A DNA stretch of 59,059 nucleotides from Methanobacteriota archaeon. GTDB lineage: Archaea > Thermoplasmatota > Thermoplasmata > SG8-5. Below are positions 1 through 59,059 of the stretch, piece after piece. The translations under genes and the position numbers were made by a program. The notes beneath the pieces are model-generated. The model had not been told where the DNA came from and searched no databases. It worked only from the letters and a program-made list of their open reading frames with translations. Positions within the stretch are counted from its first letter, which is position 1; every line of letters starts with the position of its first letter. Location: positions 1 through 59,059 of the forward strand of contig VMTD01000041.1 in the NCBI GenBank assembly GCA_013791785.1, written 5' to 3'.

Positions 1-51
1 ACTTCCAGCCCTGGCAACAAACGCCAGCCACTTTAGGGGCTGGTAGTTTAC
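1..51 (-). repeat. K-family hairpin element, copy K1 (cut by window edge)
   Basis: Reverse-strand copy of the K element (start GTAAACTACCAGCCCC on the element strand). Hairpin A (CCAGCC / GGCTGG with a CTAAAG-type loop) and hairpin B (CTGGC / GCCAG) are both present; the closing end runs off position 1. In sense orientation it lies downstream of the UbiA-like gene, after L1. Confidence 0.75.
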
Positions 52-136
52 TGAACAAGTCCTCGCAGAAGAGCAGCTTGAAAGCGCCCGTATCCGCAGA
101 CTTAAAAGTCGCGGTATGTGGGCGAGGACATGTTCA
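52..136. ncRNA. L-family structured repeat, copy L1 (candidate RNA)
   Basis: An 85-nt element repeated at 31291-31375 with only 3 differences. The ends TGAACAAGTCCTCGC and GCGAGGACATGTTCA pair over 15 positions with one mismatch. Inside, CCGCAGACTTAAAAGTCGCGG folds as a 9-bp stem with one bulged A and a TAAA loop. The element abuts the TGA stop of the UbiA-like gene, so it would form that transcript's 3' untranslated region. I do not recognise the family. Near-identity of the two copies shows recent duplication; the nested pairing suggests an RNA or a fold-back DNA element. Confidence 0.5.
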
Positions 137-137
137 A

Positions 138-1115
138 TCACAAATAATCAATGAACCATAGGAAAGTCATGAACAAGGCGTACAGGGCAAAGGCCAAAAC
201 ATATTGCACCGCCTGCCAGAGATTGGTTCTTCCCTGGCCCATCCACAATTTTTCGATGCTCTTGCCAAGATTCTTTGCCTTCATCAACTTATGGAACACG
301 GGGATATAGGTTGCCCATATGAGAAGAATGATTGCATAATACATCTGAATTCCCCATCCCCACAGAATGTAACTGGTCATCAGGGATACGGTAACTGCGA
401 ACATGCCAATGTAAACCGAGAAAACCAGCCAGAGAGACCGCCTCTGACCAAGAATTACGACGGTATTTCTCTCGACCTGCTTGTCCACCTCGTAATCCCT
501 AATCTCCTGGAAGAGCTGGGCCATGGTGCTTCGCATCATCACCACAGTAAGAAGGAAAGTGGTTCCGACGGTGAAATCGTTCAGGGCCACCAGGCAGAAG
601 AAGTACGGAAATGTGTTCACGAATATGCCGTGACTGAGTACATCCAGGCCTACCTTGTTCTTGAATCTCAGCGGTGGAGCGGTGTAAAAATAAAACACGA
701 ACATGGCAAAGGCCGTGTAAACAAAGGCCCACATGCCGAAATAAGTTGACGCAATAAGTGGTAGGATACCTGAAACGATGAGGAGCACCCTCACTCCGGG
801 CAGCGTGACTGCACCGCTGCAAACCGGATTGCGCTTCTTCTTGTGGGTGTCCAGGGCATCCACATGGCGGTCGAAGTAATCATTGCTGGCAAAAAGGAAT
901 ATCTGGGCGCTGAAAACGACTATCAGTGCGATGTACAGCGACGGTTCTGTCAACAAGCTGGTGAACAATGCATAATTGATTATTCTGTCACTCAGCACGT
1001 ATTTATACGGGACAAAAGCGAAGAGCACCATGCCCAGGGACAGCAGCCACCATTCGTTGATTCTCGAAAGGTCATAGACCACATGTTTAAATTTATTCTT
1101 TTTATTCGCGCTCAC
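138..1115 (-). CDS. UbiA-family prenyltransferase (integral membrane)
   Basis: Polytopic membrane protein of about 325 aa. It has the first Asp-rich motif of UbiA enzymes (NDYFDRHVDALD, about residue 78), a conserved loop APPLRFKNKVGLD, and a second Asp motif QEIRDYEVD near residue 205. The family moves a polyprenyl group onto an aromatic or glycerol-type acceptor in the membrane, using Mg2+ held by the two Asp motifs; the acceptor cannot be read here. The ORF track starts at 1232, but those first codons lie in the J1 repeat and upstream of a TATA box (TTATATATG, 1140-1150). The GTG at 1115 is about 30 nt past the TATA box, fitting a leaderless start. The family call is firm; the substrate is unknown. 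Confidence 0.85.
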   Translation of the reverse strand: MSANKKNKFKHVVYDLSRINEWWLLSLGMVLFAFVPYKYVLSDRIINYALFTSLLTEPSLYIALIVVFSAQIFLFASNDYFDRHVDALDTHKKKRNPVCSGAVTLPGVRVLLIVSGILPLIASTYFGMWAFVYTAFAMFVFYFYTAPPLRFKNKVGLDVLSHGIFVNTFPYFFCLVALNDFTVGTTFLLTVVMMRSTMAQLFQEIRDYEVDKQVERNTVVILGQRRSLWLVFSVYIGMFAVTVSLMTSYILWGWGIQMYYAIILLIWATYIPVFHKLMKAKNLGKSIEKLWMGQGRTNLWQAVQYVLAFALYALFMTFLWFIDYL

Positions 1116-1139
1116 AGAATCAATCCAGCAAACGCATAA

Positions 1140-1150
1140 CATATATAAGT
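1140..1150 (-). promoter_or_regulatory. TATA box of the UbiA-like gene
   Basis: TTATATATG on the minus strand, about 30 nt before the proposed GTG start and about 17 bp from the promoter-facing end of repeat J1. Confidence 0.6.
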
Positions 1151-1166
1151 TTGCGGTTAAAGGATG

Positions 1167-1275
1167 GTTCAGTCTTCTGAAATTGTAGATTTTAGATCTT
1201 AGATTTGTGCTGATAATATGCCACGCCGTCAATCCGTCGTAAATCTACAATCTACAATCCCTAAATCGAAAATCG
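1167..1275 (+). repeat. J-family promoter-associated repeat, copy J1
   Basis: Begins with the small palindrome TTCAGTCTTCTGAA, continues with heptamer units of the TAGATTT type, a conserved core (GCTGATAATATGCC...CGTCAATCCGTCGT) and an inverted arm of ATCTACA units, and ends in CTAAATCGAAAATCG. It lies between divergent genes; the palindromic end faces the UbiA-like promoter. Confidence 0.8.
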
Positions 1276-1312
1276 TTCAACAGTTTTGCTGAAGACTCGC
1301 CGAAAACCAAAC

Positions 1313-1320
1313 AATATTAA
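1313..1320 (+). promoter_or_regulatory. TATA box of the amidohydrolase operon
   Basis: AATATTAA about 27 nt before the ATG at 1344; spacing fits a leaderless transcript. Confidence 0.5.
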
Positions 1321-1343
1321 GGACAAGACAGATTATCTCATGC

Positions 1344-2390
1344 ATGAAGTCTGCATCGGGCCTTATATTCAAAGACGGGGAATTCGTCAAGGGAAGCGCC
1401 AGATTGGAAAACGGGAAGCTAATATTGAGCGAAGAATCCGACCCAAACGCAGACGTGTTCGGCCTTATCCTCCCGAAAACGGTCAACTGTCACACGCATC
1501 TTGGCGATGGGTTCATCCGAATTCCGGAGAAATCCACGGTGGAAGAACTGGTTGCCCCCCCGGACGGTCTGAAGCATCGGATGCTGAGAAACGTCAAGGA
1601 ACAGGAACAGATCTCAAGCATGAAGGAAAGCATAACCCTGGTGGCCAGAACCGGAACGTCACATTTCATCGATTTCAGGGAATCCGGTCTCGAAGGCACC
1701 AGAAGATTGCTCATGGCCTCATTGGGCACCGGCGTCATACCGGTGATACTGGGAAGACCGGACAGCGATGACGTGAACGAGATATCGGCCATCCTGAATG
1801 TGGCGGACGGCATAGGCATGAGTGCCATATCGGATATGGAATATGAATATCTCGTGAATCTCTCCGTCCATGCAAGGTCCACCGAAAAGGTTTTCAGCCT
1901 GCATGCCAGCGAGGCAAAGAGAGAAGACTTTCAGAAAATACTCGAACTGAAGCCGGATCTTCTGGTACATATGGTGCATGCCAGCGATGACGATATGGAG
2001 TCATGCGCATCGGCCGGTATCCCGGTCGTGATATGCCCGGGTTCCAACGCGTATTTCGGGCTAAAACCCCCGCTGAGAAAAATGCTTGATGCCGGTATTA
2101 CAGTATGCCTGGGCAGCGACAATGCCATGCTATCCGAACCGAATATGCTGGAGGAGTTGAGGAAACTCAGGACCATGTTCCCGATTACGGAGATCACTGA
2201 CCGGGAAATGCTCGAAATTTTATTCATCAACTGTAGAAAAGTATTAAATTCACTTCCAGGTTTAGGTGCTGCTAACTCGAATCAACCGGATTTTTTTGTG
2301 CTTGAGGCACCGGTAGACGAACCGTTCCTGTCCATTATGGGCTCTGAAACGGAAAATATACGCATGTTTGATATGGGAGGAATTCCATGA
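1344..2390 (+). CDS. Amidohydrolase-superfamily protein (deaminase-like)
   Basis: 348 aa with the amidohydrolase pattern: HTH at residues 50-52 after a strand (LPKTVNCHTH), a mid-protein His in FSLHASEA, another His in LVHMVHAS, and the late Asp in CLGSDNAML. These are metal ligands and catalytic residues in the Zn/Fe-dependent deaminase and hydrolase superfamily (SsnA, TRZ/ATZ and nucleoside deaminase types). The substrate is not determinable from sequence. It is shorter than typical 400-450 aa members. The stop overlaps the ATG of the CBS gene (ATGA), so they are probably one operon with GlyRS and the asparagine-synthase-like gene. Confidence 0.8.
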   Translation: MKSASGLIFKDGEFVKGSARLENGKLILSEESDPNADVFGLILPKTVNCHTHLGDGFIRIPEKSTVEELVAPPDGLKHRMLRNVKEQEQISSMKESITLVARTGTSHFIDFRESGLEGTRRLLMASLGTGVIPVILGRPDSDDVNEISAILNVADGIGMSAISDMEYEYLVNLSVHARSTEKVFSLHASEAKREDFQKILELKPDLLVHMVHASDDDMESCASAGIPVVICPGSNAYFGLKPPLRKMLDAGITVCLGSDNAMLSEPNMLEELRKLRTMFPITEITDREMLEILFINCRKVLNSLPGLGAANSNQPDFFVLEAPVDEPFLSIMGSETENIRMFDMGGIP

Positions 2391-3226
2391 AACTGAAGGA
2401 CATCATGGTCAAGGAAGTAGTGTGCGCCGAATTACCAGGCAACAGAACAGATATAATCAAATTGATGGTCAAGAACAACAAAACAGGCATGCCCATCGTC
2501 AAGAGCGATGGCACCATGGCCGGTTTCATAAACAGACAGGACATCTACGCGAAACCGGATGAGGAACAGTTGGCTCTGCTCATGACAAAGGATTATCCGT
2601 TTCTCGGGCCCAATGATTCCCTGGAGGACGGTGCGAGAATTCTTCTGGATAACAATCTGCATCATCTGCCAATCGTCAACAGGAAGAAACTTGTTGGAAT
2701 CGTTACGCCCGCCGACTTCCTGAGCGTCATAGAAAAACTTGACATCAATGAACCCATCCAGAACTTTGTCAGAACGCCCTGCGTGCCAATTTACGAGGGG
2801 GCGCCCATCGCTGTGGCAGACACTCTTTTCAGGGTTGCCAATGTGGTTGCCGCTCCTGTTCTGAATGATGACGGACGGTTGGTCGGAATTGTCACGGACA
2901 GAGACATATTCAAGCATTCCAACGTGGACGGCCACACTGCGGTCGCCGAACTTGGCATAGGCGAGGATGAGGATTCATGGACATGGGAGGGCCTGAGGAA
3001 CGTCATAAAACTCTATTACGAAGTGAAACAGCTCACCCTGCCGAATATCCCCGTGAAGAAAGTAATGGTCTCCAACCCGATAACGATATTCGGCAAGACC
3101 AGTGTCAGCGAGGCTGCCAGGATTATGAAGAAACACGATTTCGGTCAATTACCGATTCGCAACTCCCAGGACCGATTGGTGGCAATGATATACGAGCTGG
3201 ACATGCTGGCAGCCATCCTCAGGTAG
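2387..3226 (+). CDS. CBS-domain protein (four CBS motifs)
   Basis: 279 aa made almost wholly of four CBS motifs in two Bateman pairs: about residues 1-60, 65-120, 130-185 and 215-279. Typical CBS signatures are visible (IVTPADFL, GIVTDRDIFK, LGRLVAMIYELD-type ends). CBS pairs bind adenine nucleotides and usually regulate a partner enzyme or channel; none is fused here, so the partner may be a co-transcribed enzyme. Start: ATG inside the upstream stop, with GGAGG 7 nt before it. The target is unknown. Confidence 0.85.
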   Translation: MKLKDIMVKEVVCAELPGNRTDIIKLMVKNNKTGMPIVKSDGTMAGFINRQDIYAKPDEEQLALLMTKDYPFLGPNDSLEDGARILLDNNLHHLPIVNRKKLVGIVTPADFLSVIEKLDINEPIQNFVRTPCVPIYEGAPIAVADTLFRVANVVAAPVLNDDGRLVGIVTDRDIFKHSNVDGHTAVAELGIGEDEDSWTWEGLRNVIKLYYEVKQLTLPNIPVKKVMVSNPITIFGKTSVSEAARIMKKHDFGQLPIRNSQDRLVAMIYELDMLAAILR

Positions 3227-3233
3227 TGTTGTT

Positions 3234-4721
3234 ATGCCCGTTGATGTACAATCCCTCGCCAAGAGGAGAGGTTTCATATGGCAGTCCGCCGAGATATACG
3301 GCAGCATGGCCGGATTCTATGATTACGGCGCAATGGGTGCCATGCTCAAGAAGAAATGGGAAAATACATGGCTGAAATATTTCATGGGCCTGGATGATAA
3401 TTATTACCTGATAGATCCTGCCAATATCATGCCAGAAGCCGCACTCAAAGCCTCAGGACACGTGGATAGCTTTACGGATCCATTGGTGGAATGCACCAAG
3501 TGCGGACACGCAGTCAGGGCAGACCAGCTCATCGAGGAAGTAACGGGCGCCGCTGCCGAGGATCTTTCCCCGGAACAGATTGACAGCAAAATCGTCGAGC
3601 TCAACCTTTCTTGCCAGCGCTGCAAGGGCCATTTCGGAAGTGCGAAAATTTTCCACATGATGTTCCCGCTGGATATTGGCACAAAGGGAACTGACAAGGC
3701 ATATCTGCGCCCGGAGACCGCTCAGGGTGCTTATCTGAATTTCAAGAGGCATTTCGAGATAATGCGGAGAAAACTTCCGCTGGGGCTAATCGTCATCGGC
3801 AAGGCCTACAGGAACGAGATAGCGCCGCGCCAGGGTGTTTACAGGATGAGGGAGCTAATCCAGGCGGAACTCCAGATATTCATGGACCCGGAAACATTTT
3901 CTGACGAACTGGACATGAAGGAGATGGAAGGAAAGGAAATCAACGTTCAGCTTGTGGACATGCGCGGCAAGCAGGATGTGCAGTCCATGCCGTGCCGGTA
4001 CCTCATTGACCAGTACAAACTGCCTGATTTTTACGTGTACCACATGCTCAAGATTCAGGAATTCTATCTGGACGTTATCCGGGTGCCGAAGAACAAGTTC
4101 AGGTTCTATGAAAAGTCGGAGAAAGAAAGGGCGTTCTACAACAGGGTTCATTTTGACATAGAGATTGACTTGGCCACCCTTGGCGGCTTCAAGGAACTTG
4201 CCGGTCTGCATTACAGAGGAGACTATGACCTCACCAAGCACCAGGCCGGTTCAAAGGAGTCCATGGAAGTGTCCCTGGACGGCAGAAGGCTCATACCCCA
4301 TGTGCTGGAACTGAGCTTCGGGGTTGACAGGAATGTCTGGGCCTTGCTGGACCTTCATCTGGTGGATGAGAGGACCGGCGTGCTGAAGCTTGCTCCGTCT
4401 CTGGCCCCGTACACCTTTGCCGTGCTCCCGCTGATGAGAAAAGACGAACTCATACCGGTTGCCAGGGAAATTCACACGCTCCTGAAAAATGACTTCGACG
4501 TGTATTACGACCAATCCGGCTCCATCGGCAAGAGATATGCCAGGATGGATGAGATAGGAACTCCTTTCTGCATAACCGTGGATTTTGACGGACTGGAAGA
4601 TAATACGGTCACCATCCGCGACACTGATTCCTCGGAGCAGAAACGTATTCCCATCGACGAACTGGAACGCATAGCCAGGGGACTTGCTTCCGGAAAGTTG
4701 CTTTTCAGGGACCTGAAATGA
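3234..4721 (+). CDS. glyS: Glycyl-tRNA synthetase (class II, archaeal alpha2 type)
   Basis: 495 aa. Charges tRNA-Gly with glycine in the cytoplasm. It shows the class II motif 2 region (YRNEIAPRQGVYRMREL) and motif 3 (LELSFGVDRNVWALL), plus a Cys-rich insertion with two pairs (CTKCGH, CQRCKG, about residues 86-135) that probably binds zinc, as in archaeal GlyRS. The C-terminal anticodon-binding domain is present (LAPYTFAVLPL onwards). The gene follows the CBS gene after 7 nt and overlaps the next gene by 4 nt, so it sits mid-operon. Length is slightly short for the archaeal enzyme (about 550-570 aa), but all core motifs are kept. Confidence 0.95.
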   Translation: MPVDVQSLAKRRGFIWQSAEIYGSMAGFYDYGAMGAMLKKKWENTWLKYFMGLDDNYYLIDPANIMPEAALKASGHVDSFTDPLVECTKCGHAVRADQLIEEVTGAAAEDLSPEQIDSKIVELNLSCQRCKGHFGSAKIFHMMFPLDIGTKGTDKAYLRPETAQGAYLNFKRHFEIMRRKLPLGLIVIGKAYRNEIAPRQGVYRMRELIQAELQIFMDPETFSDELDMKEMEGKEINVQLVDMRGKQDVQSMPCRYLIDQYKLPDFYVYHMLKIQEFYLDVIRVPKNKFRFYEKSEKERAFYNRVHFDIEIDLATLGGFKELAGLHYRGDYDLTKHQAGSKESMEVSLDGRRLIPHVLELSFGVDRNVWALLDLHLVDERTGVLKLAPSLAPYTFAVLPLMRKDELIPVAREIHTLLKNDFDVYYDQSGSIGKRYARMDEIGTPFCITVDFDGLEDNTVTIRDTDSSEQKRIPIDELERIARGLASGKLLFRDLK

Positions 4722-5491
4722 TGCCATGCGACGCGGACGAACTTGCCGGCATCCTTCGTGAGATCGTGAAAGATTGCGTCAGCGGTTCCGGGGAGGTCGC
4801 GCTGATGTTCTCCGGAGGCCTCGACAGCGCCATCCTGGCCGTCCTTGCCAGGAAATTCTGCGACCTGAAACTGTACACCGCCGGCCTGGAAGGCTCCCAT
4901 GACCTGGAATGGGGCGTGGAATGCGCCGCGATTATGGATCTGCCATGCGTACCTATTGTGCTTGAAGAAAATGACATAATCGAATCGCTGGAGCGCGTGA
5001 CAGATACCCACAGAATGACCAATCCGAAATGGATGACAACGTTCGTGGGATTCGACCTGGTCCTTCGAAATATTTCCGAGAATACTGTCTTATGCGGCCA
5101 GGGTGCCGATGAACTGTTCGGCGGCTACAAAAAATACAGAACAGCGGAAGAACCGCTGGCATTGATGAAAACGGAACTCGCTGAACTCGTGGAAAATGAG
5201 TTTCCCATGTACAGGAAAGTAGCCGGACATTATGGCAAGGAATTGCTGGCCCCCTATCTTGACAGCAGAATTATCAATTTCGCTGAAAAAGTGCCAGTTA
5301 ATCAGATGCTGGACGAGACCGGAAATAAATTGGTGCTGAGGAAGGCAGCCGAGTTGCTAGGGGTACCGGGTATGATGGCCCAGAAACCGAAAAAAGCCAT
5401 GCAGTACGGCAGCGGCATATCCAAATCGGTGAAACACTATCTCAAAAGTTCGAAATTTACACTTAATGATACAATAAATAACAATCAATAG
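4718..5491 (+). CDS. Asparagine-synthase-like ATP pyrophosphatase, no glutaminase domain
   Basis: 257 aa. It has the PP-loop SGGLDSAI near residue 32, and CGQGADELFGGYKKY and LLAPYLDSR in the order seen in the synthetase half of AsnB. The N-terminal class II glutaminase domain of AsnB is absent; the protein starts right at the PP-loop domain. It could therefore use free ammonia or another amine donor, or modify another substrate through an adenylated intermediate. Translation is coupled to glyS through an ATGA overlap. The family is clear; the true reaction is not. Confidence 0.75.
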   Translation: MMPCDADELAGILREIVKDCVSGSGEVALMFSGGLDSAILAVLARKFCDLKLYTAGLEGSHDLEWGVECAAIMDLPCVPIVLEENDIIESLERVTDTHRMTNPKWMTTFVGFDLVLRNISENTVLCGQGADELFGGYKKYRTAEEPLALMKTELAELVENEFPMYRKVAGHYGKELLAPYLDSRIINFAEKVPVNQMLDETGNKLVLRKAAELLGVPGMMAQKPKKAMQYGSGISKSVKHYLKSSKFTLNDTINNNQ

Positions 5492-5516
5492 CAAGAAAGT
5501 ATTTCAATGAGGTTTG

Positions 5517-5524
5517 CTTTATAC
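5517..5524 (+). promoter_or_regulatory. TATA box of the GTPase operon
   Basis: TTTATACC centred about 28 nt before ATG 5549. This makes the transcript leaderless and argues that the ORF-track start at 5507 is too far upstream. Confidence 0.6.
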
Positions 5525-5548
5525 CATCTGAAACAGTGTGGTTGGTTA

Positions 5549-6373
5549 ATGGACGTAAAACAGGTTAAAAGAAAAGTACTTCTTATCGGAGATGGGGCTG
5601 TGGGTAAGACCAGCCTTATAAGAAAATTCGTCACCGACAGGTTTGACGACAAGTACATCACCACAATAGGCGCAAAGATTACCAAAAAGGACCTCCGCTA
5701 CAAGGTCCAGGGCGGGGATATGCTTCTCACTCTGATGATATGGGACATACTTGGCCAGAAAGGCTACACCGGCGTCCAGGCTTCAAGTTACAGGGGCGCG
5801 GAGGGTGCCATGATTGTTTGCGATCTCACAAGAAAGGAGACATTGCAGAGCACCGTTGATTATTGGATACCGGAACTCAGGAAAGTTGTTGGCGAGATAC
5901 CAATGATCTTCGTGGGAAACAAGTGCGACCTTATTGATGCCAGGCAGATTTCCGAGGCCGAACTGGAGTCCACCGCAAAAAGTTTCGCCACTCAGAGCTA
6001 TGTTTCCAGCGCGAAAACCGGTGAAAATGTCGAAGCATTATTCTTGAAACTCGGTGAAGTTGTTCTCAATTATACCCCCGGCGGAAACAACAGGGCTTCC
6101 GAAACCGCACCCAGAACCATATCCAATCTGACGGATGTAACTGATATTATAATCCAGGAGTTCTGCGATTCCTTCGGGGACCAGGAGACCGCCATGGCCG
6201 CAATCAGGCAGCAATTTTCCCTCGCAGGAGTTGATGTGAAGAATCCCCAGAAAGCCCCATTGCTGAAGGCCGTCGAGCGCCTTGCAGAGGTGGAGAAAGG
6301 CTTCAAGGATGATTTCTCGGTGAAGAGCAGCCTCTCAAAACGAAAGCGCCTGATAGAGCAGCACGGCGGGTGA
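5549..6373 (+). CDS. Rab/Ras-like small GTPase with C-terminal extension (GTPase 1)
   Basis: About 274 aa from the ATG at 5549. All five G motifs are present: P-loop GDGAVGKTS, switch I Thr in YITTIGAKIT, WDILGQ (with the Ras Q61-type Gln), NKCD and SAKTG. After the G domain (about residue 175) comes a roughly 90-aa extension (NLTDVTDIIIQEFCDSFG... to AEVEKGFKDDF) that recurs in GTPase 3, so it is a shared domain. No C-terminal Cys for prenylation. Four nt separate its stop from GTPase 2. Probably a GTP/GDP switch in signalling or membrane-associated processes; no direct evidence for the process. Confidence 0.9.
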   Translation: MDVKQVKRKVLLIGDGAVGKTSLIRKFVTDRFDDKYITTIGAKITKKDLRYKVQGGDMLLTLMIWDILGQKGYTGVQASSYRGAEGAMIVCDLTRKETLQSTVDYWIPELRKVVGEIPMIFVGNKCDLIDARQISEAELESTAKSFATQSYVSSAKTGENVEALFLKLGEVVLNYTPGGNNRASETAPRTISNLTDVTDIIIQEFCDSFGDQETAMAAIRQQFSLAGVDVKNPQKAPLLKAVERLAEVEKGFKDDFSVKSSLSKRKRLIEQHGG

Positions 6374-6377
6374 TGGC

Positions 6378-6929
6378 ATGGCCAAAAAACTCATGAAAAA
6401 GATATGCCTGCTCGGCGACGGAGCGGTGGGTAAAACTTCGCTTATCCGCAAATTCGTTTTTGACAGTTTCGATGACAAGTACATCATGACCTTCGGGACC
6501 AAGGTCTCCAAAAAGGAGGTCAGCATCTGCAGGAACGGTCAGGAATTCAACATGACATTCCTCATATGGGACATACTCGGCCAGCGGGTCCATGACAATG
6601 TGCATTCCGCGTATTACCAGGGCGCGGCAGGTGCCTTCATAGTCTGCGATACCACACGGCTGGAAACACTCCAGCACCTGGAGGACTGGATCAAGGTTTT
6701 CAGAACAGTGAACAACGATGCGCCGGTGGTTCTGCTGGGTAACAAATTTGACCTTGTCAGCGAGATGCAGTTCGGAGATAAGGAGCTAGGCGAGGTTGCC
6801 GGCAGGTACAACATGAAATATCACCTGACAAGCGCCAAGACCGGGGACCATGTTGAAGATTCGTTCATCGAGCTGGGGAACGAGGTAATAGACAGGCATC
6901 TGAACAAGGGAGTGAAATGCAATGAATGA
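6378..6929 (+). CDS. Rab/Ras-like small GTPase (GTPase 2)
   Basis: 183 aa, a bare G domain: P-loop GDGAVGKTS at about residues 12-20, WDILGQ, NKFD, SAKTG. It is close to GTPase 1 over the whole G domain (FDDKY, KVSKKE) but lacks its C-terminal extension. It ends in KGVKCNE, not a CaaX box. The stop overlaps the next gene by 8 nt, so it is translated between GTPase 1 and the V4R-DUF835 protein. Two dissimilar GTPases in one operon may act in series or as a heterodimer; this is inference. Confidence 0.9.
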   Translation: MAKKLMKKICLLGDGAVGKTSLIRKFVFDSFDDKYIMTFGTKVSKKEVSICRNGQEFNMTFLIWDILGQRVHDNVHSAYYQGAAGAFIVCDTTRLETLQHLEDWIKVFRTVNNDAPVVLLGNKFDLVSEMQFGDKELGEVAGRYNMKYHLTSAKTGDHVEDSFIELGNEVIDRHLNKGVKCNE

Positions 6930-7878
6930 GGCAGAGACAGCAGTCAGCTTCTTCGTCATGGGCGGAAATGCCCTGCGAAGCCTTCACGACGAGCTTCAGA
7001 TTTTACTTGGCGAGAAGGACGCGAGTTCCCTGCTGGAAAGGTATGGGTACAGATGCGGCGAGGGCCTGGTACAGAGCATAGGTTACACCTGCGATAATAT
7101 TGAAGAGATGGAGGACATACTTCCCGGAATACTCATCGAGACCGGCCTGGGCCGCGCGGTGACCAGGAAGATAACCCAGGATGAAATAATAATCGAGTTC
7201 GAGGAATCTGTGGAGGCAAACCACCTGGGCAAAAAAACCGGCATTGGATGCAATTTCACAAGGGGATACCTGGCCGGCGTGATATCTAGCCTGGTGGATG
7301 CCCGTTTCGACGGTTTCGAGGACAAGTGCCTGTGCCGCGGGGACGAGTTCTGCCTGCACAGAATCGTCAGAAATTCCATGTACGTTAAACCCGAACCCGA
7401 GAGCACAGAGGGCGAGGTGGAGAACGAACTGGAGATATGCACCGGATACCTCGTGAAGGAAGAGGTCCCGGACAGAAGCTACGAGATATTCAAGGACTGG
7501 GTCACCCACGGGCATCAGGGCCTGTGCATCACCAGGGATTTTCCTGCGAAGATACGGAAGAGATACGGCCTGGAGAAAACACCGATTATCTGGCTTTCCA
7601 CCTCGGAAACTGAAAACACGGTGCCGCCGCAGAACCTTTCGGCTCTCTTTTACCACATAGAAAATTTCCTGAAGAAGAGCCATAACGGAATCCTTCTTCT
7701 GTCTGGACTGGAGTACCTAATCACCCACAATTCCTACCAGTCGGTCCTGAAGTTCATCCAGCTCCTCAACGAGCAGATAGCCATCAGGGAAGCGGTGCTC
7801 GTGGTGCCAATCAGCCCAATGACCATGGACGAGAAGGACCTGAAGCTTATAGAAAGGGAACTCACGATATTGGAATGA
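6922..7878 (+). CDS. V4R domain plus DUF835 protein
   Basis: 318 aa. Residues about 1-152 match the V4R (4-vinyl reductase) pattern: GEGLVQSIGYTC, then ANHLGKKTGIGCNFTRGYLAG, ending in the Cys cluster CLCRGDEFC. Residues about 175-318 match DUF835, an archaeal signalling domain, including the hallmark NGILLLSGLEYLITHN and the late LKLIERELTIL. V4R is regarded as related to Bet3 of the eukaryotic TRAPP complex, which acts on Rab GTPases. Here it overlaps a Rab-like GTPase gene by 8 nt. It could be a regulator or effector of GTPases 1 and 2 that senses a small hydrophobic ligand. Domains are confident; partnership is inferred from the operon. Confidence 0.8.
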   Translation: MNEAETAVSFFVMGGNALRSLHDELQILLGEKDASSLLERYGYRCGEGLVQSIGYTCDNIEEMEDILPGILIETGLGRAVTRKITQDEIIIEFEESVEANHLGKKTGIGCNFTRGYLAGVISSLVDARFDGFEDKCLCRGDEFCLHRIVRNSMYVKPEPESTEGEVENELEICTGYLVKEEVPDRSYEIFKDWVTHGHQGLCITRDFPAKIRKRYGLEKTPIIWLSTSETENTVPPQNLSALFYHIENFLKKSHNGILLLSGLEYLITHNSYQSVLKFIQLLNEQIAIREAVLVVPISPMTMDEKDLKLIERELTILE

Positions 7879-7897
7879 GTGGGAATTCCCATAAACC

Positions 7898-7907
7898 TTT
7901 TATATAT
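7898..7907 (+). promoter_or_regulatory. TATA box of the small membrane protein pair
   Basis: TTTTATATAT about 25 nt before ATG 7928; leaderless arrangement. Confidence 0.6.
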
Positions 7908-7927
7908 TCAATCAGCGATTTCTATTC

Positions 7928-8263
7928 ATGGAGAGATTCACCAAGGTCATAATCGCGGTCATTGCCCTCGGCCTGATTCTGGGCTGGTTCATTGAGCCTG
8001 CCATAACAGTTCTCGCAGGCGTGGCCCTCTGGTTCAGCATACTTCTCACCCTGGGCGGTGCGGAGGACGGGAATCCCGCCAGGACGTCCTGGTCTTTGCA
8101 CAGAGGCATTCCCGATAGACCCTACGTTCATACGGCCATGAAGTCCCAGAAAGTGCAGAAGACGGAGAACATCCGGGGGAAAAATGTCTGGATGCTGCTG
8201 ATATCTGGTGCCGCCCTGGTTGGCGTCGGAATTTACTGGATGAAACAGGCCGGGATGTGGTGA
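7928..8263 (+). CDS. Small membrane protein, paralogue A (unknown)
   Basis: 111 aa, not recognised. Hydrophobic segments at about residues 5-45 (two closely spaced helices) and 84-104, with a polar central loop containing EDGNPARTSWSLHRGIPDRP. It shares layout and the motif GNPxxR...RGxPxxxxVxxxxxKxxxxE with the next gene, so the two are tandem paralogues that probably form a heteromer. Its stop overlaps the next start by 7 nt. No catalytic motif seen. Confidence 0.7.
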   Translation: MERFTKVIIAVIALGLILGWFIEPAITVLAGVALWFSILLTLGGAEDGNPARTSWSLHRGIPDRPYVHTAMKSQKVQKTENIRGKNVWMLLISGAALVGVGIYWMKQAGMW

Positions 8264-8604
8264 TTAACATGGAGAACGCGACCAAACTGATATTGGCCAT
8301 AGTGGGCATCGGAATTTTACTGGGTATCCTCTTTACCCCATTTGCGTTGATAGTCGCCGGAGGTGCCCTCTGGATAATACTCTGGATAGCCCAGGGCGGC
8401 ATGGCAGAAGGCAATCCCTACAAGAGAATGAACATGCGTGGCGGATTACCCAACTGGACCGTGGTGAACCAGTACCAGAAGAACGAGGAGATAGAGGTCA
8501 GGGACCGTGGTTCTTATTACACCGCGGTGTTCTTCTTCACGGCAGGCCTGATACTCATTGTGATAGGAGTCATCTGGATGTGGCTCAACGGCTCGTTCGG
8601 ATAA
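8257..8604 (+). CDS. Small membrane protein, paralogue B (unknown)
   Basis: 115 aa with the layout of paralogue A: helix pair at about residues 8-45, polar loop AEGNPYKRMNMRGGLPNW, and a final helix at about 88-110. Function not recognised. Its 3' end overlaps the convergent cysS 3' end by about 20 nt. The ATG at 8269 (MENATK) is an alternative start, 12 nt inside the ORF, since the first codons lie within the upstream gene. Confidence 0.7.
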   Translation: MVINMENATKLILAIVGIGILLGILFTPFALIVAGGALWIILWIAQGGMAEGNPYKRMNMRGGLPNWTVVNQYQKNEEIEVRDRGSYYTAVFFFTAGLILIVIGVIWMWLNGSFG

Positions 8605-9994
8605 TTTTCCACTTCACATCGTCGGCCGTGTCCTGGATCTCGATGCCCAGCTCCTTCAGCCGGTCGCGTATCTCGTCGGCCAGCTTGAAATTCTTCTCCG
8701 CACGGGCTTTCTGGCGTATATCGATTATGACGTCCATCAGCGGCGCCATCATGTGGTCCTGGGTGCCTTTCTCGAATTTGAAAATCGACAGAATCTCATC
8801 GTATATCTTGAATGTGGAAATTATCTCATCCAGCGAGGATTTTTTTGAGCCTGATTCCAGGTACTTATTTACTTCTCTGGAGAACTCGAATATTGAGGCA
8901 ATGGCATCCCGGGTGTTGAAATCCTCGTCCATGGCGGCGTCGAATTTTGCGACCGATTCCCTGGCAACCTGGGCGAACGCATCCTCTCCTTCTATCGCAT
9001 TCTCTGCATCGGCCAGCACACTGTCCAGCGTGTTCTGCATGCGCCCCAGGGCCTGTGCGGCCTCCTCCAGCGCTTTCTGGTTGAAATCTATGGGCTTGCG
9101 GTAATGTGTGTTCAGCAGGAAGAACCTCACAACCAGCGGGTCATACTGCTTCACGACGTCTTTTATGGTGAAGAAATTGTTCAGTGACTTGGACATCTTC
9201 TCGTCGCCAACGTTCATGAGGCCGCCGTGGAGCCAGTACTTGACGAACGTTTTATCTGATAGCGCTTCGGACTGCATTATCTCGTTCTCGTGATGGGGAA
9301 AAACCAGTTCGGTACCGCCGCCGTGGAGCTCGAAACTCTCGCCCAGGTATTTCATTGACATGACCGAGCACTCGATATGCCATCCGGGCCGGCCTTCCGA
9401 CCAGGGGGATTCCCAGAACGGCTCTTCCGGTTTTTTATTCTTCCACAGAACAAAATCAAGCGGACCCCTCTTCCTCTCGTCAACCGCGACCCTGGCACCG
9501 GCCAGCATATCGTCACGCTTGCGATGGGACAGTTTGCCGAACTCGGCAACTGCCATGACATCGAAATAAACCTCGCCGCCGGACTCATATGCAAATCCCT
9601 TGTCGATAAGTTTCTGAATCGCCTCGATAATCTCCTTCATGTGATGGCTGGCCACCGGGTAAATATTTGCTTTCTTCACTCCGAGCTTTCCCATGTCCTT
9701 GTGATATTCGCCGATGTAACGTTCGGTAAGTTCGTCCAGCGGAATCCCCAGCTTTATCGTGCGTTCGATGCAATGGTCCTCGATGTCGGTGAAATTGATG
9801 ACGTACGTAACATCATAACCCTTCCGCACCAGGTGCCGCCTTATGACGTCGAAAGTGACCGCCGATTTCGCGTGTCCCATGTGGCTGTCGTCATAGGTGT
9901 TGATGCCGCAGACGTACATGCCGACCTTATTCCCATTAATCGGTTGGAATTCCTCCATCTGGCCAATCATCGTGTTATGGACTCTGAGTACCAT
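8585..9994 (-). CDS. cysS: Cysteinyl-tRNA synthetase
   Basis: 469 aa from the ATG at 9994. Class I synthetase charging tRNA-Cys: CGINTYDDSHMGHAKS carries the Zn-binding Cys and the HIGH-like HMGH; KMSKS appears as EKMSKSLNNF; the zinc-site WHIECS and HHENE motifs are present, followed by the helical DALR-type domain. The ORF track begins with TTG at 10015, but MVLRVHN at 9994 starts the usual CysRS N-terminus. A GGAG lies about 10 nt before it, and a TATA box (TTTTTATACC) lies about 38 nt before it. So this gene has a short leader, unlike many neighbours. Confidence 0.95.
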   Translation of the reverse strand: MVLRVHNTMIGQMEEFQPINGNKVGMYVCGINTYDDSHMGHAKSAVTFDVIRRHLVRKGYDVTYVINFTDIEDHCIERTIKLGIPLDELTERYIGEYHKDMGKLGVKKANIYPVASHHMKEIIEAIQKLIDKGFAYESGGEVYFDVMAVAEFGKLSHRKRDDMLAGARVAVDERKRGPLDFVLWKNKKPEEPFWESPWSEGRPGWHIECSVMSMKYLGESFELHGGGTELVFPHHENEIMQSEALSDKTFVKYWLHGGLMNVGDEKMSKSLNNFFTIKDVVKQYDPLVVRFFLLNTHYRKPIDFNQKALEEAAQALGRMQNTLDSVLADAENAIEGEDAFAQVARESVAKFDAAMDEDFNTRDAIASIFEFSREVNKYLESGSKKSSLDEIISTFKIYDEILSIFKFEKGTQDHMMAPLMDVIIDIRQKARAEKNFKLADEIRDRLKELGIEIQDTADDVKWKIIRTSR

Positions 9995-10159
9995 GCCGCA
10001 TCGCTCCGGAGGCAATCATGGGGAGATGGTATAAAAATGTGTCCTCGGATAAATGCGAATGCAAGGCGAGATATGGGGGAGGTGCGCGGGGGGACGGGGG
10101 AAGCGCGATAGATGTTTAGCCTTGCCAAAGAAAGCGGCTCCGGCACCGCCCTGGCCAAT

Positions 10160-10340
10160 CATGCCCCGTCTGAATTGGAACTTTTTGATATCTGGAGGGC
10201 GGGGTATTCGCCATCGAATTTGGAAAATTCGATGTCGTGTGACACGATTACCGCATCATCTCTTTAAAGCCTCGCCTGTAAGGGCGGGGTTAGCTTAAAT
10301 CGGCGTACAAAGTGGCCAAGAAGCTGGTTCCAACGTTCGA
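10160..10340 (+). repeat. P-family hairpin element, copy P-A
   Basis: Starts CATGCCCCG; a first GC hairpin with a long loop, then an AT hairpin (CATCGAATT / AATTCGATG), then TCGTG-TGA-CACGA, CATCATC, TTTAAAG, and a final GC hairpin (CCTCGCCTGTAAGGGCGGGG) followed by TTAGCTTAAA and CAAGAAGCTGGTTCCAAC. The same order recurs in P-B, P-C and P-D. Confidence 0.75.
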
Positions 10341-10472
10341 CCCGAATATGCAACGGGTTCCGGACGTTTGCACCCAACATGCGACGCGAATCTACAAAGA
10401 AAAGCATCCTGTGCAAGATCCGCGTAATATGTTTCGCCCGGCATGCGAGGGCCGGGCGAGTACCTGGCACCC

Positions 10473-10564
10473 CGGGGCAAGCCCCGAGGTTTAACAATAT
10501 ACAGAAGCTGTGTATCACCCAGAATGTTTACAAAATGTAACCCCGCCCTCACAGGCGGGGCATG
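10473..10564 (-). repeat. P-family hairpin element, copy P-G
   Basis: Hairpins CGGGGC-AA-GCCCCG, ATACAG/CTGTGTAT and CCCCGCCCTCACAGGCGGGG, ending in CATG. The run CCAGAATGTTT just before the last hairpin is shared with P-E. Confidence 0.65.
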
Positions 10565-10646
10565 CTGCTGGCAGTCTCATCGTGTATAGATTGGATTGCC
10601 CTTGTAGCCGATTAAAGCATCTGGCAGATTGTGATATCTGTCAGAA

Positions 10647-10901
10647 TTATTTTGTCCAACGGAACTCATCGATTGGCAGTGCCAGCGATGTCTTGCACGT
10701 TACCGATGACGCGATATGACAAACAAATTCAACTGCCTGTTTCTCATCCTGGGTCTCGAAAATTATGATGGCATCCGGCTCGCCGAACAGCCCCAGGAAT
10801 TCGCGGACTTTGACGCCGTCCGGGATTTTCAATCTCTTGAGCGAGCGTATCGTGTCCTCGAACTTTCCCTCGTTGGCATGGATTGTTGTAACGAAAATCA
10901 T
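10647..10901 (-). CDS. Small GYD/Lrp-ligand-domain-like protein (unknown)
   Basis: 84 aa from ATG 10901 (MIFVTTIHANEGKFEDTI). One alpha/beta domain resembling small dimeric alpha-beta-barrel or GYD/AsnC-ligand proteins: a beta strand, a helix with KFEDTIRSLKRL, then FGEPDAIIIFETQDEKQAVEF and a closing strand. The FG.PDAI.IFE pattern is typical of GYD-type stand-alone ligand domains. No DNA-binding domain is fused. A GGTG ribosome site lies 7 nt before the ATG, so the TTG at 10919 used in the ORF track is unlikely. Biochemical role unknown. Confidence 0.6.
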   Translation of the reverse strand: MIFVTTIHANEGKFEDTIRSLKRLKIPDGVKVREFLGLFGEPDAIIIFETQDEKQAVEFVCHIASSVTCKTSLALPIDEFRWTK

Positions 10902-10958
10902 TGTTTCACCTTTTTTCAATATAGTCGGAACCGGTATTTAAGGCTGCCTAGGATTGAC

Positions 10959-11153
10959 GATTTTCGATTTGGGGATTGTAGATTGTAGATGTATGACGAT
11001 TGTAGATTTAGAGATTGTAGATTGTAGATTTACGACGGATTGACGACGTTGCATATTCCCAGCACAAATCTAAAATCTAAAATCTAAGATCTAAAATACG
11101 GTTGGGCATTCTGCCAGCAAAAATCTAAAATCTAAAATCTAAGATCTAAAATC
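10959..11153 (-). repeat. J-family repeat, copy J2 (double core)
   Basis: Reverse-oriented J element with two cores (GGATTGACGACGTTGCATATTC and GGTTGGGCATTCTGCCAGC) separated by heptamer units. It lacks the TTCAG...CTGAA end and is the only copy not oriented toward a promoter; it fills the gap between the SCP2-like gene's 3' end and the 84-aa gene's promoter. Confidence 0.8.
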
Positions 11154-11159
11154 CGTGTC

Positions 11160-11501
11160 TCAGGATATCAGCTTCTTCAGCCTCATGACATCGTCAATGC
11201 TGGCATCAAACTTCAACCGTTTGGTGGCCCAGGCCTTCATTGGCTTGAGCTGGCCTGTGAAAAGCTGCTTGAAATCATCCGTTGTGGCGTGTAGCGTTAT
11301 CTCCGCTGTTTCCAGCTTTCCGCGCTTGAAATCCTTTATCTCGCCTTTGTCCAGTATAAAGCTGAAGCCCTCGTTGTCAGTTGTATCGACATTAACATTT
11401 CTGACGACTTCCTTTAGATCGTTCCTCAACTCTTCATCTTCGGCGATCTTGGCCTTGAACTTTTCAATCGCGTTCTTTATGTGTCCTTCCAGTTCGTCCA
11501 T
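11160..11501 (-). CDS. SCP2 sterol-carrier-like domain protein
   Basis: 113 aa, a single SCP2-like domain: amphipathic first helix, then GFSFILDKGEIKDFKRG, ITLHATTDDFKQLFTGQLKPMKAWATKRLKFDAS and a final helix. The motif LxxxxxGxxxPMxAxxxxxLKxxG is the usual SCP2 core. In archaea such proteins are small lipid or hydrophobic-ligand binders of unknown partner. It follows rnhB by 4 nt, so the two are probably co-transcribed. Confidence 0.75.
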   Translation of the reverse strand: MDELEGHIKNAIEKFKAKIAEDEELRNDLKEVVRNVNVDTTDNEGFSFILDKGEIKDFKRGKLETAEITLHATTDDFKQLFTGQLKPMKAWATKRLKFDASIDDVMRLKKLIS

Positions 11502-11505
11502 GTTC

Positions 11506-12189
11506 TCATTCCTCGTATTTGTCTATCCTGGTCATGCTCAACTCGCTTATTATTCTATCCACGGTCTTCCATGACCTCCTGGTGTGGGGCGGCATCTCGC
11601 CGTGCTCCGTGTACCAGCTCTTGAGAAAATTTATTGTTTTGGGGTCAGACGGATAACCGCTGCCGATGTCCTGGCCCAGTTCCTCCTTTATCTCCTCTAT
11701 CATGGCATCCCGACGGGTCTTGGCCACAATGCTGGCTGCCGAAACGACCGGATAAAGGTCATCGGCACCGTGCTTGGAGATTATCTTGACCTTGCCGCCC
11801 AGTTCATTCGATATGTATTTCGCGAAAACCTCCTCGTTGGTGTCGGCAGCGTCAACGTAAGCAATTTTTCCGCCCAATTTCTCTATCACCGTGGCGAACA
11901 GCTTGGATTCCATGACATTCATTGTCATGCTCTGCCGAAGAACATCGATGTCATCCGCACTGGCCGTTACGATTTCGTACCGCGAAACAGCCATCACCTC
12001 CTTCACAAGCTGCTCTCGCCTTGCCGGGGTGAGTCTCTTCGAATCGCGGACCCCGATCCTCATCAGTTCGGTATCGTCATCCACCAGCACTCCGGCGACG
12101 ACTATCGGGCCCATTACCGGGCCGCGGCCTGCCTCGTCCACGCCGCAAATTGGACCTACTTTGGGTGCAAAATCATCAAGTGTACGCAT
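11506..12189 (-). CDS. rnhB: Ribonuclease HII
   Basis: 227 aa. Cleaves RNA in RNA-DNA hybrids, including single ribonucleotides in DNA. The active-site motif CGVDEAGRGPVMGP is at residues 16-29, and the other acidic residues are in AYVDAADTN and the SIVAKTRRD helix. Start ATG 12189 is about 25 nt after a TATA box (TTTTATAT, 12211-12218), so leaderless. Repeat J3 begins 22 bp upstream of that TATA box. Confidence 0.95.
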   Translation of the reverse strand: MRTLDDFAPKVGPICGVDEAGRGPVMGPIVVAGVLVDDDTELMRIGVRDSKRLTPARREQLVKEVMAVSRYEIVTASADDIDVLRQSMTMNVMESKLFATVIEKLGGKIAYVDAADTNEEVFAKYISNELGGKVKIISKHGADDLYPVVSAASIVAKTRRDAMIEEIKEELGQDIGSGYPSDPKTINFLKSWYTEHGEMPPHTRRSWKTVDRIISELSMTRIDKYEE

Positions 12190-12210
12190 TGGCGCGTAAT
12201 CATGTTCTTA

Positions 12211-12218
12211 ATATAAAA
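12211..12218 (-). promoter_or_regulatory. TATA box of rnhB
   Basis: TTTTATAT on the minus strand, about 25 nt before ATG 12189. Confidence 0.6.
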
Positions 12219-12239
12219 ACCCATAATGATGGAGTAAGT

Positions 12240-12352
12240 GTTCAGGCTTCTGAAATTTTAGATTTTAGAACTTAGATTTTAGATTTTTGTTGAGAATGCG
12301 TTACGCCGTCACCGTCGTAAATCTACAATCTAAAATCGTAAATCTACAATCG
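12240..12352 (+). repeat. J-family repeat, copy J3
   Basis: GTTCAGGCTTCTGAAAT end faces the rnhB promoter; heptamer units, core TTGAGAATGCGTTACGCCGTC, then ATCTACA/ATCTAAA units. Confidence 0.8.
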
Positions 12353-12389
12353 CCACTCCTTCATTTCACTGTATACTTACATAATTATA

Positions 12390-12530
12390 TCAGGTTTCAC
12401 TGGCATAAAGCGCTTCGAGCCAGGTTTTCAGGACTTCGATGCCGGCGTCTCCGCTAAGCCAGCGTTTGAGCGGTTCGTGCATCTCCGGGAATGGTCTGGC
12501 GGCGTATTCCCTGCGGTCCCTGTACATCAT
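12390..12530 (-). CDS. Short ORF, 46 aa (hypothetical)
   Basis: Too short for the ORF track. Reads MMYRDRREYAARPFPE...LKTWLEALYASET then TGA. Codon use looks like the neighbouring genes and a GGTG lies about 10 nt before the first ATG. Charged and partly amphipathic, with no recognisable domain. It could also be the remnant of a longer gene. Confidence 0.4.
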   Translation of the reverse strand: MMYRDRREYAARPFPEMHEPLKRWLSGDAGIEVLKTWLEALYASET

Positions 12531-12673
12531 TAAATTCACCAATAGTGATTATCTTTCGGGAAGTACTAGTAGTTGCTGAACCAGTTATCAATATTGAAAG
12601 TCAAACTTAAACAAAGTTTATCTACTTTCAGTCTTTCTCTGGCTGGAAGGCACACCTTCAGTACATTGTGAGG

Positions 12674-13726
12674 ATGGATAAAATGGAATATAAATTGAGA
12701 TGGGATAAAAGCACCTGGCTTATTGCACTTGTTGTATCGGGAATCATTGGGGTTGGCATACTACTAATGAGCTACAGAGGACTGGGCGAGGCCTGGCACA
12801 ATGCCTACTATGTTCCATTGCTGGGTTACTATGTCGTGCTGTCAATATGCCAGAGCCATTATTTTAAGGTCAAGCCTGAACCTAGCTGGAACGGGCTTGC
12901 AAGGCAATGGGTGTCCATCACCGGCGCAGTTTTCATGTTCTATGGGCATGAATTTCTTATGAAGGATGTCATGGGAATTTCCTCGGGTGCCGAATTGATG
13001 TCCAGCCAGTTCATGTTCATAGTCCTTGGTTTCTTCTTCTTCGGGATGGACGATTTCATGTTCAAGGGCCAGCTGTCAAAGTGGTTGAAACACGATGCCC
13101 TCAAGGCCATATTCTGGTATGTCATGATGTGGATATTCTGGTTTGTTCTGTTCGCATTACCCTGGAGCCTTGTCGGCGCCCTGGGTGACTTCAATGATGT
13201 TAGATTGTTCTGGTTCCTGGGTTCATTCCAGTGGGTAATAATGATGTCCATGATGATTGCCATCACATGGCGTGATTATCTCGAAACGATCAAGTTCAAG
13301 AACAATATCGACCGCGGAATCAAACTTCTCACGTTCTCATTGCTGGCCGGTTTCGTCATTGCATTCATGTGCTACCAGATTGTGAATTCCCTTGTCCCGG
13401 GCATCGCAGAGGCCGACAAGTGGCATCATGTTCTGTACATGGGCACATATCCGCTCATACCGATTATCCTGTTCGGAATATATTCAAATCACTTCAACCA
13501 TGTGAAGAATGAGTTCAAGAAAGCCCAGTTCAGGACACTGTGGATTGCGGCCTGGGTAATCGCAGGCTGGATAATATTCCGGCTGGTAATCGCGCCGTCC
13601 GGACTCTTCGGGGACCATCCCTGGTGGCATCACTTCGATCTGGTGTTCAACTTCACGATATCAATAATAGCACTAAGCCATCACTGGTTCTGCGGCCGCA
13701 TAGGATTCATGAAGCCCAAGAAATAG
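12674..13726 (+). CDS. Polytopic membrane protein (unknown)
   Basis: 350 aa from the ATG at 12674; about 10 hydrophobic segments spread over the whole length. I do not recognise the family. Conserved-looking polar residues lie near membrane borders: MFYGHEFLMKD, an acidic FGMDDFMFKG loop, HHVLYMGTYPL, and a His-rich end WWHHFDLVFNF...ALSHHWFCGR. These could bind metal or heme, but no known motif is matched. GTG at 12668 is an alternative start; GAGG just before the ATG favours 12674. It is a single gene ahead of the FBPase operon. Confidence 0.7.
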   Translation: MDKMEYKLRWDKSTWLIALVVSGIIGVGILLMSYRGLGEAWHNAYYVPLLGYYVVLSICQSHYFKVKPEPSWNGLARQWVSITGAVFMFYGHEFLMKDVMGISSGAELMSSQFMFIVLGFFFFGMDDFMFKGQLSKWLKHDALKAIFWYVMMWIFWFVLFALPWSLVGALGDFNDVRLFWFLGSFQWVIMMSMMIAITWRDYLETIKFKNNIDRGIKLLTFSLLAGFVIAFMCYQIVNSLVPGIAEADKWHHVLYMGTYPLIPIILFGIYSNHFNHVKNEFKKAQFRTLWIAAWVIAGWIIFRLVIAPSGLFGDHPWWHHFDLVFNFTISIIALSHHWFCGRIGFMKPKK

Positions 13727-13768
13727 AAAGGGTTTTAATAGGCCGATTCAATAATCTGAGGCGGGAAT

Positions 13769-14653
13769 ATGAAACTAGATGAACATCTGGCAGAGTGCGA
13801 CAGCGACCTGAGACGGCTCATTATTGCTATAGGGAATACTTGCAAGACCATAAAAAAAGGATTTGCCAGTCGCCAATCCTGCTCGGATACCGAGAACGTT
13901 TACGGCGAAAAACAAATGGCTCTCGACAAGTGGGCCGATGAGGTTCTCATCGCGGACCTGAAGGCTTCCGGACTGGTGAAGTATCTCGCTTCGGAGGAGC
14001 AGCCCGAAATACTTGAATTTGATTCTGCCGGTAACTTTGGCGTCACCATGGACCCCCTGGACGGCTCGTCCCTTATCGGGGTGAACCTGGCCGTGGGAAC
14101 CATCATCGGGATTTACAGGGGTAATGTTCTGGCACCCGGAAACACCATGGTCGGCGCGATGTATGTTTTGTATGGCCCGCTGACCACCCTCACTTACACG
14201 GTGAAGAAAGGCGTCCACGAATTTGTGCTGGATACGTCAGGAAATTTCATCCTGCAGGAAGAAAATATCCGCATCCCGGATGGCAAGATTTTTGCACCCG
14301 GCGCATTGCGAAAGGAGTATCTCCCGGGCCACCTGAAATGGATTGAGGCCCTGGAGTCGGAAGGGTACAAGATACGCTTCAGCGGTTCGTTCGTCGCCGA
14401 CGTTCACCAGATACTTCACAAGGGCGGCGTCTTCACCTACCCCGGCTACAGGGGAAAGGAAAAAGGCAAGCTTCGGTTGCTGTTCGAGGCAAACCCCATG
14501 GGGTTCGTGGTCGCGCAGGCAGGCGGCGCAACCAGCCACGGCACCGGGGACATACTCACGGTAATGCCGGAAAGCGTCAACCAGCGCATACCAATCTACA
14601 TCGGCGGAAAGAGGGAAATCCAACTCATCGAGAAGATAAACAAGGAGGCATGA
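13769..14653 (+). CDS. fbp: Fructose-1,6-bisphosphatase class I
   Basis: 294 aa. Hydrolyses fructose-1,6-bisphosphate to fructose-6-phosphate. The Li-sensitive phosphatase fold is marked by ASEEQPE (metal Glu), TMDPLDGSSLI (catalytic metal site) and VGTIIGIY. A late Glu metal ligand lies in LLFEANPMGFVVAQAGG. Followed after 1 nt by the aldolase gene and then tpiA, making a compact gluconeogenic operon. Most archaea use a bifunctional class V enzyme instead, so a class I FBPase is notable for an archaeon. Confidence 0.9.
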   Translation: MKLDEHLAECDSDLRRLIIAIGNTCKTIKKGFASRQSCSDTENVYGEKQMALDKWADEVLIADLKASGLVKYLASEEQPEILEFDSAGNFGVTMDPLDGSSLIGVNLAVGTIIGIYRGNVLAPGNTMVGAMYVLYGPLTTLTYTVKKGVHEFVLDTSGNFILQEENIRIPDGKIFAPGALRKEYLPGHLKWIEALESEGYKIRFSGSFVADVHQILHKGGVFTYPGYRGKEKGKLRLLFEANPMGFVVAQAGGATSHGTGDILTVMPESVNQRIPIYIGGKREIQLIEKINKEA

Positions 14654-14654
14654 A

Positions 14655-15785
14655 ATGTACGAACCGATACCGGGAGACATAATGTTCAGGAGTCTGAAAG
14701 ATCAGGGTGCCATTATCATGGCGGCAAACGCCCGCATGACCCGTGGTGTGGCGCGAGGCATTTTCAGGGCCGCGCAGGACCTTGATGCGCCGGTAATGTT
14801 CGAAATTGCACGCTCCGAGTGCGATCAGAACGGCGGATACACTGGCATGAAACCTGCGGATTATGCAAGGCAAATCCAGATTGCGGCGGATGAAGTGAAG
14901 TTTGACATATGGGCCCTACACGCAGACCACATCACTGTAAAGAAAGGCACACCCGAGGACATTACCAATACCAAGGAACTCATAGATTTACAGGTTCAAG
15001 CCGGCTTCACCAGTTTCGCAATTGACGCATCCCATCTGTTCAATTTTAAAGGCGGAAATTTGAGAGAGGAGCTTGCGCTGAACATCGAGGTCACAACCGA
15101 ACTGGCCAAACATATAAAAAATAAAATGGGCGATAAATCCTTCGGGCTTGAGGTCGAGGTGGGTGAGATTGGAAAGGAGGGTGACAAGGGTAAGGTCGTT
15201 ACCACTCCAGACGAGGCAGTCACATTCATCAAAGCACTCAACGAGAACGGAATAGAACCGGACGTGCTGGCTATTGCGAACGGCACAATCCATGGAAATG
15301 TCTATGACGACAAGGGCAATCAAGTTGAACAGGTAGGCATCGACCTGGAACAAACAATGAACGTGGCCAGGGCGCTCAGGGAAATGGGCTCGCATGTGAG
15401 GATTGCCCAACATGGAATTACTGGCACACCCAGAGAGCTGATAAACACAATGTTCCCGAAGGGCGACATCATCAAAGGCAATGTCGCGACATTCTGGCAG
15501 AACATTGTACTCGACATTGTGAAGGTCTATGACCCTGACTTCTACAAGGAAATGTGGGACTGGACCATCAAAACTTACGGACCGAAAAATCCGGGAAAAT
15601 CAGAAGGATTGGTCTTCGGGAAGAATGTAAAGAACGCAATAGGTAATTTTTATATGCGTTTCCAGAACCTGGAATTTGAAGCGGTCGATACCATTGAAGC
15701 CCTGACTTATGCCGAAGCCAGGACATTCTTCAAGGCCTTCGGCGCCACAGGAACCGCTTGTATTGTCAGGGACGCCATGGAGTGA
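14655..15785 (+). CDS. Class II ketose-bisphosphate aldolase (fructose-bisphosphate aldolase)
   Basis: 376 aa. Zn-dependent aldolase family that joins dihydroxyacetone phosphate and glyceraldehyde-3-phosphate. Metal ligands are seen as HADH (WALHADHIT, about residue 94), NGTIHG and AQHGITG; the GLEVEVGEIG strand carries the acidic residue. Neighbours (FBPase upstream, tpiA downstream) support fructose-1,6-bisphosphate as substrate rather than tagatose-bisphosphate. The family shows a C-terminal extension here (after residue 300, YGPKNPGKSEG...) longer than in bacterial FbaA. Stop TGA is 5 nt before the tpiA ATG. Confidence 0.85.
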   Translation: MYEPIPGDIMFRSLKDQGAIIMAANARMTRGVARGIFRAAQDLDAPVMFEIARSECDQNGGYTGMKPADYARQIQIAADEVKFDIWALHADHITVKKGTPEDITNTKELIDLQVQAGFTSFAIDASHLFNFKGGNLREELALNIEVTTELAKHIKNKMGDKSFGLEVEVGEIGKEGDKGKVVTTPDEAVTFIKALNENGIEPDVLAIANGTIHGNVYDDKGNQVEQVGIDLEQTMNVARALREMGSHVRIAQHGITGTPRELINTMFPKGDIIKGNVATFWQNIVLDIVKVYDPDFYKEMWDWTIKTYGPKNPGKSEGLVFGKNVKNAIGNFYMRFQNLEFEAVDTIEALTYAEARTFFKAFGATGTACIVRDAME

Positions 15786-15789
15786 GCAC

Positions 15790-16458
15790 ATGAGAACACC
15801 TCTTGTTGCAATAAACATGAAAACTTATCGGGAATGATCCGGCGCGAAGGGTATGAGCCTGACCGCACTGGTCCGGGAAGTGACAGAAGAAACAGGAAGA
15901 AACTTCGCAGTCGCACCCCAGCAATGCGACCTGGCCCTTTATGCGAATTCATTCGGCATTCCGGTCTTTGCCCAGCACGCGGATAACGTGAAACAGGGGA
16001 GCACCACCGGCCGAGTGACGCCGGAAGCCATCAAAGCCATCGGATGCGCAGGCACGCTCATCAATCATTCCGAGTACCGAATTTCCGCGGCGGACGTTGA
16101 AGCACTGGTGTCCAGATGTAAGGAACTCGGCCTCATAACAATCGTCTGCACGAAAGACGCCGAGGAAAGCCGGGCATATGCAAAATTCAATCCCGATTTC
16201 ATCGCGGTTGAGCCGCCGGAGCTCATCGGCGGCGATATTTCTGTCACCACGGCAAACCCCCAAATAGTATCCGATTCCGTGAAGCTGGTCAAGGAAGTTG
16301 CGCCTGAAGTGAAGGTCCTCTGTGGCGCCGGGGTGAAGAACGGCCGGGATGTGGCAAAGGCCATAGAACTTGGCGCTGACGGCGTCTTGCTGGCATCAGG
16401 CGTGGTGAAGGCCAAGGACCGGAAAGCGGTTCTGCTGGACCTGGTTAGTGGCATGTAA
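15790..16458 (+). pseudogene. tpiA: Triosephosphate isomerase with an in-frame TGA at codon 16
   Basis: The archaeal TIM N-terminus MRTPLVAINMKTYRE is encoded from ATG 15790, then TGA, then SGAKGMSLTALVREV in the same frame, continuing to the usual end CGAGVKNG...GVLLASGV. Catalytic Asn and Lys lie before the TGA (NMK); His (LINHSEYR) and Glu (AVEPPELIGG) lie after it. Restarting at ATG 15853 would lose the essential Lys strand. The TGA replaces the single residue that is Ala, Gly or Ser in other archaeal TIMs (as in Y-x-E-A-T-G). It could be a point mutation, a sequencing error, or readthrough. The stop codon TAA is part of repeat K2. Confidence 0.85.
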
Positions 16459-16509
16459 ACTATCAGCCCCTAAAGGAGCTGGCGTTTGTTGCCAGGACTG
16501 GAAGTTTAC
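16455..16509 (+). repeat. K-family hairpin element, copy K2
   Basis: GTAAACTATCAGCCCC ... CTGGAAGTTTAC pair as the outer stem, enclosing hairpin A (CAGCCCCTAAAGGAGCTGG) and hairpin B (CTGGC-GTTTGTT-GCCAG). The TAA of GTAAACT is the tpiA stop codon. Confidence 0.8.
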
Positions 16510-16640
16510 CAGGGGCCATGCACCTAATTTATCAAAGCCAAATAGCTTTGATTTCATATGCGGGCATATGCACACGATGCATGGCGGGTCATGCATATGT
16601 CCACGATGCATGGCAGGTCATGCATACGAGCATGGCGGAT
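16509..16640 (+). repeat. M-family tail: hairpin and two 29-nt tandem units
   Basis: Continues K2. ATCAAAGC...GCTTTGAT hairpin, then two imperfect 29-nt units (16575-16603, 16604-16632) rich in ATGCATGG and TCATGCAT. The reverse complement of the same arrangement occurs at 54280-54486 with three perfect units. Confidence 0.8.
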
Positions 16641-16713
16641 CTCTTTTTGTAATATTCGTGTAAATGGCCTCTCATCCCCGGCTTAAAAACCGGGGGGTTC
16701 CCGGCCTTTATCA

Positions 16714-17448
16714 CTAATCCAGATTCAAGGTCACATTCAGCTTCTTGGTCAAAACATTATCTCTGAGATTCATATTTGTAGCCAATAACTTTCCGTTTTC
16801 AATATCGTATATCATCAAGGATGGATATCCATTTCCTTTCAATCTTCTTGATGTGCTTGTACCACAGCTAATGAAATAAGTTCCTTCAAGATTCCATATC
16901 CAGTTCTTGTGCTTGTGTCCGGAAATGACCATATGAATTCCGCATTGCCGGATGATCTCAAGAACGTCACCAGCATCAGCAGGTATCTGGCGCTCCCTTC
17001 CTGTGCCAGGTATGGGGATAAGATGATGGTGCATCATGAGGATTTTCACCTTGCCCTTCACTGACATGGTCTCGCGTATTTTCGAATAATTGTGCCTTCC
17101 CACATTGCCATCATCCAGATCCGGTTCGCTGGAATCTATGCCCTGGATTACGACCGATTCATTTTCCCATACTGGGTGTCTGGGGCCAATTTTCTCTTCA
17201 AAAATCTTCCAACCATCGTTCCTGGCGTCATGATTGCCAGGGACAATAATATGATTATCAACATTGAATTGGGCAAAGTACTCTTCCCACATTTCATATT
17301 CATGGATATGGCCCTCGTTGATCAGGTCACCGGTTATTACAAGTAAATCAGGGTTCTGGCTGTTAACAAAATTAACGACTTTCTTTCCCCATTCCGGCTG
17401 GTAATTTGGGCTTGAAACATGCAGGTCCGATATGTGAATTATCTTCAT
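16714..17448 (-). CDS. Calcineurin-like metallophosphoesterase
   Basis: About 244 aa from MKIIHISDLH. It has the full di-metal motif set: DLHVS, GDLIN, GNHDARND, MMHHHLIP, SGHKHKNW. Such enzymes hydrolyse phosphomonoesters or diesters (cyclic nucleotide, nucleotide or lipid intermediates); the substrate is not evident. The ORF track starts 16 codons earlier at 17496. The internal ATG 17448 gives the standard N-terminus and is about 30 nt after GATATAG. It stands alone between tpiA and the phosphate operon, all on the minus strand from here to pstS, and may be functionally linked to phosphate supply. Confidence 0.85.
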   Translation of the reverse strand: MKIIHISDLHVSSPNYQPEWGKKVVNFVNSQNPDLLVITGDLINEGHIHEYEMWEEYFAQFNVDNHIIVPGNHDARNDGWKIFEEKIGPRHPVWENESVVIQGIDSSEPDLDDGNVGRHNYSKIRETMSVKGKVKILMMHHHLIPIPGTGRERQIPADAGDVLEIIRQCGIHMVISGHKHKNWIWNLEGTYFISCGTSTSRRLKGNGYPSLMIYDIENGKLLATNMNLRDNVLTKKLNVTLNLD

Positions 17449-17616
17449 GGTATCGAGCCGATAACGAGGGATTTCTATATCAATCTTCGTTTGCATTTAC
17501 CGAGACTTTTTACTATTTTCGGGATTTTTTGCATCAAGCATGGATGCGCCATGAGCCAGTATATGTCTCAAAAGAAGGGTTGACACCATTTCCCGAATAA
17601 ATTAAAAAGTCTCCAT

Positions 17617-18267
17617 TTACCTGACTTCAATTCTTTCTCCGGTTATCATGTAGTGTATCTTTTCGGCCATCTTGCAAGCGTGGTCACCGCATCTCTCAAG
17701 GTATCTAGCAATCATGATATAATGTGTGCATCGGGTGATGTATTTCGGTTCTTCCATCATGTATGAAATTGCCTCCCTGAATATGGAATATCTCATGGCA
17801 TCGATTGTATCTTCCCGGTCTTTGAAATCCAGGATATAGCTTAATTCCTTAGTTTCGAAGGCTTTCAGGGCATCGTCCACCATGCTCGTGACTATCTTTG
17901 ACATCTGGGGAATGCTTGCCATCTTCGCGATATGGGGTTGGTCGGCAAGTTCCAGCGCTATTTTGGCGATGTCATTTCCATATCTGCCTATGCGAGTCAT
18001 ATAAGTAATCATTTTCAGAATTGTGGCGACAAGGCGCATGTCGCTGGCCATGGGCTGATGAAGAGCTATCAGCCTCAGAGCTTCTTCCTCTATCTTGTCA
18101 TCCAGTTCCCTTAGTGCCGGGCTCTCCGATATCACCCAGTTTGCCAGTTCGATGTCCTGGTTCTTGAGGGCCTGGACCGATTTCTCCAGCATGTCCTTGG
18201 ACAGTTCGCCCATCTTTTCGACTTCCTTCTTCAGCAATGCAAGTTCTTCATGGAATTTTTCTGTCAT
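17617..18267 (-). CDS. phoU: PhoU phosphate-transport regulator
   Basis: 216 aa, two PhoU three-helix repeats (about residues 10-100 and 115-210), with the hallmark acidic metal-binding patterns (SPALRELDDKIEEEALRLIALHQPMASDMR and RYLERCGDHACKMAEKI). PhoU modulates the Pst transporter and phosphate signalling at the cytoplasmic membrane face. It follows pstB by 10 nt as the last gene of the pst operon. One of three PhoU-domain proteins in this window. Confidence 0.95.
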   Translation of the reverse strand: MTEKFHEELALLKKEVEKMGELSKDMLEKSVQALKNQDIELANWVISESPALRELDDKIEEEALRLIALHQPMASDMRLVATILKMITYMTRIGRYGNDIAKIALELADQPHIAKMASIPQMSKIVTSMVDDALKAFETKELSYILDFKDREDTIDAMRYSIFREAISYMMEEPKYITRCTHYIMIARYLERCGDHACKMAEKIHYMITGERIEVR

Positions 18268-18277
18268 GCTTTCTCAC

Positions 18278-19108
18278 CTACCCGAATCTGCCAGTAATGT
18301 AATTCTCAGTCAGTTTTTCCTTCGGGTTCTCAAATATCTGCTCGGTATCTCCGAACTCAATAAGCTCGCCAAGATACATAAATCCTGTGTGGTCGCTCAC
18401 CCTAGCAGCCTGTTGCATATTATGGGTAACGATGATAACAGTATAATTCTTTTTCAGTTCCTCAATCAAGTCTTCGATTTTGGCTGTGGCAATTGGATCA
18501 AGCGCAGAGCAAGGTTCGTCCATGAGAATAACTTCAGGTTCAACTGCCAATGCCCGAGCTATGCACAATCTTTGTTGCTGGCCTCCAGAAAGGCTCATCG
18601 CGGACTCAGCAAGACGATTCTCTACCTCTCCCCATAATGCCGAATTTTTCAGACTTTTCTCAACAATGCGTTCCAGTTCCTCCTTCTCATTTATGCCGTG
18701 AATGCGAGGTCCGTAGGCCACATTATCAAAAATGGATTTGGGAAAGGGATTTGGTTTCTGGAAGACCATGCCCACCTTGGAACGAAGTGCGACAGGGTCA
18801 ACATCTTTACCAAGTATGTTCACACCTTTCCATATTATTTCACCCTCTATTTTGCAACCGTCAATCTCATCGTTCATGCGGTTGATAGCTCTCAGAAGTG
18901 TACTCTTGCCACAACCACTCGGGCCAATGAACGCTGTGACTGATTTCGGTGATATGGACATACACACATTCTTTACGGCATGGTTGGAACCGTAACTTAT
19001 GTTCAGCTTCTCTATTGACAAACGACCGGATGTAGAGAAAACGTTCTTTGACATTGCGTTTTTTTCATCATCTGACTTATTTACACTAAATATATTCAAC
19101 ATTACCAA
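18278..19108 (-). CDS. pstB: Phosphate ABC transporter ATPase PstB
   Basis: 276 aa. Walker [21 protein letters not shown]-loop [12 protein letters not shown], signature [15 protein letters not shown], Walker [14 protein letters not shown]. The RAINRMND and [11 protein letters not shown] features are typical of PstB rather than other ABC ATPases. It powers phosphate uptake through the PstCA membrane protein. The first 20 or so residues are a non-conserved extension; a start at M19 ([12 protein letters not shown]) is possible. Overlaps pstCA by 7 nt. Confidence 0.95.
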
Positions 19109-20994
19109 TCCCTCCTGGATTGTGCTCTATGCCTGATGTAAATGGCAAGTGTGTTCATGGTTAACAAAATACATAATAAAACCAAAATGGTCCCTGCGGC
19201 AAGATCATGGAACTCAGCGTTCGGTTGCCGTGTCCAGTAAAATATAGTAACTGGCAGAGCCAGGAATCCGTCCATAATGCCGGACGGCGCAACTTTCGAG
19301 AAGACAGCAGCTATGAACAATATCGGCGCTGTTTCACCAATTGCCCTTGACAATGAAAGAATAGTACCTGTTAATATGCCAGGCACAGCGTTTGGAAGAA
19401 CGTGATGCTTAACGGTCTGCCATTTTGTTGCTCCCAAGCCCTGGGCAGCCTCTCTGAACGTTGATGGAACTCCACGGAGTGCCTCTTCGGTTGTTACAAC
19501 GATTACTGGAAGGCACATAATGGCCAGCGTCATAGCTCCTGCAAGTAGGCTCGGACCAAAATCCAGCAACCTGGAGAAAATTATCAGCCCAACAAGGCCA
19601 AAGACTATAGATGGAACACCGGCCAGATTCTGTATCACTCTTCTCAGAAAGCGAGTAAACCGCGTATCCCTGGCAAACTCATTTAGATAGGTTGCCGCGC
19701 CAACGCCAAGCGGCACTGCGAAGAGCATGGTGAGTCCAACCAGATAAATCGAGCCAATTATTACCGGGTAAATGCCAGCGCGTTCTGGCACATAGCTTGG
19801 AAACTTGGTTAGGAACTGCCAGTTTATTACTCCTGCTCCTTGGGCAAACACAGTGCCTAGAAGGTATATCAGGAAGATGCCGGCCATTAGAAGGCAAATT
19901 CCCATGAAGTAAACACCAATTTTTCCTTTCATTTGCCTGAATCGGAGGAACGATTGACTGTCAACTATTTTAGTTCTGCGTCTTACTAGCGCTAATAATA
20001 TGTTTGGAATGAAATTGAGGGCACGCGAGATTTTTCCCTCACTGTGCTTCGGAGCCGAACCCTTCTTTATCCGCTCAACCACTCTTCCAGCCACTGAATT
20101 CACGGAATAGGTCATGATAAACAGAACAAGACCGACAGCAAAAGCAGCGCTCACGGCGACACCTGGTGGAAGGTCACCAGTTGCAACTTGAGCTATGTAA
20201 GAAGTCATTGTCTGCGTCTCACCCAGTGGATTGAAAGAAAGTCGAGCAACACTTCCTGCAGCGAGAACGACAATCATTGTTTCACCGATTGCCCTGGCCA
20301 ACCCGAGAAGGATTGAAGCCATAATACCGCTTGATGCAGCCGGCATGACAACTTTTGTCGCCGTTTCCCAGCGCGTTGCGCCCATGGAAAGGCTGGCCTC
20401 ACGCATGCTTCTTGGAACCGCCTTCATAGCATCATCGGAAACGCTGACGATTATGGGCAGGACCATTATGGCCATCACGACAATCGCACTGGCCGCATTG
20501 AAATAGCTTGCCCCAAAATATACCTGAAATATCGGACTTATCACAAGCAATGCGAAAAAACCGTAAACTATGGACGGTATTCCGGCCAGTAGTTCAATAA
20601 CAGGTTTGGCGATTGACCGCACTTTCGGTCCAGCAAATTCAGAAAGATAAATTGCCGCACCAACGCCGAATGGAGCGCTCAGAACCAATGCACCCCCAGC
20701 AATCAGGATTGTGCCTGAAAGTAACGGGAGTATTCCGAAACGAGGTTCCGTGCCATTTGGGGTCCATTTTGTGCCTGTAAAAAAATCAAGGATATCCACA
20801 CTGGGACTTCCAAAAAAATCAACCGAGCCATCAATAAGCGTATAGACTATGGCTGCGCTGATAACTATCGCAAGGAAAGCAGCCAAAAAAAGAGAGATTA
20901 CAATAATTCTCTCGCTTAAAATAAATTTTCTGGTGAATGGTTTTTTCTGCCCATCCGCCAGGTTTTCTGTTCCAATAGATTTCGTAAGATTCAA
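19102..20994 (-). CDS. Fused phosphate permease PstC-PstA
   Basis: 630 aa with two complete ABC permease domains in one chain. Residues about 25-320 are PstC-like ([39 protein letters not shown] loop [16 protein letters not shown]). Residues about 345-630 are PstA-like ([37 protein letters not shown] loop [16 protein letters not shown]). In most genomes pstC and pstA are separate genes. A hydrophilic linker of about 35 aa with many Lys/Arg joins the halves. The fusion should form the whole membrane channel in one polypeptide, giving a PstCA:PstB2 complex. It lies between pstS and pstB with a 6-nt gap and a 7-nt overlap. Confidence 0.92.
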
Positions 20995-21000
20995 CTCCCT

Positions 21001-22047
21001 CTAATTGAGTTTAGCCCTCTGCGATTCGAGTAGAGATGCATCAACTAAATCAAGTTTCACAAAGCCAATTCCCGGAAGAATTGCCTGGCCTTCATCGCTC
21101 AGGATGAATTGGAGGTAATCCTTAATAGCCTGGCCTCTCTTCGTGCTGTCATCTGGAATTCCATTTGTGTAGATGTGCAATGGTCTTGCCATCGGATATG
21201 TGGCCACATTTGCGAACGACGGTTCAACATATATAGTTCCCGTTTTTGACAATTTTACAGGCTTGACATCACCAGGGTTCTCAATCAAATATGCAAATCC
21301 AAAGAAACCGATTGCATTCTCGTTGGATTTTATTGCGGTCAGTATAACGTTGTCATCTGCGCTTGGGTGGTAAACGCCATCTGTGGATTCAAGTCTGGGT
21401 TTCATTGCCTGGGTGTCTTTTCCCCACTTCGGGATAATGGTCTCAAAGAAGTAATCATATGTTCCGCTGGCCTCATCAGGCGCATAAATCTCGATTTTCT
21501 CATGAGGTGCCCCGGTCAAGCCAGGCACTTCATCCCAGTATACTGCAGCAGGCTGTGAATCGTTGTATGCAAATATATATCTCAAATGCGAATAATTTAA
21601 CTCTCCTGACCAGGTGTTCTGGTTGTTTACCACAACCGCCAGGACATCATAAGCCACAACCCATTTTTCAGGTTGAACACCGCCTGGCGCAGGGCCACTA
21701 GCAGTTCCATCCGCATTCACAAGAGTCGCATCGCCGCCCACCGCAGTATAATCCGAGCCTTTCATCAACCGGCTCGCATCTCCGAGATCTGCCTCTCCAA
21801 GAAGAAGGGCATTAATCCCGTGACTTGAACCACCGCCAGATACAGAAATGTCTGCACCGTTGAATTCCTCGGCCCATGCAACTGCAAGGGGCAGAACCGT
21901 GCTTGATCCCGCCTGTATGAGTTGAATTTTTTCATTTCCATCGCCGCCTGGTTTTAGTACAAAATAGGATACGCCAGCAATCACTATTACAGCCACTATT
22001 AACATGGCCAGCATTGTTGTCGTTATTCCATTGTCATCATATCTCAT
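21001..22047 (-). CDS. pstS: Phosphate-binding protein PstS
   Basis: 348 aa. One N-terminal membrane anchor (about residues 10-30, MLAMLIVAVIVIAGVSYFVL), no lipobox Cys, then the PBP fold: AGSSTVLPLAVAWAEEF and SGGGSSHGINALLLGEADLGDASR carry the phosphate-binding loops; DEASGTYDYFFETI is the usual second lobe motif. It captures phosphate outside the cell and passes it to PstCA. First gene of the minus-strand pst operon; GGTGAT lies 8 nt before the ATG. The divergent ABC locus begins 266 bp away. Confidence 0.95.
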   Translation of the reverse strand: MRYDDNGITTTMLAMLIVAVIVIAGVSYFVLKPGGDGNEKIQLIQAGSSTVLPLAVAWAEEFNGADISVSGGGSSHGINALLLGEADLGDASRLMKGSDYTAVGGDATLVNADGTASGPAPGGVQPEKWVVAYDVLAVVVNNQNTWSGELNYSHLRYIFAYNDSQPAAVYWDEVPGLTGAPHEKIEIYAPDEASGTYDYFFETIIPKWGKDTQAMKPRLESTDGVYHPSADDNVILTAIKSNENAIGFFGFAYLIENPGDVKPVKLSKTGTIYVEPSFANVATYPMARPLHIYTNGIPDDSTKRGQAIKDYLQFILSDEGQAILPGIGFVKLDLVDASLLESQRAKLN

Positions 22048-22312
22048 CGGATATCACCGGGCACAATAATTAGGGAGTAGATTATATAGATATTCAACAT
22101 AAAATATATAGGACTATAGCAGACACATCTTACTATATATTATATTTGAATCGGATTTTTTCACAGCTAATCCAGCATTTATTTTATGGGCATCGAATCC
22201 CCAATAGAATCTTGTGAATTTACGAATAAATATATATTTTATATAACCTATAGAGAATACATATAGGTATAATCAAGAGTTCTCAAGGTATGAAAAACAT
22301 TGGAGATTCCTC
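22048..22312. promoter_or_regulatory. Divergent AT-rich control region between pstS and the ABC locus
   Basis: 265 bp, gene-free and very AT-rich. It holds several TATA-like runs and an inverted repeat at 22242-22271 (TATAACCTATA, 9-nt spacer, TATAGGTATA). The string AACCTATA also occurs at the AbrB-PhoU promoter (about 28570). It could bind a phosphate-responsive regulator, or the dyad could reflect the two overlapping TATA boxes. Confidence 0.5.
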
Positions 22313-23641
22313 ATGGGATTCCTTGATAAATTTGGGTATTTCATTTCCCGAAAGGGCACCATAAAAGCATGGTACGGAGTAGTGATTATCTTCTTCCTGG
22401 TAATGATCATAGTTCCGACGCTGTTCGTCCTGAGTTACGCGATAACTGGCTGGGACGATATCCAGGGAGATATTTTCACAGTACCAGCGGAGTCCACGCC
22501 CCAGCATATAGAACTGGTTTGCGTGAACAGGACATTGGTGTTTGACACATATGACATAATTGATATCACCGAAACCACATGGCTGGAACTGGACCTCCCA
22601 GATACAGCGGTCCAAGTCAATTACACAATCTTTGAGACGCTGGACGACGGCAGCGTCAAATCATATTATTCGGTAGGGCATTATTTCGATGTGCCAGATA
22701 CTTATGTTATACTTATTCACTCCAACGAAACCCACAATGAAATTACCCACGTCGGCCCGGTAATGCAGAATATAACACTGCGCGATGTCGACGGCACATA
22801 CCTGGATTCCTGGGAGGGCGAACTTTACCTCAGGGCCGGGAACGCGAAACCCATGGACCTCATCTGGGACGCCATGAAGATATCCTTCATCATCGCCACA
22901 ATCGTGACAATAATTGATTTCATTGCCGGTCTTCCGATGGCCTGGCTGATGGTCAGGAAGGACTTCAGGGGCAAGAAATACCTCGATATTCTCATCGATA
23001 TGCCGCTGGCCATTCCCACGGCGGCGTTAGGTTTCTCCACCGCACTGTTCTGGGCCGTAACCCCGAAAATCCCCGGTGCGGGATTGGGCATGACCGCCAT
23101 CCATGTAACGCACGACCAGGAAGAGGCGCTGACCATCTCGGACAGGATTATCATGCTGAAAGAGGGGAAAATCATACAGAAAGGCACGCCTCACGAGATG
23201 TTCAACCGGCCGGCCAGTCCGTTCATCCACCATTTTATCGGAGAGGCAAATTTCATTAGGGGAACTGTTACAGCCAGGCAAGGCAATTCATGCAGTGTCA
23301 CCACAGAAAGAGCCGGTGTGTTCAGCGCCGTGGGGACGGACCTCAAGGTGGGAACCAAGGTTGTCGCCGGAATAAAGACGGAATTTACCATACTGGAGAA
23401 GGAGGCAAAGGGCCATGAGAACCAGTTCTCAGGAATAGTGGACAGAAAGCTGTTCCTGGGCAGATTCACGGATTTCGAAGTCATCGTGGAGGACGGAAGG
23501 ATAATCCATGCCAGACTGCCAAGCTCCCTGGCCCATAAATTCCAGGAAGGTAGCAAGGTGCATGTGCATTACAACCCCGGGCGTCTGCTGGTGTTCCCTG
23601 AACCCGAAAGAGGACTGAAGGCCGAACTGGAGATGATGTGA
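22313..23641 (+). pseudogene. Permease N-half fused to ABC-ATPase C-half (deletion fusion)
   Basis: 442 aa, one open frame made of two broken halves. Residues 1 to about 257 are an ABC permease with an N-terminal helix, a long extracytoplasmic loop (about 50-170) and the start of the membrane domain (KISFIIATIVTIIDFIAGLPMAW, PTAALGFSTALFWAVTPKIPGAGLG). It then switches directly to TAIHVTHDQEEALTISD, the post-Walker-B H-loop of an ATPase, followed by a regulatory TOBE-type domain. Walker A, signature, Walker B and the EAA loop are missing, so neither half should work. Frame is kept across the junction. The cause is a real deletion or an assembly collapse. Confidence 0.8.
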
Positions 23642-23642
23642 C

Positions 23643-24827
23643 ATGCCCGAGATAGAGCTCAAGAACATCACAAAGCGCTTCGGCAAGGTCATGGCCGCAG
23701 ACAATATAAATCTCAAAATAAAGGATGGCGAGTACGTCACGGTACTGGGGCCGTCCGGTTGCGGGAAAACGACTCTGGTGAAGATAATCTCAGGCATCTG
23801 GGAGCCCACGGAAGGCGAGTGCTTCATTGACGGGAAAAAGGTCAACGGCATACCGACTTACGAACGCGACCTGGGTTATATATTCCAGAATATTGCGTTA
23901 TTTCCACACATGACAGTCTGGCAGAACACGAATTATGCACCCATAGTCAAGGACTGGGACCGCGAGAAAGGCGAACGCACGACCAGGGAATCCCTGGAGC
24001 TCGTCAAGATGCTCAAGAGGAAAGGTTTCAAACCATTCGAGCTAAGCGGCGGGGAGAAGCAGAAAGTGGGGATAGCCAGGGCACTCTGCGCGGGTTCGAA
24101 GCTCCTCATACTGGACGAGCCATTATCCGCTCTTGACGCCAGAGTGAGATTGGAACTGAGATATGAGATAAAGCGCCTTGTCAAACGGCGCGGCCTCACA
24201 GCCGTCCACGTTACCCACGACCAGGAGGAGGCCATGTCCACATCGGACCGCATAGTCCTCATGAGAGCCGGCAGAATCATCGAGGTGGATACCCCGGAGA
24301 ACATGTACAACCGGCCGAAGAGCCTGTTCACTGCCAACTTCATCGGCGAGGCGAATTTCATCGAGGGGACGATAATCGGATGCGGGGAACATCACGATGA
24401 TGATGATGACCACGATGACGATGACGATGATGACGATGATGAATCGGAAGAGTACATTGAATGCGACTCGGACGAGTACATAATGGAGACCAGGAACAAG
24501 CATCATCTGGTCATCAAGAACCGGGGCGGAAAATTCCACGAGGGCGACGATGTGGTGGTCATGGTCCGCCCGGAGAATTTATCCATATCCCACAGGAAGA
24601 AGGAGCACTGCCTGGATGGGAAAATCACAGACAAGATATTCATGGGTTCCTACATGAGATACATGATAGAACTCTGCACGGACGATACCGTACTGGTGGA
24701 AGTTCCGGAGGCAGATGACAAGACTTTTAATATCGGGGACACTATCAATGTTAAGTTCAGACCCAAGAAATTGCTGGTCTATCCCCAACCCAGAGAAGGA
24801 TTGAAGGAGGTGCTGAGCCTTGAGTGA
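23643..24827 (+). CDS. ABC transporter ATPase with Asp/His-rich insertion
   Basis: 394 aa. Complete ATPase: Walker A GPSGCGKTTLVK, Q-loop YIFQNIALFPHM, signature LSGGEKQKVGIARAL, Walker B LLILDEPLSALDAR, H-loop HVTHDQEEA, then a C-terminal TOBE-type domain. It belongs to the molybdate/sulfate/sugar importer group rather than PstB. Between the ATPase and TOBE parts (about residues 249-275) is an insertion HHDDDDDHDDDDDDDDDESEE coded by GAT/GAC repeats. The run may bind divalent metal, or reflect repeat slippage. It follows the fused gene by 1 nt; the permease it should energise is broken there. Confidence 0.88.
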   Translation: MPEIELKNITKRFGKVMAADNINLKIKDGEYVTVLGPSGCGKTTLVKIISGIWEPTEGECFIDGKKVNGIPTYERDLGYIFQNIALFPHMTVWQNTNYAPIVKDWDREKGERTTRESLELVKMLKRKGFKPFELSGGEKQKVGIARALCAGSKLLILDEPLSALDARVRLELRYEIKRLVKRRGLTAVHVTHDQEEAMSTSDRIVLMRAGRIIEVDTPENMYNRPKSLFTANFIGEANFIEGTIIGCGEHHDDDDDHDDDDDDDDDESEEYIECDSDEYIMETRNKHHLVIKNRGGKFHEGDDVVVMVRPENLSISHRKKEHCLDGKITDKIFMGSYMRYMIELCTDDTVLVEVPEADDKTFNIGDTINVKFRPKKLLVYPQPREGLKEVLSLE

Positions 24828-25494
24828 AGATAAATTTACAATGTGGTTCGCGAAGCGAAGGGAAAGCAATGTGATGGACGGCGTCAAGGAACACATACTG
24901 AAAGTGAATGACGCCTGCGAGGAGATGGTGAAGACCATCAACGCCATCCTGAAAAAGGACTTTGAGGGCGCAAGACATGCCATAGAGCGCCTATACAACG
25001 ACGAGAAGGCCGCGGACAATATCGAGATAATGCTCAATGAGAACCTGTCCGTAGGCGACCTTCCGCCCAAGGAAAGAGAAGACCTCATGCACATGGTCAA
25101 GAGAATAGACCGCATCGCCAACTGGGTGAAGAGCGCCGCCAGGAATGTCGAGGTAATAATTGACGCAAAGATCGAGGTCCCGGAGTCCATATGGAAGAAC
25201 ATCCAGAACCTCGGAAACCGTGTGGCCGAGGGTGCCAGAGAGGTAAAGCTCAGCTTGGATTACCTGGGAGAGGACAACGAGAAATTCTTGGTCCACCAGC
25301 GCAAGGTCGAGAAAATTGAACATGAAGTCGATGATTTCTACTTCGCGGTGAAAAAGGAACTGATGATGTCAATGAGCCTGGACCCCAGGGTCATGTTCGT
25401 CATGAGGGACATAATTCACAGCCTGGAGAATGCCGCCGACAATTGCAAGGAATCCGTTGACCTAATGCATATCATCATGACTGCCAATCGATAG
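24820..25494 (+). CDS. PhoU-like (DUF47 family) protein
   Basis: 224 aa, all-helical. VNDACEEMVKTINAILKKDFEGA, EKAADNIEIMLNENL and DFYFAVKKELM...MRDIIHSLENAADNCKESVDLMHII match the DUF47/PhoU-like family that accompanies Pit or other phosphate carriers. It overlaps the ATPase gene by 8 nt, tying the damaged ABC locus to phosphate. Likely a cytoplasmic regulator of a transporter. The call as DUF47 rather than PhoU rests on the ENAADNCKE pattern and on size. Confidence 0.8.
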   Translation: MSEDKFTMWFAKRRESNVMDGVKEHILKVNDACEEMVKTINAILKKDFEGARHAIERLYNDEKAADNIEIMLNENLSVGDLPPKEREDLMHMVKRIDRIANWVKSAARNVEVIIDAKIEVPESIWKNIQNLGNRVAEGAREVKLSLDYLGEDNEKFLVHQRKVEKIEHEVDDFYFAVKKELMMSMSLDPRVMFVMRDIIHSLENAADNCKESVDLMHIIMTANR

Positions 25495-26057
25495 GTAGCG
25501 GGCACATCCCCTGCCTTCGAATGCGGATTCGAGACCGTACAAGCGCACATTTTGTAACAATTATGGTGAATACGGTTTAATTCGATTATATCGGGAATCG
25601 GGAGACGGGGGAATCGGCTGTGCCGTAGCCTTGGAAGGGGATGAACCGGAAACCACACCTGCACACCGGCCAACCCCATCATGCCCCGCCTGTGAGGGCG
25701 GGGTTTTCAGCATCGAATTCGGAACATTCGATGTCGTGTGACACGATTTCCGCATCATCTCTTTAAAGCCTCGCCTGTGAGGGCGGGGTTAGCTTAAACC
25801 GGCGCTCAACCCGGCCCCAGGGCTAGGGCACCGGCCAACCCCATAGATTTTCGAGCAGGCTGGTTCGTCTGTAAGAACAGGTTATAGTAGCTGATAGTAG
25901 CGGTTATATAGCCGATAAAAGATTATGGGATTACGTGACTTGGAGATAGACGTTTCAATCGTAGGTTATGTGCCCCCAAATCCTTTTAATCAATAGGTGT
26001 ATCACGTCTTCACATGTTAAAAACGTTAGTAATAAAGGTCAAAGAGGTGTTATTTAA
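25495..26057. other. Gene-free stretch upstream of the restriction gene
   Basis: Holds P-B (25680-25862) and then an AT-rich segment (25870-26057) with a TATA-like TTTTAATC near 25982 and the AGAGGTG ribosome site of the restriction gene. No other gene seen. Confidence 0.6.
25680..25862 (+). repeat. P-family hairpin element, copy P-B (left flank of R-M islet)
   Basis: CATGCCCCGCCTGTGAGGGC hairpin, AT hairpin CATCGAATT / CATTCGATG, TCGTG-TGA-CACGA, TTTAAAG, CCTCGCCTGTGAGGGCGGGG, TTAGCTTAAACCGG, then CATAGATTTTCGAGCAGGCTG. Same orientation and order as P-C at 28218. Confidence 0.8.
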
Positions 26058-26678
26058 TTGACACCAGATTACATAAAAGCACACATATTTAAATCACCGT
26101 TGTTCGAAGGCATTGTTAAAAACGCAATCAGTTTCTTCACGACAACTCCAATATGTGATTTACCACCAATAACAACTTTCAACGGAGTGGGTGTTTATGC
26201 GTTATATTATTTTGGTGATTATGAGCCATATGGGCAAATAGTTAAAAAGAATAAAAAAGTGCCAAATCTCCCAATCTATGTTGGTAAAGCAGTACCTGAA
26301 GGTTGGCGAACTGCTCGTGTAAGAATCCCTGATTCACCAGTATTATATCGAAGGTTAAATGAACATGCAAGAAGTATCCAGCAATGTAATAACCTAGATA
26401 GGGAAGATTTTAGGTGTCGTTTTATGATATTAAACGAGCCAGAAAGTGATCTTGTTGTTCCTGTTGAAGCAGAGCTAATTCGACGATTTAAGCCTCTATG
26501 GAATAATACAATAGATGGTTTTGGTAACCATGATCCTGGATCAGGAAGATATAACCAGGCAAAATCGGAATGGGATATATTGCATCCAGGACGACCATGG
26601 GCGGAAAGATTAACAGGAGAATCACCGAAAATTGATGAAATGCTTGATAGTATTGCTGGTGCGTTAAGAGAGTTATAA
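26058..26678 (+). CDS. Eco29kI-like GIY-YIG restriction endonuclease
   Basis: 206 aa. Resembles the Eco29kI family of type II restriction enzymes: GVYALYYFGDYEPY (GIY-YIG-like first strand), PIYVGKAVPEGWRTARV (YVG with following Arg), VEAELIRRFKPLWN (catalytic Glu), and GFGNHDPGSGRYNQAKSEWD near the end. Such enzymes cut at a short palindrome. Start is TTG at 26058 with AGAGGTG 9 nt before it. Visibly more AT-rich than neighbours. The 3' end overlaps the convergent methyltransferase by 6 nt. The target site cannot be read from the sequence. Confidence 0.85.
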   Translation: MTPDYIKAHIFKSPLFEGIVKNAISFFTTTPICDLPPITTFNGVGVYALYYFGDYEPYGQIVKKNKKVPNLPIYVGKAVPEGWRTARVRIPDSPVLYRRLNEHARSIQQCNNLDREDFRCRFMILNEPESDLVVPVEAELIRRFKPLWNNTIDGFGNHDPGSGRYNQAKSEWDILHPGRPWAERLTGESPKIDEMLDSIAGALREL

Positions 26679-28061
26679 CTTTTTTAATTCGACAACAGAT
26701 TCGTATAATTGGTTGCGAGATTCTGTTTTACCAACCCTTACGTTTGATTGAATAATACTGTTACCAACCCTCGTTCGGCGCGGAACATCAATTTGGACTA
26801 GTTCAAGGCCAACAGATTCAGCGATTTCACCAAAATATCTGTCGGTAGGTATCATTATGCCTTGTAAAATGCTGTTTCCTAACACTACAAGAGCGACACC
26901 ATCTTTCTTTAGTAAATATTTAATACCAATCGAAAATCGATAACAATCGTTAAAATATGACGCTGCATAATTAGCCCAGCCATTACCACCATAGATACCT
27001 TTTTCTTGGTTTTTATTTCGAAGTAGTTCTAATTGGTCTGCAAGATTGCTATCTGGCAGTGAGAAATTAAGGCTAATATTTTCTTTCTCACGCACTGTTT
27101 GCCAATAATTGCCGAAGTTAAAATTTTCTAATGGTTTTGTATCTTTTGGTTCTTTAACGAAATCTAACCAATACATTTGAGGTCTTGTATTTCTAATATA
27201 GTGATAATTGTTAAGATATGGCGGTGATGTCAAAATTAAATTAATCGATTCCGGAGCAAGATGTTTTGAGTAATTGAAAAATGAATCATTGATAATTGAG
27301 ATCTGGGGTACGTCCATAGATGGCATATTTTTTTGCAACCACGCAATATCTTCAACGATTTCAGTAAGTTTTGTCATTATCGCTTGATCAACTGGAAAAT
27401 CATCGAAATTTTTCTTACCGGAACTTACTCTAGCACCCAAACTCGGTTCATATGAATAATTAGAATATTTAACCATTGTCGATGCGAATGCCAATCGGAA
27501 GATATCGCGAACATTCTCATTTTGTATTTGATTAATGAAATCATGAATAATTAGAACCTTTTTAAGTATTTTGGGACTGTAGAATTCAAAACGCGTTTTA
27601 AATCCCTTTGGTGGTTTGCTTTTAACTTTATATCCTGGTTGCATGGCAGTATTTAAAAATATTCGAAGTGATTGCATTTCACTATTCAATGAGTCAGTAG
27701 ATACTTTATAAGCCCCTGCTTTTACTCTCGATACAAATGCAGCATATGGATTAATTTCAAAGCCATATGAATTATGGCCAAGTAGGAAAGAGTCCACTAA
27801 AGTAGTGCCGACACCAGCGAATGGATCAAGTACAACACCGGGTTCAATTAAGTATTTGTTCAATGCGTGTCTAACAAAATCACTAGAGTATCCTGCAATC
27901 CAGGGGGTCCATCGGTGAACTGGTGAATTTCGGTTATTTATAAACGCTGGGTCGTTGAACGCTGAATGTCCATTCTCTGGTATTAGAGGTTCTTGTTCTT
28001 GAGAATCTAATTTAAGCTGAACCGTTGAACCACTTATTTGATTTTTCGCAGAGGTATCCAT
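26673..28061 (-). CDS. DNA amino-methyltransferase of the R-M pair
   Basis: 462 aa. The SAM-binding motif DPFAGVGTTLVDSFLLG is near residue 97 and the catalytic TSPPYLNNYHYIRNTRPQ near residue 281, so an exocyclic amino (N4-cytosine or N6-adenine) methyltransferase. The motif order is I before IV, unlike the common beta class where TSPPY precedes the FxGxG block. It should protect the host from the neighbouring Eco29kI-like nuclease. As I recall, Eco29kI itself is paired with a 5-methylcytosine enzyme, so this pairing is different. Low-GC codon use like the nuclease; the two genes converge. Confidence 0.88.
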   Translation of the reverse strand: MDTSAKNQISGSTVQLKLDSQEQEPLIPENGHSAFNDPAFINNRNSPVHRWTPWIAGYSSDFVRHALNKYLIEPGVVLDPFAGVGTTLVDSFLLGHNSYGFEINPYAAFVSRVKAGAYKVSTDSLNSEMQSLRIFLNTAMQPGYKVKSKPPKGFKTRFEFYSPKILKKVLIIHDFINQIQNENVRDIFRLAFASTMVKYSNYSYEPSLGARVSSGKKNFDDFPVDQAIMTKLTEIVEDIAWLQKNMPSMDVPQISIINDSFFNYSKHLAPESINLILTSPPYLNNYHYIRNTRPQMYWLDFVKEPKDTKPLENFNFGNYWQTVREKENISLNFSLPDSNLADQLELLRNKNQEKGIYGGNGWANYAASYFNDCYRFSIGIKYLLKKDGVALVVLGNSILQGIMIPTDRYFGEIAESVGLELVQIDVPRRTRVGNSIIQSNVRVGKTESRNQLYESVVELKKL

Positions 28062-28217
28062 GATTATTCATTTCCTTATTGACTTTATAATCAGTTATTA
28101 ACTATTGGGTACTTAAACCTTCTCCGGAGTAGACCGAAACTATTCAAGCGTTCTGAGCAGGTAGGAGACAGCCAGCGCAGGAACGCAAGGCCAGGGTTTT
28201 CACCCAGCCCCCTCCAT

Positions 28218-28411
28218 CATGCCTCGGTCGAATTGCATCTTATTCTACCTGGAGGCCGGGGTTGTGACCCGGTTTTTGGAATCGGGTTGGTGACCGATTC
28301 CCGTATCATCCTTTAAAGCCCCGCCTGTGAGGGCGGGGTTAGCTTAAACCGGCACACAAACTGGCCACGGGGCTATGGCACCGTCCAACCACATAGATTT
28401 TTCGAGCAGGC
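28218..28411 (+). repeat. P-family hairpin element, copy P-C (right flank of R-M islet)
   Basis: CATGCCTCGG start. The AT hairpin of other copies is replaced by ACCCG...CGGGT, and the TGA-loop hairpin by TTGG-TGA-CCGA: pairing and loop are kept although the bases differ. Then CATCCTTTAAAG, CCCCGCCTGTGAGGGCGGGG, TTAGCTTAAACCGG, CATAGATTTTTCGAGCAGGCTG. Confidence 0.8.
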
Positions 28412-28570
28412 TGACCTGGAGCTTAAACCGGCACTCAACCCGGCCCCAGGGCTCCTGCGGAGGGTGCGGCCAGGCCCATACACCAGCACCCCCACAACTG
28501 ATACCCCACGCCTTCATTTTAATCCCCTCCCCCCATATATTTCCCCCGCCATCTATAGAAACCATTATAA

Positions 28571-28580
28571 ACCTATATAT
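28571..28580 (+). promoter_or_regulatory. TATA box of AbrB-PhoU
   Basis: ACCTATATAT, about 26 nt before ATG 28602; shares AACCTATA with the dyad between pstS and the ABC locus. Confidence 0.55.
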
Positions 28581-28601
28581 CCTTTTGATTTTGAGGATAC
28601 C

Positions 28602-29603
28602 ATGGAAACCAGAAAGGTCCAGATGACTGGCGGCTCATCTTACATAATCACCCTTCCGAAGGATTGGGTGCTCTCGGCCAGGATAAAGAAGAACGACCCT
28701 GTCGGCGTAATAACGCAGCCAGACGGGAGCCTTCTCATCACACCGAATATAAACATGGATTCCGGCAATCTCACAAAGGTATTTTCACTCGACAAAATAA
28801 CTGATGGCACGTATCTTTTCAGGCTTCTCATCGGGGCTTATATCAGCGGTTATGTCAACATCGTACTGAAGTCAAAGAAGGGCATCGAGCCGACACTGCG
28901 GGACAGCGCCATCAAGTTCACCCAGACCCTCATCGGTCCTGAGATAGTCGAGGAGGATGCGAATTCCATAATCATAAAGGATCTTCTCAAGCCAACGGAG
29001 ATGCCGTTCAACAAGACTCTGAAGAGAATGTACCTGCTGGTCAGGAGCATGCATGAGTCCACGATGAAATCCCTTGAAGAATCGGACAAGGAGATTGCCA
29101 AGGAAGTTATCAACCGGGACCGGGACGTTGACCGTCTCCAATGGCTGGTGGCAAGGCAGGCCCACATGGTCCTGGAGGACATTACCCTATCCAGCAAGAT
29201 GGAGATAAAGCAGACCGACGTTGTTTTCTTCCTCACCATGAGCAGGATACTGGAGAGGGTGGGCGACCACGCAATCATCATCGCCACACACATGCCCAAC
29301 CTCATAGAACTTGAGCTCGAGCGAAAAACAGTGGATACAATAATCAATTCCAGCAATCAGGCCCTGAAGATGCTGTCGACCAGCATGGACGCCTGGCAGA
29401 AAAGGGATATCGTTCTCGCCAACAGCACCATCGAATCCCTTCCCGGGCTCATACGCACCTGCAAGAAAATTAACGACCTGGCTGCCCACATGGGCGGCGA
29501 CCCGACCGTCTCGCTCAGTTACATTTCCGAGAGCATAAGGAGGACCGGCGAATACGCAACGGACATCTCCGAACTGCTCATCAATACGCTGATTCATGAT
29601 TGA
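28602..29603 (+). CDS. AbrB-type DNA-binding domain plus PhoU, phosphate regulator
   Basis: 333 aa from ATG 28602. Residues 1-45 form a SpoVT/AbrB-like swapped-hairpin domain (METRKVQMTGGSSYIITLPKDWV). From about residue 120 a pair of PhoU-like helical repeats follows (DRDVDRLQWLVARQAHMVLED, RILERVGDHAIIIATHM). This fusion is common in archaea and is the natural candidate for a transcriptional regulator that reads phosphate status and controls pst genes. A TATA box about 26 nt upstream makes the transcript leaderless, so the ORF-track start at 28464, inside repeat sequence, is wrong. Confidence 0.9.
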   Translation: METRKVQMTGGSSYIITLPKDWVLSARIKKNDPVGVITQPDGSLLITPNINMDSGNLTKVFSLDKITDGTYLFRLLIGAYISGYVNIVLKSKKGIEPTLRDSAIKFTQTLIGPEIVEEDANSIIIKDLLKPTEMPFNKTLKRMYLLVRSMHESTMKSLEESDKEIAKEVINRDRDVDRLQWLVARQAHMVLEDITLSSKMEIKQTDVVFFLTMSRILERVGDHAIIIATHMPNLIELELERKTVDTIINSSNQALKMLSTSMDAWQKRDIVLANSTIESLPGLIRTCKKINDLAAHMGGDPTVSLSYISESIRRTGEYATDISELLINTLIHD

Positions 29604-29640
29604 GATTCAAACCTGTTCGAAATGTGAATTATTATTCCAC

Positions 29641-31026
29641 TCAGAGAACCCTCGGCCCGATTACCTGCCAGAGTATCAGGAACAGAATCGTGAAAGCCAG
29701 AACCAGGGCGATTGTGTCAACGATTTTTGTCCTCTTTTCGACATCCTGGAACCTGGAAATGCGGCCCATGAATGAGTCGAGCCAGTCCTTGAATATGTAA
29801 CCGCCGTCCAGCGGAACGGCCGGAAGCGCGTTACTCAGTCCCACCATGAGGTTGAGCCAGAATATCCAGTAACAGGCATTTGCCAGAATCCAAAATGCGC
29901 CCGTAGGCATGAAGGACCAGAAACCGTCGATTTCATAGAAGCCCATGACGACGCCGTCCACCGGGCTCAGGCGCTGGAGTGGCAATGTAATGTAAATGGA
30001 TACCGAAACGCCCATATCCCCCAGGGTCCTCGAATCTCCGATGGGTTTGAAATAATCGTCCCGGACGGTCATTGAATTAATCCCGAGATAGCCCTTGCCC
30101 TCGTCCGCTATCTTGCCGGTTTCCAGGAACTTATCAGTCAGGGTCACATTGGGAAGCACCCTCATCCCATCCCCCCCAATATTCGGGTCATAAACCTCGA
30201 TGGACACGTTCTGATTTGCCGAGGTCAGTGCAATTGCGTTCGTGAAATCTGATTGGCGAAGTATCGGAGTGCCGTTGAAGGTGGTTATTATCATGCCCGG
30301 CACAAGCCCGCCGATATCCGCGGCGGTGCCGTCGCCCACTCCGGTTATTCCGATGCCCTGCGCCACCGGCTGGACGCTGGACATGAGTATGACAGAGAAT
30401 ATCACTGAAAACACGCCCGCGACTATGATGTTGGACGCCGGTCCGGCCGAGTACATCCTGACGCGCTTCTTCTTTTCCAATGTCATGATACCTTTCTCGT
30501 CCGGCTCCACGAAAGCGCCCATGGGGAATATGAAGAACATGATGCCTAGGGATACAACTTTCACCTTGGCGACGATTGTCAAAAGTCCGTGGGAAAATTC
30601 GTGAACCACCATTGCCACAATGAGACCCAGTATGCCGTACCACAGCGGTATCATGGGGTTGAGGCCCGGAAGCCCAAGCAGCATGTGCAGTTCAATGTCG
30701 ATGTCCTTGGCTCTCTCGATGACCAGGTAGGCCGAAAATACAAGCAATGCGGTCATGGTGACCATTGATACGCCGGTTATTCCCACGGAAATCCGGCCGT
30801 AGGTTTCAACCAGCTTTACCCTGGTTGTCGCTATCTTCTCGATGAGTTGCTTGCCGCGCTGGGTCTTCCACATCACGAAGGGGCCCATGCATTGAATGCT
30901 TTTTTTCTCAATCTGCTCCTTCCACCTTCCCCAAACTATGGAGACCGCGACGGTCCAGAGGAGTATTATCCCCAGTGCCAGAAGGTACCAATATATCATG
31001 TCCATAGAATTTCTTCCAGATGGCAT
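29641..31026 (-). CDS. Site-2-type intramembrane metalloprotease (M50) with PDZ domain
   Basis: 461 aa. N-terminal helix, further helices, the zinc motif VVHEFSHGLL (HExxH) near residue 130, a PDZ-like domain (about 215-275, GTAADIGGLVPGMIITTFNGTPI), and the second zinc-ligand motif NALPAVPLDGGYIFKDW near residue 410. The enzyme cuts membrane-spanning substrates within the bilayer, typically to release membrane-held factors. Start ATG 31026 is about 20-25 nt after CTTTAAT on the minus strand, hence probably leaderless. Candidate substrates nearby include the single-pass protein at 32483, but there is no evidence beyond proximity. Confidence 0.92.
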   Translation of the reverse strand: MPSGRNSMDMIYWYLLALGIILLWTVAVSIVWGRWKEQIEKKSIQCMGPFVMWKTQRGKQLIEKIATTRVKLVETYGRISVGITGVSMVTMTALLVFSAYLVIERAKDIDIELHMLLGLPGLNPMIPLWYGILGLIVAMVVHEFSHGLLTIVAKVKVVSLGIMFFIFPMGAFVEPDEKGIMTLEKKKRVRMYSAGPASNIIVAGVFSVIFSVILMSSVQPVAQGIGITGVGDGTAADIGGLVPGMIITTFNGTPILRQSDFTNAIALTSANQNVSIEVYDPNIGGDGMRVLPNVTLTDKFLETGKIADEGKGYLGINSMTVRDDYFKPIGDSRTLGDMGVSVSIYITLPLQRLSPVDGVVMGFYEIDGFWSFMPTGAFWILANACYWIFWLNLMVGLSNALPAVPLDGGYIFKDWLDSFMGRISRFQDVEKRTKIVDTIALVLAFTILFLILWQVIGPRVL

Positions 31027-31154
31027 GGGATTGATAATATGTTATTAAAGTTGATGGTCTGAAGTAAGTGGTCATTTTTCAAACGTTAAAATTCGATAAA
31101 GCAGGTTTGATTATCCGGCTGATTGCTGTAATCAATTCCCGCTTCAGTTAAATG

Positions 31155-31286
31155 AGTGCTCCCCAACGCTAAAGCGTGGGGCATCCTTTCGGTTATCACC
31201 CTAAATTTCGTGATTCCAATTGATAAAAAAACTCATTCAGGTTGATTCTATATTGCGGATATTTCGAGATTGCTGGGGGAGCACTT
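31155..31286. repeat. 132-bp element bounded by a 10-bp inverted repeat
   Basis: AGTGCTCCCC at 31155-31164 and GGGGAGCACT at 31276-31285 are exact inverse copies. Directly inside the left end is a hairpin CCCCAACGCTAAAGCGTGGGG. It ends 5 bp before L2. Fold-back, MITE-like; no coding capacity. Confidence 0.6.
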
Positions 31287-31290
31287 TTAT

Positions 31291-31375
31291 TGAACAAGTC
31301 CTCGCAGAAGAACTGTTTGAAAGCGCCCGTATCCGCAGACTTAAAAGTCGCGGTATGTGGGCGAGGACATGTTCA
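31291..31375. ncRNA. L-family structured repeat, copy L2 (candidate RNA)
   Basis: Same 85-nt fold as L1; the only differences are three bases in the internal segment (GCAGC in L1, ACTGT here). All stem positions are identical. Confidence 0.5.
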
Positions 31376-31552
31376 ATCAAAAAGCCATAATTTATTGTTA
31401 GAACTATCTGTAGTAATAGAGGAGAACTTGGGGATGCGGACCACTTACCAATGCAAGAGGCTTCACATCAGTGACCTCTTGCGTACGGAAATTCGGAAAA
31501 AAGTATTTTAACGAATACAGGTTGAGGTAAACTATAATGGTGGTATTCAAAA

Positions 31553-32404
31553 ATGCCGATTGAGAGAATAAAAAAGAACATAATCATGCTCGGAGACGGG
31601 GCCGTTGGAAAGACCAGCCTTATCAAAAGATTCGTTCTTGACCAGTTCGACGACAAGTACATCACCACCATCGGAACCAAGGTCACCAAGAAGGAACTTT
31701 TTGTTGGGGATGACACGAACGGAGCCAAGATGGCACTACTGATATGGGATATACTCGGTCAGAAGGGTTACAGGTACACACAGGCCTTGTCCTTCGGCGG
31801 AATAGAGGGGGCCATACTCGTAACCGACATCACTAGACCGGAAACACTCGAGAGCATCAAGGAATACTGGATACCGTCATTGATAGGTGTCGCAGGACCT
31901 GTACCGATGGTTATCCTGGGAAACAAGACCGACCTTGTTGATGACAGAAGAATTGACGTCACCGACCTCGAGAAATTGAATGATGAGCCCGGTATGGACG
32001 GCATCATTCAGGGCTGCTACCTTTCAAGCGCCAGGACCGGGGAGTCAGTGGAGGAGGCGTTCTACGCCCTTGCCGATAATATGAGGTACGCGAACACAAT
32101 TGCCAAGGAGAATACCACCCAGTACTTCGTTGACAGGAACGAGATTCACAACCTGATGGATGTGGTGGACCACATAGTTGCGGATTTCAGCAACCAGTTC
32201 GGCGGTCTCGAGAATGCCACACCGACAATCAGATACCAGATGGAGAAAGCGGGTCTGGTATTGGATAATCCGACCTACAAGTCCGTCATCGAGTTCATTA
32301 ATGGCCTGGCCAACGTAGAATCCAGCTTCAGAACGCCCGAACAGATACGCATGAACCGTTCGAGACGATTGTACATGGCCAACAATCTTCCCACAAGAAA
32401 ATAA
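31553..32404 (+). CDS. Rab/Ras-like small GTPase with C-terminal extension (GTPase 3)
   Basis: 283 aa. P-loop GDGAVGKTSLIKRF at residues 14-27, TTIGTKVTKKE, WDILGQKGY, GNKTD, SARTG. The extension from about residue 190 (HNLMDVVDHIVADFSNQFGG ... INGLANVESSF) aligns with that of GTPase 1 (IDDVTD-type start, F.QFG, LAxVExxF). The two are paralogues 24 kb apart. GGTGG lies 9 nt before the ATG. It converges with the large membrane protein gene. Probably the switch of a signalling or membrane-organising system shared with GTPases 1 and 2. Confidence 0.9.
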   Translation: MPIERIKKNIIMLGDGAVGKTSLIKRFVLDQFDDKYITTIGTKVTKKELFVGDDTNGAKMALLIWDILGQKGYRYTQALSFGGIEGAILVTDITRPETLESIKEYWIPSLIGVAGPVPMVILGNKTDLVDDRRIDVTDLEKLNDEPGMDGIIQGCYLSSARTGESVEEAFYALADNMRYANTIAKENTTQYFVDRNEIHNLMDVVDHIVADFSNQFGGLENATPTIRYQMEKAGLVLDNPTYKSVIEFINGLANVESSFRTPEQIRMNRSRRLYMANNLPTRK

Positions 32405-32482
32405 TGCTTACCTTCCGAAGGCTGGAAACATGCGAACGGTTTAAAAATAACTGGCACAGAATGTTTTTCTTTATTCCGACAG

Positions 32483-35400
32483 CTATTCGTTCGGTTTCGC
32501 TTCCGTTTGCCACTGGGCTATAAGGTCGTCAAGCAATGGTCCGATATCATCCAACTTGCTCATACGGCCGTCCCAGGATTCCAGATTCGGGTGTTCGTCT
32601 TCAATCTTCGCAGTCAGCCCCAGTACCCGGGCCTGTAACTTCCTGTTCATCGATCCCGAATATATCAGGGCCAGGTTGATATTGTTACCCCTTTCCAGAA
32701 GCAGCTCCCTCTCCCCGAACTCCAGCTTCTTGACCCTCTCCCTCTTTCCGCTTGACAGGGAATCGCTCACGAACTGCTGGATCGCCGTGAGCATGGCCCC
32801 CACAAGGTCGCCGTCCAGGTCTGATTCCTTCTCACCACCGAATTTTTTGTGGGATATGAGCCGTCCATCCTTGTAAAGCACGAACACATCGTCGATGGAT
32901 GGGGGTATAGGTTTCAGGAAGTACCACAGTCCCAGTACCGCGAAGAACGAAACAATTCCGATTGCCAGTCCGGACCAGGGCCAGTATATATTTTCCCAGA
33001 AGGTGTATATCCGGTTTATGGTGAGGGAAAGGCCGTTGGATTCGACCGGCGATACTTGGCCGTCCACCGGGTCTGTTACCTGCATGTTGACATGGAAAAC
33101 GTCAGTCTGGAATGTGGCCGTACTCATCTTGAGGGCTCTCAGCGTCACCGTGAACGAATGCTGTCCCGGACCAACATTGGAAGTTTCCCAATAACATTTA
33201 TTCGAAACAACCAGGCATTCCTCGCTGCTTGACATATATTCCAGCCCGCCCGGTATGGTAAGATTGAACTTGATGCTGCTTGCCGTGCCGAATCCGGTAT
33301 TGTTGAAATGAACCGTCAGGACCACCATTTCATTTGAATTGGCAGCTGCAATCTGTGACACAAAATCCAGATAGAACATTGTCCTGAGCGATACGCCAAG
33401 CAGAGCAGTATTGGTCTCCCCGCTAATCACATAACCCGAAACATCCGCATAATCTATCGACCATTCCAGAGCAACGATTGAACCCTGAACAACATTATGA
33501 TTCAGTGTGGCACTGAATTCCAGTATTTGACTTGAATTTCCCTGAACGTTCTCGATGTAATATGCCACGGTTTCGCCCGTGAGCCTGTCATCAGAAGTTC
33601 CGTTAAGCCATACGTGTCGGGCCATGCCCCTGCCTGTGTTATTGACCCACAGTCTGAAGGTTACCCTATCGCCCACGTCCGCGGTTGCATTCAAGCAACG
33701 CAGAACGGCAGATATCACCGGGCCATTCACTCTCAGCGAGGCCGTGCTGAGAAGCGATTCCACACGGTTCTCCAGGGGGTCCAGATATTCCAGCGTCACG
33801 GTTGTCTGAAGGTTATCCCCATCCACGGAGCCGGATTTGACAGTGGCATCTATCCATATCATGTTCTGACCGGGAGGTATCTGAGTGAACACATAACGGC
33901 GAATTCCGGGATTGGAATCGGTGATATAGCTGTTGAAAATGGCAAGTGTGTTTGAGTTGTTGCCGACATATTCCAGGCGGTCATCGAGATATACGTTCAG
34001 CCATGCCGTTGCCGAACGGCTCTGGGCGGTGCTATTGAAATTAACATAGAGTCGAACGGTCTCTCCGGCTTCCGCACCGGCCACACCCCATACAGGTTCC
34101 AGTGTGAATTCCGGTTCTGCTGAAACATAACTGAGTTTTATCCATTTTACCGAGGGAGTCACCACGGAATCCGTAGTGATCAAAATTCCCATGATACGAA
34201 TGCTGTTTTCCGGATTTATGGACCTGATATCCCCATCTAGAGGCATTTCCGTCCAATTTGCACCAGAATTCGTGGAATAATGATATGCGATTTTTTGGCC
34301 ATTATGTTCAACCTCGTGAGTGAAGAATCCAAAGCTCGTGAAATTTCCCAGTGCATAATCCATGGTCTGGAATGACCCTGAAAGATGATATTTGTTATAG
34401 ATGATGTTCACCGAATTAAGAACTGGCGTGAGATTTGTCTCCGCAGTGCTGAATTCAGCTTTGTACTGGATATACCGGCCAATGGGCCTGTCGATATCTG
34501 AACCGGATGGGTCAGTGAGCGCTGTGGACCAGTCTGACCAGATACTGTCTGTGGGCACGGAAGAATTCCCGGTTCTCACAAAAAGTTCTATATCCGTGCC
34601 TGCCGGCAAATTCTCGCTCCAGGAAATATTGTTCCACATTGCATAAGAACCTGTATCATGGACCTGGGAAGTGAAATTGCCCTCCGTGCGATAGGCATCA
34701 TACAGTAACGAGGCATTGTCCCAGGAATTATTAACCCCATCTTTACCGCCAGTTTGCTTGTTTGTGACATTTGATTCCACAAAGGTGGTGATGGAAATAT
34801 TATATATTCCTGTCGAATTGAAAAAGCTAGTGTCTTCAGTCCATAGTGCTACCCAATCAGAGTCCGTTTCATTTATCCATTTTCGTTCTATGACTGTGTT
34901 TATTTCTCCGCATGGATTGGTGAGAACAATACTGGCAATGGTCCCATTATTTATCTCGTAGGTTTCGTTATTCAATACAAACCTGTGAATTGCAGATAAA
35001 TTAGTGCTTTTGGGTATTGTAGGTAAAAAGAAGCTCTGGTTGATCCAAGCAGTGCCATTTGCCGGAGCGAAGTCCACCGGATCCACAAACATCAGTTCCC
35101 ACCAATAATTGGTATCGCTCCGTTCTGGAGTCCATGATCCGAGTCCAATATATTCCGATTCATAACTCCAGTTATCTGCCGCGCCTCCGGTTGACGGACT
35201 TGAAAAATCCCCATTGACCAATGCCTGGATGTCTTCATCCAGAAAGAGCTGCACATCGCCAATCGGGGAAAAATAAACACTGCTCACTTCGGTAGCATTG
35301 TTGAAATCCTGAAATGAATCCTGGCGCCAGTTGGATTCATACACTGAGAGATTGGCATATCCCGACATAATTGAAATATTATCCGTTAAATAATCCGATT

Positions 35401-35554
35401 GATTGGAAAAATCCCAGGTAATTATTCTGGTTCCGTCTGGCTGGGGGTTATCCACGGGATCTGACTCGACCATTGGCACTGTACCAATGATGAACAATAG
35501 CATGAATATGGCCGTTATCCTGTTCAGACGGGCTGTGTTCCGCTCCCACTTCAT
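32483..35554 (-). CDS. Large single-pass surface protein with a longin/roadblock-like cytoplasmic tail
   Basis: 1023 aa. Signal peptide at residues 1-31, then a long ectodomain with many N-x-S/T sites and beta-sandwich (DUF11/CARDB-like) modules, e.g. GEYVxNN-type strands and VLTVHFNNTGFGTASSIKFNLTIPGG near 760. One membrane helix lies at about 858-880 (GLAIGIVSFFAVLGLWYFL). The tail of about 140 aa (IDDVFVLYKDGRLISHK ... AMLTAIQQFVSDSL ... LEFGERELLLERGNNINLALIYSG ... LESWDGRM) looks like a longin/roadblock-type sensor domain. Such domains bind small GTPases, and a Rab-like GTPase gene converges on this gene. Ectodomain ligand unknown. Confidence 0.7.
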   Translation of the reverse strand: MKWERNTARLNRITAIFMLLFIIGTVPMVESDPVDNPQPDGTRIITWDFSNQSDYLTDNISIMSGYANLSVYESNWRQDSFQDFNNATEVSSVYFSPIGDVQLFLDEDIQALVNGDFSSPSTGGAADNWSYESEYIGLGSWTPERSDTNYWWELMFVDPVDFAPANGTAWINQSFFLPTIPKSTNLSAIHRFVLNNETYEINNGTIASIVLTNPCGEINTVIERKWINETDSDWVALWTEDTSFFNSTGIYNISITTFVESNVTNKQTGGKDGVNNSWDNASLLYDAYRTEGNFTSQVHDTGSYAMWNNISWSENLPAGTDIELFVRTGNSSVPTDSIWSDWSTALTDPSGSDIDRPIGRYIQYKAEFSTAETNLTPVLNSVNIIYNKYHLSGSFQTMDYALGNFTSFGFFTHEVEHNGQKIAYHYSTNSGANWTEMPLDGDIRSINPENSIRIMGILITTDSVVTPSVKWIKLSYVSAEPEFTLEPVWGVAGAEAGETVRLYVNFNSTAQSRSATAWLNVYLDDRLEYVGNNSNTLAIFNSYITDSNPGIRRYVFTQIPPGQNMIWIDATVKSGSVDGDNLQTTVTLEYLDPLENRVESLLSTASLRVNGPVISAVLRCLNATADVGDRVTFRLWVNNTGRGMARHVWLNGTSDDRLTGETVAYYIENVQGNSSQILEFSATLNHNVVQGSIVALEWSIDYADVSGYVISGETNTALLGVSLRTMFYLDFVSQIAAANSNEMVVLTVHFNNTGFGTASSIKFNLTIPGGLEYMSSSEECLVVSNKCYWETSNVGPGQHSFTVTLRALKMSTATFQTDVFHVNMQVTDPVDGQVSPVESNGLSLTINRIYTFWENIYWPWSGLAIGIVSFFAVLGLWYFLKPIPPSIDDVFVLYKDGRLISHKKFGGEKESDLDGDLVGAMLTAIQQFVSDSLSSGKRERVKKLEFGERELLLERGNNINLALIYSGSMNRKLQARVLGLTAKIEDEHPNLESWDGRMSKLDDIGPLLDDLIAQWQTEAKPNE

Positions 35555-35772
35555 TGCTATTCCTAATAAATCATGTTTATAAAAAACCGATGTATGATTT
35601 CACTGATTTTGCGCCTAGTTTGGGTTTATCATTTTATTTATACATAAAAAAATATCGCAATGTATTTATATCATAATACCAAAAGCTTTTTAATGGTTGA
35701 AAATAATATATGTATGTGTTAAAATATATGAAATAGCGGCTACTATTGTATTTTAACGAAAGAGGGCACAAA

Positions 35773-38571
35773 ATGATTAATAATGCGAATCCTGGCCACA
35801 ATTTGCTGGTCATCAGCATGATGTGTATAGTCCTGACCATGCCTTTTAACTTCGTTGTCCCCGCAGGGGCAAATCACGAGATCAGCATCACACAAAATAA
35901 CCAGTTGGAAGAAGAATTTTTAAGTCCCTCCCATCCAGCACCTTTAATAGGCAATTCACCGCAGGTTATCTGGCAACAGTTCAACTCTCCAAACCAATCT
36001 GGCCTGTATGGCTGTGTTAAGTTCTATGATTTTGACCATGACGGCATTCAAGATATGGTGGCAGGTAATTTTGCAGGAGGAATTTCCATGTGGACAGGCG
36101 ACGGTCTCGGTAATTGGACCATGTTTTCCCCACCCATTACCAGCATGAATTTCTATGATTTTGCATTAGGGGACATTAACAATGATGGCTTATCTGATAT
36201 TGTTGCCGGATATGACAAAGGAATGCTTGCCTGGACCGGAGATGGTTCCGGAACCTGGACAAATGTAACGGTCGGGCTACCCAATGAATATGTTGGCCCG
36301 CTATTCCCCATATATTCCGTGGTTCTTGATGACATGAATCTTGATGGCAACCTGGATATTGTCGGAGGAAACAACGGCAAATCCGGGGCACAGTCGATTC
36401 AGGCAGTTAGGGTGTTCATGGGTAATGGAAATGGAGTTTGGACCGATGCAAGCAGCAACCTCCCTGCAGTGAATGGTCTCAAATATTTTGGAATTGCAAC
36501 TGGTGATTTTAACAGAGATGGATGGCCGGACATTGTAGGAGCCGGGTCCGCAGGTATTGATGCCTGGATAGGTAACGGAGGAAGTACATGGACCCTCAGG
36601 GACAATGGGTTGCCTGGCTCCGGTGCCTATTCCGATGTGAAACTTGCCGATTTCAACCTTGACGGAAATTTCGATCTTGTTGCCACCGGAAAAAACAACA
36701 ATGGACTTGCGGTTTCGAACGGGGACGGGTGGGGCATCTGGACTACAACATACACCTTGCCTATGACCGGCACATACACGGGTGTTGAGGTATATGATGT
36801 GAATATTGACGGTTACATGGACATCATAACCTCCAGCGATGATTCCGATAATATTATCTGGACCGGCGACGGTCAAAACAACTGGTATCTTCAGACCAAT
36901 GGCCTTAGAACCGGCGACTCGCATTCGGACATTTCGGTTGGGGACATAAACAATGATGCCAGAATGGACATATGTCTTCCGAATACCACCGGAGAGCAGA
37001 ATATCTGGTATTCATCGGTTGACAGAACAGTGAATGCCTGGACCGAACTGAACGCGCCGGCTTCCGGCGGCCAGATAAATGACATTGAGATTGCCGATAT
37101 AAACATGGACGGAAAGCCCGACATCTGCTATGCAAAGGAAGGCGGCGGAATCGAACTGTGGAGCGGGGACGGAACAGGCAACTGGACACCCATGACAAAA
37201 CCGGTATCGACAGGCAATTACAATTCAATAATTTCGACAGATTTCAACAAGGACGGCAAGCCAGACATTATTTCCACCTCGGATTCGGGAATAAAGGTAT
37301 GGATTGGCAACGGTGGAACGACCTGGGTCGCCAGAACCATGGGCCTTCCTTCATCGGGTGTTTACCTGGGCCTGACCGTTGCGGATTTCAATGATGACGG
37401 AGACCCGGACATCGCCGCTGGAACGCAGGCCTCCGGAGTTGCAGTGTGGAACGGGGACGGTTGGGGAATCTGGACAATGACTTACAACCTGCCTTTCGTC
37501 GGCACATACTACGACCTTGCGGCAAGGGACATGAACAGGGACGGGGCCCTGGACCTTGTAGCAGCACATGGCGGCCTCATGGTTTTCCTGGGCAATGCAA
37601 ATGACGGCTGGAGTCAGTCTTCATCCGGTCTGCCTGGTAGCTCTTCACAGTATTACTCGGTGGAGGTTACAGACCTTGACAATGATGGAATATTGGATAT
37701 TATTGGAGCCTCGGAATCTGCAGGAGTGAACACATGGCTCGGTGACGGGACCGGAAGCTGGAACTTCGGCTCCAACCCCACTTCCGTAGCAACCACCGGC
37801 CTGGCAACAGGCGATTTCAGCATTGACGGAACCCCGGATATCGTGTTCGGATCAGGCACCAATAACGGAATAAACGGTCTTGCACGGAAACAGCCAGCGT
37901 GGGAAACTGTCTCGGATGGACTGTTCCAATCCGGTGATTTCAGGACCATTGAACTGGCAGATATCAACATTGACGGCAGACTTGACATAATAACTGCAAA
38001 TTACACTGCCGGAACGCCCAATATCTGGGTGGGTGATTACGCCGTACCGCCGCCGGAAACCTTCAGCATCGGCCCGCTTTCCGTGGGTTGGAACCTGGTA
38101 TCAACGCCCCTTGCACCGTCCGACACGGCACTTCCCGGCGCCCTCACAGACTTGGACGGCGACACTTCCTGGACAAGGGTGAAATATTACGACAATGCGG
38201 CTTCACCTGCTTGGAAGACATACGGCCCCAGCATTACTTCGACGCTCACGGACATCACCGAAAAAATGGGTGTCTGGATATACATACCGGATGCCGGTTC
38301 CCTGGGTGACGGTTATATCAGGCTGGAAGGCAGCGCCCCGACAGCCACAACAATTGACCTGGTACCAGGCTGGAACCTAGTGGGCTACCCATCGTCCATC
38401 TCAAGAACCGCCGGCACCACTGTCCCACCCCAGGTGGACATTATGTCGGTCTATCAGTCCGCGTCCCCTTACATACAGGACTTCACAGCCTACTCGGGCG
38501 TCAGCATGATTCCCGGTAACGCATACTGGATTCATGTGAATTCAGCCAGCACGTGGGTTGTTGATTATTAA
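35773..38571 (+). CDS. Secreted FG-GAP/VCBS repeat protein with tandem GWNLV domains
   Basis: 932 aa from ATG 35773. Signal peptide to about residue 33 (ISMMCIVLTMPFNFVVPAGA). It then has roughly 15-18 FG-GAP blades of the form D.N.DG..D (FDHDGIQDMVAG, DINNDGLSDIVAG, DFNRDGWPDIVG, DLDNDGILDIIG), which form beta-propellers and bind Ca2+. The C-terminal region has two GWNLVSTP / GWNLVGYP segments, a domain seen at the end of many archaeal surface proteins. AGAGGG lies 6 nt before the ATG, and TTAAAATATATG is the TATA box. The TTG at 35746 in the ORF track is rejected. Likely an adhesive or cell-surface protein; partner unknown. Confidence 0.9.
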   Translation: MINNANPGHNLLVISMMCIVLTMPFNFVVPAGANHEISITQNNQLEEEFLSPSHPAPLIGNSPQVIWQQFNSPNQSGLYGCVKFYDFDHDGIQDMVAGNFAGGISMWTGDGLGNWTMFSPPITSMNFYDFALGDINNDGLSDIVAGYDKGMLAWTGDGSGTWTNVTVGLPNEYVGPLFPIYSVVLDDMNLDGNLDIVGGNNGKSGAQSIQAVRVFMGNGNGVWTDASSNLPAVNGLKYFGIATGDFNRDGWPDIVGAGSAGIDAWIGNGGSTWTLRDNGLPGSGAYSDVKLADFNLDGNFDLVATGKNNNGLAVSNGDGWGIWTTTYTLPMTGTYTGVEVYDVNIDGYMDIITSSDDSDNIIWTGDGQNNWYLQTNGLRTGDSHSDISVGDINNDARMDICLPNTTGEQNIWYSSVDRTVNAWTELNAPASGGQINDIEIADINMDGKPDICYAKEGGGIELWSGDGTGNWTPMTKPVSTGNYNSIISTDFNKDGKPDIISTSDSGIKVWIGNGGTTWVARTMGLPSSGVYLGLTVADFNDDGDPDIAAGTQASGVAVWNGDGWGIWTMTYNLPFVGTYYDLAARDMNRDGALDLVAAHGGLMVFLGNANDGWSQSSSGLPGSSSQYYSVEVTDLDNDGILDIIGASESAGVNTWLGDGTGSWNFGSNPTSVATTGLATGDFSIDGTPDIVFGSGTNNGINGLARKQPAWETVSDGLFQSGDFRTIELADINIDGRLDIITANYTAGTPNIWVGDYAVPPPETFSIGPLSVGWNLVSTPLAPSDTALPGALTDLDGDTSWTRVKYYDNAASPAWKTYGPSITSTLTDITEKMGVWIYIPDAGSLGDGYIRLEGSAPTATTIDLVPGWNLVGYPSSISRTAGTTVPPQVDIMSVYQSASPYIQDFTAYSGVSMIPGNAYWIHVNSASTWVVDY

Positions 38572-38581
38572 AACGGTTGGA

Positions 38582-38697
38582 CGATTGTAGATTTACGGAT
38601 TGTAGATTGTAGATTTACGACGGATTGACGGCGTTGCATATTCATAGCAAAAATCTAAAATCTAAAATCTACAATCTAAAATTTCAGAATACTGAAC
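38582..38697 (-). repeat. J-family repeat, copy J4
   Basis: Reverse orientation, so its TTCAGAATACTGAA end faces the flippase promoter 17 bp away. Core GGATTGACGGCGTTGCATATTC between heptamer arms. Confidence 0.8.
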
Positions 38698-38713
38698 TCT
38701 CATCATTTTCCAA

Positions 38714-38726
38714 GAGATATATATAT
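38714..38726 (+). promoter_or_regulatory. TATA box of the flippase gene
   Basis: AGATATATATATC, about 28 nt before ATG 38749; leaderless arrangement. Confidence 0.6.
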
Positions 38727-38748
38727 CAATTAACCATTCACCGCAAAC

Positions 38749-40182
38749 ATGGGGTCGGCTTCCAGACTTCTGAAGAACACGACGGTACTACTGGCCAGTA
38801 ACTTCGCCACCAAGGGTCTCAGTGCGCTGTTCATCATTTACCTTGCAATATATCTGGAGGATTACGGTTTCGGCCAGTACAGTTTTGCACTGTCGTTTGC
38901 AGCGGTTTTCGTCATTTTTTCCGATCTGGGACTCGATGCCCTGACCATCAAGAACGTGGCCCGTGACGGAAAGGTGGCAGGTGCATACCTGGAATCGGTG
39001 GGGCTGCTCCGGCTGGGACTTTCGGTCCTGATGATAATCATATCACTGGCCATCGGTTATTTCATGGGCCTGGAAACGCACCTTCTCCTGGTGATACTGG
39101 TCGCCGGAATGGCTTACATGTTCGACAAGGTCTCCGGGCTGTTCTACGCAATATTCCGCGCCAGGGAAAGGATGGAACTGGAGGCGGGTACCCAGATTGC
39201 CTGGAAACTCATTCAGGTGGGGCTGGGGTTCGGCGCAATACACTTCGGCTTCTCCCTGCTGGGGATAATGCTGGTCCTGCTCATCTCTTCAGTGGTGAAA
39301 ACAATCATCGGGTTCACAGTGCTGATGAGGGAGGGGGTGCGTCCGGTGGGTGGTGCGATCAAGCTTAAAAATCTTTTCAGGGATGCCATGCCTTTCGCCG
39401 GGTACGAGGTGGGAAATGCAATTTACATGCAGATATCGATAATACTGCTTTTCCTGCTCCGGACGCCTGAAGAAACTGGCTGGTTCGCTGCCGGTCTAAG
39501 AATAATAATGTTCATGCTCCTGATACCCAGTGCCTTCGACGCGGCCATATTTCCGCTGTTCTCGAAACTGTACCACACATCTGCCGGCGACATGAATTTC
39601 GCCTACGGAAAATCATTGAAATTCAGCCTTCTGGCCGCAGTCCCGGTGGCAGTGATGCTGGCAATACTGGCAGAACCGGTTGCCGGAATTTTCGGGGATG
39701 TGTATGACAACACGGCCAGTGCAATAATCATAATGGCCGCGCTGCTTCCTCTGTACACCCTCAACATGCTAATGAAATCCGCGCTCTGGAGCGGGGATGC
39801 ACAGAAGAGCATCGCCGTCAATATCTGGATATCCCTGGCAGTGCTCACGACGATGTCTTATTTTTTCATCGTGGAATACGCATACACAGGTGCCGCAGTG
39901 GCCCTTGTGATTGCCGAATCATGTTTCCTGGCCCTGAACTACCGGGACGCGAGAAAGAAGAAATTTCCCATGGGATTGCACCTGGCCAAGCCGGTTGTGG
40001 CAGGAATCTGCATGATATTCTCGGCTTACGGGATGTATATCATACTGGCCGATGAGATAAGCAGGTACCACATGGCATTGCTGGCAGGTCTCGTTTACCT
40101 TCTGGCGATACTGCTCATGGGCGCCGTCACTGAATCAGACAGGGCCATGCTCAGGCGCGCATTACATCGTCGTAAATCCTGA
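38749..40182 (+). CDS. Polysaccharide flippase (Wzx/MATE-like, MOP superfamily)
   Basis: 477 aa with about 14 hydrophobic segments in two bundles. The N-terminus STLLASNFATKGLSALFIIYLAIYL-like run and GFGQYSFALSFAAVF are typical of Wzx-type flippases, which move lipid-linked glycans across the membrane. The next gene (minus strand) is a glycosyltransferase; the two 3' ends overlap by 32 bp. Together with wecB they suggest surface glycan or N-glycan assembly. Substrate not readable. Confidence 0.85.
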   Translation: MGSASRLLKNTTVLLASNFATKGLSALFIIYLAIYLEDYGFGQYSFALSFAAVFVIFSDLGLDALTIKNVARDGKVAGAYLESVGLLRLGLSVLMIIISLAIGYFMGLETHLLLVILVAGMAYMFDKVSGLFYAIFRARERMELEAGTQIAWKLIQVGLGFGAIHFGFSLLGIMLVLLISSVVKTIIGFTVLMREGVRPVGGAIKLKNLFRDAMPFAGYEVGNAIYMQISIILLFLLRTPEETGWFAAGLRIIMFMLLIPSAFDAAIFPLFSKLYHTSAGDMNFAYGKSLKFSLLAAVPVAVMLAILAEPVAGIFGDVYDNTASAIIIMAALLPLYTLNMLMKSALWSGDAQKSIAVNIWISLAVLTTMSYFFIVEYAYTGAAVALVIAESCFLALNYRDARKKKFPMGLHLAKPVVAGICMIFSAYGMYIILADEISRYHMALLAGLVYLLAILLMGAVTESDRAMLRRALHRRKS

Positions 40183-40975
40183 GCAATTTCGAGACAGGAA
40201 TTTCCGGGCTGTGAAAACGTTTTATGAACTCGCGAGGTTCCTTCACCTCATCCGGGTTCTGGCCATCATAATATTTTGTGAATTTTTTCTCGAAATCCGT
40301 GAATGTCGCAAGACCGCAGGCCATGGCCTCCAGGCGCGCCATGCTGATGACATCGCCCACAGTGCCAATCATGAATTCGTAATGGTTCAGAAACTCATTG
40401 AGTTCATCGTATTCCACGCAGGGTAACATCCTCACATTTGACGGGAAATTGAACGGATAACCGTTGTTCACACAATCGTATTCCACGTCCGGCTTGATGA
40501 ATTTCGATAATTTCGAATTTTTCACCTGCTTTCCGAGAATGAGCTGGCGCTTGGATTTTTTTACCTCCGGCATGGGCCTGAAACGTTCCAAATCCACCGG
40601 ATTGGGAATGTATGTGCCATTTGGCTCGAATTCCTCCAGGTCCGGGGTGGACAGAATTATCGCTGCCGAGCGCTTTCTGATGTACTGGCTTATGACTGAA
40701 TAATGAAAAGGAAGCTGCTTTCTCCCGGTTCCGGTGAGCAACCGGAGGTCGGAACCATGGCAGTGCAGAATGAAAGGCTTCTTCAGCTTCCTGGCCAGCC
40801 TGAAAGCGGCAATCGTGTGCCTGTTCAGGGCATAGTGGCCGTGAATTATGTCGTGTTTTGCGATGGTCCTCGCATCTGGCACTTCCACGAAATCCGCCTG
40901 GACGCCTTTCTCCTTCAAACGGGATACCAGCAATTGCGGAATGTGTGCAATCTGATGCACGTGCAATACTCTCAT
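40151..40975 (-). CDS. Glycosyltransferase (GT4-like)
   Basis: 274 aa from ATG 40975 (MRVLHVHQIA). N-terminal Rossmann half with HGHYALNRHTI and ILHCHGSDLR; IPNPVDLERF marks the linker; the C-terminal half has MARLEAMACGLATFTDF, the E-x7-E-like nucleotide-sugar site of GT4 enzymes. It is shorter than typical GT4 enzymes (about 350 aa). The donor sugar is unknown; flippase and UDP-GlcNAc epimerase neighbours fit surface glycan synthesis. The ORF-track start at 40978 is the TTG one codon earlier. Confidence 0.8.
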   Translation of the reverse strand: MRVLHVHQIAHIPQLLVSRLKEKGVQADFVEVPDARTIAKHDIIHGHYALNRHTIAAFRLARKLKKPFILHCHGSDLRLLTGTGRKQLPFHYSVISQYIRKRSAAIILSTPDLEEFEPNGTYIPNPVDLERFRPMPEVKKSKRQLILGKQVKNSKLSKFIKPDVEYDCVNNGYPFNFPSNVRMLPCVEYDELNEFLNHYEFMIGTVGDVISMARLEAMACGLATFTDFEKKFTKYYDGQNPDEVKEPREFIKRFHSPEIPVSKLLRIYDDVMRA

Positions 40976-41014
40976 CAAAGGGTAAAGTATGCGTTGTGTA
41001 TTAATAGATTACAA

Positions 41015-41794
41015 TCATTGGTCCAGAAAACGATTTGCGAGTGCCAGCGGATTGCATTCCAGATGTATTCTCTTGATACCTTTGGGGAGCTTTATGTCCA
41101 CGGAAAATCTCGAACCCCTCAGACGCTGGCTTTTTGGCATCAATCCGTCCTTTTTCAGGATGCCAAAGACAATTCGCGAGAAATCCTTCGAACGTGATTC
41201 GTAATGCCTGACCTTTTCCCGGAATTTCCCGGTAATGAAATATACGACATGCTTGTCAATCTTTTTCTTGCCCAGTATCCCCACGAACACCATCTTTCGG
41301 AGCCAGAATTCAACATTTTGCTGTCTGAGCCCGACAGATGAAACAATATCCTTCTGGCGTATGCTGTTTCCCGATCCATGAATAATCTTCAGTATTTTTG
41401 CCGGCCATTGAAAACGGAACATGCCTGCCAAGGCGAGGTCTTCCGCCTCCATCATTCCCTTGGGCCAGTAGATGTTTCGACCGTCCATCCCCCTGGATTC
41501 TATGTATCCGCCGGCGAGCAGCTGACCGAGATTCCAATTAATCGAGGAAGTGCTCATTTCCATCTTCCTGGCGATGGAACGGGTATGGTCGCACGGATTC
41601 CGGCACAGATGCGTGAATATCAAAAGCCTGAGGGGTTTCATCAGAAGCGAGACGCTGGCAGTCTGCGGTTCGATTTTACCGACTCTGTCGTCCTGGCGAA
41701 AAATCTTCTTGAGGATTCGACCGGCACTTTCCCCTGGCTGAGCATCGGACCTCGGCTCATGGGCTGGCGGATTATCCGGTTTCTGGTTCAGCAT
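41015..41794 (-). CDS. Two winged-helix domain transcription regulator
   Basis: 259 aa. After about 50 variable residues comes a winged helix-turn-helix (LLIFTHLCRNPCDHTRSIARKMEMSTSSINWNLGQLLAGGYIESRG), then a second (AKILKIIHGSGNSIRQKDIVSSVGLRQQNVEFWLRKMVFVGILGKKK), then an alpha/beta tail. This tandem arrangement is frequent in archaeal regulators of unknown targets. GGTGATGG precedes the ATG. TATA box ATTTATAT lies at 41827-41834 and the J5 repeat starts 27 bp upstream of it. Divergent from trpS. Confidence 0.8.
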   Translation of the reverse strand: MLNQKPDNPPAHEPRSDAQPGESAGRILKKIFRQDDRVGKIEPQTASVSLLMKPLRLLIFTHLCRNPCDHTRSIARKMEMSTSSINWNLGQLLAGGYIESRGMDGRNIYWPKGMMEAEDLALAGMFRFQWPAKILKIIHGSGNSIRQKDIVSSVGLRQQNVEFWLRKMVFVGILGKKKIDKHVVYFITGKFREKVRHYESRSKDFSRIVFGILKKDGLMPKSQRLRGSRFSVDIKLPKGIKRIHLECNPLALANRFLDQ

Positions 41795-41860
41795 CCATCA
41801 CCTTCATTGCTATCAAGGCGTACACGATATAAATAATCTCACATTCCATCTTACGTAAGA

Positions 41861-42102
41861 ATTCAGTATTCTGAAATTTTAGATTTTAGAACTTAGATTT
41901 TAGATCTGTGCTGGCAGAATGTCCAACCGTATTTTAGATTTTAGAACTTAGATTTTAGATCTTTGCAGGGAATATGCAACGTCGTCAATCCGTCGTAAAT
42001 CTACAATCTACAATCCCTAAATCGAAAATCGTTATACATCTACAATCTACAATCCCTAAATCTACAATCGTCATACATCTACAATCGTCAATCTACAATC
42101 GT
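41861..42102 (+). repeat. J-family repeat, copy J5 (two cores, longest)
   Basis: ATTCAGTATTCTGAAAT end faces the winged-helix gene. Two cores (GCTGGCAGAATGTCCAACCG and GGGAATATGCAACGTCGTC) separated by heptamers, then an extended tail of ATCTACAATCG-type units to 42102. Confidence 0.8.
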
Positions 42103-42157
42103 CATACCAAGGATTTATATTGCATTTAGACTATTGACCTGCAAAGGGTGATTGTGA

Positions 42158-43294
42158 TTGCCAGAGAATTTCGTTGTAACCCCATGGGAAGTGACCGGCG
42201 ACATCGATTATGAAAGATTGATCGAGATGTTCGGCACCCAGAAGATAGACAGCAAGATTATTTCCAAATTCGTGGAGCACACTGGTGAACTACATACGAT
42301 GCTGCGCCGCGGGATATTCTATTCCCACAGGGACATGGACAAGATTTTCCAGGATGTGGAGAGTGGCGCCGGATTCGTCATGTACACCGGTCGCGGGCCT
42401 TCCGGACACACACACCTGGGTCACCTGATGCCCTGGCTTTTCACGAAATACCTTCAGGACAAATTTGGTATAGAACTTTATTTCCAGATGACCGACGACG
42501 AGAAATTCATGTTCAACCAGAACCTCACCATGGAGGACACGCGAAAATACGCTTACGAAAACGCGCTGGACATCATCGCCCTGGGCTTCGACCCCGAGAA
42601 AACGCACATATTCCTGGACACGGAATACAGCAACCAGCTTTACAAGATTGCCATAAAGGTCGCCAAGAAGGTCACCTTCAACACCACGAAGGCGGTGTTC
42701 GGTTTCAACAACAGCACGAATATAGGTTCAATATGGTTCACCAGCATGCAGGCCGCACCGGCCTTTCTTCCCAGCGTCCTGCGCGGCCGAAACATAAGAT
42801 GCGTCATCCCCTGTGCCATTGACCAGGACCCGCATTTCAGAGTGGCCCGGGACATCGCCGAAGGTATCGGTTTCTACAAACCGGCGTTGCTGCATTGCAA
42901 GATGCTGCCGAGCCTTGCCGGTTCGGATAAAATGTCCGCCTCGCTGCCCAACACCAGCATTTTCACGATTGACAAACCGAAGGATATCAAGAAGAAGATA
43001 GGCAATGCCTTCACCGGCGGATGCGTCAGCGTGGAGGAGCAGAAAGTGAAAGGAGGTAATCCGGACATCTGCTCGGTCTACCAGTATCTCTATTACATTT
43101 TCGAAGAGAACGATGCGAAACTGGAGGACAGGAAGACAAAGTGTCGGTCCGGCGAACTGCTGTGCGGGTACTGCAAGCAATATCTCACTGAGAAAGTAGT
43201 AACCTTTATTGAAGCGCATCAGGTCAGAAGGGAGCAGGCCAGAGAGATTCTTGAAAAATTCATGCTCAGGGATTGCCAGGGTGAGGAAAAGTGA
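42158..43294 (+). CDS. trpS: Tryptophanyl-tRNA synthetase
   Basis: 378 aa. Class I enzyme charging tRNA-Trp. GRGPSGHTHLGHL carries the HIGH-type signature; AGSDKMSASLPNTSIF carries KMSAS; QMTDDEKFM, TSMQAAPAF and PCAIDQDPHFRVARDIA are archaeal/eukaryal TrpRS motifs. Start is TTG at 42158 with AGGGTGA 7 nt before it; no in-frame ATG fits. The 3' end overlaps wecB by 4 nt (GTGA). Slightly short relative to the eukaryal enzyme but complete for the archaeal form. Confidence 0.95.
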   Translation: MPENFVVTPWEVTGDIDYERLIEMFGTQKIDSKIISKFVEHTGELHTMLRRGIFYSHRDMDKIFQDVESGAGFVMYTGRGPSGHTHLGHLMPWLFTKYLQDKFGIELYFQMTDDEKFMFNQNLTMEDTRKYAYENALDIIALGFDPEKTHIFLDTEYSNQLYKIAIKVAKKVTFNTTKAVFGFNNSTNIGSIWFTSMQAAPAFLPSVLRGRNIRCVIPCAIDQDPHFRVARDIAEGIGFYKPALLHCKMLPSLAGSDKMSASLPNTSIFTIDKPKDIKKKIGNAFTGGCVSVEEQKVKGGNPDICSVYQYLYYIFEENDAKLEDRKTKCRSGELLCGYCKQYLTEKVVTFIEAHQVRREQAREILEKFMLRDCQGEEK

Positions 43295-44337
43295 AGGTAC
43301 TCAGTGTCATAGGCGCGAGACCGCAGTTCATCAAGGCATCCGTGGTGTCCAGGGCACTCAGGAAGAACAGCGAGGAGATACTTGTTCACACGGGCCAGCA
43401 TTACGATTACGAGATGTCCAAGGTTTTTTTCGAGGTCATGGGAATACCGCAACCGGACTACAACCTGGAAGTCGGCTCGGGAACTCACGGTTGGCAGAAG
43501 GCCAGGATGCTGGAGGGCATCGAGAAGATAATACTCGACAGAAAACCCGACCGGGTGCTGGTCTACGGGGATACAAATTCAACTCTTGCAGGTGCGCTGG
43601 CTGCGGTCAAATTGCATGTGCCTGTGGCTCATGTGGAAGCGGGACTGAGGTCGTTCAACATGGCCATGCCCGAGGAAGTGAACAGGAGGCTCACCGACCA
43701 CATCTCGAAACTGCTTTTCTGCCCCACACCCACTGCAATCCGTAACCTGGAGAACGAGGGAATACGGGAAGGCGTCCACCTTGTGGGGGACGTGATGTAC
43801 GATGCGGCCCTGGAATACTCCGACATGAAGACCGACGTGCTGGAGAGGAACGGACTGGCCGCGAAAAAATACCTGCTTCTCACAGTTCACAGGCCAGTTA
43901 ATACAGATAACCGCCGTAATCTGGAAGGTATTTTTGAAGCAACGAACGGACACGATGTTGTATTCCCGGCCCATCCCAGGACTGTGGCCTTCATCGGGAA
44001 GCACGGCATAACCATACCGGAAAATATCAGAATGATCAAGCCTGTGGATTACATTGAATCACTTGCTCTGGTGAAGAATGCCGAAAAGCTTCTCACAGAT
44101 TCCGGCGGCATGCAGAAAGAAGCATATTTCTTCGGAACGCCGTGCATCACCCTGAGGGAGGAGACCGAGTGGGTGGAAACGGTGAGCGAGGGCTGGAATG
44201 TGCTTGTGGGTGCGGATAAGACAAAGATATCATCTGCCGTGCAGAATTTCAACCCAACAGGGGAGAGAAAGGCCAGCTACGGGAACGGGGATGCTTCGCA
44301 GAAAATTGTGGATATCCTGGAGAATACCAACATATAA
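43291..44337 (+). CDS. wecB: UDP-N-acetylglucosamine 2-epimerase
   Basis: 348 aa. Converts UDP-GlcNAc to UDP-ManNAc for surface or N-linked glycans. Family motifs: IGARPQFIKASVVSRAL, HTGQHYDYEMSKVFFE, VYGDTNSTLAGALAA, HVEAGLRSFNMAMPEEVNR, TVHRPVNTDN and LTDSGGMQKEAYFFGTPCITLREETEWVE. GTG start overlaps the trpS stop (GTGA) with GGTGAGG just upstream. Its TAA stop is the first part of a degenerate K element (TAAACTACCGGC). Neighbouring flippase and glycosyltransferase genes fit a glycan function. Confidence 0.95.
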   Translation: MKVLSVIGARPQFIKASVVSRALRKNSEEILVHTGQHYDYEMSKVFFEVMGIPQPDYNLEVGSGTHGWQKARMLEGIEKIILDRKPDRVLVYGDTNSTLAGALAAVKLHVPVAHVEAGLRSFNMAMPEEVNRRLTDHISKLLFCPTPTAIRNLENEGIREGVHLVGDVMYDAALEYSDMKTDVLERNGLAAKKYLLLTVHRPVNTDNRRNLEGIFEATNGHDVVFPAHPRTVAFIGKHGITIPENIRMIKPVDYIESLALVKNAEKLLTDSGGMQKEAYFFGTPCITLREETEWVETVSEGWNVLVGADKTKISSAVQNFNPTGERKASYGNGDASQKIVDILENTNI

Positions 44338-44400
44338 ACTACCGGCAATTAAGAGAGCTGGCATTTGGAACAACGACATTTGTTGCGAATAGATCGATCA
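44334..44400 (+). repeat. K-family element, degenerate copy K5
   Basis: TAAACTACCGGCAATTAAGAGAGCTGGC then CATTTG...ATTTGTTGC; hairpin A arms CCGGC / GCTGG are kept, the closing arm is lost. Sense downstream of wecB. Confidence 0.5.
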
Positions 44401-44447
44401 TGGCATCGGTCTAACACAATCCAACTCGTGACTTGCGAATTATGATA

Positions 44448-45371
44448 TTATTCCCCGCGACCTATCTCAACCATCCTGTCCAGCGGTTTCCTGGCCCTCT
44501 CGAGAATGTCCTTTGAAATCTCGACCTTCGGTTCCAGGGTCTCAAGGCTTTTGATGACCTTTTCCAGGGTGATTTTCTTCATGTTCTGGCACACGGCATC
44601 TTCCACGGCATAGAACTGTTTTCCTGGAATATCTTTTGAAAGCCGGTAAGTCATCTCCTTTTCGGTGCCAAGTATGAATTCCGCCGCATCGGATTTTTTC
44701 GCATGCACCAGCATTCCGTGGGTCGAGAATACACAATCAGCGTAATCAATCACTTCCGGCGTGCATTCCGGATGGACCATAACCTCGGCTTCGGGATGCA
44801 GCGACTTCAGAGACTCCAACTTGGCCACTGTGATTTTGTTGTGATGTACCGCGCAGAATCCCGGCCACAGTATGATCTCCTTTTCGGGTACGAATCTCTG
44901 GACGTACATTCCGAGATTCCGGTCCGGTGTGAAAATTATCTTTTTCTCCCTGACGGATTTTATAACCTTGACAGCGTTTCCGGACGTGCAACAAACATCG
45001 GATTCCGCTTTCACATCAGCAGTGGTATTGACATAGGACACCACAACAGCATCCGGATGCTTGGATTTCATTTCCCTGAGAAACGGAATCTCGACCATGT
45101 CAGCCATGGGACATCTGGCATCCGGCTCGGGATGAATAATCACCTTCTGCGGGCTGAGAATCTTGGCAGTCTCTGCCATGAAATTTACACCGCAGAAAAT
45201 GATGATTTTGGAATCCATCTTAGAAGCTTCCGTGGCAAGCGCGAGGGAATCACCCAGCAGGTCAGCTATGTCCTGGACATCCGGCATCTGATAGTTGTGC
45301 GCGATTATGACTGCATCGTGTTTCTTCTTCAGCTCCCTGATGTACTCAAGGGTCTCATTTGAAACTGGCAT
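44448..45371 (-). CDS. nadA: Quinolinate synthase A
   Basis: 307 aa. Condenses iminoaspartate with dihydroxyacetone phosphate in NAD synthesis, using a 4Fe-4S cluster. The three cluster Cys are in IFCGVNFMAE, VCCTSGNA and, near the C-terminus, VEDAVCQNM; HPECTPEV is also typical. Also AHNYQMPDVQDIADLLGDS. No nadB or nadC in view. TATA box CTTAATATG lies about 25 nt upstream on the minus strand, next to repeat J6; divergent from priS. Confidence 0.95.
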   Translation of the reverse strand: MPVSNETLEYIRELKKKHDAVIIAHNYQMPDVQDIADLLGDSLALATEASKMDSKIIIFCGVNFMAETAKILSPQKVIIHPEPDARCPMADMVEIPFLREMKSKHPDAVVVSYVNTTADVKAESDVCCTSGNAVKVIKSVREKKIIFTPDRNLGMYVQRFVPEKEIILWPGFCAVHHNKITVAKLESLKSLHPEAEVMVHPECTPEVIDYADCVFSTHGMLVHAKKSDAAEFILGTEKEMTYRLSKDIPGKQFYAVEDAVCQNMKKITLEKVIKSLETLEPKVEISKDILERARKPLDRMVEIGRGE

Positions 45372-45421
45372 CTTGGGTGGGATTGACGCCCGACATATTA
45401 AGTTTGTGTCTGCGCGTAAGA

Positions 45422-45529
45422 GTTCAATATTCTGAAATTGTCGATTTTAGATCTTAGATTTTAGATCTTTGCTGGCAGAATGTCGTCCGTCGTAAATCTA
45501 CAATCTACAATTACTAAATCGAAAATCGT
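45422..45529 (+). repeat. J-family repeat, copy J6
   Basis: GTTCAATATTCTGAAAT end faces the nadA promoter, 20 bp from its TATA box. Core GCTGGCAGAATGTCGTCCGTC; ATCTACA arm; CTAAATCGAAAATCG end. Confidence 0.8.
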
Positions 45530-45564
45530 TACGCTGACCACTTACATCTGCGCACATTACCAAT

Positions 45565-45572
45565 GTTTATAT
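45565..45572 (+). promoter_or_regulatory. TATA box of priS
   Basis: GTTTATAT, about 27 nt before ATG 45596. It lies inside the ORF-track reading frame, so the first 11 codons there are promoter. Confidence 0.6.
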
Positions 45573-45595
45573 CGGTAGGACGTTTTTCGGAAACT

Positions 45596-46831
45596 ATGGA
45601 ATCCGGAAAGCCAGTAGGGAACACCAACCCGAGGCTCGAATTCACCAAGGCCATGTTCAGGAAGTATTATTCCAAGGCCAATGTCCAGCCGCCCGGAAAG
45701 CTCATCAACAGGGAGTTCGGCGTCATCACAGAGAGGGGAGGTATGTGGCGCCACCTGGGGTTCGGAACACCGGATGAATTGCAGAACTTCCTGAAGAAGC
45801 AGGCACCGATTCATGCATATCACTCATCGGCCTACTACACCAAGCCCAACGCCCGAACGATGGATGAAAAAACATGGCTTGGCGCCGACCTGATATTCGA
45901 TCTGGATGCGGACCATATCCAGGGAAGCGAGAACATGACCATTGAGATGATGTTCGAGAAGGTCAAGGTGCAATTCAAAAAACTGGTCCACAGCTACCTG
46001 CTGGATGATTTTGGTTTTGACGAGAATGATGTCAAAATTGTCTTTTCCGGCGGAAGAGGATATCACGCTCACGTGAGCAATGAGAAAGTTCTCCGCCTGA
46101 ACAGCCATGAGAGAAGGGAAATTGTGGATTATATCACTAAACCCAGCACCAACATTGACACGCTTGTCAGGAAGGTGATTTTCAGCAACGAGAGGTTCAA
46201 GGACCATGATAACAAGAAATACATTTACCGGCTTTACCCGCGGGACACACCCGGTTGGAGAGGCAAGGTGACTGCCAGCGTCCTGGATTTCATAGACAGA
46301 ACCGAGAAAATGCCAAAAGAAAATGTCATCGACGAACTTGAGAGCCACAGAGGGATTGGTGACACGCTCGCCCTGAAAATATACAACAGCATGTACCTCG
46401 GCAAACCCGGTGACCGTGGGATCGACAAGATGCGGAGCGACCTCAACCTGGAACCCTTCGGCGAGGATTCCGTGAGGAACAGCTTCATCAACCATATCGT
46501 GAAGGAGATGACCGTCGACCTGGGCGGCGAGACTGATGAACCCGTAACGTCTGACATAAAACGCCTCATCAGGCTTCCCGGCTCTGTCCACGGGAAGACA
46601 GGCCTGGTTGTCAGGACCATGACCGTGGAGGAACTGAACGGATTTCTGCCGCTGCGGGATTCGGTTTGGCCCGGTTTTGAAAAGAGCACTGTCAAACTCA
46701 TGGGTCTGGAAGATTACGAGGTAAAACTGAAGAATACGGTGTTCAAAGTAAAGAAAGACACAGAAACCGAGGTCCCGGAATATGCCGCACTCTTTCTCTT
46801 GGGGCAAAAAAAGTGCGACATACGAATATAA
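45596..46831 (+). CDS. priS: DNA primase small (catalytic) subunit
   Basis: 411 aa from ATG 45596. Makes RNA primers for replication as the catalytic partner of PriL. Catalytic Asp pair in LIFDLDADHI (residues about 102-104), VFSGGRGYHAHVS with the third catalytic region, RLIRLPGSVHGKTGLVV near the end. The leaderless promoter places the start 11 codons after the ORF-track start. PriL is not visible in this window. The gene is followed by the AT-rich gene-free stretch. Confidence 0.95.
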   Translation: MESGKPVGNTNPRLEFTKAMFRKYYSKANVQPPGKLINREFGVITERGGMWRHLGFGTPDELQNFLKKQAPIHAYHSSAYYTKPNARTMDEKTWLGADLIFDLDADHIQGSENMTIEMMFEKVKVQFKKLVHSYLLDDFGFDENDVKIVFSGGRGYHAHVSNEKVLRLNSHERREIVDYITKPSTNIDTLVRKVIFSNERFKDHDNKKYIYRLYPRDTPGWRGKVTASVLDFIDRTEKMPKENVIDELESHRGIGDTLALKIYNSMYLGKPGDRGIDKMRSDLNLEPFGEDSVRNSFINHIVKEMTVDLGGETDEPVTSDIKRLIRLPGSVHGKTGLVVRTMTVEELNGFLPLRDSVWPGFEKSTVKLMGLEDYEVKLKNTVFKVKKDTETEVPEYAALFLLGQKKCDIRI

Positions 46832-47541
46832 GTTATTTATTACTCAAAAATCCTGCGTAAAATACGGCATGTAATGAAAATAAGACATAAAAGGTAATAA
46901 AAATTAAATAATCGTATGCACATAACATCTCGAAAAGAACTATTAGAGAAACAGACGTCGCACGTTTTAGTATATTAATATTACGTCGCATTTTCTATGT
47001 ATTGCGACAAACAAAACACAAGGATATAAACCTAACGATTTTTCGAACAAGGCATGAAAAATCCAAAAAAGAGGTAATAAAATCCATTTAATCGTAGCAC
47101 TGCATAAAGAGTCAAAATGAAATGTCAAGGAAACATCAAAAAATATCAGCAGAGGCTAGGCTCCTGCGTGGAAAAACATGGTTCTGTGAGAATATGAGCG
47201 TGAAACAGCGTATTTGAGGCAGCGCATAAAACTTAAAGATTTAAAAAATAGTCAAATAAAGTAAAATAGAGTATAATATAAGCATATTACCAATAATGAA
47301 ACAGAAAAGATTATAAAACAAGTAACAATCAAATATAATTAAACAATTAAAGTTTAAAGGACAATAAAGATACATATAAAGTTATATATAATAATACACC
47401 GAGTCATTAGAGGTATAATTATAGCTATGTCGCGCATATAATAAAACAATAAAGATAATGAGCCGATAAATAAAGCTTAAAGAGATATTTTACAAAAACG
47501 ATGTAGCAAACTATTTTTAAAGGCAACCCGATGCAACATTG
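46832..47541. other. AT-rich gene-free stretch, possible replication or regulatory region
   Basis: About 710 bp, very AT-rich with A-rich runs on the plus strand. It contains a repeated phrase AGGTAATAAAA...TTTAATCGTA (about 46890 and 47070). GTCGC-type words (ACGTCGCA at 46955 and 46983, TGCGAC at 47003, TGTCGCG at 47428) occur in both orientations against an otherwise GC-poor background. No gene seen. Placement between priS and a zinc-ribbon/HhH protein gene makes an origin worth testing. Confidence 0.5.
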
Positions 47542-48678
47542 ATGAACGAGGAAGAAAGCATACGGTGCCCAATATGCGGGACAGTAAACAAACCTGATTC
47601 TGAATCATGCACCATGTGCAAGACAAAACTGAAGAAGAAGACCGACGGCAGTCTGGGCGTAAGCTCACCCAAATCAAGGGGAAAGACGCACATAATGATA
47701 GATATAGAAGATCCCCTGACAAGGAAGAAATTGGAAGAACTTACTCTTATACCAGGTGTAACAAGAAAGAAGGCCCTGATGCTCTACCAGGCAGGTATCC
47801 ACAGCATGGAAGAATTTCTTATGAAAGCCCTGCACGGTGAGAGATTTTCTGCCAATTATTCACGAACAGTGGCCAACAAACTGCTGGTTCAATCACTGGG
47901 AGGAAAGAAGAAAGGAAGCGTAGACATTCCTTGCCCATCTTGCAAAGCGCCGAATCCGGCGAACAGTATAAAATGTAAAGTATGCAATTTTGACATAAAA
48001 GAGGATATGGATTCTGTGGACCTGGATAACCTTTCGGGCACGATATCCGAATCTGTGGGCAACATACTCACCGAGCTCAGCGAATCCGAGGATTTCGAAT
48101 CACTGCCCGAGGAACTGAAAAAACAGTTTGCCTGCCTGGTGGAATCGGACGATGTGGATTTCGACGCGGAAAAACCGAAGGACCTGGAGGCTCTGGGTAT
48201 CGACCTGGACAAGCTGGACGAGATGGCCGAGGAAAGTTCCGGGGAGGACGTTGCAGCCGATGCTCCGGAAACTGCGGAAGAGCCCCCCGCAGAAACACCG
48301 GAACCTGAAATTCAGAAGGAAAAACCGGAAACGGTAATGGCTGCCGAACCTGAGTCGGAGAAGAACGCCAATCCCGAGAAAAAGAAAAAGCAGGATAAGA
48401 TCCGCGGCATACTGCAGGACAAGTTGATAAAGTGGAGAAAAGCGGGTTATGAAATTACAGAATTGGAACAATATCTTGATGATGTCGAAGGCTTTAAAGA
48501 AAAGGCAAAAATGGTTTTGGGCAACGGAAAAGTGGTGAAACAGAGATACAAAAAACAGATAGAAATGTGGAAAGAGAAAGGATTTGATGTGTCCGAACTC
48601 GAACCGATACTAGAAACAGATGTGGATATGTTTCCAGAGAAAGCAAAAGAAATACTCAAAAAGCAAAAAAATAAGTAA
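47542..48678 (+). CDS. Zinc-ribbon/HhH protein with acidic linker (unknown)
   Basis: 378 aa from ATG 47542. Zinc ribbon 1 CPICGTVNKPDSESCTMC (residues 8-25), then a helix-hairpin-helix-like stretch LTLIPGVTRKKALMLYQAGIHSMEEFL, zinc ribbon 2 CPSCKAPNPANSIKCKVC (about 132-149), a long Glu/Pro-rich linker, and two copies of a helical motif (KWRKAGYEITELEQYLDD..., MWKEKGFDVSELEPILET...) seen in archaeal proteins of unknown role. TATA box TATTTTTAA lies about 26 nt upstream (leaderless). The gene borders the AT-rich region. Nucleic-acid binding is plausible from the HhH and zinc ribbons. Confidence 0.7.
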   Translation: MNEEESIRCPICGTVNKPDSESCTMCKTKLKKKTDGSLGVSSPKSRGKTHIMIDIEDPLTRKKLEELTLIPGVTRKKALMLYQAGIHSMEEFLMKALHGERFSANYSRTVANKLLVQSLGGKKKGSVDIPCPSCKAPNPANSIKCKVCNFDIKEDMDSVDLDNLSGTISESVGNILTELSESEDFESLPEELKKQFACLVESDDVDFDAEKPKDLEALGIDLDKLDEMAEESSGEDVAADAPETAEEPPAETPEPEIQKEKPETVMAAEPESEKNANPEKKKKQDKIRGILQDKLIKWRKAGYEITELEQYLDDVEGFKEKAKMVLGNGKVVKQRYKKQIEMWKEKGFDVSELEPILETDVDMFPEKAKEILKKQKNK

Positions 48679-48817
48679 ATATATAAATATAAAAATTATT
48701 ATTTCAATATAGAAGCATAAATATATATTACCATAGCATATAATAAAAATATAATAATTTAATTAATTTATTTAAAAATATAAATAGGGAGCATATAATT
48801 ATAGTTGAAAATAACGA
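48679..48817. other. AT-rich convergent spacer
   Basis: About 140 bp almost entirely A/T between convergent genes; long T runs on either strand could end transcription. No gene. Confidence 0.4.
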
Positions 48818-49432
48818 TTATTCCTGGGCCCTTTTCATGCCCTTTCCGATCATGTAAACCTCCGAGCTGGTTTTCCTTGAGGCTTTGGGGGAGTATCTTT
48901 TTGCAGTGGCAAATTTGTCCTTGATGCGCCCGAAAAATTCATGTGCCATGTCACCGTCAAATACCTTGATGACCATGTTACCGCCCCTGACCAGAAACAT
49001 ATCACAATAGCTCAGAGCCATCTCGGCAAGTTCTATGGACCTTGCATGATCAAATGAATAATTGCCGCTGATGTTCGGTGCCATATCCGATATGACAACG
49101 TTCGCGAACCCGTCTAGTAGTTCTCTTTTAACCTGCGACTTCACCGCCACTGACCTGGCGTCGCCCTTGATAGTTACCACACCGCTTATCGGATCCAGCG
49201 GTTTGATGTCCAAAGCGATTACACGGCCTTTCTCACCAACCAATTCGGAAGCGACCTGTGACCAACCGCCCGGGTTGGCACCCAAATCGATGACAGTGTC
49301 ACCGTTCCGGAATATGCTGAAGCGCTCATCTATCTGCATGAGCTTGTAGGCCGCCCTGCTGCGATAATTCTCATCCTTGGCCAATCTGTAATAGTAATCC
49401 TTCTTTCGGTCAGAGACCCAATTTTTTGACAT
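48818..49432 (-). CDS. rlmE: 23S rRNA 2'-O-methyltransferase RlmE (FtsJ)
   Basis: 204 aa. Methylates a ribose in 23S rRNA with SAM. N-terminal YYRLAKDENYRSRAAYKLMQID, SAM site VIDLGANPGGWSQVASE, ALDIKPL, catalytic Asp in VISDMAPNISG, and late Lys in NMVIKVFDGD: the K-D-K-E set of FtsJ. It follows the 196-aa gene by 6 nt, so the two form an operon divergent from nrdD. Confidence 0.95.
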   Translation of the reverse strand: MSKNWVSDRKKDYYYRLAKDENYRSRAAYKLMQIDERFSIFRNGDTVIDLGANPGGWSQVASELVGEKGRVIALDIKPLDPISGVVTIKGDARSVAVKSQVKRELLDGFANVVISDMAPNISGNYSFDHARSIELAEMALSYCDMFLVRGGNMVIKVFDGDMAHEFFGRIKDKFATAKRYSPKASRKTSSEVYMIGKGMKRAQE

Positions 49433-49438
49433 GTTCGC

Positions 49439-50029
49439 TCACACCAGCTTTGTCTGTTTTGTATCAACGGCGAGATTGCCGGCCCTGAACTTTCGCAATA
49501 TTGCCATTTGCAATATCATATCAAATTCCTTATCATAATTTGCTTCTCGGACTGTGAACGCAGGCTCTTTCATTGCCAGGCGAAATCCCCTCTTGGCCAA
49601 CATTTTCTTGAGTTCAAGCCTTTCCTCATTGGGTATCTTGACCGCAAAAATCTCCGGGTCGCCGTCAAATCCTGCCCTGAGCATCTCGCTCTGGAAGACC
49701 GGGCGCTTGAACAACTTCTGGAAAAAATACAGGATTACTTCCGGTTTCCTGTCATGGGGGAGAACATCCAGCTCATCACATATATCCTTAACAGTCCCGT
49801 AAATATCCTTGTCCGACATGGTGGATATGGAATACACTTTTGAAGGCGGAAACTCTCTTGATGTGAGCAAGCCCATCTCCTCCATTGCCTTGAGATATCC
49901 TGTGAGAACTAACCTGTGAACCTTCTGCCCGCTTTCCGTCAAAGCTCTGTGAAGCGTACTAATTGATTTGTCGCCGATTTCCAATTCCTGGAATATCTTT
50001 GTCTTGAAAGTATCATCTGGAATGAACAT
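49439..50029 (-). CDS. Putative archaeal winged-helix-like regulator (unknown)
   Basis: 196 aa. The N-terminus reads like a winged helix (IGDKSISTLHRALTESGQKVHRLVLTGYLKAMEEMGLLTSREFPPSKVY). The C-terminal half is alpha/beta with no family I recognise. GGGTGAAAT precedes the ATG. An inverted pair of 10-bp boxes (ACTTGGTAAC ... GTTACCAAGT) lies in the 300 bp shared with nrdD. A regulator of itself and of nrdD is a reasonable guess. Upstream of rlmE in the same operon. Confidence 0.65.
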   Translation of the reverse strand: MFIPDDTFKTKIFQELEIGDKSISTLHRALTESGQKVHRLVLTGYLKAMEEMGLLTSREFPPSKVYSISTMSDKDIYGTVKDICDELDVLPHDRKPEVILYFFQKLFKRPVFQSEMLRAGFDGDPEIFAVKIPNEERLELKKMLAKRGFRLAMKEPAFTVREANYDKEFDMILQMAILRKFRAGNLAVDTKQTKLV

Positions 50030-50039
50030 ATTTCACCCG

Positions 50040-50096
50040 ACTTGGTAACAAACCTGGTAATAAATAACCTTTTCGGTGCTTTCTCTGTTACCAAGT
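50040..50096. promoter_or_regulatory. Inverted-repeat operator candidate between regulator and nrdD
   Basis: ACTTGGTAAC (50040-50049), ACCTGGTAAT (50052-50061) in direct phase 12 bp apart, and GTTACCAAGT (50087-50096), the exact inverse of the first. Three like boxes in 57 bp, next to the start of a putative DNA-binding protein. Confidence 0.6.
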
Positions 50097-50335
50097 TTAG
50101 TTCAAAAATCTCTTTAAACTACATGAGAATATGCAGGGTTCCCGAAAAATAATGCCTAGCCGGGATGTATAGAGGGATGTGAGCATGGGAATGCGTATCG
50201 TCACATGCCAGTATGTTTTGGCAAAGGTGCAGAAGTGGGTGCGGGAGCATACGCGGGCTTTGTGAACATGTCTGGCATAGCCTGCTCAATACACATAACA
50301 GATATGATAGTATATCAAAAAAGGAAGGGAAACGG
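50097..50335. other. Leader region of nrdD
   Basis: 240 bp before the nrdD ATG. A TATA-like GATAGTATATC lies near 50304-50316 and AAGGAAGGGA near 50321-50330 precedes the ATG. Codons 1-41 of the ORF-track version read through this region and are rejected. Confidence 0.5.
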
Positions 50336-52447
50336 ATGAAACCGGTCCAACTGAAGGAAAACAGCAAACAAGCAACCCCCGGAACGGGAACTCCGGAATC
50401 CACAGAGTTATCCCTGTTCGTGAGAACATCGGACGAGGATATTAAGGAATGGGACAAGCAGAGAATCCAGGACGCCCTGGTCCGCGAGACAAACATCAGC
50501 GAGGATGCCGCTGCCATCGTGGCCAGGGAGGTAGAGAGGATGATACTGAACCTGGAAATAGATTATGTTACCGCACCCCTGATTCGGGAACTCACCAACG
50601 CCAAGCTGGTGGAATACGGGCTTGCCAGGATCAGGAAACAGCACACCCGCCTGGGTGTTCCCCTTTACGACGCAAGAGAGATAATAATCAACCCCAACAA
50701 GGAGAACGCCAATGTGCCCCACGGCCCGGAGGCCACCAATCTTACGTTAGCCGAGAACATCAAGAAGGAATTCGCACTTATCGAGGTGTTCGACGAATCC
50801 ATCGCAGATGCCCACATGAGAGGAATGATACATCTTCACGATTTGGGAATGATAGACCGCCCGTACTGCGGCGGCCAGTCAATTGAATATGTTAAAAAAT
50901 TCGGGCTGAACCTCCCGAACGCCATTTCCATAGCCAAACCCGCGAAGCATGCGGACGTTTTAATCGAACATGTGGTCAAGTTCTCTGCGGCACTTCAGGG
51001 CCACTTTGCCGGCGCCATCGGATGGGACGCATTCAACCTGTTCCTGGCACCGTACCTGGAGAAGACGAACGACAAACAGATGAAGCAGCTTGCGCAAATC
51101 CTGATTTACGAGTTCGCCCAGCAAGCCGTTGCGCGGGGCGGCCAGTCAATTTTTAGCGATCTCAATCTGTACTGGGAGGTTCCCAAGCACTTCATGGATG
51201 TACCGGCAATCGGCCCGGGCGGCAAGGAGACGGGACAAACGTACAAGGATTATCTCCCTGAAGCGCAGAGGTTCGTTGATGCGCTGTTCGATGTATACAT
51301 GGACGGCGACGCCCTTGGAAGGCCGTTCTTCTTCCCGAAGCCGAACGTCCACATGACAGAGAAGTTCTTCGATTCCGAAGGCCATGAAGAATTCCTCGAA
51401 AAGATTTGCAAGGTAGCTTCGGAGAAGGGAAACACCTACTTCGTTTTCGACAGAGGCGATACCGCAAAGATAAGCGAGTGCTGCCGTCTGACATTCAAGC
51501 TGGACAACAGGGATCTGGAAGATGCCAAAACGCCATGGAAGATGAGATATTCCGCAATGCAAAACGTCACAGTGAACCTGCCCAGGATTGCCTACGAAGC
51601 GAATCTCAACGATGACATAATGAAAGATATTATCACCGACAGAATACAACTTGCCGCGAAGGCCCACCTGCAGAAGAAAGTGTTCATATCCAAACTACTC
51701 AAGATGGGGAAGTACGGCCCGTTATCCCTGCTGGCAATGGAGCTTGACGGTGAACCGTATTACCGCCTGGAGAGGGCAAGTTTCCTCATAGGAATGCTCG
51801 GCCTGAATGAGATGGTGCAATATCACACCGGCGAACAGCTCCACGAGTCCAAGGACGCGAACATGTTTGGCCTGAAGATAATAGCTCACATGAACAAGGA
51901 GGCGGAGCGCATCGGCAATGAACTGGGAATCAAGATGCCGCTGGAGCAAACGCCGGCAGAATCAACGGCCTACAGAATGGCGAAGCTGGACATGAAACAT
52001 TTCCCCATGCAGGCGCCCACCGTGATTAAGGGAAACAAGAGCGCCGGAGAGCTGTATTACACAAATTCGACTTACGTCAATGTTTCCGCGGAGATCAACC
52101 CCATAGACAAGGTGAAAATGGAAGGCCAGTACCACCCGTTAATCGAGGCGGGAGCGCTCACCCATGTCTGGCTCGGAGAAAGTAAACCCTCGCCCGAGTC
52201 ACTGGCCAACTTCGTGAAGAAGACAATGCGCAACACCCAGAACGCGCAAATTGCTTTCAGCCCGGAATTCACTTCCTGCCTGGACTGCGGGAAGACCTAC
52301 AGAGGTTTAACGGGAACATGCCAGAAATGCGGCTCCGAGAACACCGAGGGCATTACCCGTGTAACAGGTTTCTTCTCCAAGATAAGTTCCTGGAACAAGG
52401 GCAAAATAGGCGAGTTGAAAGACAGACACAGAGTAGAAATAAAATAA
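50336..52447 (+). CDS. nrdD: Anaerobic (class III) ribonucleoside-triphosphate reductase
   Basis: 703 aa from ATG 50336. Reduces ribonucleotides to deoxyribonucleotides without oxygen using a glycyl radical. The first about 95 residues resemble an ATP-cone regulator (EWDKQRIQDALVRETNISEDAAAIVAREVE). Family motifs follow: TLAENIKKEFALIEVFDESIADAHMRGMIHLHDLGMIDRPYCGGQS and VARGGQSIFSDLN; the C-terminal zinc site CLDCGKTYRGLTGTCQKCGS; and the radical Gly in ITRVTGFFSK. The activase NrdG is not in this window. The start is set by AAGGAAGGGA upstream. Possibly controlled by the dyad at 50040-50096. Confidence 0.95.
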   Translation: MKPVQLKENSKQATPGTGTPESTELSLFVRTSDEDIKEWDKQRIQDALVRETNISEDAAAIVAREVERMILNLEIDYVTAPLIRELTNAKLVEYGLARIRKQHTRLGVPLYDAREIIINPNKENANVPHGPEATNLTLAENIKKEFALIEVFDESIADAHMRGMIHLHDLGMIDRPYCGGQSIEYVKKFGLNLPNAISIAKPAKHADVLIEHVVKFSAALQGHFAGAIGWDAFNLFLAPYLEKTNDKQMKQLAQILIYEFAQQAVARGGQSIFSDLNLYWEVPKHFMDVPAIGPGGKETGQTYKDYLPEAQRFVDALFDVYMDGDALGRPFFFPKPNVHMTEKFFDSEGHEEFLEKICKVASEKGNTYFVFDRGDTAKISECCRLTFKLDNRDLEDAKTPWKMRYSAMQNVTVNLPRIAYEANLNDDIMKDIITDRIQLAAKAHLQKKVFISKLLKMGKYGPLSLLAMELDGEPYYRLERASFLIGMLGLNEMVQYHTGEQLHESKDANMFGLKIIAHMNKEAERIGNELGIKMPLEQTPAESTAYRMAKLDMKHFPMQAPTVIKGNKSAGELYYTNSTYVNVSAEINPIDKVKMEGQYHPLIEAGALTHVWLGESKPSPESLANFVKKTMRNTQNAQIAFSPEFTSCLDCGKTYRGLTGTCQKCGSENTEGITRVTGFFSKISSWNKGKIGELKDRHRVEIK

Positions 52448-52493
52448 TGGAGACAAGTATCACGATTACTCCCCCTTTTATTTTTTTATAATT

Positions 52494-52531
52494 TGCCAGC
52501 GTGAGCTAGGCAAATATCAAAAAATATGGGG
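52494..52531 (+). repeat. 38-bp direct repeat, copy 1
   Basis: TGCCAGCGTGAGCTAGGC then AAATATCAAAAAATATGGGG. GCCAGC-GTGA-GCTAGGC folds as a stem with a GNRA-type GTGA loop and one bulge. Identical copy at 52743-52780. Confidence 0.75.
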
Positions 52532-52575
52532 GAGTTATGGGTTATCGACCCAGTGAAATTTATGAGGTCGAACAT

Positions 52576-52674
52576 CCCTGCCCTCACAGGCAGGGCTTTA
52601 AGGGATTTATGCAATTGGTTTTGTCAATCGTATCCAGAATGTTTTCAAGACCCCGCCCTCACAGGCGGGGCATG
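52576..52674 (-). repeat. P-family hairpin element, copy P-E
   Basis: CCCTGCCCTCACAGGCAGGG, then CTTTAAGGGATTTATGCAA, a variable middle, CCAGAATGTTTTCAAG, CCCCGCCCTCACAGGCGGGG and CATG. Lies between the two 38-bp direct repeats. Confidence 0.75.
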
Positions 52675-52742
52675 CTCGCGATTTGCCGGCGGCCCTGTCG
52701 GCAAATGAATTGATGTTGGGGGGAGTCCTGAGGAAGGGGCTC

Positions 52743-52780
52743 TGCCAGCGTGAGCTAGGCAAATATCAAAAAATATGGGG
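52743..52780 (+). repeat. 38-bp direct repeat, copy 2
   Basis: Exact copy of 52494-52531. Confidence 0.75.
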
Positions 52781-52829
52781 AAGGAATCGACTATCAATTT
52801 CAAACTGCCGAATACCTCTCCAAAAAATG

Positions 52830-52839
52830 TTTAAATATA
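52830..52839 (+). promoter_or_regulatory. TATA box of pgk
   Basis: TTTAAATATA about 24 nt before ATG 52858; leaderless arrangement. Confidence 0.6.
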
Positions 52840-52857
52840 GCAGCGATATGTCATCCG

Positions 52858-54102
52858 ATGGCAGATAATCCGTTCTACACGCTGGACGATTTCGATTTCG
52901 ACGGCAAGACAGTGCTTCTCAGATTGGACATCAACTCGCCCATTGATCCCACCACCATGAATATACTGGACGACACCCGGATACGGGCGGTGTTGCCCAC
53001 CATACAGGACCTCGGGAATGCCAAAATTGTTATTCTGGCCCACCAGAGCAAACCCGGCAAGAGCGATTTCACCCCCCTAAAAGAGCACGGGAAGATACTG
53101 GCCAATCTACTGGGGAGGAAAGTTACCTATGTTGATTCTTTGTTCGACACCAGGGCCCTGGACACCATAAAGGCCATGAAACCGTGGGAGATTATTCTTC
53201 TGGAGAACACCAGATTTTATTCCGAGGACGTCGCTCTCAAGGACAAGAAGCCGGATATCCAGGCCAGGAGCCATATCGTTCAGAGGCTGAGTTCTGTCGC
53301 GGATTATTACGTGTGCGAGGCATTCGCAGCGGCCCACAGGTCCCAGCCCACGCTCATCGGTTTTGCGGAGGTAATGCCTGCAATCGCGGGACGTCTCATG
53401 GAATCCGAACTCTGTACCTTGGGAAAACTCCTCACTAAAGACGATGGATTAACAGCGATACTCGGCGGGACAAAGGTGGATGATTCCCTCAACGTTCTCA
53501 AGTACATGCTGGAGAACAATATGCTGGCGCAAGCACTCACAGGCGGCCTCGTTGCGAATCTTTTTCTGAAAGCGGAGGGATACGACCTGGGGAAGGCCAG
53601 CGAGGATTTCATGGAAAAGGAGATTCCAGAACTCGCCAAGATGCTGGAAGAGGCCAGGGCGCTCATGGACCGATATCCGGACAAGATCCAGGTGCCAGTG
53701 GACCTGGGCCTCAACAATAACGGTGAGAGACTCAGGCTCAGCATTGACGAGCTTCCGGCGGAATTCCCCATACACGACATAGGCCTGGAAACCACTGTCG
53801 ATTACATTGACGAGATAATGAGCGCCGAGAGATGCATGCTCAACGGCCCAATGGGCGTTTTCGAGCTGGACGAGTTCGATTTCGGGACATTGCACGTGCT
53901 GAAGGCTATGACAGAGTCCGAATGCTTCAGCGTGGTTGGCGGGGGCCATACCGCTGCTGCCGTGGAGAAATTCGGCCTGAGGAGCCAGATGGACCATGTC
54001 AGTACCGGCGGAGGCGCGCTTATCAACTTCCTCACTGGAAAGGAATTACCTGTTGTCGAGGCACTGAAGAGGTCGAAGGCCAGATGCGAGAAAAACGGTT
54101 AG
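52858..54102 (+). CDS. pgk: Phosphoglycerate kinase
   Basis: 414 aa. Interconverts 3-phosphoglycerate and 1,3-bisphosphoglycerate with ATP. LLRLDINSPID (start strand), ILAHQSKPGKSDFT, LLENTRFYSED, AHRSQPTLIGF, ILGGTKVDDSLNVL, LNGPMGVFELDEFDFGT and VVGGGHTAAAVEKFG (nucleotide site) are all in order; VSTGGGALINFLTGKELPVVEAL closes. Archaeal-type length. Complements the gluconeogenic operon at 13.8-16.5 kb. Confidence 0.95.
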   Translation: MADNPFYTLDDFDFDGKTVLLRLDINSPIDPTTMNILDDTRIRAVLPTIQDLGNAKIVILAHQSKPGKSDFTPLKEHGKILANLLGRKVTYVDSLFDTRALDTIKAMKPWEIILLENTRFYSEDVALKDKKPDIQARSHIVQRLSSVADYYVCEAFAAAHRSQPTLIGFAEVMPAIAGRLMESELCTLGKLLTKDDGLTAILGGTKVDDSLNVLKYMLENNMLAQALTGGLVANLFLKAEGYDLGKASEDFMEKEIPELAKMLEEARALMDRYPDKIQVPVDLGLNNNGERLRLSIDELPAEFPIHDIGLETTVDYIDEIMSAERCMLNGPMGVFELDEFDFGTLHVLKAMTESECFSVVGGGHTAAAVEKFGLRSQMDHVSTGGGALINFLTGKELPVVEALKRSKARCEKNG

Positions 54103-54115
54103 ATTTTAACGAGTA

Positions 54116-54128
54116 GGTATAAATATCC
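54116..54128 (+). promoter_or_regulatory. Orphan TATA box after pgk
   Basis: GGTATAAATATCC, a strong archaeal-type TATA, with no ORF following. It precedes the candidate RNA at 54140. Confidence 0.5.
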
Positions 54129-54139
54129 TGGACTTCGAA

Positions 54140-54262
54140 CTCAAGAATTGTTTTCTCAGGTAAAGCACATTTCCGTTCCGGTGGTTTTCACCCACCTTTA
54201 CTGCATAAATGCCGAGAAAGCCCAGCCCTGAGGGTCTGAGATGAATCGGCATCGACAGTAAA
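54140..54262 (+). ncRNA. Candidate small RNA (H/ACA-like or orphan structured RNA)
   Basis: Starts about 25 nt after the orphan TATA box. Hairpin 1: CAGGTAAAG...CTTTACTG pairs around an inner stem GGTGG/CCACC. Hairpin 2: ATGCCGA / TCGGCAT (7 bp) encloses CAGCCC-TGA-GGGTCTG and is followed by CGACAG, so an ACA lies at the position expected of an archaeal H/ACA guide. No ORF. The H/ACA reading is tentative because the kink-turn is not clearly matched. Confidence 0.35.
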
Positions 54263-54279
54263 AACGTTGGAGATCGCCA

Positions 54280-54366
54280 TGCTCATATGCATGACCTGCC
54301 ATGCATCGTGCTCATATGCATGACCTGCCATGCATCGTGCTCATATGCATGACCTGCCATGCATCG
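54280..54366 (-). repeat. 29-nt tandem repeat, three perfect units
   Basis: Units 54280-54308, 54309-54337 and 54338-54366 are identical; each contains TCATATGCATGACC and GCCATGCATCG. Part of the M arrangement. No unique spacer separates them, so not CRISPR. Confidence 0.85.
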
Positions 54367-54379
54367 TCCAATCTATTGC

Positions 54380-54486
54380 GCATGAAATCAAAGCCATTTG
54401 GCTTTGATAAATCAGGTGCATGGCCCCCTGGGTAAACTTCCAGCCCTGGCAACAAACGCCAGCCTCTTTAGGGGCTGGTAGTTTAC
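54380..54486 (-). repeat. M/K-family element, copy K3 with linked hairpin
   Basis: Reverse orientation. K part 54432-54486 (GTAAACT / AGTTTAC outer stem, hairpins A and B), then hairpin ATCAAAGCC-ATTT-GGCTTTGAT near 54388-54409 and the 29-nt units. Same order as K2 at 16455. Confidence 0.85.
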
Positions 54487-54885
54487 ATAATGCATCCACT
54501 CAAGATAAGGCAACCAGAGCATCAGAGAACCGGCAATTGCGACAGCCAGCATCTGGTAATCGCTCACATGCGCAGTTCCAAATCCCTTACCCCCGTCCAG
54601 GAATTTATCTTCCGGAACCAGCGTATCATTTTTAACACTGATATTGCCTTCTGGCAATGATTGCATGAGCGTTATGTTCCCGACTCCGTTGGGCATGTTG
54701 CAAGAGGTATTGTCGCCGGCATTGAGATTCATGAAAAAAGTATCATTGAACGTAATGTTGCCGGTGCCGAATCCCAGATATGTATCGTTTGCCTCGGCAC
54801 GGAGGCCGAATTCCGCACCCCTGTCCATGCTGCATTGGCTGAAAAGGAGAAGTGCGGCTAATGATATACTGATTATCAAAACATT
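54412..54885 (-). CDS. Hypothetical secreted or membrane protein, 3' end replaced by a K element
   Basis: 157 aa from ATG 54885. N-terminal hydrophobic stretch (VLIISISLAALLLFS), a polar region with many Asn, then a second hydrophobic segment (MLAVAIAGSLMLWLPYLEWM). The last 25 residues (NYQPLKRLAFVARAGSLPRG...) are coded by the K3 element, so the natural 3' end is lost. A TATA-like AATATTAC lies about 28 nt upstream. Family not recognised. The ORF track gives a longer version starting at 54978. Confidence 0.45.
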   Translation of the reverse strand, partial: NVLIISISLAALLLFSQCSMDRGAEFGLRAEANDTYLGFGTGNITFNDTFFMNLNAGDNTSCNMPNGVGNITLMQSLPEGNISVKNDTLVPEDKFLDGGKGFGTAHVSDYQMLAVAIAGSLMLWLPYLEWMHYVNYQPLKRLAFVARAGSLPRGPCT

Positions 54886-55068
54886 CATAATTTTCAGCAA
54901 CACAAGTAATATTACGCATGAGAAGTAAATAAAAGGGCTGAGCCAGATGTTGATAATGAGAATCACATATGATAACACATTCCAACCGCAATGGATGCAT
55001 GATATTCCAAGGTGGCCTCTGTCTTTCCCGATAATACAGGTCCATTCAGATTGGCATTCTCACATCAA

Positions 55069-55092
55069 CATGCCCTGCCTGTGAGGACAGGG
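55069..55092 (+). repeat. P-family hairpin, copy P-H
   Basis: CATG then CCCTGCCTGTGAGGACAGGG; a lone GC hairpin of the P family. Confidence 0.6.
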
Positions 55093-55240
55093 GTTTATAC
55101 TAATCTGGCATCAAGTGATTTGGCGTAGCGGAGAAGTGCCCTATAATCATTGGTATAATGTAAAGGGATGGCCTGTAAAATTGGACTGACCCCCTTTTAA
55201 TGGACAATTTGAATAGAGAGTATTTGATATGAGGTGAAAT

Positions 55241-55573
55241 ATGACAAAAGCTAGGATTAATTACACAAAAGAGTTCAAATTGGCTATTTTGTCCCAGGTT
55301 GAATCTGGAATCCCAGTGGCCCAGGTTGCCCGTGAGAACGGGCTACATTCTGCACTGGTATTCCGCTGGAAGAAGGAATTCATGGATAATCCGGAGAAGG
55401 CATTCACTGGCTCTGGGCATCCGTACAAGGACCAGGCCAGGGTAGCCGAGTTGGAACGAACCATTGGCCGTCTTTACGCGGAGAACGAATTCCTAAAAAA
55501 AACTTTGAAGACAATGAACGAGCGAGTCGAGGAAGAAAAACGGAAATCACAAAGCAGGAGAAATACCAAATGA
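55241..55573 (+). CDS. IS3 transposase OrfA (helix-turn-helix)
   Basis: 110 aa. N-terminal helix-turn-helix (RINYTKEFKLAILSQVESGIPVAQVARENGLHSALVFRWKKEF) that binds the element ends, then a leucine-rich coiled coil (VAELERTIGRLYAENEFLKKTL). An A8 run at 55495-55502 lies near the end, and its stop overlaps the orfB ATG (ATGA). The reading frame of OrfB is already open from the A8 run, so a -1 slip there gives an OrfAB fusion. Confidence 0.9.
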   Translation: MTKARINYTKEFKLAILSQVESGIPVAQVARENGLHSALVFRWKKEFMDNPEKAFTGSGHPYKDQARVAELERTIGRLYAENEFLKKTLKTMNERVEEEKRKSQSRRNTK

Positions 55574-56439
55574 TCTGGGATAACCAGCGTTTTCCAGCCC
55601 CTGTGCCAGCCAAGGAATCAGCACGCTTGATGAATGTCAGCAAGAGCGGCTATTATGCCTGGGCCAGAAACAATGGGTATGATAGTCGTGAAGCCAGGGA
55701 CAGGCCAGTTGTCGAGGATATGATGAAAATAATCCATGAATTTCCTGGCTACGGATACCGTAGAATAGCCAGGCAATTGAAAAAGCAGGGAAATACTGTG
55801 AATCACAAACGTGTTCTGCGCCTGATGCGCGAGAACAATCTACAGTTCAGGCGCAAGAAGTTCTCGCCAATAACGACAGATTCTGAGCACAATAATCCAG
55901 TGTACCCAAACCTGCTTTGCGGCCTCAAAACAGAGAGGCCGAACCAGGTCTGGGCTGCTGATTTTACGTACATTCAGCTCGGCAAGGAGTATGTGTATCT
56001 GGCTGTTGAACTGGACATCCATACAAGATGCTGCATTGGCTGGTCTTTGAGCCGAAGTTTGAGCACAGAAACAGCACTGGATGCCCTGCAAATGGCACTG
56101 TATAATCGCCAGGATGATGATATCAGCGGTCTGATTCACCATTCAGACCGGGGAACGCAATACACTTCTTTTGCGTTCACCCAGTGCCTCAGGGATCATG
56201 GCATCCAGATAAGTAATTCCAGGAAAGCAGTTCCAACAGATAATGCGTACGCTGAAAGCTTTTTCAAGACGCTGAAATACGAGGAGGTTTACTTGAACGA
56301 ATATGAAACATTTGAGGATGCCTGGGACAATATCCAGGCATTCATTGAGGGCGTGTACAACAGCAAAAGAATGCATTCTGGACTCGGATATCTTTCACCG
56401 AAAGAATTCGAGCAGAAATTGAAAGGAGAAATTATATAA
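55570..56439 (+). CDS. IS3 transposase OrfB (DDE integrase)
   Basis: 289 aa. HTH_21-like start (KESARLMNVSKSGYYAW), then an rve integrase core. Catalytic triad visible: Asp in QVWAADFTYIQL, Asp in LIHHSDRGTQYTS, and Glu in NAYAESFFKTLKYEEVY with 35-residue D-E spacing. Together with OrfA it moves the element by a circular intermediate. No stop codons interrupt the frame, so the element may be active. Confidence 0.92.
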   Translation: MIWDNQRFPAPVPAKESARLMNVSKSGYYAWARNNGYDSREARDRPVVEDMMKIIHEFPGYGYRRIARQLKKQGNTVNHKRVLRLMRENNLQFRRKKFSPITTDSEHNNPVYPNLLCGLKTERPNQVWAADFTYIQLGKEYVYLAVELDIHTRCCIGWSLSRSLSTETALDALQMALYNRQDDDISGLIHHSDRGTQYTSFAFTQCLRDHGIQISNSRKAVPTDNAYAESFFKTLKYEEVYLNEYETFEDAWDNIQAFIEGVYNSKRMHSGLGYLSPKEFEQKLKGEII

Positions 56440-56499
56440 TGTCTCGATTCTTAGAGTCCACTATGAGGGGGGCAGTCCAATCCGTAAGGTAAAAATTCC

Positions 56500-56883
56500 A
56501 TGATTCGTCAGCATACTAATAAAATAAAGATTGAGATTTACATAGCCTATACGAAGGGATATATCATTGGCAAGAATGTTAAAATGGGATTTTTTCACGG
56601 TGCCGACATATATGCTTCATATTCCAATAGATGCTTTTCGGAACTTTCCGAGAAGGAACGTGAATTCATTAACAAATTCAAACATTTGGAAAATGAAGAT
56701 TCCATTGAAATAAAAATCTACGACACGACCCGCACACTTCATGCTTTTAGAGCGTTCATTAATGGCATATGGAAAATGCCAGCAGCAAAAATCGGTAGAT
56801 ATTTATTGCTTGAAAATACCCAAGAAGCCGAAATAAATTACGCAATCGAGATGACAGCCCGAGGATATAAATCTCCCAAATGA
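56500..56883 (+). CDS. Hypothetical 127-aa protein beside the IS3 end
   Basis: 127 aa, not recognised. Begins 19 bp after the IS right end; the original promoter or 5' end may have been lost to the insertion. Moderately AT-rich. Contains DSIEIKIYDTTRTLHAFRAFINGIWKMPAAKIG and a short acidic helix (LSEKEREFINKFKHLEN). No signal peptide or catalytic motif visible. Confidence 0.45.
   Translation: MIRQHTNKIKIEIYIAYTKGYIIGKNVKMGFFHGADIYASYSNRCFSELSEKEREFINKFKHLENEDSIEIKIYDTTRTLHAFRAFINGIWKMPAAKIGRYLLLENTQEAEINYAIEMTARGYKSPK
56863..56873 (+). promoter_or_regulatory. TATA box inside the end of the 127-aa gene
   Basis: GGATATAAATC, about 25-30 nt before the candidate RNA at 56893. Confidence 0.45.
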
Positions 56884-56892
56884 TTGGCTCAA

Positions 56893-57193
56893 ACATTTTG
56901 AAAACGGAAGGGCGGGAGTCCGTAGCCAGACCGTGGGGGCGTGACGCAGCGCAGACCTGGAGCGAGAACAAATTCGCTTCGACGCCAGCGACCCGTGATG
57001 CCCCGCTCGGAGAAATCCGTCCTAGAAACGACGTGTGCCTGACACTGCTCAGGATTTCGACGAGTTCGAGGAAACTATCTCCGATGTAGGATCCATGCCT
57101 GGAAACTACTCAATTCCGAGAATCTGAGGTCCAACCGAAGGACGGGGAGCAGGGACGAAAGGTATTTACAGCACCTTTCGCATTCACATTTTT
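56893..57193 (+). ncRNA. Candidate structured RNA of about 300 nt
   Basis: No ORF. Nested pairing GGGGC...GCCCC, CTGG...CCAG and AGCGA...TCGCT near 56930-57010; GTCC-AACCGAA-GGAC near 57130; a perfect 8-bp hairpin CGAAAGGT / ACCTTTCG (57156-57180) followed by a short T run, terminator-like. Length suits RNase P or SRP RNA, but I cannot match their conserved core motifs. Confidence 0.35.
57156..57193 (+). terminator. Terminator-like hairpin
   Basis: CGAAAGGT-ATTTACAGC-ACCTTTCG followed within 10 nt by TTTTT. Confidence 0.5.
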
Positions 57194-57233
57194 CTAAACA
57201 AATGGTGCATTTTGCAATCTTCAACTGTCAAAC

Positions 57234-57253
57234 CTCGCCTGTCAGGGCGGGGT
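57234..57253 (+). repeat. P-family hairpin, copy P-I
   Basis: CCTCGCCTGTCAGGGCGGGG, lone hairpin; the loop differs (GTCA) from the common GTGA. Confidence 0.6.
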
Positions 57254-57290
57254 GACAACGGCACCCAGTCTCGTCATAGTATGCCATACA

Positions 57291-57986
57291 TCACAAAAAC
57301 CAGGGCAATATGCTGATGCTGAATACCCGGTTGGCCCCGTGGAGGAGCCAGGCTCCGGCCAGATTCTTTGATTTGTGAACTATCACCGCGGTAAGAACTC
57401 CCTGGACGATGGCCGATACCATTCCCAGGCCCCAAAAGTGTTGGGGATGCATCAGGACAAAGCTCATTATAGATGTGACATAGGCCACACGAACGTCCGT
57501 AACCTTCCACAGGTAGAGGAACAATATTCCCCTGAAGAAAAATTCCTCGGTGAAGGATTCGACAAACATGATGCCACTGTGGAGATTATCTCCGGGCGGG
57601 TAGGACCTGCCAAGCAGAATCGAGACAATGGCGTCGGTTGCCAGCATCAGAGGTATGAAGATAGCGCAAAGCAGCAGGCTCTTTTCCATTCCTTTTTTCC
57701 GGACACCGAAGTCGGGCAATATTTTACTGGTTTTCTTATCCTTCAGATACCAATAAAAGATACCTAGCGGTAGGAAAACAAAAAGCACAAATTTCCAGAA
57801 AATGTACCCGAAAAACGGAAAGTCCAGATTCCAGGCAAGCGGTTCATACAGAATAACAATCAATAGCATGATTATTATAATCAGCCAGATATCTTTCAGG
57901 CTTTCTTTCTTCCATTTCCGGCAGTATACCAATGGAATTATCATCGGAATTAGCATGGGCCAGAGGAAGAAGGTTATCATTTTCAT
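57291..57986 (-). CDS. CPBP/CAAX-type intramembrane protease
   Basis: 231 aa, about 6-7 hydrophobic segments. The family signature TEEFFFRGILFLYLW (EExxxR) is near residue 142; the second motif FVLMHPQHFWG holds a His, and the third NLAGAWLLHGANR another. These are the zinc or catalytic residues of CPBP (Rce1-like) proteases, some of which act in immunity or peptide maturation. It stands alone among repeats and an IS, so its partner is not evident. A prenylated substrate is not indicated. Confidence 0.85.
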   Translation of the reverse strand: MKMITFFLWPMLIPMIIPLVYCRKWKKESLKDIWLIIIIMLLIVILYEPLAWNLDFPFFGYIFWKFVLFVFLPLGIFYWYLKDKKTSKILPDFGVRKKGMEKSLLLCAIFIPLMLATDAIVSILLGRSYPPGDNLHSGIMFVESFTEEFFFRGILFLYLWKVTDVRVAYVTSIMSFVLMHPQHFWGLGMVSAIVQGVLTAVIVHKSKNLAGAWLLHGANRVFSISILPWFL

Positions 57987-58143
57987 TCACCGCATTGGGA
58001 ATTGGGCACATTACCTGGGCTGAAGGTGCTAGTCCCCGAAGGAAATGGGAAAACGATGTAATAAGGGTTTCGGGGGAGAAGAGCGGGGTGGCTGGAAGGA
58101 GCGCTGGAGGTGGTTGGTCGGGACTGGATACAGAACCGGGGAG

Positions 58144-58319
58144 GTTGGAACCAGCTCCGTGGCCGGGTTGAGCGTCGATTTAAACACCCCCCTGCCCTCA
58201 CAGGCAGGGCACCAGAAGGATGATTACGGGAATCGTGTCACACGCCATCGAATTTTTCAAATTCGATGGCGAATACCCCGCCCTCCAGATAACATGAGAA
58301 GCGATTCAGACGGGGCATG
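58144..58319 (-). repeat. P-family hairpin element, copy P-D
   Basis: Reverse orientation. Ends CGGGGCATG; first hairpin with a long loop as in P-A; AT hairpin CATCGAATT / AATTCGATG; ATCGTGTCACACG; CCCTGCCCTCACAGGCAGGG; TTTAAATCG; GAACCAGC-type tail. Confidence 0.75.
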
Positions 58320-58387
58320 ATGGAAGAGGCTGGGACCAGCTTCGTAGCCGGGGAAGTTGGAACCATTGAGAGGGTTGCGATTAGTAA

Positions 58388-58400
58388 GTTTTAATATATG
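58388..58400 (+). promoter_or_regulatory. TATA box of tRNA-Thr
   Basis: GTTTTAATATATG, about 40 nt before the mature tRNA 5' end. Confidence 0.6.
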
Positions 58401-58434
58401 TGTCCAATTAACCCTCTCATCCCACAATCATAAA

Positions 58435-58508
58435 GCCACTGTGGCATAGCCTGGTAGCGCGGCTGATTCGTAATCAGCAGGCCGAGGGTTCAAATCCCTT
58501 CAGTGGCT
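58435..58508 (+). tRNA. tRNA-Thr (CGT anticodon)
   Basis: 74 nt. Acceptor GCCACTG / CAGTGGC with discriminator T (U73, normal for archaeal tRNA-Thr); anticodon arm GCTGA-TTCGTAA-TCAGC gives anticodon CGT, reading ACG; T arm GAGGG-TTCAAAT-CCCTT. CCA is not encoded. No intron. Confidence 0.95.
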
Positions 58509-58531
58509 CTATAATTATTTTATAGCACACG

Positions 58532-58557
58532 GAGCCGCTGAAGCACTTCAGTGGCTC
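58532..58557 (+). repeat. tRNA-3'-end hairpin, copy 1
   Basis: GAGCCGCTGAAG-CA-CTTCAGTGGCTC. The right arm repeats the tRNA-Thr 3' end (CTTCAGTGGCTCT). Followed by CTATTTTTA, so it could terminate transcription. Confidence 0.7.
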
Positions 58558-58581
58558 TCTATTTTTACCCCTAAATCCCCG

Positions 58582-58608
58582 GAGACGCTGAAGCTCTTCA
58601 GTGGCTTC
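58582..58608 (+). repeat. tRNA-3'-end hairpin, copy 2
   Basis: GAGACGCTGAAG-CT-CTTCAGTGGCTTC, followed by AACTTTTTA; CTATTTTTACCCCTAAA-like runs follow both copies. Confidence 0.65.
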
Positions 58609-58670
58609 AACTTTTTACCCCTAAAAAATTGTTTGGCCACGAGGCCCTTTGATATTTTTCCGGCCTCAGA

Positions 58671-58769
58671 CCCTGCCCTCACAGGCAGGGCTTGGATTGA
58701 TTTATGCAATTGGTGTTGTCACTCGCTAACACATCGCTGCCAGTACCCCGCCCTTACAGACGGGGCATG
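58671..58769 (-). repeat. P-family hairpin element, copy P-F
   Basis: CCCTGCCCTCACAGGCAGGG, GATTTATGCAATTGGTGTTG (shared with P-E), CCCCGCCCTTACAGACGGGG, CATG. Both arms of the last hairpin differ from P-E (CCTCACAGG to CCTTACAGA). Confidence 0.75.
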
Positions 58770-58801
58770 TTGTTGTTAAATTGTCTTGTTACCACATTGG
58801 A

Positions 58802-58823
58802 GCCACTGGAGCACTCCAGTGGC
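58802..58823 (+). repeat. tRNA-3'-end hairpin, copy 3
   Basis: GCCACTGGAG-CA-CTCCAGTGGC, a perfect 10-bp stem. The left arm repeats the tRNA 5' acceptor GCCACTG and the right arm CAGTGGC, so it mimics the acceptor stem. Confidence 0.7.
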
Positions 58824-58912
58824 GCATTCTGAAACCAAATGTCCAATTCAACCACCCTATGTCCCATCATTCGCAGAAACCATAATATATACGAATAATG
58901 ATTATCATTCAA

Positions 58913-59059
58913 GTAAACTACCAGCCCCTAAAGTGGCTGGCGTTACCGCTTGAAGGTATTGCTAGCGGATTCGGGGCTGGAACTTTACCATAATAAGTTG
59001 CATGCCTGAACAATCGAAGCCTGGTGACTTCGATTTACTTTGATTGCATTAGTACGGCA
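58913..59059 (+). repeat. K/M-family element, copy K4 (runs to window edge)
   Basis: Outer stem GTAAACTACCAGCCCC / GGGGCTGGAACTTTAC; hairpin A CCAGCC..GGCTGG; hairpin B is a different sequence (CCGCT..AGCGG) that still pairs. Then CATGCC and hairpin ATCGAAG / CTTCGAT, where K2 and K3 have ATCAAAG / CTTTGAT: a compensatory base change. Confidence 0.8.

Follow-up and report, generated by a model that had tools for sequence, protein, structure and literature searches.

A longin/roadblock-like membrane-protein tail and its association with Rab-like GTPases in Thermoplasmatota

A protein tail predicted to have a fold of the longin/roadblock class is associated with Rab-like small GTPases across the phylum Thermoplasmatota, both in presence and in gene neighbourhood, with the reservation that common ancestry inflates the figures. 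The pair described here lies in a window of 59,059 nucleotides (the whole stretch of DNA that was analysed, contig C49 of a 2.6-Mb draft genome). The gene for GTPase 3 (31553..32404, + strand) converges there on that of a 1023-aa surface protein (32483..35554, - strand) across a gap of 78 bp (32405..32482), and the two are therefore not one transcript. The reading favoured here, likely at a probability of about 0.65, is that the cytoplasmic tail of the surface protein is a membrane-fixed docking or regulatory platform for the adjacent GTPase. Binding between the two is inferred; there are no binding or nucleotide data.

GTPase 3, a 283-aa open reading frame identified by Pfam Ras and Foldseek, is an intact Ras/Rab-type GTPase by its sequence motifs and structural model. 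Its Pfam Ras score is 107 bits (cut-off 21.6). The G domain (residues 1-180; 31553..32092, + strand; alignment A4 and AlphaFold2 model) has intact G1, G3, G4 and G5 motifs, GDGAVGKTS at 14-22, WDILGQ at 65-70, NKTD at 124-127 and SSA at 158-160, and the motif residues are invariant among 31 relatives (alignment A4), which meets the Ras-family criterion for G1, G3 (DxxG), G4 and G5. The nearest solved sequence is a Thorarchaeota Rab (8e-23), followed by Rab21, with RhoA also matched; nearly all of the best Foldseek matches of the model are Rabs, and the nearest solved chains are Rabs and not MglA. Beyond the G domain is a C-terminal extension (residues ~200-280; 32150..32392, + strand; alignment A4), predicted to be a four-helix unit, with the helices modelled by AlphaFold2 over residues 201-277. 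When the sequences are aligned, the C-terminal ~80 residues prove homologous to the corresponding part of GTPase 1 (5507-6373 in the window), whereas GTPase 2 (6378-6929) has no such extension; most close relatives of GTPase 3 also carry the extension. The extension lacks a terminal cysteine: the C-terminus, RSRRLYMANNLPTRK, contains none, and the criterion for prenylation of the eukaryotic Rab type is not met. Archaeal Rab-like proteins without prenylation sites have been noted before, and the survey that described them judged membrane association unlikely (PMC4915359). A membrane dock would explain how these GTPases get to the membrane without a C-terminal cysteine to carry a lipid anchor.

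The surface protein (open reading frame, hydropathy, Pfam) begins with a signal or anchor helix (residues 10-31; 35462..35527, - strand), recognised by hydropathy, with four K/R and one D/E in residues 1-12. The ectodomain follows (residues 32-858; 32981..35461, - strand); it includes a DUF11/B_ant_repeat stretch (residues 737-829; 33068..33346, - strand; Pfam and NCBIfam) and has no match to solved structures, a search of the whole protein against PDB sequences having returned zero matches. A single transmembrane helix (residues 859-881; 32912..32980, - strand), placed by hydropathy and conserved in orthologues, leads to the longin/roadblock-like tail (residues 885-1023; 32486..32902, - strand), which is defined by alignments A1/A3, AlphaFold2, Foldseek and the Pfam matches of relatives. 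The hydropathy profile has hydrophobic segments at ~10-31 and ~859-883 and no comparable one between them. All 30 N-glycosylation sequons of residues 32-858 contrast with none in the 141-residue tail, and four relatives have 28-30 in the ectodomain vs 0-1 in the tail. This crowding supports an ectodomain outside and a tail inside. The topology predicted from the sequence is thus an external ectodomain, one helix and a cytoplasmic tail; glycosylation of the ectodomain is likely, as inferred from the sequons. The sequence-only reading had proposed the two convergent genes with these coordinates and this anatomy, the extension shared by GTPases 1 and 3, and a secreted ectodomain with one membrane helix and a tail of ~140 aa. 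Open reading frames, Pfam and hydropathy uphold the first, alignment the second; the third also held, with the start of the domain corrected from ~883 to ~885.

The tail belongs to the longin/roadblock fold class, and within it fits the longin; this is established at the level of fold class, as predicted by a model. The AlphaFold2 model (pLDDT 81.6, pTM 0.78, from a 79-sequence alignment) is confident enough for use, and its element order is beta-beta-alpha-beta-beta-beta-alpha-alpha (in tail numbering, E4-12 E17-22 H33-53 E59-64 E67-73 E77-84 H89-105 H122-137). Foldseek searches of PDB returned longins, adaptin sigma, zeta-COP, LAMTOR/Ragulator, MglB and Asgard roadblock chains, with E values from 2.5e-5 to 6e-4. 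The best TM-scores are to the Sec22b longin (TMq 0.70 / TMt 0.76), and the Ykt6 longin gives TMq 0.63 / TMt 0.65. Relative to roadblocks, longins have lost an N-terminal helix and gained one at the C-terminus (PMC10933270). The tail opens with a strand immediately past the membrane helix, so that the N-terminal helix of the roadblock is absent and the roadblock criterion is not met; because this helix is missing and there is an additional one at the C-terminus, the tail is longin-like rather than a classical roadblock. The sequence-only reading had called the tail longin/roadblock-type, with an unrelated fold as the preset refutation. The model and Foldseek support the call in its longin-like form, and the refutation did not occur: the element order is that of longins and the matches are to longin, roadblock and adaptin sigma folds.

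Sequence models give less. The window's own tail has zero Pfam or NCBIfam matches in a direct sequence search, and the tail family therefore appears undescribed. The family set comprises 80 named loci, of which 79 members were used for Pfam matching: 14 of the 79 match Robl_LC7 (best 2e-6) and three match Fuz_longin_1, the first longin domain of FUZ/MON1/HPS1, weakly (best 0.0021). One stand-alone relative in the source genome exceeds the Robl_LC7 cut-off. The tail-family profile found nothing above chance level among PDB sequences, and hhalign, run against three roadblock proteins from the source genome, aligned the family in a sensible register with a probability of 2%, the target alignment being too thin.

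The convergent GTPase is retained at all six checkable loci of surface-protein orthologues. At four of them (G002, a same-genus relative of the source genome; G008, contig C13; G011; G012) the orthologue borders a complete orthologous GTPase gene in convergent orientation, and at the other two (G005; G008, contig C157) the contig starts within the GTPase gene, whose last ~80 codons sit at the same place. Genes for PhoU, an M50 protease and an FG-GAP protein are also conserved around several of these pairs. This invites the explanation of plain synteny, in which conservation of the block as a whole keeps the pair together and the two genes are not functionally linked. Adjacency among orthologues was accordingly rejected as independent proof of a link, being weak when the flanking genes are conserved too. 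The window-type pair is embedded in a longer syntenic block, and only class-wide cases carry weight. Plain synteny is very unlikely in view of these: tail proteins of other families, with differing ectodomains, neighbours and orientation, still border a GTPase gene far above chance.

In 250 genomes of the class, 128 hold both tail and GTPase, one the tail only, seven the GTPase only and 114 neither, so that at least one tail is present in 129. The fairest sample for adjacency consists of the 26 genomes that hold exactly one tail and one GTPase. The two are at most 5 kb apart in 12 of these 26 vs 0.14 expected. Nine of the 12 pairs are side by side by match coordinates, as confirmed by reading of the open reading frames in G020, G142 and G165, and the remaining three (family f12) are ~3 kb apart. 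In about half of the one-copy genomes, among them all seven of family f21, the tail and GTPase genes lie apart. Among the 80 named loci, the GTPase gene is at most 500 bp from the tail gene at 28 (~1 expected). In a wider set of 39 genomes, 31 of 64 tails have a GTPase no more than 5 kb away (1.1 expected); the 26-genome figure is fairer, because nine of the 39 were chosen for adjacency that was already visible.

The paired genes occur in at least three arrangements. In families f5, f11, f20 and others the GTPase gene lies on the tail gene's strand, immediately upstream of it; in f1, f3, f9, f15, f18 and f20 the two genes converge; and in f5 and f20 a two-helix tail protein of 200-232 aa is encoded immediately upstream of the GTPase. 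The partners have chiefly the tail in common: their ectodomains differ, as do gene order and orientation. Adjacent pairs include GTPases that have the C-terminal extension and others that lack it. The pairwise distance matrices of tails and GTPases are correlated, with r 0.89 over 41 pairs and 0.68-0.96 within each arrangement. Common ancestry makes the mirror-tree and co-occurrence figures too high; the variety of arrangements is independent of it. Neighbourhood had been the second check on the sequence-only reading, and homologues do adjoin, at six of six checkable orthologue loci and, class-wide, well above chance and in other arrangements. The further proposal that the tail binds the GTPase, and links outside signals or adhesion to a Rab-like switch, remains inferred; the neighbourhood evidence is consistent with it, without binding data.

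The tail is not confined to such pairs. The source genome has 11 copies, and the family extends to further classes of the phylum. In a search of 61 relatives, the tail was found at the C-terminus of many otherwise differing large surface proteins, often as the sole shared part, and distant partner proteins resemble the window's surface protein solely in the tail and membrane helix. At the 80 named loci it typically begins a few residues past the membrane helix. Other contexts are stand-alone proteins of 174-190 aa, positions behind several membrane helices, and proteins with AAA/TPR or DUF835/TPR regions. Many tails, including many on surface proteins, have no GTPase gene nearby. Natural fusions of GTPase and tail were sought among unusually long GTPase frames and not found; the long frames were rejected as fusions, being stop-to-stop extensions, several of which overlap a separate tail gene.

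These contexts bear on a second alternative, that the tail works like a SNARE or adaptor module and sorts, clusters or scaffolds surface proteins without direct GTPase contact. Longin folds also work in SNAREs and coat adaptors without GTPase regulation. The top TM-score matches are SNARE longins and adaptin sigma, and the domain is also found on AAA/TPR and DUF835/TPR proteins and on many surface proteins without a neighbouring GTPase. Against this stand the near-perfect co-occurrence in genomes and the repeated adjacency, in several arrangements, to one GTPase family, and we regard the module as unlikely.

The platform reading is modelled by analogy on Ragulator and Rag, the MglB roadblock and MglA, and the TRAPP/Mon1 longins and Rabs. 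The fold class docks or regulates small GTPases in MglB, Ragulator and TRAPP (PMC4316618, PMC10933270). In the proposed scheme, the surface protein would display a large, probably glycosylated ectodomain outside, and its single membrane helix would position the longin/roadblock-like domain at the inner face. The tail would bind the neighbouring Rab-like GTPase and so hold it at the membrane, and may also set its nucleotide state. A sensing or adhesive role of the ectodomain is plausible and likewise inferred, as is any outside signal from it.

A third explanation overlaps with the platform and goes beyond docking: the tail may be a membrane-fixed GEF or GAP that switches the nucleotide state of the GTPase according to the state of the ectodomain, like a receptor. 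This is possible. In TRAPP-type complexes, longin dimers act as Rab GEFs, and dimers of the MglB roadblock act as GAPs (PMC10933270, PMC4316618). Longin dimers of the Mon1/Ccz1 type are also Rab GEFs, and three relatives of the tail match the first longin domain of FUZ/MON1/HPS1, if weakly. However, the fold class offers no recognisable catalytic feature, the known cases require dimers, for which there are no data on the tail, and many tails have no neighbouring GTPase. A role of the tail as anchor, GEF or GAP, and its assembly into homo- or heterodimers, are inferences only.

Several known systems resemble the platform in part. In MglA-MglB, known from bacteria and some archaea, the gene of a small Ras-like GTPase neighbours, as here, that of a roadblock/longin-fold protein, and Foldseek matched the tail to MglB chains among others. 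MglB, however, is soluble and passes Robl_LC7, whereas the domain here is longin-like and forms the C-terminal part of a membrane protein. The GTPase here is Rab-like and has Asp in its G3 motif. The survey that defined MglA-roadblock gene pairs recognised beside MglA one other prokaryotic GTPase family, Rup (PMC4316618). It found this non-MglA family coupled to an MglB homologue in 0 of 121 cases (2014; PMC4316618). Regulators were gathered there by similarity to MglB/Robl_LC7, so the survey would probably have missed the tail, which does not itself match Robl_LC7. Ragulator, found on the lysosome, is likewise a roadblock-fold platform that keeps small GTPases at a membrane, and LAMTOR chains are among the top fold matches. 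It is a multi-subunit complex, lipid-anchored through LAMTOR1, whereas here fold, membrane helix and large ectodomain are in one polypeptide. Sec22b/Ykt6 and TRAPP/Mon1-type longins share with the tail the element order, the best TM-score (Sec22b) and the weak Fuz_longin_1 matches of relatives. In SNAREs the longin comes first, followed by the SNARE motif and by a membrane helix if there is one; the tail domain, in contrast, comes after the helix, at the C-terminus, and GEF activity is merely inferable. In the actinobacterial conservon (CvnA histidine kinase, CvnB roadblock, CvnD GTPase), too, a membrane protein is linked to a small GTPase under roadblock regulation (PMC4316618), but that membrane protein is a kinase and the roadblock is separate, whereas here there is no kinase and the membrane protein itself contains the domain. 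Asgard archaea have the same kinds of protein (roadblock, longin, Rab-like), and a Thorarchaeota Rab is the nearest solved chain to GTPase 3. The domains described there are separate or fused to GTPases, with GTPase and regulator genes generally outside operons (PMC10933270), whereas no fusion of GTPase and tail was found here among the unusually long GTPase frames.

Gene pairs of GTPase and roadblock were thus already known for MglA, and the membrane-anchored tail version is apparently new. No report of a membrane-anchored pair of GTPase and roadblock/longin domain in Thermoplasmatota was found in the literature searched, many subscription papers being outside its scope. In Asgards, gene order is of little use for matching GTPases to regulators (PMC10933270); here, in a phylum outside the Asgards, it yields testable cognate pairs in which the partner brings its own membrane helix. 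A domain family unnamed in Pfam and NCBIfam also gains a likely fold and a likely partner. A bolder reading, to which we give rather less than even credence, is that Thermoplasmatota have a class of one-helix surface receptors with longin-type tails dedicated to cognate Rab-like GTPases. If true, it would amount to an outside-in (or inside-out) archaeal switch beyond the Asgards, in which a membrane anchor that is part of the protein replaces prenylation. The module bears on the origin, before eukaryotes, of the control of membranes by small GTPases.

A gene for a secreted FG-GAP beta-propeller protein lies at positions 35746-38571 (+) of the window (PF13517, 229 bits), and it keeps adjoining the GTPase/surface-protein pair at orthologous loci. 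The encoded protein is a possible extracellular partner of the pair. Additional Rab-like GTPase genes are found directly past the FG-GAP gene in two relatives (L036:14351-15873 and L040:6447-11007), with none there in the window, suggesting local gain and loss of GTPases. Elsewhere in the window, an ORF at 22313-23641 (+) resembles an ABC permease at its start, whereas its end resembles the C-terminal portion of an ABC ATPase. Sequence may have been deleted from within it, or the assembly may be faulty here.

In the window's own genome, a tail-type domain lies close to the N-terminus of four large proteins (loci L155, L158, L160, and L161). The L155 protein, the only one of these scanned, also contains an AAA_16 ATPase and TPR regions, and in this combination is similar to STAND-type signalling ATPases. 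At two loci, several consecutive membrane-helix-plus-tail genes adjoin GTPase genes (L174:3428-8471, genome and contig G092:C53; L176:3-5685, G073:C2). These clusters hint that the tails may form multi-subunit complexes.
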